A DNA stretch of 34,028 nt from a virus. A program made the translations under genes and the position numbers. The stretch lies in the IMG/VR virus record IMGVR_UViG_3300025168_000311, positions 1 to 34,028 of that record; one strand, given 5' to 3'. The stretch's first letter is position 1, and every line of letters begins with the position of its first letter. Below the pieces are notes generated by a model that worked only from the letters and a program-made list of their open reading frames with translations, was not told the origin of the DNA and ran no database searches. Below are positions 1-34,028 of the stretch, in pieces.

Positions 1-3000
1 TCTTCCATTAAACTATAATAGATATGTCCAGCTTCGTGAATTATATCTGTTTGTGCTACTGAGTCTATATTAATAAATACAGTAGCTCCTATAGCCAAAG
101 AAGAGGCTTCTTCACCAAAATCAGTTAACAGTTTGTCGTATGTTAATACGCCTTTTGCTCCAGGAAACTTTTTATTAACTATATCTTTAACTATAGATGA
201 CGCTATAACGCCAGAACCATATCTATATAATGGTCTTATATCTAATGTAGTAGGCTCGTAATTAGGTATTTCTTTTTGTATTCTAGTAAGGTATTTTTTA
301 ATCTTTTCTTTAGATTCTTTTACAGCGCCTATTAATTGATCTATTTTACGTTTATCTTTCTTCTTAGCTTTTTTAGTAGGACCTTTATCTTTAAAGTCTC
401 GTTGAGCTACCTTACCTACAACCTCATCGTTTATAACAACTTGTATTTCAGTTTCATATAAATTATTATCAAATTGAAAATATAGTTTACCGTCTACTTC
501 AACAATGCCTTCTTGTCCTTTAACTGGTTTTATTAAACGTAACTCAACATTAGCATCTTCATCTAATACATATTTATCAGAAATATTATCAAAGTCTCTG
601 TATTGAATAGTTTCTCCTTCTGGAGTTTTAATAAAGTAATTGGGTCCTGTACCTTTTTGTATGTCAGCTTTTTTTATCTGACGAGCACCTTTTTCTAAAC
701 TTTCTTCTGTAGTTTTGTATTCCTTAGTTTTTGGAATTATCTGACGTTGGTCTTTTTTTTTTTCGTCTTTGTCAGACTCTTTAGATTTTTCTTTAGATTC
801 AGCCCTCTCTTCTTTCTTTGCGGCTTTATCTACATCTCCTCTATTAATAATTTTATTAATACCTGTACCTACTATAGTGGCAACTGTTGATGCTGCAATT
901 TTACCAGCTTCTAATAATTTTACTAAATATTTTTTTGCAGTAGGAGTTATTTCATTTTTAGTATAATCTTTAACTTTTTTTATAGCCTCTTTAGTTTCTG
1001 GTGATTGTGCTTTACTAAATAACCCTTTAACACCTTCTACGGCTTTACCTCCTAAATCTTTAACTGTTTCTAAAATGCCAGTTTTATCTTCAGCTTTTGT
1101 TTTAGCTTCAGCTTTTTCTCTTTCAGTTTTTTGCTTTTCACCTTCTTGTGTAAGAGTTTCAAATTCGTCTTTTGTTAATCCTTTTTCTTTAAATCTAGCA
1201 TCTCTTTTTCCAGTAGATTTAGCTACAGGAGCTTGATCTACCTTAGCTGTATATATATCTTCTATGGATTGCTCAACACTTGCAAGATCATTATTTAAGG
1301 CTTCTAGCGTTGCATTGTGTTGCTCTTCTAAAGTTTTTAATTTAGCTTCTAATTTTTTCTTATCCTTAATAACAGATTTCTGATGTTCTACTGTTTCATT
1401 ATACTTTGCTGTCTCATCAGCTATTTCTCCTTCTTTACGAGTTTTAACCATTTCTAGGTTAAATGCTCTTTCTGCGCCTGCTTCTGTAAGAGAACTATTT
1501 ACATGATGTGTTTCATAATCTCTTTCGGCTAATTCAATTCTAGCTTTGTATTCTAATCCTTGCTCTTCAGTGAGTTTATTATCTTTAACTAAATTATCTA
1601 CAATAGACATAGCAGCAGAACCATCTCCTGAATAATTCCAGATATTAGATGCTAATAAATTATCTATAGCTTGTTCATATATTATAGATTGTTCAGCAGT
1701 CATATTGCCTTCATTGTTAGAAAGCATATCTATTACATTGTTATAAGCATCTATCTTTTTATCAGTAAGATGTTTTCTTTCAGCAGCAGCATCAAAGTAA
1801 CCTCTAGCTCCACCCATAGCACCTCCTAATCCTACAGAAGACCAAAATATATCTCTTAACTCAGGTCTTTCTTTTCCAAATGGAGCTTCCTTAAGCCAAG
1901 ACATTGCAGAGTCATAACCTTTATTATTAGCTTGTTGTATGTTTTTATATTTAGCCCACTCTTGATACACCTCTTGGAATCCTTCTGTTATTCCTTCTAC
2001 ACTTGCATATGCCGCAGCAGCAGGTAAATTAGGAACTACATTTCTTAACAACATTCCCGTAAGGCCTTTCATGTTTTGAGCAAATGGTGTTTTTGTAATT
2101 GGATTTCTTAATACCTTGCCCATTAAACCTCTACCAGCACCTCCAAATAATATACCATATTGAAGCATATCTACTCCCATCCATTTAGCATTGTCCCCCA
2201 TAACACCAGCGGCATGTTCTGCTGCTTCTTCTGGGGTAAATAACGGATTACCATTATCATCTACATCATTAGCCATTTCTTGATATGCTTCTCCAGCTAA
2301 ATAAGCTCCTTCAAATAAATTGGCTGTTGCACCACCACCAATGTATCCACTTATATTTCTTGCAAGTTTAGTAGGAGCGTATCCTGCCTTGCCGAGATCA
2401 ACTCCTAGTTTTCCTAAAGCTCCTGTTCCTTTTACTCCTTTAAATCCTTTTGTTCCAGCGCCTGTTAGTTTTACTCCTTTAGCCATATTACCAAACATTC
2501 CTGATTTAGATGCATACTTTAAGGCTGTAGGGCCATATCTCCCAAGTAATCTTCCTGCAGTTATAGATCCTCCAGCATATGGTATTATAAATGATGCAGC
2601 ATAAGGAACAAGTCTTGATATTTTAGAAGACCAAAATTCTCCTTTAAACATATCTTGCCAAGTTATATCTTGTAAGTCTTCAGATAATACTAAAGCGTTT
2701 TCTTTTTGGTATTCTGTTCCTACTTTTTTAAGGTAAGAACCTACGCTTGTAGTTAAGTCTCCTTCTCCTGGAGTAACTAAAGCAGAAACAAAATCAATTG
2801 CATCTCCTGTTCCAGAAACTAAATCACCCCAACCAGCTTTTAATCCTCTTTCTACTCTTTGTCCAGGAGAACTAATCATCTCAGCAGGATCTACAAATTG
2901 TTGATCAGGTGCGCTACCATAACGTAGTCTATCTTGTTCAGCGTATTGTGCATCTTGCATACTAGAAGCTCCTGCTCCTCTCGCATAAGCATCTAAGGCT

Positions 3001-3173
3001 GGATTTTTTACAGGTGTAGTTTGTACACTTGACAATAATTGATCAAAACTAAGCTGAGCTACGTCTTTTTCATTATCATACTGTTTTATTAACTCTTCAG
3101 GAGATGATGTTATTGAAGGTATTGCGTCCTCTCCAAATGATATTCCAGAATCAAAACTATTATTTTCTGCCAT
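1..3173 (-). CDS. Giant internal virion/cargo protein with zinc-metalloprotease motif, 3' end beyond window
   Basis: The minus strand is open from an ATG at 3173-3171 to the window edge with no stop, giving at least 1057 residues. The start overlaps the stop of the upstream gene as TAATG, which supports it. Residues ~185-300 are rich in Gly/Ala and hydrophobic residues and could contact membrane. Near 393 is EGITEGFQEVYQ, an acidic helical stretch like those in large ejected virion proteins. Residues ~570-640 look like a coiled coil, and ~780-815 form a Lys/Glu/Asp linker containing an A11 run on the coding strand (753-763 on +). Just before the edge, at bases 24-38, the frame encodes HEAGH (residues 1046-1050) in the context TDIIHEAGHIYYSLM, a classical HExxH zinc site. 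The third metal ligand would lie outside the window. By its place at the end of the structural block it is probably an ejected cargo protein. The reading frame is certain and the protease call is good; the role is inferred. Confidence 0.85.
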   Translation of the reverse strand, partial: MAENNSFDSGISFGEDAIPSITSSPEELIKQYDNEKDVAQLSFDQLLSSVQTTPVKNPALDAYARGAGASSMQDAQYAEQDRLRYGSAPDQQFVDPAEMISSPGQRVERGLKAGWGDLVSGTGDAIDFVSALVTPGEGDLTTSVGSYLKKVGTEYQKENALVLSEDLQDITWQDMFKGEFWSSKISRLVPYAASFIIPYAGGSITAGRLLGRYGPTALKYASKSGMFGNMAKGVKLTGAGTKGFKGVKGTGALGKLGVDLGKAGYAPTKLARNISGYIGGGATANLFEGAYLAGEAYQEMANDVDDNGNPLFTPEEAAEHAAGVMGDNAKWMGVDMLQYGILFGGAGRGLMGKVLRNPITKTPFAQNMKGLTGMLLRNVVPNLPAAAAYASVEGITEGFQEVYQEWAKYKNIQQANNKGYDSAMSWLKEAPFGKERPELRDIFWSSVGLGGAMGGARGYFDAAAERKHLTDKKIDAYNNVIDMLSNNEGNMTAEQSIIYEQAIDNLLASNIWNYSGDGSAAMSIVDNLVKDNKLTEEQGLEYKARIELAERDYETHHVNSSLTEAGAERAFNLEMVKTRKEGEIADETAKYNETVEHQKSVIKDKKKLEAKLKTLEEQHNATLEALNNDLASVEQSIEDIYTAKVDQAPVAKSTGKRDARFKEKGLTKDEFETLTQEGEKQKTEREKAEAKTKAEDKTGILETVKDLGGKAVEGVKGLFSKAQSPETKEAIKKVKDYTKNEITPTAKKYLVKLLEAGKIAASTVATIVGTGINKIINRGDVDKAAKKEERAESKEKSKESDKDEKKKDQRQIIPKTKEYKTTEESLEKGARQIKKADIQKGTGPNYFIKTPEGETIQYRDFDNISDKYVLDEDANVELRLIKPVKGQEGIVEVDGKLYFQFDNNLYETEIQVVINDEVVGKVAQRDFKDKGPTKKAKKKDKRKIDQLIGAVKESKEKIKKYLTRIQKEIPNYEPTTLDIRPLYRYGSGVIASSIVKDIVNKKFPGAKGVLTYDKLLTDFGEEASSLAIGATVFINIDSVAQTDIIHEAGHIYYSLME

Positions 3174-5221
3174 TATTTATAATTGTAATATTGTGATATG
3201 TCTTTGCTTATTTGTTTTGCTTCAGCGTACCTTGCGCCTTCCATTGTAGTTCTTCTATATTTATCATAATTACCTGTTTTAATAGCATCTAACATTGCTT
3301 CAAATCCTGGCATCTTTTTTATTAATCCCATTTTAAGTTGTTCTGCTCTAAAAGACATAAGTTCATAAGAATTATTCGCTATTTTTGTAGCATTTCCTTG
3401 AGCGTCTTTTTCTATAGTTACAGGGAATTCTTTTTGTTGTTGCGAAGCTACATATAAATCAGCAATTAACATAGGAATTGCTTGTTGAATTTTTCTAGAT
3501 TGTACACCAGCTGTTCCAAGACCTATAGCTAAAGAGTTATCGTACGAAGAAATAGTTTCTTCTAATTGTGAAGAGCTTTGTAGGTTCATCTGCTTTACAA
3601 GCACAGCTTCACGAGCAAGTTTTTGTTTAGTTGCGTAAGCTGCTTGTGATACTTTTTGATCATAATCAGCCATTTGATTTAAAGTAGTATTTAACTCTTC
3701 TGGATCTATATTTTTATTTATAGATGAACGCATACTTGTTTGACTCATATCAATCTTTTTATAGTAAGCATCGTCTGGTCCTAAATCATCATCCATAAGT
3801 TCTGCTACCATAACATAATCAAACTGAATATCACCATATTGTTCTTTCAATTTATTCATATCAGATTCATTAGCAACATCTGTGAGTAAAAATGTATCAC
3901 CATCTTTATTTTTTCCTTCTAAAGCAATATAGTAACCAGTCAACCTTAAGTCATCTGTTTCTGATTCTTGCCATAAATCCTTACCTGTTATATTCATAGA
4001 GGCAATATCACTATCTGTTATTTTATGCCCTCTCCTATCGTACAAATCCTTCATTGCAACCCCATATACTTGCCGTTTTTGTGAATTATATCTAGGTGTT
4101 TTCTTATCATCATAAGTTCCCGCCCATGAATTAGTAAGTGCAGTTTCTAAATTACGATCATTACCTAAAATTCTAGAACTTCCCATTACCTGAAGTCCTT
4201 TAGAAGGTGAGGTATACCCCATTGTACTATGCATTTGTGAGTTTTTATCATAACCTCCTAGCCTATCCCAATTAATAGACATCATACTATCAAAAGCGTC
4301 TGTAACTGATTTTCCATTACTCATTAAATCAAATACGTCATTACCTGTTCTTAATCCCATTTTTCCTGACGCTTCTATACCTGTTAATAATTCAGTAGCA
4401 TAATCTGTTTCTATAACTTTTTCTCCGTATATAGCTTGCCCAGCAAATCTTTGATTAGAATCATCATAAGCTAATTCTTTACCAAGCCAGCTCTTCATAT
4501 CTTCAAAGCTAAATGTATTGCTAGGTCTTCCTAAATCTCTTTCCATATCAATTGCTATACTTGAAAAATTTTCTGTTACTACACTATCTAAATCAAGTTT
4601 TTGTGATTTATCAAAAGCTACAGAAGTCTCGTCTAAATAATCACGTCTAACGCCAGTATACTCAAAATTATCAGTTAGTCCATTTTCCCAATCTTCAAAT
4701 CTCTGATGAGAGTTACTTGTTAAAAGTTTACCATATTTTGGATTTAAAGCATATTTTTTATACTGCTCTAAAGCTAATTTATTATTATTTGCTCTTAATA
4801 AAATTGGATTACCTTTAGTTGGATCACTTGAAGCAGTTTGGACTCTTTGTTTGTAAACCATTAAAGCCTCATTTAAATTGCCATGCATTTTTGCATTTGA
4901 TACACTTCCGTACTGTTTTAGTATTTGCTCTATGTCTGCAAACCCAGAATAATTTTGATGCCAATTACCATAGTCTGTTGCATCTTTATCTCTTTTAAAC
5001 CCACTATTATTAAATATAGCTTGATGAGCTTCTTCAGTTGCTTGTTTTAATTCAGTTTGTAAGCTTTGTTGTCTTTCTGCTTCTTTTTGTTGTAACTGAA
5101 ATTCTTGTTCTTGTAATTGTAATTGTTGTACTTTTTGAGCATCACGACTTTGTTGTATTGTATTAGAAGCCTGTAAAGGCCCTGTTAATGCTTCAAAAAA
5201 TCCACTGTCTACTGTCCCCAT
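3173..5221 (-). CDS. Internal virion (cargo) protein, unknown function
   Basis: This encodes 682 residues with no recognised enzymatic motif. The N-terminus (residues ~19-67) is strikingly Gln/Glu-rich and should form a long helix or coiled coil. The rest is mixed alpha/beta and hydrophilic, without signal peptide or clear membrane segment. The C-terminal third (after about 520) is again helical, with Gln-rich segments. It is coupled to the next gene by a TAATG overlap and lies 11 bases after the GH19-domain gene, so the three are almost certainly co-translated. Position after the nozzle gene and between two large multi-domain proteins suggests an internal or ejected virion protein. That role rests on context only. 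Confidence 0.85.
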   Translation of the reverse strand: MGTVDSGFFEALTGPLQASNTIQQSRDAQKVQQLQLQEQEFQLQQKEAERQQSLQTELKQATEEAHQAIFNNSGFKRDKDATDYGNWHQNYSGFADIEQILKQYGSVSNAKMHGNLNEALMVYKQRVQTASSDPTKGNPILLRANNNKLALEQYKKYALNPKYGKLLTSNSHQRFEDWENGLTDNFEYTGVRRDYLDETSVAFDKSQKLDLDSVVTENFSSIAIDMERDLGRPSNTFSFEDMKSWLGKELAYDDSNQRFAGQAIYGEKVIETDYATELLTGIEASGKMGLRTGNDVFDLMSNGKSVTDAFDSMMSINWDRLGGYDKNSQMHSTMGYTSPSKGLQVMGSSRILGNDRNLETALTNSWAGTYDDKKTPRYNSQKRQVYGVAMKDLYDRRGHKITDSDIASMNITGKDLWQESETDDLRLTGYYIALEGKNKDGDTFLLTDVANESDMNKLKEQYGDIQFDYVMVAELMDDDLGPDDAYYKKIDMSQTSMRSSINKNIDPEELNTTLNQMADYDQKVSQAAYATKQKLAREAVLVKQMNLQSSSQLEETISSYDNSLAIGLGTAGVQSRKIQQAIPMLIADLYVASQQQKEFPVTIEKDAQGNATKIANNSYELMSFRAEQLKMGLIKKMPGFEAMLDAIKTGNYDKYRRTTMEGARYAEAKQISKDISQYYNYK

Positions 5222-5232
5222 AGTTTTATTAT

Positions 5233-7929
5233 TTATTCTGTTACGTCTGCGCTATTGTCTATAATTTTTGTATACTGCGTACTTGGATCTAAAGCATCTG
5301 TATTAATTTCTGTGTCTGAACCTTGTTTTTTAAAAAAACTATCTACTAATCCGCTTACATTTATATTATTTAATCCTGATATTGTATTTGTAAATGCTGC
5401 AGCAGCAAACCCAGAAGCGGCTTTTTTATTAGCAATTTGTCTTGCTACGTCTTCAGATCTTTCTTTTTCTGTTTGCTGTATTTCAAAATTTTCTTTAAAT
5501 AAAGCCATTTTTTGATATTTTTCAGCATTTTTACTTTGTAACTCTGCATCTTTTACTGCGTAGTCTAGTAGTGCAGAAGAGCGTTGCGCATCTAAAACAC
5601 CTGACTGCGCTAAGAATCTAGCTCTTTGACCACTAGAACCTCTTACAGCGTTTTCTAAACCCATTTGATAAGACTTATCTAGTTCTTTTCTAAACTTAAC
5701 TTCTTGGTCTGGGTGAAATCCTTTTTTAGATAATTCTTTTGCTTGTCTAAGATGAGACATAAACATTGGTGATAATTCAGCACTAGCTTGTGGAGTAATT
5801 TTTTTCATTGCAGCTGTTAAGCCTTTTTTACCCATTATATATGAAACAATAGCTCCTGGTCCACCTATAGCGTCTATAACTCCAGCAGCCCCTTCTAGCA
5901 ACCCTTTTCCTAGTGTAGCTAAACTTTTTCCTGGTGTTTTTCCAGAAACTACTTCTTCTTGTGTATCATCTTCAATAGTTTCAGGTTCTACGGCATCTAC
6001 ATCATATAAATCAGTATTACTTAATGTTGATAAAAGTGGATCGTCTTGAACATTGTATGTGAATCCTGTCTGAGCTTCTTCTTCTTTTCTGTCTTCTACT
6101 CCTTTACTAAGCCTTCTTTGGGCAATAAGTTGTGCTTCATTATTTTCATAAGGAGCCATAGAACCATCCTCATTTAATATCAAATAATTACCAGCATTTT
6201 TATCCTTTGGATCTGATTGAGGATTTTGTACCCATTTATAACTATTCTCTCCTATTTTTATGGTTTCTCCTCTTTGTAGATTATCATCATCATATACGTC
6301 GTCCCAATTTTGATAAGTTTTAACTCCTTGCTCTTGAGAGTCTTTTTCTCTTTGTAAATCTTCTACTTCTACATCTTCTCCAATAGGTATGGTTATTTCT
6401 TCCCCATCTGGACCTAGTACTGTTTGGTTTTGCGGAGCTGATTGTACTATCGTTTCTTCTTCTTGAATAGTTTCTTCGTTCTTTTCTTTGAACTGTTTTA
6501 ACTTTGCATCAGCTTCTGCTTGTGCAATTTGTTTTTCAGTTTCTTGAATAGTTTCAGTAGCGCTTTGATCACTAGCTTCGTCACTTTCATCTGTAATGTT
6601 TAAAGCTAAAGCAGCCTTATCTAAAGCTATTTGTTCTTCCTCGGTAAGACCTTTATTGGCTTTCCTTTTTGTTAAATTATCATAAATTGTTTGATTAGCT
6701 TCTTTCTCACTACGTCTTCTTCCACTACGTACTTCTGATTGATCTACTTTATCACTAGTATCTATATCAGCTTCTGGATCACTAGTATCTATATCAGCTT
6801 CTGGAGTATTATCTATGTAATCAGGATTGGGTTTATTACTACCAGGTAAAAATTCTGGATTAACACCTACAGTAGAATCATTTATAAGAGATGGGCTGCC
6901 GTCAAATAAATCTTCAGTTTCTCCTGTTACTATATCATGCGGAGCATAAGTTTGACGTGAACTTTCATATTTATAATGTTTATTTCCTACTTTTATTATA
7001 TCTCCATCTTTGTGTGATTGAGGTGCAACTTTACTCCAATCATCATACTTACCTTTTAGTTCTGAATCAGGAAGAGTGCTTACGTCATTTTCATCTATAG
7101 TAATGTTGTATTGATTATTTTCATTTTTAAATACAGTATCAGCTTGTATAGTCATTGATTCATTACCAGCATTAGGATTAGTAATATTATGCAAAGAATC
7201 TATAGCGCTTGCATCTCCTATTTTTATCAGTTCAATTTTTTCAGGTGATATGTAATTTTTAGAATCTGGGTTAAACATACCTTTCGCTTCAGCAAAAGCT
7301 ACTAAAATTGATGCTGAGTATCTTTCGTCTGCTGCAAGTTCTGGATTTTTAACTAAATCTATATCAATACCACGCTTATTTAATATTTTAGTTATTTTTG
7401 CATAATTTCCTTTTCCTGTCAACTGAACTCCCCCTCTTCCTATATATTTTACACCATCTCCAGGTTCATTGTTGCCATTCCTTCCATCATAAGCTAAAGA
7501 AAATAATTTACTTTGTCGTTCAGCTATTGCAGCTTTATCTAGAGGATTACCTAAAGCATCTTTACCTTGAGCAGTATGAAGACTTCTCATATAATTATTT
7601 GTGCCTACAGGAATTATCTTTTTAAAAATTTTTCCTTTCCTTTTGTATTCTACCTCTACACTGTCTCCTATAATATTGCCTTCTTTATCTAGCCACCCAT
7701 TTTTAACAGCATGTTTACCAAAAGTTGATCTTGGATTTAATCCTTTTCTTCCATGCCCTCCCCATGAGTAAAGCATAGTATCCCATCCATAATGCATATT
7801 TTCTGTAGCTGTTCCACTTCTACTTTCAACGCCATTAAGTATATATAAAAGTCTTATTTGGTCATCAGTAAGATTAAGTTTTTTACCCTCTCTTGCTATT
7901 TGTTTTCTAAAGTTTATTGGTGTTGCCAT
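5233..7929 (-). CDS. Virion-associated lysin: N-terminal GH19-type (chitinase/lysozyme) domain on a large internal virion protein
   Basis: The protein has 898 residues. Residues ~20-250 resemble glycoside hydrolase family 19 as used by phage endolysins: VESRSG at 34-39 with E35 as candidate catalytic acid, ENMHY at 43-47, and the family signature NNEPGDG...YIGRGGVQLTGKGNY at 153-176. The likely role is local cleavage of peptidoglycan at infection. After it come two similar ~26-residue W-x-x-V...G-x-x-IKIG...YKW units (297-322 and 541-566), an acidic linker with an exact nine-residue duplication (376-393), a small hydrophobic segment (~672-705), and a helical C-terminus rich in Gln/Lys/Ala. 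This architecture, far longer than a free endolysin (~200 residues), argues for a structural, ejected enzyme rather than a lysis protein. It starts at a TAATG overlap with the preceding gene. Enzyme family call fairly sure; virion location inferred. Confidence 0.85.
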   Translation of the reverse strand: MATPINFRKQIAREGKKLNLTDDQIRLLYILNGVESRSGTATENMHYGWDTMLYSWGGHGRKGLNPRSTFGKHAVKNGWLDKEGNIIGDSVEVEYKRKGKIFKKIIPVGTNNYMRSLHTAQGKDALGNPLDKAAIAERQSKLFSLAYDGRNGNNEPGDGVKYIGRGGVQLTGKGNYAKITKILNKRGIDIDLVKNPELAADERYSASILVAFAEAKGMFNPDSKNYISPEKIELIKIGDASAIDSLHNITNPNAGNESMTIQADTVFKNENNQYNITIDENDVSTLPDSELKGKYDDWSKVAPQSHKDGDIIKVGNKHYKYESSRQTYAPHDIVTGETEDLFDGSPSLINDSTVGVNPEFLPGSNKPNPDYIDNTPEADIDTSDPEADIDTSDKVDQSEVRSGRRRSEKEANQTIYDNLTKRKANKGLTEEEQIALDKAALALNITDESDEASDQSATETIQETEKQIAQAEADAKLKQFKEKNEETIQEEETIVQSAPQNQTVLGPDGEEITIPIGEDVEVEDLQREKDSQEQGVKTYQNWDDVYDDDNLQRGETIKIGENSYKWVQNPQSDPKDKNAGNYLILNEDGSMAPYENNEAQLIAQRRLSKGVEDRKEEEAQTGFTYNVQDDPLLSTLSNTDLYDVDAVEPETIEDDTQEEVVSGKTPGKSLATLGKGLLEGAAGVIDAIGGPGAIVSYIMGKKGLTAAMKKITPQASAELSPMFMSHLRQAKELSKKGFHPDQEVKFRKELDKSYQMGLENAVRGSSGQRARFLAQSGVLDAQRSSALLDYAVKDAELQSKNAEKYQKMALFKENFEIQQTEKERSEDVARQIANKKAASGFAAAAFTNTISGLNNINVSGLVDSFFKKQGSDTEINTDALDPSTQYTKIIDNSADVTE
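6751..6804. repeat. Perfect 27-bp tandem duplication inside the GH19-domain gene
   Basis: Two identical 27-base units (6751-6777 and 6778-6804) lie in frame and encode PEADIDTSD twice. The duplication sits in the acidic linker, where length change is likely tolerated. It looks like recent slippage or unequal recombination. Confidence 0.9.
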
Positions 7930-9119
7930 TATGAGTACATATCATTAGACTTCCATTTATTAATATTATTTTTTACTACTCCTGATATCTCTTTATCAGT
8001 CATAGATAATTTAAATTGATCTGTAGCGTGATCGTAAATACCAGCACCTTTTCCTACTTTAAAAGGAAGAGTTCCTCCTCCTGCATATATATTACCTTTT
8101 TTATCTACAGGCATTGGGTTATTTTTGTGTGTTTCTGGACCAGGAGTTATTTTTCCCCCATGCATAGCTTTTCTAATACGGCTTGCTACACGAGCATCAT
8201 TGCCTTGTGCTAAATCTTTTTCTAAAGCATCTTGATCATTTACAATTAATTCATTGCCTGTAAATTCAGCAACTATATCATCATTCATTTTCATTCCTTG
8301 ATCTGCTCTATAATTACCTCCATACTGATTGCCATATCTAGCCTCTCTTTGATCATACATTTTAGCTTGTTGCGATGACAACATTTTATCTCTTTGTTCT
8401 TGTATAGCTTCTTCTCTAGATGTATAAATGTCTCCTGTCTGTTTATTTACATCAGCTATAGCCTCTTTTTGTAATTTTTTTGCTTTATCCCCCTTTTTTT
8501 TATTAAAGAAACGTCCTAACAATAAACCTCCTATTAATAACCCAGGATGCATACCAAACATAGGATTAGCTCCTGCGCCTATACCAGCTAGTTTACCTAG
8601 TTGTCCTGCAGCCATTGCTGTTGAAGCTAATGTTCCAATTTTTTCTGTTTGCGTATAATCATATGGATTTTGATTTTGTGAAAGGCCATACACAGCTGCA
8701 GCAGGTCCTAAATCAAAATCTCCAGCCTCTAAGCTTACTTTGCTTTTTTGGGCTGCTAAAGGGTTTGCAGCATTAAATTTATCCGCATACATATGTTGCA
8801 GATTTGTGCCAAACTTTTGCAAACTAGGAGATAGTTTAGCGCCTAAGCCACCGAATTGCAATCCTTGCATTCCTTGCATCATTAAATTTTGTCCTTGGTA
8901 AGGTTTATAATCAGAAAACTCTGACATAGGATTTTCAATTTCAGGAGTATAAGAATAAATATTTCTAGCTGATAATGGTGTATATGCACCTGAAGATTGT
9001 GGGTTTAATCTTGGAGGTCCAAAATTTTGACCCTGCATGTTGTTAGAATTATTAAAATATTTATTCATTGCATTAGGACCAACTAGGTCATAAGCGTTTT
9101 TCATATCAAGATATCCCAT
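7929..9119 (-). CDS. Structural/cargo protein with GMKM and YGG motifs
   Basis: This encodes 396 residues. The first ~130 are rich in Asn, Gln, Tyr and Gly and probably disordered. Residues ~160-205 are hydrophobic and Gly/Ala/Leu-rich (AGIGAGANPMFGM followed by LLIGGLLLG), a possible membrane-inserting segment, followed by a Lys-rich helix to ~260. The C-terminal part carries NQYGG...DQGMKM (264-278), EFTGNELIVND (285-295), a TPGPETHKNNPMPV block (325-338) and IYAGGGTLPF (344-353). The last blocks look like a conserved module seen in phages of Bacteroidota (recalled, not searched). The GMKM/YxGG elements recur in the 105-, 555- and 661-aa proteins of this window. It begins 10 bases after the giant nozzle gene and ends in a TAATG overlap with the lysin gene. 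Function unknown; a virion role is likely from context. Confidence 0.85.
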   Translation of the reverse strand: MGYLDMKNAYDLVGPNAMNKYFNNSNNMQGQNFGPPRLNPQSSGAYTPLSARNIYSYTPEIENPMSEFSDYKPYQGQNLMMQGMQGLQFGGLGAKLSPSLQKFGTNLQHMYADKFNAANPLAAQKSKVSLEAGDFDLGPAAAVYGLSQNQNPYDYTQTEKIGTLASTAMAAGQLGKLAGIGAGANPMFGMHPGLLIGGLLLGRFFNKKKGDKAKKLQKEAIADVNKQTGDIYTSREEAIQEQRDKMLSSQQAKMYDQREARYGNQYGGNYRADQGMKMNDDIVAEFTGNELIVNDQDALEKDLAQGNDARVASRIRKAMHGGKITPGPETHKNNPMPVDKKGNIYAGGGTLPFKVGKGAGIYDHATDQFKLSMTDKEISGVVKNNINKWKSNDMYS

Positions 9120-9129
9120 AATTTATTTT

Positions 9130-12100
9130 TTAATATGTTTTTCTATACTTTGCAAGTATTGCAAAGATATTAAATTTATCTGTAGTTTTAGCACTATATT
9201 TTATTTTTGCCCACGTGCCTCTAGTTCTACGCTTGCTTTTTTCTGTTCTTAAAGGAGCTTTTAATATTCCATCTATATATTTATGAGCTTTTAAACCTCC
9301 TATTTCTATCCAATCAACATCAAATGTAGAGGAGCCAGAATTACCAGAAAGATCTATTCTAATTTGTTCAATTATGCAGTCATCCCAAAATGCACCATCT
9401 ATAGATCCAGTTGGACCAGAATGTTGACCAGAAGAAGAAACTCCACCAATCCCAGACATATCCCATTCTATAATTACAAAATCATTATCTATTAATTCTG
9501 GCTCTTGTATACTTGCCATTCTACTGCTAGATTCAAATACTCTTAAATAATCACCTCTTTCTTTTCTTATAGGATCATGTCCCGTCCAAAAAATTTGTCC
9601 TGTCCAATTATTTGCATTAAGAGTTCTTTTAACTCTCATTCTAATTATATTATTATATTTTCCATGTAAGTTAATATATTGTCCATTAAAATTATTAGGA
9701 CTTCTGAACGTTGAGTCATCTATATATGGTAAGGTAATTGTAGAATTAGCATTTATAATTGGAGCTGGGACTCCAGTAGGATCTGTTAAATACCAACCAT
9801 GTGTTGTTCCATTAAAATCCCATCTTTTATTAATAACTAGTTGCTCAGTTTTATCTAGTAATTCTAATTCATTATCTAAAACATTTTTTATATTGATAGT
9901 ATCGTGCGTTATATCAGTAGTGTAATCTATAAAAGTAAAATCTAAATGTTCAGGAGTCATTACAATTTGAGCATTGTCAAAAACTTTACTGCTAGATGCT
10001 TCTGCATTTATAGTTTTTACAATGTAACTTTCGTCAGCTACATCAGATGTCCCTGCGTTATGAACAAGAGTTCCACTAGAATAAATTCTTGGAGTGACAC
10101 CTAAACTCGGAATAGTAATATTAGAAAACGTATTTTCTTTTCTGATGTAGTCGTCTTTTTTACCAAAAAAATGTGTTTTCTTTTGTTCACGATGATGATC
10201 CCATAACCATAAACGCAAAGGATTACATCTTCTTTTTCTATGCGAATAATTACTAGAAGCGCCAAAAACCTGATAAGGTTGTGCAGAAAAAGTAGAAGTT
10301 AATGTTGTTTGTGAAAGAAAATTTGCTATAGAAACTACGTCAATTTCATTTTCTGGGCATAATAAAAACGATCCCTTACCTCCATCTAACCACTGAGGAG
10401 GGGCAACGCTATATTTAGAAGTAAAAGCATTTATAGCTTCACTGTAAACAATTGTTTCTGAAAACAGTAAAGGGTCTCCAGATTTAGTTTGTTCTTCGTA
10501 GTGATTGTCTTCTGTATTTGCAAATACCATTCTTTTTTGATCTTTTAAACTACCAAATTTTGCGTTATCTGGTAAATCTGCCCAGTGAGAATTATGAAAT
10601 GTTACTAATAACTCTTTATTTCTATAATCATACACTGATGATATTCCTAAAAATTTTAAAGGATTGTCAGAAAGAAAATTTCTACTTTGTTTGTAAATAG
10701 GACCAGCTCCAGTAGTTGTATCATACTTAGTTGTATAAAAATTTTCTGCAAGTTTTATATGACTGTCTAATAATCCTTGAGCATTACCATGTAAAGATTG
10801 AGAAGAACTATGTGTTGTAGTCTGGAGAGATGCATTTGTATTAAAAATATGAGGACCATTTCCTACTGTTAAAGGGCAGATTCTGTAAGACTTACTATTC
10901 CATTCTTTTATAATTTCATTTAAATAATTTCTTTGACCTAGCGCATCACCTAATGAAATAAGTTTTTCTGTATCGTATTTAAACAGTCTAGCAAAACTAC
11001 TATCTACAAAATATAAAGATTTCTCACTTGTTGCTACACTAAACCTATGTCTTGTTCCATATTTAGTTGATATGTATTCGTGATGCTCTACAGTCTCTCC
11101 TGTTCCTGTGAATAATGATGTTCCCGAATCATCACTTAGCATAGATATAGGATTAACTAATAATTTAGCAAATGCAGTATCTTGGAGAACGTATATCTCA
11201 TTTTTAAAATTTACTATTCTATTTATTTCTCCATATAAACCTTCCATATCATGAAATTGGTTAATAGGAAATTGTCTAAATGCATCTGTTTTTTGCCCTA
11301 AAATTTTTGTATTAGAGTAAGCAATTTCATAAGGTAAATCTAAACTATCGTCAATAGTTTTTTCATCTATCATTATACTTGACTTAATACTATTTTCTTG
11401 TGAATAAACACTATTATAAAGCCAATCATTACTATATGGAGCCTCATTGATATCTTTTCCAATAACAGTATCTCCTGAATTCAATGTTAATCCACTTCTC
11501 ATGTCTGTATTTACAAAAGATTCTACTGGAAAAACTTGCCATCTAGAAGCAGAATTTTTCATATAAGGGCTTCCTGTTTTTTGATGAGAATATAAATTAA
11601 CAAACGTGTCGCCGCCAAATACTTGAGAAACATGACCTTGTTTTCCACCATAGTTTAATTGATCTGTACGTGTTACTGGATGAAAATTACCACAAGGTAT
11701 GTATCTTGTTTTTTCAATAGATCCTTTTGTAAATCCTCCATAAGGTATTACATTTCTTACTATAGAACATAAGTGTTTAAAAGGTACTAAGTCTTTGCTT
11801 TTATGATTAGTAAATTCATGACTAGTTTGACTACCGTGAGACTGGTTGCCTACTGTTTTATATTTAGAGTAATTAGTTAAAAAATTTGATCTATAAGGAA
11901 GGCTATTAGAGCCATTATAAGTAGTTACATTACCTGTACCATAAGTCATATTGTCTGTTTCTACAGCCATCCAACTACCATGTTCATATAATGCAGATAA
12001 GTTTACTGGGGCAAACCAAGAAGAATATCTGTAATGTGGTCTATGTTCAAAAAAAGAATCTTCTGGTTTCGGACCAGATTTTCTAACTTGAGATGCTCTA

Positions 12101-15100
12101 TTGTCAACTTCAATAATAATACTTCTTAAGCCCATTTGAATAGTAGAAACTGTATCGTAATTATAGTCTCCAGGCTTTACTTCCGTGTGTTCAGTTCCAG
12201 CTTTTTGAATAAAAGGTAGTTTATTAGTTACAGATCCAAAAACAAAATACTCAGACTTTGTGTCTTTTTTATGTGCTTTTTTTACAAAACCTAAAGTATT
12301 ATTTGAAAACCCACTAATAAGTCCTTCTTTTGCTCTTTTAGATACTTTAAAAAATCCATTAGGTATTATTTCTCCATCTGATATTTCTTTAGAAGATGCT
12401 ATAGGAAGTTGCCATCCATAATTTGATACAGGTCTAGCTCCACCGTCACCCTCTTTTCTTATTCCTGCAAAATCTCCGCCATTTAACTCCATTCCTATTC
12501 CAAAATAAGGATCGTAACAATAATATTTTCCTACAAGAGCTTCGTATGAATCGCCTACTTTTTTACTTGCACAGAAAGTCATGCTATCAGATTTATTGTA
12601 AGATGTAGCAGCAGGTGCCCATTCTTCTATATTACCATTAGCATCAGCATCATTAGCTACATAACCTCCTCCTTGAACAAATGGAAGTGTTTGATCTCTG
12701 CAATTAGTAAAATAAGATTGAGGTTGAGTTGTTGTTGGGTAATTTTTATATCTAACTTCATCTGTTAACTTTAAAGTGCTATCTATTCTTAACATATCTC
12801 CTTCTCTGAAAGCGTAAGGTCTAATTCCAAAAGCACTATCTGGAGAGTCTAATGTAAAAATAGACCCACTAATATGCTTAGCAGTTCTAGAGTTAAAAAC
12901 TTCATTGCCTGAAGTGTCCCATCCTGACATTTTATCATAACTTCCAAAATAAGCAGAGTGTCTTTTATGTAGTCCATATGTTCCTGGGCCATGCGCACTA
13001 GATATATTTACTCCTTGGTATCTTGCTAATAATAATCCTCCTTGTGCACCTTTTTTCATGTCTTCTCTTTCTGGCCAATAAAAAACATGTGGTTCTGTAT
13101 TTCCACCTATAGTTGCTTTTCCATCAGTAACTTTATCATCGTAGAAAGCTATATGTGAATTTTCAGCAAGACCTAAATATCCATTTAAATAAACATTATA
13201 TTCTGGCTGCTCTGGTAATGTTGGATCCGCTGCTGGTGTACTGCCTCCTGGATTTTGATCTATATATGCATTAACAAAAACAGGATCGTCACCAAAACCT
13301 TTGTTATCTTCTTGGCAAAACAAAGAATCATCGTAACCATATTTTTGACCTTCTTCAGCATTTCCATACTGAGCAGTTTGATTTAGTAAACCCTGCTGTA
13401 TTATTCTCCTGTCTTCTTCATTTCTTACTGCTCTAACTACTCTAAATCCAGATATTCTTTGGCAAACATCTTTAGGGATTATAAACTCAAATGCTACATA
13501 TAAATCAAATAAATGGTGAATATCGTCATGATCTTTTGAGTCATTAGGAATGCCATTATTTTTACTCCATAAAGGTGTTGCCTTAATTGTTGATTTTCCA
13601 AAAGGACCATATGAATAGTCGGATCCTGTTAATGGCAGCCAGTCTGCATTAATTTGTTGTCCTAAGTAATCAACATAAGCTCTAAAATTACGTGCACCAT
13701 AAGTATTTTTTCTATCAGTAAACCATTCAATATCTATATTAGGAATAGCGTGACCATAAATATAAGATAACCTATGATCTCTAACAAATTCATGAGATTT
13801 TATATCTTTATTTTCTACTAAACCCTCACTGCTCCCAATAGTTCGTCTATACGGACTATATACTCCTGGCGAACTTCCAGCTGTTATCCCTTGCTTAATA
13901 TCAATCATTCTTAAAAGATCATGCTGGTGAGGAGTTTCTATATCTCCAATCCACAAAACATTTCCTGGAGAACCATTTAAATCATAGGTCTGTACTCCAA
14001 ATCTGTAAACCTCTGCTCTTTGATATCCTCTTTTATCTCCTGCTAAATGAGGGTCTTGAGATCCCCCTAAAGACATAGAAGTTTTAAATTTATTATTTCC
14101 TATAGGAACTGCTGACGGGTTAAACCCTGTTCCATTAACATTTTCAAATTCAGTTGGAGAAGATTCACCTGTACTAGTTGCAGATATAAAAGGAGAGCTT
14201 TTTGCATTTTGTGATATATCGCCTGTTTTTTCTTCTATTCCAAAAGAAATACGACATCCACCTAGACTGTTAGAAGAATAATCAAAACTTTCAGCTCCTA
14301 ATGTCATTCTATCAGAAAGATATCTATATGATAAAAATTGAGGAAATTTATTAGAATTACCAAACCCATGTGCTAATTTTTCACTTCTTTGACTTGCCAA
14401 TGCTGTTGTCCACATTGGATTATTTAAAGTCCCATCATAATTAAGATGGTCATTGATACTAGCAGTAGAATCATACATTGTCCCTGGGGCTCCTAAAAGC
14501 TGCCCATATCCGCAGTAATGTCCATTATAGTCTTGAACTGAATAATCAATTGCATTATTATTAATTGATCCAAGACCATTATAATGCTTTACTAAAGGAT
14601 CGTTAGTTGTAAGCATAGCATCTAACTGTCCATCAACACCGCTTTTCCCAGGAATAATTCTCCATCTCATTACTTTAACATTCCACTCTTGTTCAGATAT
14701 CCAATTTCTTTTTTGTCTTAAATTAGCAGCAAACAAAATATTATCTTTGATTGCAATATCTTTACATATATCCCAAGTATTTGATTCTATCAAAACTTCC
14801 TCTAAACCATTAGGCACTTCATTATTCCATACCGTGTGTTGAAATGTAGCTAGTCCTCCAACAATTTGATTTCTAGAAACTACAGCTACTCTTGGAGCTT
14901 GGTTTTGATCATCATATAATAATGAATATAATTCTATATATTCAAAATTATTATCTAAATCATAAACATCAATTTGAAATCCTTGAGTACCTAAATTTCC
15001 TTTTGGACCACCTCCGTATGATGTTGTATTACTAAAAGATTGGTCTGATACATGATATAAATTACTTAAAGGAGAAAATGTTGATTCTCCCCCATTTTCT

Positions 15101-15936
15101 GATATATATTTATAACAATATTGATATACTCCTACAGGTAAAGATCCAAATAAAGTTGCACTTAAAACAGGCTGCGACGGTTTCATTAGTGGAGTTATGT
15201 CTAAAGCATTTACTTCTAAAAAGTTTAACTTCTCTTGTTTTAAATTTAATGTTCTTAATGGGTTTTTGTTATCTGTCCAATAAATTCTAGAAATTTGTTC
15301 ATTTTCAATAATATGCTCTAGTCTAACAGGATTATCTATGTGCATTCCTAAGTCTGGATATTGATCCCCCGAAGTAGTATAACAGACTCTTAAATCTGTT
15401 ACTTTTCTACATCTAAATTCATGATCAAAATCTAACAGCAAAAATATAGTTCTATCTATCTGAGTATTTCTATTAGTGTAAGTTGCTCCTGTTGCTAAGC
15501 TAGATATAGGATCAGAAGTAGTGCCACCCATTCTATCCCATTCAAACCTTCCAACAATCATTAATAACAATTGATTTGCATAAGAAACATGACCAACAAT
15601 AGAACATCTATTAGATAGCTCTAAGTTAGTTTCTATTGTTAAAGAAGGTCCTCTATCAAAAAATGTTGGATAAGTTTTTCCTAATTGAAACTGATCGTCT
15701 GGTGTGTGTATGTAGGTGTTTGCTAAATCTATAAACAAGCTATTACCTTCTATATTTTCTACAGTAAACGTATCGCCTTCTGAGTTCGTTAATCTAATAT
15801 TTTGTGCATCTGAATAACTTCCTTTTATTTGAAAGTGAGGATCAAGATCACTAATCATTCCATGAGTAAAGCTTTCTGCTTTTGATAGTCCTGCGTCTTG
15901 TGAGACGCTACTTTGTTGTTTTTGTTTTTTTGCCAT
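9130..15936 (-). CDS. Giant tail nozzle/muzzle-type protein with carbohydrate-binding-like domain
   Basis: At 2268 residues this is the largest complete gene. The N-terminus (residues ~20-70) reads FTHGMISDLDPHFQIKG followed by SDAQNIRLTN and a VENIEGN block. This is the opening seen in nozzle/stabilisation proteins of podoviruses infecting Bacteroidota and, more distantly, T7 gp12-like tails. The C-terminal ~35 residues (RGTWAKIKY ... FNIFAILAKYR) resemble the closing strands of that family. Between them is a very long beta-rich region with many Gly, Asn, Ser and aromatic residues, consistent with a propeller plus added receptor-facing domains. Residues ~2036-2213 (bases 9298-9831) form a beta-sandwich-like domain with WDFNGTTHGW, RMRVKRT, IEWDM and STFDVDWIEIG. 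That is the pattern of a non-catalytic carbohydrate-binding module. It lies one base from the adaptor gene upstream. Likely forms the tail end and contacts host glycans; identity by pattern only. Confidence 0.85.
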   Translation of the reverse strand: MAKKQKQQSSVSQDAGLSKAESFTHGMISDLDPHFQIKGSYSDAQNIRLTNSEGDTFTVENIEGNSLFIDLANTYIHTPDDQFQLGKTYPTFFDRGPSLTIETNLELSNRCSIVGHVSYANQLLLMIVGRFEWDRMGGTTSDPISSLATGATYTNRNTQIDRTIFLLLDFDHEFRCRKVTDLRVCYTTSGDQYPDLGMHIDNPVRLEHIIENEQISRIYWTDNKNPLRTLNLKQEKLNFLEVNALDITPLMKPSQPVLSATLFGSLPVGVYQYCYKYISENGGESTFSPLSNLYHVSDQSFSNTTSYGGGPKGNLGTQGFQIDVYDLDNNFEYIELYSLLYDDQNQAPRVAVVSRNQIVGGLATFQHTVWNNEVPNGLEEVLIESNTWDICKDIAIKDNILFAANLRQKRNWISEQEWNVKVMRWRIIPGKSGVDGQLDAMLTTNDPLVKHYNGLGSINNNAIDYSVQDYNGHYCGYGQLLGAPGTMYDSTASINDHLNYDGTLNNPMWTTALASQRSEKLAHGFGNSNKFPQFLSYRYLSDRMTLGAESFDYSSNSLGGCRISFGIEEKTGDISQNAKSSPFISATSTGESSPTEFENVNGTGFNPSAVPIGNNKFKTSMSLGGSQDPHLAGDKRGYQRAEVYRFGVQTYDLNGSPGNVLWIGDIETPHQHDLLRMIDIKQGITAGSSPGVYSPYRRTIGSSEGLVENKDIKSHEFVRDHRLSYIYGHAIPNIDIEWFTDRKNTYGARNFRAYVDYLGQQINADWLPLTGSDYSYGPFGKSTIKATPLWSKNNGIPNDSKDHDDIHHLFDLYVAFEFIIPKDVCQRISGFRVVRAVRNEEDRRIIQQGLLNQTAQYGNAEEGQKYGYDDSLFCQEDNKGFGDDPVFVNAYIDQNPGGSTPAADPTLPEQPEYNVYLNGYLGLAENSHIAFYDDKVTDGKATIGGNTEPHVFYWPEREDMKKGAQGGLLLARYQGVNISSAHGPGTYGLHKRHSAYFGSYDKMSGWDTSGNEVFNSRTAKHISGSIFTLDSPDSAFGIRPYAFREGDMLRIDSTLKLTDEVRYKNYPTTTQPQSYFTNCRDQTLPFVQGGGYVANDADANGNIEEWAPAATSYNKSDSMTFCASKKVGDSYEALVGKYYCYDPYFGIGMELNGGDFAGIRKEGDGGARPVSNYGWQLPIASSKEISDGEIIPNGFFKVSKRAKEGLISGFSNNTLGFVKKAHKKDTKSEYFVFGSVTNKLPFIQKAGTEHTEVKPGDYNYDTVSTIQMGLRSIIIEVDNRASQVRKSGPKPEDSFFEHRPHYRYSSWFAPVNLSALYEHGSWMAVETDNMTYGTGNVTTYNGSNSLPYRSNFLTNYSKYKTVGNQSHGSQTSHEFTNHKSKDLVPFKHLCSIVRNVIPYGGFTKGSIEKTRYIPCGNFHPVTRTDQLNYGGKQGHVSQVFGGDTFVNLYSHQKTGSPYMKNSASRWQVFPVESFVNTDMRSGLTLNSGDTVIGKDINEAPYSNDWLYNSVYSQENSIKSSIMIDEKTIDDSLDLPYEIAYSNTKILGQKTDAFRQFPINQFHDMEGLYGEINRIVNFKNEIYVLQDTAFAKLLVNPISMLSDDSGTSLFTGTGETVEHHEYISTKYGTRHRFSVATSEKSLYFVDSSFARLFKYDTEKLISLGDALGQRNYLNEIIKEWNSKSYRICPLTVGNGPHIFNTNASLQTTTHSSSQSLHGNAQGLLDSHIKLAENFYTTKYDTTTGAGPIYKQSRNFLSDNPLKFLGISSVYDYRNKELLVTFHNSHWADLPDNAKFGSLKDQKRMVFANTEDNHYEEQTKSGDPLLFSETIVYSEAINAFTSKYSVAPPQWLDGGKGSFLLCPENEIDVVSIANFLSQTTLTSTFSAQPYQVFGASSNYSHRKRRCNPLRLWLWDHHREQKKTHFFGKKDDYIRKENTFSNITIPSLGVTPRIYSSGTLVHNAGTSDVADESYIVKTINAEASSSKVFDNAQIVMTPEHLDFTFIDYTTDITHDTINIKNVLDNELELLDKTEQLVINKRWDFNGTTHGWYLTDPTGVPAPIINANSTITLPYIDDSTFRSPNNFNGQYINLHGKYNNIIRMRVKRTLNANNWTGQIFWTGHDPIRKERGDYLRVFESSSRMASIQEPELIDNDFVIIEWDMSGIGGVSSSGQHSGPTGSIDGAFWDDCIIEQIRIDLSGNSGSSTFDVDWIEIGGLKAHKYIDGILKAPLRTEKSKRRTRGTWAKIKYSAKTTDKFNIFAILAKYRKTY
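9148..9169 (-). promoter_or_regulatory. Possible internal promoter with overlapping 8-bp inverted repeat
   Basis: On the minus strand TATCTTTG (9169-9162) matches the Bacteroidota -7 box TAnnTTTG and lies 42 bases before the start codon at 9119. It overlaps a perfect inverted repeat, CTTTGCAA at 9148-9155 and TTGCAAAG at 9159-9166 with a 3-base spacer, which could be an operator. No TTG element was found at the expected distance upstream, and the site lies within the coding end of the nozzle gene, so chance is possible. Confidence 0.3.
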
Positions 15937-15937
15937 T

Positions 15938-17050
15938 TTAGAAATCTATTAAGCTGCTTCTATCATTTGTAATAGGAACTAATGTATTCCACATATTACC
16001 TATTTGTTTCAATTCTTCTGACGTAGGCATGCTATCGTCTCCTCTAGCTTTTCCGCATAAAAAATACCATCTTTTTTCTAATTCTTTTGTAATATACTGA
16101 GGAAGATTTCCATTATAAAATTCTATTAATTTCATTTGCCACATTATATATTGAGCAACAGCTGTTTCGTGTCCTTCTTTAATCATAGGCCAACCTCTTA
16201 AATCTGTTGGATATTTTAAATAAACAATAGTAATTTCATCAAGATCATCGTGTTGTATGTTTAATCTATTACCATCTATATAGTATCTAAATGATTTTTG
16301 CTCTGAATCATCAGTTAGTTTTCCAACTCTTTCTCTATGTACTGCTGAAGTTTTTTTAATAGAAGCATGCTGATATGTTGAATCGTCAGTACCAACTCTA
16401 ACTCCTAAAACTTTAATGTTATCTTCTGGTAAAGTAATCTGCTGATTTCTATAGACACCCTTACCCCCTGTTAGTGTTAATCCACTAACTTTAGCGTTAG
16501 ATGTATCTGAAGATAAAGTATACTGATTGCCTTTTGGACCTATTTCTTTTGATGTTATAGTTAAGACCCCAGTAGTTGTATTCATACTATAATCTGAAAC
16601 ATTTAAAGCTTCTGGATAAGTAAAAACAGCTGCGTTAACGTACACTGGCCCTGCTCCAGTAGCACCTAAAGAAGCGTCTCCTGTTAAGCTTTGAATCAAA
16701 CCAAATTCAGCTGTTGCACTATCTAGTGTATCGGCTAAGGTTGTTCCTATTTGAATTTCATTAGAAGACTTAGCTGAGCCTAAATCTAATCTATTTCTAA
16801 AGAATATCTTTACTCCATTTAAAACTATAGAATCTCCAGAAACAGGATTAGCTGCAAATGTTATTGTTCCCGTGGCTTTTGCCCCAGAAGCATCATATGT
16901 CGCTTCTTTTTGTACAAATGTATCTCTACTACCAATAAGCTTTTCCGCTTCATAAGACCATTCTATAAAGTTATTTGTAAATCTAGAAAAATCTTTTATT
17001 CCTAAATTTCTAGCTACAGTTGTAAAAACTCTATCTATATTTATATGCAT
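15938..17050 (-). CDS. Ring/adaptor (tail accessory) protein with inserted beta domain
   Basis: This encodes 370 residues. The N-terminal ~50 (NIDRVFTTVARNLGIKDF, then IEWSYEAEKLIGS) and the part after ~198 (VYRNQQITLPEDNIKVLGVRVG ... LNIQHDDLDEITIVYLKYPTD ... AVAQYIMWQMKLIEFYN) look like the adaptor/ring proteins stacked under the portal of podoviruses (P22 gp4 / T7 gp11-like role). Residues ~54-197 interrupt this with a separate beta domain. It contains GTITFAANPVSGDSIVLNG, IQIGTTLADT and LTLTGG, and resembles a module found in various phage tail and capsid proteins. The gene sits directly before the nozzle gene, as expected for the last ring. The ring assignment is likely, the exact position in the stack uncertain. 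Confidence 0.8.
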   Translation of the reverse strand: MHINIDRVFTTVARNLGIKDFSRFTNNFIEWSYEAEKLIGSRDTFVQKEATYDASGAKATGTITFAANPVSGDSIVLNGVKIFFRNRLDLGSAKSSNEIQIGTTLADTLDSATAEFGLIQSLTGDASLGATGAGPVYVNAAVFTYPEALNVSDYSMNTTTGVLTITSKEIGPKGNQYTLSSDTSNAKVSGLTLTGGKGVYRNQQITLPEDNIKVLGVRVGTDDSTYQHASIKKTSAVHRERVGKLTDDSEQKSFRYYIDGNRLNIQHDDLDEITIVYLKYPTDLRGWPMIKEGHETAVAQYIMWQMKLIEFYNGNLPQYITKELEKRWYFLCGKARGDDSMPTSEELKQIGNMWNTLVPITNDRSSLIDF

Positions 17051-17061
17051 AATTTATTATT

Positions 17062-17526
17062 TTATACAGAAGCAATAAATACTTCTAATTGATGGTCTGC
17101 GACACCTTTAACTTTTAATGCTGTTGCGTTATCAAGAGTTGCGCCGTCAGTACTCCCTTCACATTTAACGCCTGTATACATAATACTACTATTTGCTGCA
17201 ACAGATGTGTAAGCGGCATCAGAATTTTCATCATCTAAACCAACTTGTAATGCAGATGTGCCATCTAAATTAGTCACTCTAATATATCTTACATCAGCTC
17301 TTACGTAAACACCATCCGCAGTTGTAGTGCCAAAAGAAATTAGTTTATTTAAATTTGAATTTGGTAATTTAAAAATTCTTTTAGATGTATTTAAAATACC
17401 AGAAAAAGAATGCGTGTAAGTTTGAGAAAAATCTAAACTGTCTGTAGTTCCATTGTCGTGCCCTACGGCTAACGCTTCTGTTATTGTTAGTGTTAATATT
17501 CCAGCATTTAAATCAGTATCTGCCAT
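17062..17526 (-). CDS. Small virion protein, beta-rich, unknown
   Basis: This encodes 154 residues rich in Thr, Ser, Asp, Ala and Val with alternating hydrophobic residues, as in a small beta-sandwich. It lacks Cys except one, has few basic residues, and has neither signal peptide nor membrane segment. Features such as VRADVRYIRVTNLDGTSALQ resemble small tail or capsid decoration proteins, but I do not recognise a family. Location between two adaptor genes, 5 bases after the 130-aa gene and 11 bases before the 370-aa adaptor, supports a virion component. Coding status is clear from length and tight spacing. Confidence 0.75.
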   Translation of the reverse strand: MADTDLNAGILTLTITEALAVGHDNGTTDSLDFSQTYTHSFSGILNTSKRIFKLPNSNLNKLISFGTTTADGVYVRADVRYIRVTNLDGTSALQVGLDDENSDAAYTSVAANSSIMYTGVKCEGSTDGATLDNATALKVKGVADHQLEVFIASV

Positions 17527-17531
17527 TTTTT

Positions 17532-17924
17532 TTAGTTTTTATTTATTAATTTTTTTGAATACCCTAACGGCATCACTTTACAATTCCTATATTTTGTTGG
17601 CCTCACCCAAACTAGTTTTTTATAAAAATCATCTAAAATAGGAACCTTATAAAATATTGTTTTACCTTCTTCTTTAGTAGCCTTATTGTCTACTCTTATA
17701 TGGAATGCTCTTGTATGAGGCTTTTCATCTAAATATACATAACCCATTTGATTTGGCAAGTAAACTATATGATTTCTTTCTACAACATCTCTTATAAGTA
17801 TTTCAAAAAATCTTTTTATAATACTGTAATATAAAGTATAATCAATTTTTTTATAAAGCACTAGTTTCACGTGTTTATAAATATCTTTTATTAGTTTATA
17901 TTTATCTTTGTACTTGTGCCCCAC
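17532..17924 (-). CDS. Conserved small basic protein of the neck region, unknown
   Basis: This encodes 130 residues and is very Lys/Tyr-rich (predicted strongly basic). The middle, FFEILIRDVVERNHIVYLP then NQMGYVYL, has the shape of a helix followed by a beta hairpin, as in HU/IHF-like proteins, and is followed by a basic C-terminus. The same layout (LP-x-x-mG-x-x-x-i then a charged tail) occurs in short conserved proteins of phages of Bacteroidota, from memory. Its start lies inside the end of the upstream ring gene (23-base overlap), so translation is coupled. It could be a DNA-binding or neck-completion protein. Neither is shown, and no catalytic motif is visible. Confidence 0.75.
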   Translation of the reverse strand: MGHKYKDKYKLIKDIYKHVKLVLYKKIDYTLYYSIIKRFFEILIRDVVERNHIVYLPNQMGYVYLDEKPHTRAFHIRVDNKATKEEGKTIFYKVPILDDFYKKLVWVRPTKYRNCKVMPLGYSKKLINKN

Positions 17925-19005
17925 TTCTTTGTTTTAATTTTAAATTATCATCTGCACCATCTGATATAACATCTGGAGTTGTTTTTAATTCAAGTTGCAT
18001 TTCAAATTGCACTACTCTTTGCACTAAATCACTTACATATTCCATTGGAATTGGATAAGGAGTTACCGCATCATCCCATTCTTTTTTTATAGAATGATAT
18101 AAAGGCCACATCATTTCAATTTCTGTTGGATTTTCTAATATCATTTTGCCATATCCTCTGTACTTCCAAAATAATTTCTTGAATCCAGGAGTATTAAGGT
18201 TTCCGTGATAGTTAGGAGATACTTGTAGACCAGTAAAAACAATATAATTTTCACTTCCATGAGTTTGTCTATTATGAGAAGCAGTATATTGCATATAACG
18301 AGGATTATTATTATCTGTAAATTTGTTAAAATCAGAAAAAAGTCCAGCTGCTGGTTCCGCACGATAAAGTGCTATACCTTTATGTCCGTATCCTCCTGCT
18401 GATTCGTCAACTTCTGTTGCAATATCATCAGGAGAAAAAGTATATCTAGTTAGTTCTATCGTTTTCGTTCCTTGGTCATTTTTTAACTGCAATGGTCTTG
18501 GTGTCCAAAAACTATGAGATCCAAGATTTCTGAAGTCTCCTCTCACTTGAGAAGATGATATTTCGTAACCATATTGATTTCTAGTATTTTTATCTTGATT
18601 TTTTTGACTAGAACTGCCTGGAGCAGATTGAGACAGACTAGAATTAGCTAACCACTCACCTGAAAGTATTAAATCTCCATTAATATTAGAATATACAGGC
18701 ATATTTTCTAGGTATGTTGTATTACGAACAGGTGCCGCTATAGACGAATCTAGTAAATAAGAATCTAAACTTTCATAATATCTATTTATGCTACTTGAAG
18801 TTGAATTTCTAGCAGTAAAAGACATTTGCTGATACAAAGATTCATTGTTAGTGATCCCCTTATCAATATTATCAGCAATAAGTTTTGCTCTATGGTAGTG
18901 TATCCAGTGTTTTATTTGTTTTAAAGATATAGTGTTTTCTGTAGAATTCCTACCTCCATATGCTAGATTTCTAATATTATAAGCTATTTCATTTAATGTA
19001 ATCAT
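17902..19005 (-). CDS. Ring/tail-tube adaptor protein
   Basis: This encodes 367 residues. The N-terminus has ISLKQIKHWIHYHRAKLIAD (27-46), and the C-terminus has WPLYHSIKKEWDDAVTPYP followed by IPMEYVSDLVQRVVQFEMQ and a TTPDVISDGADDN tail. Both ends are typical of ring proteins below the portal in crAss-like podoviruses, where a helix-rich base and a YPIP segment near the end recur. The middle (~85-270) is Ser/Asn-rich and beta-like, with LTRYTFSPDDIATEV. It is the first gene after a terminator and a good Bacteroidota-type promoter with a 22-base leader, so it starts a separate tail/neck transcript. Family call likely, exact ring number unknown. Confidence 0.8.
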   Translation of the reverse strand: MITLNEIAYNIRNLAYGGRNSTENTISLKQIKHWIHYHRAKLIADNIDKGITNNESLYQQMSFTARNSTSSSINRYYESLDSYLLDSSIAAPVRNTTYLENMPVYSNINGDLILSGEWLANSSLSQSAPGSSSQKNQDKNTRNQYGYEISSSQVRGDFRNLGSHSFWTPRPLQLKNDQGTKTIELTRYTFSPDDIATEVDESAGGYGHKGIALYRAEPAAGLFSDFNKFTDNNNPRYMQYTASHNRQTHGSENYIVFTGLQVSPNYHGNLNTPGFKKLFWKYRGYGKMILENPTEIEMMWPLYHSIKKEWDDAVTPYPIPMEYVSDLVQRVVQFEMQLELKTTPDVISDGADDNLKLKQRSGAQVQR

Positions 19006-19027
19006 TAGGCACAGTTTAAGGTGTTTA

Positions 19028-19059
19028 CAAAATTAGTTAATTTTTCTTTATAAAACAAA
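19028..19059 (-). promoter_or_regulatory. Promoter for the ring/nozzle gene block (Bacteroidota type)
   Basis: On the minus strand, TTTG (19059-19056) is followed by a 20-base spacer and TAATTTTG (19035-19028). This fits the Bacteroidota vegetative consensus TTTG-N19-21-TAnnTTTG. The start codon of the ring gene lies 22 bases further down. It is the best complete promoter in the window, and its upstream element overlaps the terminator hairpin at 19056-19097. Confidence 0.65.
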
Positions 19060-19097
19060 AATAGGCCTTGACTATTTTTAGTCTTAACCTATTTTTG
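19056..19097 (-). terminator. Rho-independent terminator after the 271-aa adaptor gene
   Basis: A 10-bp perfect stem pairs 19056-19065 with 19088-19097, and a further GACT/AGTC helix (19070-19073 with 19080-19083) caps it. On the minus strand the second arm ends in TATTTTTG followed by TTTTAT, a serviceable U-tract. It lies 38 bases after the stop of the 271-aa gene, in the only gap over 120 bases among the structural genes. Confidence 0.65.
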
Positions 19098-19135
19098 CAG
19101 CAGGGAGCAAAAGAACTCTCTTTAAATATCATTTA

Positions 19136-19951
19136 TTACGATGGAGGTGTCATTAACCCTACATCTACTTGTATCATTTTATCTACTGCTATATCAATAA
19201 TTTGTTTTTGATTAAAATCATTAAAAGTATAAGCATTAGGTGTTGTTGTAGTTCCAATTGTTGCTGAACTAAATGCCATAGCTACAGGAGGAGTGTTTAT
19301 TACTTGCATAGCTACACTGCTTATTTCTTTTGAATTACTTATAACTATTTTATTTTCTATATACGCCCAAGAAATTGTTTCTTTGTCAAGTTTATTAAAA
19401 GGATCGTCACTGACGGAATCTTCATAATAGTCTCTAACTGATTTGTTTTTTACAGACATTCTTTTGTTAAATACTACATCTGATGAAGTTACACCTGAGT
19501 ATAAAATTCCAGAACTATCCATAAGCTCTTCTTTATTATAAGTGCTTACAGATAACGCAAGTACATAAAGATGATTTTTTGGAAATATGTATTGGGCTCC
19601 ATACTTCCAATAACCTTTAAAATCATTAGGCTCTGAATTTGGTTTAATAACACCTGTAGCCACGTCTATTTGTCCCCGTTCTTGGTATTTCATACTTAGT
19701 GCAGGAGCCCCATATGAAACATAATCACCTGACACAATTTCACTAGCTGTTAAATTCCAAGAAATATAATCTATTAAAGTAGCCATAGCTCTTCTAGAAT
19801 CTTCATCAGTTGTCATTTTTTGATAATGAAAAGTAATAAATTCAGATATTGCTATGTCTAAAAATTTATCTTTTTCTTCATTTGTAAAATATGGTTGATC
19901 AGCTTTGTCTATAAGCAAATCCATTAATTCATAAGCTTCAGATAAAATCAT
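19136..19951 (-). CDS. Head-tail connector/ring protein
   Basis: This encodes 271 residues. The N-terminus (SEAYELMDLLIDKAD, then YFTNEEKDKFLDIAISEFI) is helical, and the C-terminus ends with FNQKQIIDIAVDKMIQVDV. This arrangement of a helical start and a helical end around a beta-rich middle is common in ring and head-completion proteins of podoviruses that infect Bacteroidota. The middle includes a segment with WKYGAQYIFPKNHLYVLALSV, consistent with a barrel or sandwich. It is the last gene before the terminator at 19056-19097, and so closes the head transcript. The assignment is by overall pattern and position. Confidence 0.75.
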   Translation of the reverse strand: MILSEAYELMDLLIDKADQPYFTNEEKDKFLDIAISEFITFHYQKMTTDEDSRRAMATLIDYISWNLTASEIVSGDYVSYGAPALSMKYQERGQIDVATGVIKPNSEPNDFKGYWKYGAQYIFPKNHLYVLALSVSTYNKEELMDSSGILYSGVTSSDVVFNKRMSVKNKSVRDYYEDSVSDDPFNKLDKETISWAYIENKIVISNSKEISSVAMQVINTPPVAMAFSSATIGTTTTPNAYTFNDFNQKQIIDIAVDKMIQVDVGLMTPPS

Positions 19952-19995
19952 GTACTATTATATTTTTTTACTATTAAACTATTCTATTTTTTAAT

Positions 19996-20736
19996 TTAGC
20001 CTCCCAATTCTTTAAGGGCTGCAGATGAAATAGAAGTGGGTTTAACATCTACTTCTGTTGCAACAACTTCTTTAACTTTAGGAGTTTCTTCTACAGCAAC
20101 CTTACCTGTTCTTATTTGTCTTCTAAGTAAAGCGTAAAGATCTGCATTTTCTTTTAGCCAAACAATTGCTTGTTCATCAGCTAATCCAATATTAACAGAC
20201 CCATGTTTCCAAACTCCATTAACTTTAGTTAATACATTTTTGCTTAATGCTTTCTTTAAAAATATTCTATACTCTTGATCTATATCATTTGTAAGTGATA
20301 AAAATTTATCTGGAGTACTATTAGCAAATTGAATAATCTTAGCTTTTAACATAGTGTCTTCTATGTCAGAATCCATACCCATTAATATAGCTAAATCTTT
20401 CATAGCATTCATTGTTAGCTCTGTAGCTTTAGTAATTGCTTCTGCGCTCTTCAAAGCACCTTCAGCATTCTTTTCTTCATTAGCTTTTAAATCTTCAATG
20501 TTAAATTTTCCTCTTAGTAATGGATGATCTTTTAAAAATTCATATACTCTCTTATCTTGTTTTTGATTAATATCTAATGATAATACTGCTTGAAACATTT
20601 CATAGCCTTGTGTCATTTGATCATTAACGTCTATTAGATATACATTTTTACCTCGTGAATCTTTATAATTACCAAACTTACAGTAATTAAATTTTTTAGG
20701 CTGTCTTGATTTAATTAAAATTACGTGTCTTTTCAT
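19996..20736 (-). CDS. Unknown protein of the capsid block
   Basis: This encodes 246 residues. The N-terminal ~45 (KRHVILIKSRQPKKFNYCKF, later NVYLIDV) is a basic beta-rich stretch. The middle includes VYEFLKDHPLLRGKFNIED followed by Glu/Lys/Ala-rich helices, and the last 40 residues are Lys/Val/Glu-rich and probably flexible. I do not recognise a family. It lies between the small 65-aa gene and the connector gene and is preceded by the leader element GGGAGTATTAA, shared with the scaffold gene. A head-completion or capsid-associated role is plausible from position only. Confidence 0.75.
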   Translation of the reverse strand: MKRHVILIKSRQPKKFNYCKFGNYKDSRGKNVYLIDVNDQMTQGYEMFQAVLSLDINQKQDKRVYEFLKDHPLLRGKFNIEDLKANEEKNAEGALKSAEAITKATELTMNAMKDLAILMGMDSDIEDTMLKAKIIQFANSTPDKFLSLTNDIDQEYRIFLKKALSKNVLTKVNGVWKHGSVNIGLADEQAIVWLKENADLYALLRRQIRTGKVAVEETPKVKEVVATEVDVKPTSISSAALKELGG

Positions 20737-20751
20737 TTTTGTTTTTTTTAG

Positions 20752-20762
20752 TTAATACTCCC
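20752..20762 (-). repeat. Leader element GGGAGTATTAA, copy 1
   Basis: The minus strand carries GGGAGTATTAA 15 bases before the start of the 246-aa gene. The same 11 bases occur 16 bases before the start of the scaffold-like gene (24620-24630). Equal placement suggests a leader or operator element, but two copies in an AT-rich genome are weak evidence. Confidence 0.35.
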
Positions 20763-20768
20763 TGTTAT

Positions 20769-20966
20769 TTATTTAGGTATTTTTTTACCTTTTTTATCTT
20801 TTACTATTTTGCCGTTTTCTATCCAAGTTTTATTAGCAGACTCTGTCTTCCATTTAAACCCAGACTTACCACCTATTGAAAAAACTTGTGGACTTGATTC
20901 CCTTATCAAATCTTGTTCTTTTATCTCTACTACTTTCCCGTCTCTTACTACTAATACTGTTTTCAT
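20769..20966 (-). CDS. Small basic protein, unknown
   Basis: This encodes 65 residues: a short beta hairpin-like start (MKTVLVVRDGKVVEIKEQDL), a Ser/Gly-rich middle, and a Lys-rich end (IVKDKKGKKIPK). No family was recognised. It stands between the decoration protein and the 246-aa gene, with a -7 box ending just 4 bases before its ATG. If that box is used, the message would be nearly leaderless. The gene may be a small capsid or regulatory protein. Coding is supported by its own promoter-like site and by lying in line with its neighbours. Confidence 0.6.
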   Translation of the reverse strand: MKTVLVVRDGKVVEIKEQDLIRESSPQVFSIGGKSGFKWKTESANKTWIENGKIVKDKKGKKIPK

Positions 20967-20970
20967 TCTA

Positions 20971-20978
20971 CAAAGATA
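20971..20978 (-). promoter_or_regulatory. -7 box TATCTTTG before the 65-aa gene
   Basis: A perfect TAnnTTTG match on the minus strand sits 4 bases before the ATG at 20966, immediately downstream of the hairpin at 20987-21006. The expected TTG element about 20 bases upstream is missing, because the hairpin occupies that place. The extended string TATCTTTGTAG is identical to the box at 33801-33808. Confidence 0.4.
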
Positions 20979-20986
20979 AGAATTTT

Positions 20987-21006
20987 GGGGGAACCGAAGC
21001 TCCCCC
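20987..21006 (-). terminator. GC-rich hairpin with UUCG loop after the decoration gene
   Basis: On the minus strand this reads as an 8-bp stem (five G-C, one A-T, one G-T, one closing C-G) around a TTCG tetraloop, a very stable RNA fold. It follows the stop of the 165-aa gene by 26 bases. The downstream stretch is AAAATTCTT rather than a long T-run, so it may stop transcription or protect the 3' end of the capsid message. Confidence 0.55.
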
Positions 21007-21032
21007 GAAACTCAAATTTACATTACAAACTA

Positions 21033-21530
21033 CTATCCACTATGTGCAGCTCCATTATCAGCCACAGCACCATGTTGTACGTAATAAGCAGCGCCATCAG
21101 CAACAACTTCTATCCAATCACCTAAAACTGCATTAGAAGCTACAAACGTAACTTTATCAGATGCAGCAGCAATTGCGGTGTTAGTGTCACCCATTTCTAT
21201 ACCTACCATAACATCTGCAGTTCCACCAATAACGTCTACGTCATTAGCGCCTACAGTTCCTACGATAAATTTAGCATTCCATCCTGACATTGTTGCTGCA
21301 GGAATTGTGATGTCATAAGCACCAGCTTGTGAAACGATAAAAACTTTACCACTATCTTCAGCTGTAAGCTCAACACTAGCAGCTATTGGTTCTACAATTT
21401 TTGCAGAACGTAATTTTGGTACGTGTATAGCTTCTTCACCAGCCGTTAAAGCTGTTCCAGAAACATCAGTACCCGTTAAGAATCCAGCTATTGCTGTTCT
21501 CAACTTGTTAAAACTAAATTTTTGTGCCAT
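21033..21530 (-). CDS. Capsid decoration-type protein
   Basis: This encodes 165 residues with a helical start (FSFNKLRTAIAGFLTGTDVSG) and a beta-sandwich pattern with VELTAEDSGKVFIV, YDITIPAAT, FIVGTVGAND and LGDWIEVVADGAAYYV. That order (Lt-x-x-DSGkvf ... tlPa ... GDwvel-x-sdG-x-x-yyV) is the signature of a widespread small phage module found in capsid decoration proteins and head fibres. It is Ala/Gly/Val-rich and acidic, with no Cys. It lies close behind the capsid genes between two strong hairpins, as expected for an abundant virion protein. The decoration role is likely but not proven; it could instead be a fibre. Confidence 0.75.
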   Translation of the reverse strand: MAQKFSFNKLRTAIAGFLTGTDVSGTALTAGEEAIHVPKLRSAKIVEPIAASVELTAEDSGKVFIVSQAGAYDITIPAATMSGWNAKFIVGTVGANDVDVIGGTADVMVGIEMGDTNTAIAAASDKVTFVASNAVLGDWIEVVADGAAYYVQHGAVADNGAAHSG

Positions 21531-21554
21531 TTTTTTATTAAGTTTTGTGATATT

Positions 21555-21578
21555 GGGGGGTTTTAATTTTTACCCCCC
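21555..21578 (-). terminator. G6/C6 hairpin between the 98-aa and 165-aa genes
   Basis: Six G (21555-21560) pair with six C (21573-21578) around a 12-base AT loop in an otherwise AT-rich 118-base gap. On the minus strand it lies 70 bases after the stop of the 98-aa gene. No strong T-run follows, so it may be a weak terminator or an RNA processing or stability element that sets the ratio of capsid to decoration protein. Nothing else was seen in the gap apart from the palindrome ATGCGCAT at 21606-21613. Confidence 0.45.
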
Positions 21579-21648
21579 TCTATCAAGTTATTATTTGAGG
21601 TATTCATGCGCATAGGCTTTCTATTCACAAATACCAGTTAATTGATTA

Positions 21649-21945
21649 TTATGCGCTAATTGCAACAGCAGTACATGCACTAACATTTGGCATGAAAATA
21701 CTATTGACATCATCAGCTACAATATAAACGCCATTTGTAGTTGTTAAAACTCTACCAAGTTCTTTTAAAACTTCATCGCCTTTACCAGCATCACAAGTAA
21801 TGGTTGCAGAACCAATTCCGTTATCATCGCCAGAAAAAGATATAACTACGGCAGTATCGCCTGTTACACTACAAAATCTAACTTGATTACCAGGTATCAT
21901 AATTTTTTCATCAGCGTCTTTTATTAAAACTAAACAATTTCTCAT
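21649..21945 (-). CDS. Small capsid-associated protein, unknown
   Basis: This encodes 98 residues, predicted all-beta: MRNCLVLIKDADEKIMIPGN at the start, then VRFCSVTGDTAVVISFSGDD and ITCDAGKGDEVLKEL, and a hydrophobic Ala/Val end. Four Cys are spread through it. It directly follows the major capsid gene by 27 bases, so it is probably made in quantity and may be a minor capsid or cement protein. No family recognised. Confidence 0.7.
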   Translation of the reverse strand: MRNCLVLIKDADEKIMIPGNQVRFCSVTGDTAVVISFSGDDNGIGSATITCDAGKGDEVLKELGRVLTTTNGVYIVADDVNSIFMPNVSACTAVAISA

Positions 21946-21972
21946 TTTTTCTAATTTTTTTAAGGTTAATAA

Positions 21973-23511
21973 TTAAGATGCACTTAAGATACCACAAGAC
22001 AATGGGTTTCTAACAATGATTCCAGTTTCTGAAAGCACGTGGCATTCAAATTTGTCATCAGCGTTAGCAGCCAACATTGCTTTTTGGTCATAAGGGTTCA
22101 CCATTCCAGCTACATACTTCTTGATCATACTTCTGTTAACTCCTTCAGCTCCTTTAGTAACTAACTCAACGTTAGAAACACCAGAAGTTTTTCCGAAGTC
22201 CATAAATACCATCTTAGCAGATTCTTTTAATCTGTTGTCACCAAATGCATTGGTTCCACCAGCAGAAGAATGTAAATTAGGGTCATCAAATACAGGGCAG
22301 TGAGCAACAGTAATTTTGTTACCTAATGCACTATAAGAAGCAAAGTTTGCTCCAAGATGAACGTCTCCATTCACACCTTTCATTGAACCACCTGTCATTG
22401 CACCAGATGGAGCAACAATAAGATCTTTCATAGCTCTGTGGAATGCTAATCTACCTTCAGTACCAGTAAATACAACCCACTCATTACCTTCAGCAGCAGT
22501 TGCGTTTAATGAAATCTTAGCAATAAACTCAGTAATAATATCTTCAGTTAAAGATCCCATTGAATAAGAAGCTTGGTTAGAAGAATCAATTTGAGATAAT
22601 AAACCATCTCCAGTTACAATTGAAGAAGCTTGAGAACCCGAAGTGCCTAAAGCGTTTGCGTTTACAGAATAAGCGCCTGGTCTTTGAATTGTAGAATCTG
22701 TTATAGTAGATCTACCGTACCATCTTTGAAGCTCTTGTTGATACATGAATTCATCCATCATCATTTGCTCTTTTGTAAAGTACCAAAGTTTAGAACCATT
22801 ATTTTCAATCCAAGTCACATCAGTAAGGTCTTTACCAGTAACTGAACATTTCTTACGCATTGTAGTTAACCAATTTGTATGAGTTGATGGATATACATAG
22901 TTTTCACCTACATCAGCACCGTCAGACCCATTAGGGAATGCAGAACCAATAGAAGCTACGATAGCATCAGCTAAAATATCAGAATCAAGTAAGTCTCCAG
23001 ATGTTCCTGAACCACCACCGTCAATCATTTGTACTTTAAGTACGTAATCAGTTGCAGCAGCAGAAGATCCTGAAAGACCTATACCACCATTAAGATATGG
23101 ATCTTCCAATAATAGAGCAGTTGCTCCAGATTGAAATCTTACCATATCAAATTTATTTAGAAAGTTTCCAGGTGCAGTAGAATCAGAAGCATTAGCTACT
23201 AAGTAAACTATTGTACCATCAGCAGCACCAGCTGCTGTAGTAGATAAAGTTCCTGTAGAAGCAGATTGATTACCAGCTCTTAATTTTGTAGGTGCATTAT
23301 ACCTACCCATCACTTTCCATTCAAAAGAGTTGTCACCTAAGACTTTCTCTTGTGCAAAACGACCTGTTCTTTCTAAAAGATAAGTCGCAGCATAACGAGG
23401 ATATTGTTGAATAAGAGTTCTAGCAATCTCTGGGTATTGCATTAGAGCCGTATTCAAACTATTCTCGGCAGTTGTTCCAGAACCATAAGTTCCAGTATAT
23501 AATTTTGCCAT
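21973..23511 (-). CDS. Major capsid protein
   Basis: This encodes 512 residues, a size close to that of major capsid proteins of crAss-like phages. Position after portal and scaffold, the moderate acidic Ala/Gly/Ser-rich composition, and the absence of any enzymatic motif support the call. The N-terminal ~100 (NTALMQYPEIARTLIQQYPR, then RFAQEKVLGDNSFEWKVMGR) matches the start of capsid proteins in this phage group. Later parts include WFTKEQMMM-type and EWVVFTGTEGRLAFHRAMKD segments consistent with the spine helix and A-domain of an HK97 fold. The 87-base gap upstream is AT-rich, with an A9 run just before the ATG and no clear promoter, so it is probably read from the scaffold transcript. Confidence 0.85.
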   Translation of the reverse strand: MAKLYTGTYGSGTTAENSLNTALMQYPEIARTLIQQYPRYAATYLLERTGRFAQEKVLGDNSFEWKVMGRYNAPTKLRAGNQSASTGTLSTTAAGAADGTIVYLVANASDSTAPGNFLNKFDMVRFQSGATALLLEDPYLNGGIGLSGSSAAATDYVLKVQMIDGGGSGTSGDLLDSDILADAIVASIGSAFPNGSDGADVGENYVYPSTHTNWLTTMRKKCSVTGKDLTDVTWIENNGSKLWYFTKEQMMMDEFMYQQELQRWYGRSTITDSTIQRPGAYSVNANALGTSGSQASSIVTGDGLLSQIDSSNQASYSMGSLTEDIITEFIAKISLNATAAEGNEWVVFTGTEGRLAFHRAMKDLIVAPSGAMTGGSMKGVNGDVHLGANFASYSALGNKITVAHCPVFDDPNLHSSAGGTNAFGDNRLKESAKMVFMDFGKTSGVSNVELVTKGAEGVNRSMIKKYVAGMVNPYDQKAMLAANADDKFECHVLSETGIIVRNPLSCGILSAS

Positions 23512-23598
23512 TTTTTTTTAAATTTATTAATTAAACATTATTTTTATTTGCTCAATTAACTTTCAACTATTAGTAGACTTTGTCTTACTTTGTAAAGC

Positions 23599-24603
23599 TT
23601 ACTCGCTCATGAACGCTTTAGGATCAAACGAACCTGACTTCACTTTGAAGTTAGACTTGCCTTTTCCTGAGTTAAGGTTTGGTGAGACTATACTATCCAT
23701 AATAGCGGCTTTGCCGTCTTCCAACCCTTGAGAACGAAGAATCTTTTCAATTTGCTTACGATAGAGCATAAACATAGCAACATCAGCAACATTGGCATGA
23801 TCTTTATATATTTCTTTCATCATATCGCCTGTAGCATATCTATAGACTTCTTCTTTCTGTTTTTTTGTTACTTTCCCTCCCATGAACTCATTCATGTTTT
23901 TGATTTGATTTTTTAATTCTTTTTTTGCGTTTTCTGTTTCTTGCTTTCTTTGATTTGCTGTTTCTTGAGCTTGATGTTTAGATTGTGCTGTTTGTTGATC
24001 AATAGCATTATTAATAACTCTTCTAATGCTTTTAGCCTTCATCTTCATCATGCCAGAATCTTCTAATTTATCTAAAGACTCTTCTATTTCTGAATCTTCA
24101 ATACCATCAGCTTTTAATTCTTCAGCAACTAGATCTCTATCTGAAAAATTTAAATAAGATCTAAGTTCTGTTGTTTGATCATTAACTGGCGCTTCTTTCT
24201 GCTCTGCTTTTTGCTGCAATGCATTTAATGCTTGTACAAATTGATCTTTAGATTCTATTTTAATTCCTAGCTCTTCACCAACTTTAGCCCAATTTAGAGA
24301 TTCTTGAGCAGTAGGAGTTTCTTCTGTTTCTATTGTTTTATCATCTCCATCCCAGTCATATTTATCTTCTTCTTTTACTTCTTCTTCTTCTTTTTTAGAA
24401 TCCCAAGCCCAACTATCTTCATCTAACTCTTCAGTGTTGTCCTCTTTTGATTCTACTGTTTCATCTAGACCTTCTTCTTTCTTTTTTTCACTTGCACCAT
24501 AAGTTTCATCTCCAGCAAACGCTAATGGATTAAACTCTGGTTTAGTTTCTGTAGTTTCTGCTGATTCAACAACATCATCTACTAATTTTGATTCTTCTGC
24601 CAT
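23599..24603 (-). CDS. Scaffold-like capsid assembly protein
   Basis: This encodes 334 residues. The first ~110 are extremely acidic and disordered (long Glu/Asp runs, DEDSWAWDSKKEEE). The middle (~115-290) is helical, with Gln/Glu/Lys-rich coiled-coil stretches, and the last ~35 are basic (GKGKSNFKVKSGSFDPKAF). Acidic, helical proteins with a basic C-terminal tail between portal and major capsid genes are typically internal scaffolds whose tail docks to capsid. A -7 box and the shared GGGAGTATTAA leader element lie just upstream. No protease domain is visible. The call rests on composition and order. Confidence 0.75.
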   Translation of the reverse strand: MAEESKLVDDVVESAETTETKPEFNPLAFAGDETYGASEKKKEEGLDETVESKEDNTEELDEDSWAWDSKKEEEEVKEEDKYDWDGDDKTIETEETPTAQESLNWAKVGEELGIKIESKDQFVQALNALQQKAEQKEAPVNDQTTELRSYLNFSDRDLVAEELKADGIEDSEIEESLDKLEDSGMMKMKAKSIRRVINNAIDQQTAQSKHQAQETANQRKQETENAKKELKNQIKNMNEFMGGKVTKKQKEEVYRYATGDMMKEIYKDHANVADVAMFMLYRKQIEKILRSQGLEDGKAAIMDSIVSPNLNSGKGKSNFKVKSGSFDPKAFMSE

Positions 24604-24619
24604 TTTTATTTTATTTTAA

Positions 24620-24630
24620 TTAATACTCCC
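24620..24630 (-). repeat. Leader element GGGAGTATTAA, copy 2
   Basis: This is the same 11 bases as at 20752-20762, here 16 bases before the scaffold start. With the -7 box at 24637-24644, the run GGG would fall at about the expected transcription start. Confidence 0.35.
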
Positions 24631-24636
24631 AATTTG

Positions 24637-24644
24637 CAAATATA
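24637..24644 (-). promoter_or_regulatory. -7 box TATATTTG before the scaffold/capsid genes
   Basis: A TAnnTTTG match lies on the minus strand, 33 bases before the scaffold ATG, overlapping the 10-bp palindrome ATTTGCAAAT (24632-24641). No well-placed TTG element was found. Its position is right for boosting scaffold and capsid synthesis relative to portal and terminase. Confidence 0.4.
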
Positions 24645-24655
24645 CAAAATATTTA

Positions 24656-26974
24656 TTATATTTTCTGAGCAGCTTTTTTCAAACTATCAGAAGAAGTTGT
24701 AGAAGTAGAAGTTCTAGATCTTTGATCATCTTCTTTTTTATCTTCCCTTTCTATTTCTTGTTGTCTATTTTTTCTGTCTATATAATAATCAGCGGCTTTT
24801 TTATCCATATCATTTCTTTCTTTAGTGTCATGAATATCTCTGTCAACATCGGCTTGTATTTTAGCAACCTCAAGTCTAGATTCTGCACTAACTTGAGCTA
24901 CTTGTATCTTAGCCTCATTATCCATTTGTTTAAGTTGTGTTTCAGCTTCAAATTGCGCTTGCTGTGCTTGAGCAGCAGCCTCTTGTTGTTGCATAGCTAC
25001 TTGCTGATCTTGTTGTTGTTGTTTTTTCATTTCAGTCATAGCTTGCTCTAAAACTTTTTCAGCTTCTGTCATAGTATCAGACTTAAGAACTTTAATAACT
25101 CCTAATAAATCTATAGTTCCTGACTGCAAGGCAGCTTGAGATAATTGTTGTACAACTTGCTTCATAGAATCATCTTTACCACTATCACCTACATATACCC
25201 CATAGTCTTGTAAAGCAATATCTGGCATTACATTTAAAAATTTATATGCTCCATCACCTAGTATCATTCCAGCTTTCTTTCCTCCTGCCCATGCTACTTT
25301 CATTAAATTACATAGACGTTGCATTACTCTTTGTTTGCATTCTCCATGAGAGTAGAACCAACTTTCTGTAATGGTTGCAGATTGAACTACGCTTCTTTGT
25401 ACATTACCTACATATTCATATTGTCCTACAGCTCCCTCTCTTTGTCTACTCACTCCTGAAATCTGCCCTGCCATTTCTTCTAGCATAACTTTAAGATTAA
25501 TTAATTGCTGAACAGATTGTGATAATGTAAAGTCAATTTGCTGAAACTGATTAAAACTACTCATTTGATTACCTTCATCTTTAGAGTTAATAGGTATAAT
25601 ACCGTCTGTTTTTAAGTGATATAGCACTTGCTGTATATCCATACCTACATTAGTAGGTAATTGAGATACATCATATACTACTGCTTTTCCACCTGAACGG
25701 GCCATAGCAAGTTCTATCTGGTAAACAACAATATTATAAAGCATTTGTATGTTATCAAGAAGATCCACAAGAGAACTACTCTTTCCAGTTGTATTTCCTT
25801 TAATGCACCCTACATAAGATAATGGTGTTTTACCTGGATCGTCTATGCTTCTCACTTGATTGTCTCTTCTTCTTGCATTAACTAGTATTTTTCCGCCAAT
25901 CAATGTAGCCTCCCAAACATCATCTACCCATTTAGTTTCTATCTTATCTCCTTTTCTTTTTTTGTATGTATCTTTTACCATTTTTCTAAATGGTCTAGAA
26001 GGGTCATATTTATTGTCAGATAATTTAAATTTGATAGCACGTAAAGATTTCCATTCGCAACTAACTACTCTGACTCTGGCTTCTCTACCATGAGCTACAT
26101 CCACCCACTCAAAACTACTATTATAGCTTCCTAGATCTCCACCTAAATACAAGTTTCTCATTTTATCTAAATCTAATAAATCCTGAGTGTTTAAATCATT
26201 TTTATACTCATCATTTACTTCGTTAATAGATAACCATCTCTCTTCACCCACCCAAGATGAATCGTCTAAATAGTCAGAGTGAAAAGAGTCATCAAATACT
26301 ATGTTTCTTGGATCAACTCTTCTAGCATAAGGATCTCCGTTTTGTATATTTACTTTATAGAATTCTTTACCTGTTATAAGTAAGTCTCTAAACCCTTCTT
26401 TAAAAACATCTTTAATATTATATCTATTAGTAACATATTCTAAGCCATCTTGCGCTACTTCTTCTACCATTTCACGATAGTTATACTTCATGTAAGTTTC
26501 AATATCTTCAGGTATAGGCATTTGAGAATCTCCCTCTCCTAATATATCAAAGCTCATTTTCTCTTTCATTTCACCATGAAAATCATCTAAAAGATGTCTC
26601 ATCATTAAACTAACCTTGTGATCATTTTTTCTAATAACAGCAGATTTGTTAACAGTACTAACTTTCATGTCAATAGGTCTTCTTAATTCTTCACCTATTA
26701 ATAAATCAATTTTTGGTGATATAATTGGATAATTTACAAGTCTTGCTGGATAAGTTAAACCATACTGTTCGGTAATATATGTATAATCACCCTGTACTAG
26801 TACACCGTTATAAATCTGATAGTTTCTAATGTCTTTAATTCTTGAAGAATGATGAGTGCCTCCTTCAGCTCCCATATATCCTGTTATTGAATTTAAAACT
26901 TGTCTGCACCAGTCTTTAGTTTTTTCTTTTTCCGCAATCACCATTGAAGGCATTGATTTGTATCTATTCTCCAT
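24656..26974 (-). CDS. Portal protein
   Basis: This encodes 772 residues, the usual size for crAss-like and related portals. Typical portal blocks are seen: an N-terminal clip/wing region with IDLLIGEELRRP, YVTNRYNIKDVFKEGFRDLL and YARRVDPRNIVFDDS; a middle with YNIVVYQIELAMARSGGKAV; then MAGQISGVSRQREG and QSATITESWF. The last ~120 residues are a Gln-rich, then charged helix (many QQQ, then Lys/Glu/Asp) ending in a Ser/Thr-rich tail, fitting an extended barrel helix or disordered crown. It starts 4 bases after the terminase stop, so the two are co-translated. The portal forms the twelve-fold ring through which DNA enters and leaves the capsid. Confidence 0.85.
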   Translation of the reverse strand: MENRYKSMPSMVIAEKEKTKDWCRQVLNSITGYMGAEGGTHHSSRIKDIRNYQIYNGVLVQGDYTYITEQYGLTYPARLVNYPIISPKIDLLIGEELRRPIDMKVSTVNKSAVIRKNDHKVSLMMRHLLDDFHGEMKEKMSFDILGEGDSQMPIPEDIETYMKYNYREMVEEVAQDGLEYVTNRYNIKDVFKEGFRDLLITGKEFYKVNIQNGDPYARRVDPRNIVFDDSFHSDYLDDSSWVGEERWLSINEVNDEYKNDLNTQDLLDLDKMRNLYLGGDLGSYNSSFEWVDVAHGREARVRVVSCEWKSLRAIKFKLSDNKYDPSRPFRKMVKDTYKKRKGDKIETKWVDDVWEATLIGGKILVNARRRDNQVRSIDDPGKTPLSYVGCIKGNTTGKSSSLVDLLDNIQMLYNIVVYQIELAMARSGGKAVVYDVSQLPTNVGMDIQQVLYHLKTDGIIPINSKDEGNQMSSFNQFQQIDFTLSQSVQQLINLKVMLEEMAGQISGVSRQREGAVGQYEYVGNVQRSVVQSATITESWFYSHGECKQRVMQRLCNLMKVAWAGGKKAGMILGDGAYKFLNVMPDIALQDYGVYVGDSGKDDSMKQVVQQLSQAALQSGTIDLLGVIKVLKSDTMTEAEKVLEQAMTEMKKQQQQDQQVAMQQQEAAAQAQQAQFEAETQLKQMDNEAKIQVAQVSAESRLEVAKIQADVDRDIHDTKERNDMDKKAADYYIDRKNRQQEIEREDKKEDDQRSRTSTSTTSSDSLKKAAQKI

Positions 26975-26978
26975 AACG

Positions 26979-28796
26979 TTAATTTATTTGTAGAGGGACA
27001 CCATTGTATCCCATCTTGTAATATTTAAAACCTATATCTTTTACTTCTTCTTCCCTTGCACTAGCTTGCATTCTGTAATTATCTATATTATGAATAAGAC
27101 AAAGACCAAATGCCATAGCACGGTCTGTATTTTGTAATCCATAATTAGCAAGTTCGTCTATTAAATCTAAAAACCATATATCTTGAGCTCCTTCTCTTAA
27201 GTAATCATCTATTAAATCTTCCATTAAAGATTTTACTTGTTTATTCATATGCACACCATATCTGTTTCTCGTTTTTGTCCCAGGGTTGTGTGCCGACTCT
27301 GGTTTTTCTTTTAAATACTTTAGTGCATTCATACGTTTAAAGTAATCTAAAATACCTATTTTTGTATATTCAACTAACATCTTTGCATTGTAATATACTG
27401 CAAGTTTTAAACAGCCATCCCAAAAATCTTCTTTCTTTTTAGGTCTATCTGTATATTCCGCAATAACATAATCACTTGACATGTCAGTATTTGCAAATCT
27501 ACGATAAATTATTGCACTACCCAAAGAATCTGATGCTCCAGCTTGATCTTGGTCATAAGAGTCAATACCTCCTATATCTAAATTTTTATAATCTAGATCA
27601 GGATGTGTTAGTATTTTGTATGGTCCTGTAGGATGAGGTCGCCACTTTATAGATGGTTCTCCATCTCCTAACTCCCAGTCTAAATAACCTTTTTGTATTT
27701 GACTTCTATTATCCTTGCTAGACAATATTCTTGATCTTTGTGCGTTTAATAGAGCAATATCAAATCTTGCTGAGTGCGTATTTAAGAAAGCTTCTTCTAC
27801 AGTAAGTGGATAATTTTGTATGTGAAGGTTATAAGCTTCATTGTCTCCTGACTTTTGTATGTCTTCTCTATCATTAATAAGTTTTTCTCTTGCTCCTTTT
27901 TCATCTTCCTTTCCGTTATCTATATCAAAAAACCCGTAATAAGCTTTTGATGCTGGAATAAACATAGGTATAAGATTATACGCATCATGACTGTAATACA
28001 TATCCATAAAATCTTTAGAAGCTTTAGATATATCTCCCCCTGTACCTCCAACGATAGGCACACCAAACTGTATATCTCCATCCATAAAACAAGCTTTAGA
28101 TGACATATATGCATTCTTAAGTTTTTTAAACTCTCCTGCTTCTTCAAATATCATAAGAGAAACTCTTTCACCTTTAAATACTTCTGGGTTATCCATTGTT
28201 CTACAAATAATATTTGATTGGTATCCCCCTATTTCCCACTTACCATCTTTATTTTTTTGTTTATACCCAGACCTCATTATGCCATCAGTGTCTTTTAATA
28301 CTGAATGTTTAAAGTTTGGATGTATACCATTAAGACCTTTTCTAGTTTTATCAAAGAACGCATCTGCTGTCACCTGCAAGCCTGCGGCTACACCTACATC
28401 ATTAAAAGGATAAAAAGTATACTCGTGAGCTACTGCCCCAGAGTTCATATAAGAAAACCCTTTATCTCTGGCTTTTATAACAATCATACCTTTCCCCTCC
28501 TCTTTGCATAATTCTATAGTATCAAAATACTCATGATCCATATTTCTATACCAAGGATGTATTAAGGTTTTACGATTACCTGTAGTACCATCGTTACCTA
28601 GTATTTTATAGTAGTTTAAATAAAAATAATACTTACCAGATATCTTTTTCATACCTTTAGGCTTAAACCCATTTATACACCGATCTGTTTCTTTAGCCCA
28701 GTATTCTTGATAAGCTACAGAATCTGGGTTTAAATCAGGATGGCCCAATTTAGGTACAGGACGGTATCTTTGTGGGTCAAACTTAATTTTACCCAT
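26979..28796 (-). CDS. terL: Large terminase subunit (packaging ATPase/nuclease)
   Basis: This encodes 605 residues. The N-terminus (YYFYLNYYKILG, 56-67) is typical of terminases from phages of Bacteroidota. The ATPase region has a degenerate Walker A-like segment KARDKGFSYMNSG (108-120), lacking the GKT/S of classical P-loops, a Walker B VSLMIFEEAG (212-221) and a VGGTGGD motif (249-255) after it. The nuclease (RNase H-like) half starts with IGGIDSYDQD, D412 being the first metal ligand, followed by further acidic positions. The protein cuts concatemeric DNA and drives it through the portal. It overlaps the 72-aa gene by 8 bases and ends 4 bases before the portal. No small terminase was recognised nearby. 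Confidence 0.88.
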   Translation of the reverse strand: MGKIKFDPQRYRPVPKLGHPDLNPDSVAYQEYWAKETDRCINGFKPKGMKKISGKYYFYLNYYKILGNDGTTGNRKTLIHPWYRNMDHEYFDTIELCKEEGKGMIVIKARDKGFSYMNSGAVAHEYTFYPFNDVGVAAGLQVTADAFFDKTRKGLNGIHPNFKHSVLKDTDGIMRSGYKQKNKDGKWEIGGYQSNIICRTMDNPEVFKGERVSLMIFEEAGEFKKLKNAYMSSKACFMDGDIQFGVPIVGGTGGDISKASKDFMDMYYSHDAYNLIPMFIPASKAYYGFFDIDNGKEDEKGAREKLINDREDIQKSGDNEAYNLHIQNYPLTVEEAFLNTHSARFDIALLNAQRSRILSSKDNRSQIQKGYLDWELGDGEPSIKWRPHPTGPYKILTHPDLDYKNLDIGGIDSYDQDQAGASDSLGSAIIYRRFANTDMSSDYVIAEYTDRPKKKEDFWDGCLKLAVYYNAKMLVEYTKIGILDYFKRMNALKYLKEKPESAHNPGTKTRNRYGVHMNKQVKSLMEDLIDDYLREGAQDIWFLDLIDELANYGLQNTDRAMAFGLCLIHNIDNYRMQASAREEEVKDIGFKYYKMGYNGVPLQIN

Positions 28797-29007
28797 ACTT
28801 TAATTTTTTAGTTTTGCCTAATCCAAACATACCGTATTCTTTTTCTCTTCTTTCTAACTTAGCATGATATTTGTCTCTTAAATCTACGCCGTGTAGTTTT
28901 AAAGATAAATTATTATACTTTTCGGCCTTAATTAAATCAGCTCTCTTATAATATTTTTTATAAGAATTAAACAAATACTGTAATTCGTATTTCTTTTTTT
29001 CAGCCAT
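28789..29007 (-). CDS. Small basic protein before the terminase, unknown
   Basis: This encodes 72 residues and is very Lys/Tyr/Leu-rich, with helices (LQYLFNSYKKYYKRADLIK, LRDKYHAKLERREKEYG) and a Lys-rich end. The start overlaps the stop of the 105-aa gene (TAATG), and its end overlaps the terminase start by 8 bases. It could help terminase, but no helix-turn-helix or other small-terminase feature is visible. Confidence 0.7.
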   Translation of the reverse strand: MAEKKKYELQYLFNSYKKYYKRADLIKAEKYNNLSLKLHGVDLRDKYHAKLERREKEYGMFGLGKTKKLKYG

Positions 29008-29324
29008 TAATCATGTTGAGGTCTAAAAGACCCACCTTTACCATAGGCAGTCTTCATCCCTTTATTAGCTTTTTTCTTAGCCCCAACTATTCTGTCGGCA
29101 GCTGTTGCTTTTGGGTTGTTGTCATATCCAGCTTTTACACTTAACATTCCAAACTGACCTCCTTTGTTATATTTTTTTTTCATTTTCATACCATAATTTG
29201 CTTGTGCTGTTTTAGCAGCGTTATTAAAATCACTATCAGAAGGTGCGCCTGCATCTCCTTTTTTTCTCATTGTTTTTCCACTTTTTCTTTTTGCGTGGAT
29301 ATTTGCATATAAACCTTTTTTCAT
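29007..29324 (-). CDS. Small basic phage protein with KGLYANIHAKR start and GMK/YxxGG tail
   Basis: This encodes 105 residues, strongly basic. Residues 3-12 (KGLYANIHAK) with a following GAPSDSDF block resemble a short conserved protein family of marine phages and some large viruses (from memory, function unknown). Here the usual extended RKRI/GSGE part is shortened. The C-terminal half has two copies of the GMK...YxxGG motif: YGMKMKKKYNKGGQF (44-58) and GMKTAYGKGGSF (90-101). The same motif occurs in the 555-aa protein, with parts in the 661- and 396-aa proteins. It sits 2 bases from the 176-aa gene. A DNA-associated or virion-internal role is possible, given the charge. Confidence 0.75.
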   Translation of the reverse strand: MKKGLYANIHAKRKSGKTMRKKGDAGAPSDSDFNNAAKTAQANYGMKMKKKYNKGGQFGMLSVKAGYDNNPKATAADRIVGAKKKANKGMKTAYGKGGSFRPQHD

Positions 29325-29326
29325 AA

Positions 29327-29857
29327 TTACATTTCTTTAATTTCTTTTCTTCTTTCTAAAAATGATAGCCCTTTATCTCCAGCTATCTTTTGCCTTTCTC
29401 CTCTTCTATCTATAGCATCTAAAAGAGACTGTCTTGTTTTTAATATCTTTTCTACTCCTATCATTAGCTTTTGCAACATCTCTGCATTCTCTTCATCAAG
29501 ATGCATACCATCTATTAAAGCAGTGAACTGATTAATCTTTTTATTAAAAGCTATAAGCTGTTCGTCTAATGGGTCAAATTGCAATTCATTATATTTGTCG
29601 CTAGCAGTTTTTAATGCGGGATCTTTTGTCCCAATCCAATTATACGTATCATACAAATCTTTAGATACAGCTTTTACTCTTTCATTTTCACTATAATGTC
29701 TGTATGGGCTTTCGTAGTCGTAGACTAAAGCAACCCATTTGAGGGCCGTAGGCCCGAACTTTTCTTTTTTAATGAGTGTAAGAAATTCTGGCACTCCAGT
29801 AACTCCGTCATCATCTTTAAATATGTCTCCTTTTCTGTTTAGGTTTAATAAATACAT
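29327..29857 (-). CDS. Conserved helical protein before the terminase, unknown
   Basis: This encodes 176 residues. The N-terminal half has FGPTALKWVALVYDYESPYR then HYSENERVKAVSKDLYD, a pattern I recall from phages of Bacteroidota near the packaging genes. The C-terminal half is helical and charged (LIAFNKKINQFTALIDGMH, MLQKLMIGVEKILKTRQSL, ending RRKEIKEM). Size and position would suit a small terminase, but no DNA-binding motif is apparent, so I leave it unassigned. Starts and ends are tightly coupled with its neighbours. Confidence 0.7.
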   Translation of the reverse strand: MYLLNLNRKGDIFKDDDGVTGVPEFLTLIKKEKFGPTALKWVALVYDYESPYRHYSENERVKAVSKDLYDTYNWIGTKDPALKTASDKYNELQFDPLDEQLIAFNKKINQFTALIDGMHLDEENAEMLQKLMIGVEKILKTRQSLLDAIDRRGERQKIAGDKGLSFLERRKEIKEM

Positions 29858-30129
29858 TATTTTTTATATTTAAGTTTTATCTTAAACACGTATCTTAGCT
29901 GATCAATACCATCAGTGCTAAAATTATTTATTATAGTTTCTATATAATAGTTTGGATTTTTTTCTACAACCCAATTACTTTTTATAATTTTAAATCCATG
30001 TTTTTTTGCTCTTGCTTTAATTATAGGTTCTTGTTCTATAAGCCCTCCTAAATCATCAAATATTTTTTCAAGATAATAAAAATCATCTTTATGATATATC
30101 CTTCCTAAGTCTTCGTCTAATTTTTTCAT
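29857..30129 (-). CDS. Small protein, unknown (start set by ATGA overlap)
   Basis: This encodes 90 residues from the ATG at 30129, which overlaps the stop of the lysozyme-protease gene as ATGA. A longer reading to 30204 is possible, but its first 25 residues would lie entirely within the end of that gene and look unlike protein (Cys-rich, MVCSDKKDITLCLGNGTCC). The protein has a helical start and an IETIINN...LRYVFKIKLKYK beta end. No family recognised. It also overlaps the 176-aa gene by one base. Confidence 0.7.
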   Translation of the reverse strand: MKKLDEDLGRIYHKDDFYYLEKIFDDLGGLIEQEPIIKARAKKHGFKIIKSNWVVEKNPNYYIETIINNFSTDGIDQLRYVFKIKLKYKK

Positions 30130-32111
30130 TCTTGTAATGTTGTTGCGGCAACAGGTGCCATTCCCCAAGCATAAGGTAATGTCTTTTTTATCTGAGCATA
30201 CCATTTTTCACTTCCCCACGGGGCTCCTTTCATATTTTCTAATAACTGCCTTACATCAGAAGGAAATTTTTCAACTTTTGTATTCCATGTAGTTCTTGCA
30301 ATAATATTATCAGTTAATCCTTTTGCTGTACCGTCCCAACCATTTTTCTTTAAAATTTCTCCATATCGTACCATTCTAACTTGTTGTTCTGCGGGGTCAT
30401 TAAGATATTTAGCAAATTTTTTATCTCCTGGAACCTCCATTTTAACAGCAGGATAATTGTCATAGAGTTTTGCATAATCATCTTCCCAAGCTTGCCATTT
30501 TGGATTTGTATCAAAATCTAAATCTTTTGTATAGGTCTGCGCCTCAGTATCTGTTAATCTTTTACCAGATTTTTTATCTTTCCATAAAACATTAGTATGT
30601 GGATTAGCATTTTGTGCAGTTCTATTTACAGGACTTAAAAGATGATTCACCTCATGATCAATAGTTCCAAGTATCTCTTCATAAGACATATCTTTATTTA
30701 TTTTTACACCTTCTGAACCATAAGTACCTTTTATATTTTTACCTAAATCTCCTTCTTTGTACATTCCCATAGTTGTGTTGTCTAATTCTCTTAAATATGT
30801 ATCAATATGAGCTTTAATCTGATTAGGGCTTTCGCCTGTATTTGCTGCTCTTTTAGTTATATATTCATCACTTAATAAATATGTTTTTCTTTTTAATACT
30901 ACATTTTTTATTTCTCTAGCTTTATACGTATTAATATTAGCAGTGGATGTAGGTACAGGAGGTTTGTCTACTAGTTTTAGATCAGTCACCTTTATATTAG
31001 GGTCTAAGGTTTTAGTTTTTGGTACACCGCCTTTAGTTATCCCTGGTATTAAACCTTTAATGCCTTTATACCCCTTCATAAGAGGACCTAAAATAGCATC
31101 ATCTATAAGTCCTGGAATTCTTAATCCTTTTGCTGTTAAATTAATTCCTTCTAAAACAGGGATGGGAGTGGCGGCACCTAACCAGTGTTGAGCATAATCT
31201 TGAGATGCTTGTTTCTGCTCTGGACTAACATACATTTGATTAGATGCTCCTGAAATCCATTGGTTATAAGGATTGTTTCCCATTAAAGGATTATAAATTG
31301 TTCCACTTGTGCTACCAAACTGATCAGCCCATGGCACTTCTGGAGCAATCGGTATATTAAATTGTGGTTGCTGTACATAAGTGGCATCTGATTCAGCTGT
31401 AGGTAAATGAACACCTCCATGATCGTATTCTTCAACTAAAGATGAATCTTGAGCTCCAAATATACCATCTAATATATCTTGAACTTGTGGAAGTTTATTT
31501 ATATTATTAGAATCAGATAGATAGGGAGCCATGTTTTGTTTATACATTAACTCTTCTTCTCTTGCTTTTAAAGCTTCAGTGGAGTCTTTATGTGCCATAC
31601 TCTTATTAAAAGAGTCTAGTTTTATTTGCTTTTGTTCTTCAGTGGCATCACTTAATCCCACCCAATGCTCTTTTTGCCAAAAGTCACCATAGGATTGTTT
31701 ACCAGACCATATATTACTAAAGTTAGATTCTGTTCTCATTCTGTGATTACCTAAGAATAGCATCTTTTGTTGATTTGCTGTAAGTTTAGTAGCATCAACA
31801 TTTTTATTAAGACCTTTGATATCAAGAAGCCATTTAGGAGAATCTACATCAACAGATTCAAAATAGTTGTGTAATCTATTGGCAGCTGCATTACCACCTC
31901 TTCCTTCTCCTGCTTCAAACATAAACAAACCTCTACCATATCCATCTTTTTTTCCAGTATTAGTTATTTGCCTAGCTTTAGGATCCATTCTTTGTTCAGG
32001 ACCTGTTTCGTGATATGCAACATAATCCATAAGCTGGTTATATTGCTGAGACGTACCTCCTTTATCTCTTATGATAAGTTGCATTAATTCGTTTAGATCT
32101 ATTTCATCCAT
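30126..32111 (-). CDS. Lysozyme/transglycosylase-like domain fused to a zinc-metalloprotease domain
   Basis: This encodes 661 residues. The N-terminal ~170 look lysozyme-like: YHETGPEQRMDP (33-44, E35 as candidate acid) and GYGRGLFMFEAGEGRGGNAA (57-76) parallel the catalytic Glu and Gly-Leu-Phe/Met segment of transglycosylases. A Pro/Asn/Gln-rich linker follows and includes EYDHGG (228-233) and a hydrophobic stretch (~310-365). Residues ~440-600 form a predicted metalloprotease: IDHEVNHLL (484-492), with H486 and H490 as zinc ligands and E487 as base, and NDPAEQQVR (571-579) with E575 as candidate third ligand. The protein may open cell wall and cut a protein partner, either on entry or in capsid maturation. 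It starts at a TAATG overlap with the 555-aa gene. Both domain calls are by motif; the fusion is seen directly. Confidence 0.85.
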   Translation of the reverse strand: MDEIDLNELMQLIIRDKGGTSQQYNQLMDYVAYHETGPEQRMDPKARQITNTGKKDGYGRGLFMFEAGEGRGGNAAANRLHNYFESVDVDSPKWLLDIKGLNKNVDATKLTANQQKMLFLGNHRMRTESNFSNIWSGKQSYGDFWQKEHWVGLSDATEEQKQIKLDSFNKSMAHKDSTEALKAREEELMYKQNMAPYLSDSNNINKLPQVQDILDGIFGAQDSSLVEEYDHGGVHLPTAESDATYVQQPQFNIPIAPEVPWADQFGSTSGTIYNPLMGNNPYNQWISGASNQMYVSPEQKQASQDYAQHWLGAATPIPVLEGINLTAKGLRIPGLIDDAILGPLMKGYKGIKGLIPGITKGGVPKTKTLDPNIKVTDLKLVDKPPVPTSTANINTYKAREIKNVVLKRKTYLLSDEYITKRAANTGESPNQIKAHIDTYLRELDNTTMGMYKEGDLGKNIKGTYGSEGVKINKDMSYEEILGTIDHEVNHLLSPVNRTAQNANPHTNVLWKDKKSGKRLTDTEAQTYTKDLDFDTNPKWQAWEDDYAKLYDNYPAVKMEVPGDKKFAKYLNDPAEQQVRMVRYGEILKKNGWDGTAKGLTDNIIARTTWNTKVEKFPSDVRQLLENMKGAPWGSEKWYAQIKKTLPYAWGMAPVAATTLQE

Positions 32112-33778
32112 TAGAATCTACCGCCTTGTGTATATGTTTTTTTTCTTTTTCCTGATATTCCATCAGCACTCATTATTGTTTCTCCACGAATTCCTGCTGC
32201 AGTTTGCGCATTATATTCGTCCATGCCTTCCGCAAGATAAGCTCGCTGATCGTATGGATCTAAATCATTATAAGGAGTAGATTGCCCATAAAATTCGTAG
32301 CCACTTCCATACAATTTTTGACCAGTTTCTGAGTGAATACTGCCACCATGATTATATTGATCTACTTTCATTCCATAAGCAGCTTTAGGATAATTTTCTG
32401 GATTACGTTCTCTGTGATCATATCCTTTTTCTTTCATATCAAGATGGTCTTGTAGTTTGTCAGCCATGTAAGATTTTCCTGTTTTAGGACTATACATCAT
32501 GTGTGGTTTAAATTTACCGCCTTTAGCCAACATCATGTTGTTTTGATTTATCATACTTGACTCAGCTATAGCGCTGCCTTCAGCATTGTCTATCAATTTT
32601 TTTAGCTGACCCATAGCTACAACTTGATTGATAGTACCTCCCATCATACCTAAATCTTTTACGCTAACAGGCATCGTTTGATTATTAGGCATTTTCATTC
32701 CTTGGTTAGCATAGTCTAATTCATCATCTACGTTAGGTGTCACATATGGATTTTCTTTATCTCCCACCCAATTTCCATCAATTGATTTATCTGGCTTCGT
32801 GTCTTTAACATTAGATAAACCACTCTTATCTTGTGATAACCCAGACAGTTCTCCTGTCTTTATATCTCTCTCTGTTGTGTCTCTTTTTAAATTACCCTGG
32901 TCTGCTTGTCCAAAATCTAATTCAACATCTCCTCCTGAAAATAAATTGCTTAAAGCATCAATTCCATATTGCAACCCTGTAGTAATAGGCTCTCCTACAG
33001 CTCTAGTTATATCACCAACAGTTCCCATACCTGCTTTTACTCCTTGAAAAGTACCTTGTATAACATCATCAGCAGCTCCAAATGCTGCATCACCTACTGC
33101 ACCTACACCTTCTCCTATTGCAGCTCCTGTAGATCCTACTACATCACTAGCTGCACCTAAAGCATCACCAGCAAGATAGTCTATTCCACTTGTAAGTCCA
33201 CTCCCAATAGTTTGTGTAAGATCCCCAGCTGCACCTGCCGCATGCTTGAGCATATGAGATGCACTTGCTTTCCAGTGATATTCAGGAAGACCAGTATAAG
33301 GATTAATAGTTCCACTACCACCCATAGCCTCTAACATTGCAGCTTCTTGAGGGTTAATATGGGAAAGTTGAGAATCTCCTCTTCTTCCCAAGTTTTGAAC
33401 TTTCATCATTTCAGAAGGACTTAACTGACCTCCTTGATTATACTTTCTACTAGCTGTAGAACTACCTCCAGGATTCAAATTAGATGAATGTAAACCAATT
33501 CCAAGCCCAAATGATTCTCTTTTAATACCTTCTGGTCTACCAGCATTACCATGATCCTGATTAAAAGGTGTTACATTATAATCACCACCATGATTAAAAG
33601 ATGTTACATTCGCACCCATGTAAGGATTTAAACCAATTAACGCATTAGCATCCATATTGCCTTCAACAGACTGAGAGCCTCCTCCTGAACCTGCAGCTGG
33701 TCTATCTCCAGTCACTGCACTAGCTGATATTTGGTTCATTGCGTCAAACAATGATTGTAAGTTTTGATCATCCGTCAT
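32111..33778 (-). CDS. GMK/YxxGG-motif protein with 11-residue amphipathic repeats; first gene of the structural transcript
   Basis: This encodes 555 residues. The N-terminus has FNHGGDY (61-67) and KYNQGGQLS (112-120). Residues ~194-281 show an approximate 11-residue periodicity of Gly/Ala/Val-rich amphipathic units (for example DALGAASDVVG, STGAAIGEGVG), which may lie on membrane or form a helical bundle. The C-terminal part has ANQGMKM (357-363), LAKGGKF (417-423), a block with MMYSPKTGKSY and DHLDMKEKGYDHRERNP, AAYGMKVDQYNHGGS (466-480), and the very end YTQGGRF. Six motif copies make it the richest in the window. It begins 22 bases after a -7 box and is the promoter-proximal gene. Function unknown; an internal, membrane-active or cargo-tethering virion protein fits. 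Confidence 0.82.
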   Translation of the reverse strand: MTDDQNLQSLFDAMNQISASAVTGDRPAAGSGGGSQSVEGNMDANALIGLNPYMGANVTSFNHGGDYNVTPFNQDHGNAGRPEGIKRESFGLGIGLHSSNLNPGGSSTASRKYNQGGQLSPSEMMKVQNLGRRGDSQLSHINPQEAAMLEAMGGSGTINPYTGLPEYHWKASASHMLKHAAGAAGDLTQTIGSGLTSGIDYLAGDALGAASDVVGSTGAAIGEGVGAVGDAAFGAADDVIQGTFQGVKAGMGTVGDITRAVGEPITTGLQYGIDALSNLFSGGDVELDFGQADQGNLKRDTTERDIKTGELSGLSQDKSGLSNVKDTKPDKSIDGNWVGDKENPYVTPNVDDELDYANQGMKMPNNQTMPVSVKDLGMMGGTINQVVAMGQLKKLIDNAEGSAIAESSMINQNNMMLAKGGKFKPHMMYSPKTGKSYMADKLQDHLDMKEKGYDHRERNPENYPKAAYGMKVDQYNHGGSIHSETGQKLYGSGYEFYGQSTPYNDLDPYDQRAYLAEGMDEYNAQTAAGIRGETIMSADGISGKRKKTYTQGGRF

Positions 33779-33800
33779 AGTTTATAGTTTTAATGAACTA

Positions 33801-33808
33801 CAAAGATA
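33801..33808 (-). promoter_or_regulatory. -7 box TATCTTTG for the leftward structural transcript
   Basis: A perfect TAnnTTTG match on the minus strand lies 22 bases before the ATG at 33778, the same spacing as the promoter at 19028. The upstream region is A-rich with no TTG at the usual distance. It is the natural candidate for the first promoter of the virion genes. Confidence 0.5.
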
Positions 33809-33868
33809 TAAAAATTATTTTATTTTTTTGTGAGGGAGTGATACTATATGCTTAAAACCCCCTTCCCT

Positions 33869-33906
33869 TTTCCAAAACTTTGACACCGTCCCCTTTATTT
33901 TGGAAA
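33869..33906. repeat. 9-bp perfect inverted repeat (possible operator or hairpin)
   Basis: TTTCCAAAA at 33869-33877 is the exact reverse complement of TTTTGGAAA at 33898-33906, with a 20-base spacer. It lies between the divergent units. It could bind a dimeric regulator or fold in the rightward leader RNA. Confidence 0.45.
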
Positions 33907-33929
33907 CACAGATGTTTTTCAACTTATTC

Positions 33930-33945
33930 ATTGCAATTGTGCAAT
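33930..33945. repeat. 6-bp inverted repeat ATTGCA-ATTG-TGCAAT
   Basis: A 16-base palindromic site lies 18 bases before the rightward ATG at 33964. Size and symmetry suit a repressor site; chance in AT-rich DNA is also possible. Confidence 0.3.
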
Positions 33946-33963
33946 TACTTAAATTATTTAATA

Positions 33964-34028
33964 ATGGATTACTTATTATGGATCATCTTAATGTTCGTTG
34001 GTATGTTTGCTAAGTGCTTCGGTGCACT
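33964..34028 (+). CDS. Start of a small membrane protein, runs off the window
   Basis: The frame opens with MDYLLWIILMFVGMFAKCFG, a strongly hydrophobic helix, and is still open at the edge. This would suit a holin-like or other small membrane protein in a rightward transcript. An overlapping frame (33912-34013, 33 residues, start MFFNLFIAIVQLLKLF) is also hydrophobic and complete, so which of the two is used, or whether both are, cannot be settled here. Only 21 full codons are visible. Confidence 0.35.
   Translation, partial: MDYLLWIILMFVGMFAKCFGA

Follow-up and report, generated by a model that had tools for sequence, protein, structure and literature searches.

A shared C-terminal ending on small basic proteins of marine crAss-like viruses and its possible role in capsid loading

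Why should several late proteins of one virus repeat the same two short strings, GMK and an aromatic residue followed closely by two glycines? The question was raised by a 34,028-base IMG/VR record (hereafter the window), for which a sequence-only reading had proposed that a bipartite GMK...YxxGG motif is shared by unrelated proteins of 105, 555, 661 and 396 amino acids. All the late genes of the window are on the minus strand, as are all the window features whose coordinates are given below. The virus is crAss-like by its terminase, portal and major capsid protein (MCP), which match phrog_6681, phrog_6547 and phrog_11589, and by its tail ring proteins (Pfam CrAss_Ring_1, E=9.5e-21; CrAss_Ring_2, E=2.2e-8). 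Its terminase large subunit (TerL, 26979..28796; phrog_6681, E=4e-92) adjoins the island of small genes that will concern us most. We found no close isolate, as the window TerL is <60% identical to those of all phage records, with a best value of ~31%. The host of the group is presumably a marine member of the Bacteroidetes.

Relatives were sampled in two rounds. The first used terminase similarity to collect eighty of them and included the reading of ten contigs (43-67 kb, the longest being 65-67 kb). A second scan, for which the query terminase was ~62% identical to that of the window, returned 80 loci. The loci were fetched by TerL similarity only, without reference to the C-terminal tag described below.

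The recurring motif and the modular proteins that carry it

All the motif strings listed by the sequence-only reading are present in the ORF translations of the named proteins, and they exceed chance. When each of 24 window proteins was shuffled internally 5000 times, the composite GMK.{0,6}YxxGG, observed 3 times, had an expectation of 0.005 and was never found 3 times in a shuffle (0/5000), while [YF]x[KHQR]GG was observed 8 times for 1.07 expected (0/5000 shuffles reach 8). The loose halves are mildly enriched by the same procedure (GMK, 6 vs 2.0, p=0.017; [YF]xxGG, 13 vs 6.0, p=0.008). GMK alone was dropped as a signal, given its weak enrichment and a chance copy in the terminase (aa 48), which we did not count as motif. 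The four proteins do not contribute equally: it is the 105-aa and 555-aa proteins that produce the signal, whereas the copies in the 396-aa protein (p=0.18 and 0.34) and the YDHGG of the 661-aa protein (p=0.055) are not significant when taken alone. Homologues keep the motif, since the composite occurs 27 times across 11 genomes for ~2 expected, nearly always in genes upstream of TerL and in the 396-aa family.

Several copies are in the 555-aa modular protein, the first gene of the late operon (32111..33778). FNHGG (aa 61-65, 33584..33598) stands at the end of the conserved N-terminal domain, whereas YNQGG (aa 113-117, 33428..33442) and GMKM (aa 360-363, 32690..32701) are respectively at the left and right edges of an exchangeable module, LSPxE..GDTxLAH. 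Further on lies GMKVDQYNHGG (aa 469-479, 32342..32374), a copy that in relatives is the C-terminal GMKMKKRYTNGGRF, and the protein closes on YTQGGRF (aa 549-555, 32114..32134). This family keeps a (Y/F)xxGGR(F/I/L) end, mostly GGRF and rarely GGRI or GGRL, though the sequence upstream of it changes. The 661-aa protein (30126..32111) has an N-terminal HETG domain found in all relatives and a C-terminal HEVNH metalloprotease-like domain found in some; its YDHGG (aa 229-233, 31413..31427), which is YDNGG in the G009 homologue, lies between the two.

The 396-aa protein, putatively of the ejection or cargo type (7929..9119), carries QYGG (aa 265-268, 8316..8327), GMKM (aa 275-278, 8286..8297) and YAGGG (aa 345-349, 8073..8087). 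These copies are conserved in relatives, with YGG (266-268) invariant in 10 homologues, as well as G275 and K277. Relatives G006 and G007 have an SLT transglycosylase domain between two motif copies, and the G007 homologue matches both SLT (PF01464, E=2.1e-12) and the internal virion protein phrog_342 (E=3.6e-12); the window copy is without SLT. The insertion of this domain between motif copies (L125:2961-4529 and L123:11637-13205) points to an ejection protein. At the equivalent place, G002 and G005 have the central module of the 555-aa family, so that the description of the motif carriers as unrelated was partly wrong. The module concerned, LSPxE...GDTxLAH..GGSGTxNPxTGLPEY, moves between the 396-aa and 555-aa families and has its edges at GMK/YxxGG (L107:8713-10836 and L119:16237-18288).

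[YF]xxGG marks junctions between exchangeable modules in these large ejection-type proteins. The ends of shared segments fall at ≤3 aa from [YF]x(1-2)GG in 201 cases for 65 expected, and near GMK in 53 for 15, counts in which the ends are mutually non-independent and where the extension of alignments through the motif may add to the excess. Of 111 dipeptides compared in this respect, KM, MK, MP, GM, QG and GG come out on top. All three large proteins resemble modular ejection proteins. An AlphaFold2 model of the 396-aa family (mean pLDDT 45, with a partly confident C-terminal domain) had no fold match in the PDB by Foldseek, and the 396-aa protein itself matched no PDB sequence. Another very long late protein, cut by the window end (3-3173), has a conserved HEAGH metalloprotease motif, and its relatives are single ORFs of 2406-4100 aa.

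The C-terminal tag, its distribution and its bodies

The motif of the sequence-only reading is real, but it is only half of a better-defined C-terminal element that had escaped notice. At the level of sequence, the best-defined element is [YF]-x-x-G-G-x-[ILM]-Q-[HL]-D-COOH, often with GMK before it, rather than GMK...YxxGG. The 105-aa basic protein of the window (29007..29324, net charge +19) has it in full. It starts with a GLYANI-type module (GLYANIHAKRK, aa 1-42, 29199..29324; phrog_16028, E=1.3e-13), common to marine podoviruses and cyanophages and untagged there, followed by a first motif copy, GMKMKKKYNKGG, which is conserved in relatives (aa 45-56, 29157..29192), and by a second copy that forms the complete tag, GMKTAYGKGGSFRPQHD (aa 89-105, 29010..29060).

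Two untagged genes border this tagged gene. On one side, a conserved 176-aa protein (29327..29857) closes the island; on the other, a 72-aa protein (28789..29007) separates the tagged gene from TerL and has a KYG ending that overlaps the TerL start codon. The position of the latter gene suggests that it encodes the small terminase subunit. All 51 distinct sequences of this family end in (K/R)YG and the gene overlaps TerL by 8 nt, so that the start codon of TerL probably dictates how the protein ends.

The same ten-residue ending, Y-x-x-G-G-x-x-Q-H-D, is common to dozens of small basic proteins of marine crAss-like viruses, most of which end in [YF]xxGG, one to a few residues, and then QHD or QLD. 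We searched for it with a pattern that fixes Q at -3 and D at -1 and allows six residues at -2, His being one of them; the aromatic at -10, the GG at -7/-6 and the Ile/Leu at -5/-4 are independent of the pattern. Positions -10, -7, -6, -5, -4 and -2 carry 1.7-4.1 bits, and only -2 belonged to the search pattern. Pooling the two clades, 118 of 1677 distinct genes end in Q-[HLFKYN]-D, all on the terminase strand, and encode proteins with a median length of 92 aa and a median net charge of +18. These have about 26 body families, as separated by BLAST after removal of the tag, among which some lysine-rich bodies could be distant relatives; they include GLYANI, DACYxKV, DUF6321, FKEDW-TPSG, KLPxxVR, EF-hand-like and other types. 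The aromatic-glycine half, [YF]xx(x)GG just upstream of the last residues, is found in 22 of 26 tagged representatives and in 9 of 788 untagged small genes.

Tagged genes lie mainly in this variable island beside the terminase, and the tag is nearly absent from other genes; in all the sets examined it is C-terminal, never N-terminal. Across the 11 genomes, 23 of 661 genes end in Q[HLFK]D, each of which encodes a short protein (50-154 aa). The tagged proteins of the island have net charges of +13 to +33. In the clade of the window, all 55 distinct small proteins encoded in the interval from the 176-aa gene to the terminase end in Q-x-[DSA], the 72-aa terminase neighbour excepted. By gene list, the island genes other than that neighbour are tagged in 12 of 12 cases in the 7 genomes that are unpermuted and whose island was recognised, a count that leaves out G004, whose contig is permuted through the island, and G006-G008, whose terminase was unrecognised. 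The second clade has 59 tagged genes among 785 distinct ones, all on the TerL strand, of 48-167 aa and with 21 body families; their endings are mostly YxKGGIIQHD-like. The tag comes in dialects such as IIQHD, RxPQHD and YRQLD. Ten representative bodies of this clade gave no convincing match in Pfam or PHROGs, and no Q-x-D endings were found in crAss001 or phi14:2. Two loci are worth describing. On a related contig, five small basic tagged proteins, ending QLD, QYD, QHD, QHD and QYD, are encoded at the opposite end of the late operon (L161:7054-10942), and a tagged 56-aa protein with an EF-hand-like loop, DKNKDGKLSGIDF (Pfam E about 0.03), is encoded in L081:854-1024.

Several tagged bodies belong to the families of known marine phage modules, namely DUF6321 (PF19846), GLYANI (phrog_16028) and DACYxKV (phrog_727). 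Where read in other phages, these modules stand by themselves or form part of larger proteins, in either case lacking the C-terminal tag. For DUF6321, the protein of pelagiphage HTVC027P stops after RIRQARRRWKC, whereas that of G001, 84% identical to it over residues 2-95, continues into ADGGKMPSNLFRQLD. The tag was thus appended to a complete protein. The GLYANI protein of HTVC168P likewise stops, untagged, after KTAKKR, and those of T7-like marine phages are also without the tag. Pelagiphage HTVC027P has an island of small basic proteins of its own (L216:980-3291), flanked by the GroES gene and by a long late gene in a portal-like position; its members include DUF6321 proteins and others that contain KKGG, all without the QHD tail, and it may represent a parallel system in pelagiphages.

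A proposed capsid-loading tag and its alternatives

What could such an ending do? We lean, with modest confidence, towards a C-terminal capsid-loading tag that would work like the N-terminal capsid targeting sequence of T4, because the diversity of the small basic proteins, their one shared end, their head-gene neighbourhood and the free exchange of bodies match the logic of the T4 and encapsulin systems. The free tail would dock on a common partner in the assembling head (scaffold, portal or capsid lumen), and each tagged protein would be co-assembled into the prohead, carried with the DNA and perhaps injected. Bodies could be exchanged freely while the tail is kept, and the internal aromatic-x-x-GG copies of the 396-, 555- and 661-aa proteins would be flexible module junctions. 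Judged by its charge and by where its gene lies, the first partner to consider for the basic tagged proteins would be an acidic protein encoded between portal and MCP (23599..24603; net charge -29, with -33 in its N-terminal half), a probable scaffold on the same grounds. In marine phages, the untagged versions of the tagged-body modules lie between the scaffold or portal and the MCP genes, and a DUF6321 protein is called 'structural protein' in two cyanophage records.

The idea of a packaging or tethering signal was already part of the sequence-only reading. Genomics supports it by a common tail on ~26 kinds of small basic late proteins, nearly absent elsewhere, an element that the reading had not seen. 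A possible, if doubtful, extension is a plug-in system, in which this C-terminal delivery tag would make head cargo of any small protein and the fast-changing island on the TerL side would stock DNA-binding or anti-defence proteins for injection. If the tag is a loading signal, it would provide a simple sequence test for virion-borne phage proteins of unknown function, single out dozens of proteins that may be injected by a phage group widespread in the environment, and offer a short C-terminal handle to bring foreign proteins into crAss-like capsids.

The alternative that survives best, though we regard it as unlikely, also involves a tail that binds a common partner, but in the infected cell, where it could for example hold small late DNA-binding proteins to the terminase, or to some phage structure, while packaging proceeds. 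It would suit proteins that are small and basic and an island that is directly beside TerL, with genes often overlapping the next start by 1 nt. However, other phages have the untagged versions of the modules in their head-assembly clusters, and the tagged genes of L161 are remote from TerL, where the late operon has its opposite end.

Cleavage is improbable. A maturation protease of the phage would cut after YxxGG, freeing the tail or separating the modules, which is consistent with the presence of the motif at module junctions and with the conservation of the HEAGH motif in the very long late protein. Yet conservation is highest just past the GG, in QHD or RF, which is unusual for a discarded piece. 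The metalloprotease of the 661-aa protein, one of the processing enzymes that the sequence-only reading had in mind, is an unlikely candidate, as that domain is missing from the 225-242-aa versions of G001-G004 whereas the motif stays. The suggestion of a processing site is thus a weak one.

We give as little credit to a flexible linker, rich in glycine and of lysine-rich low complexity, that drift and recombination would have multiplied and that would have no specific partner. This may explain the internal motif copies, as [YF]xxGG lies between domains and also occurs in small proteins of other marine phages, e.g. MYKKGGSVKKKK in HTVC027P. Within one genome, copies from different proteins have slightly more codons in common than expected (105 of 187 identical vs 86), an excess that fits such repetition, although at this level the copies are not fresh DNA copies. 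A linker leaves unexplained the fixed distance to the stop codon, the Q-H-D and the near absence of the ending from all other genes.

Finally, we rejected a DNA-level signal at gene ends (translation coupling or a recombination site), which would fit the 33 of 67 tagged genes that overlap the next start by 1 nt and the KYG ending that the neighbouring 72-aa family apparently owes to the TerL start, but which is largely refuted by the position of the next start, anywhere from -8 to +80 nt of the tagged gene end, and by the free synonymous variation of the tag, where CAA and CAG (Q), CAC, CAT, TTA and CTT (H/L), and GAT and GAC (D) are all used. This variation shows that selection acts on the protein.

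Comparison with known systems

Our literature search returned nothing relevant on GLYANI, on DUF6321 or on a described C-terminal encapsidation peptide of phages. The closest parallel within the crAss-like lineage is gp45 of crAss001 (cargo protein C1), a proven virion cargo. It resembles the 396-aa protein in being a modular late protein with aromatic-GG punctuation, encoded right after the muzzle protein. It has 9 [YF]x(0-2)GG for 2.5 expected (p=0.0015), the strongest enrichment of ten crAss001 proteins tested, and its segments resolved by cryo-EM (214-245 and 425-552) lie between such sites. However, gp45 is without the GMK motif and without the QHD tail, and an hhalign comparison with the 396-aa family covered only a hydrophobic stretch and a helix (E=0.0014, probability 17%). 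The same comparison of that family with phi14:2 gp081 gave no clear homology.

Family 1 encapsulins use short C-terminal peptides to direct unrelated cargo proteins into a shell of the HK97 fold (PMC8346489). The likeness extends to gene order, as encapsulin cargo is encoded beside the shell operon and the tagged genes are in the head and packaging operon. The shells of encapsulins are non-viral and take one or a few enzyme cargoes by a peptide of other sequence, whereas here the tagged proteins are many, small, basic and of phage origin.

The capsid targeting sequence of T4 is N-terminal and is cleaved off by the prohead protease. The internal proteins of T4 are diverse and have in common only a short conserved sequence at one terminus, by which they are loaded into the scaffolding core; their lysines contact DNA, and at least one of them, IPI*, is injected and acts against a nuclease of the host (PMC3012670). 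In both cases one short sequence is common to unrelated small proteins, here of 26 body families. The tag described here differs in being C-terminal, of unrelated sequence and from a crAss-like lineage. If it is a loading signal, it would be the C-terminal counterpart of the T4 capsid targeting sequence.
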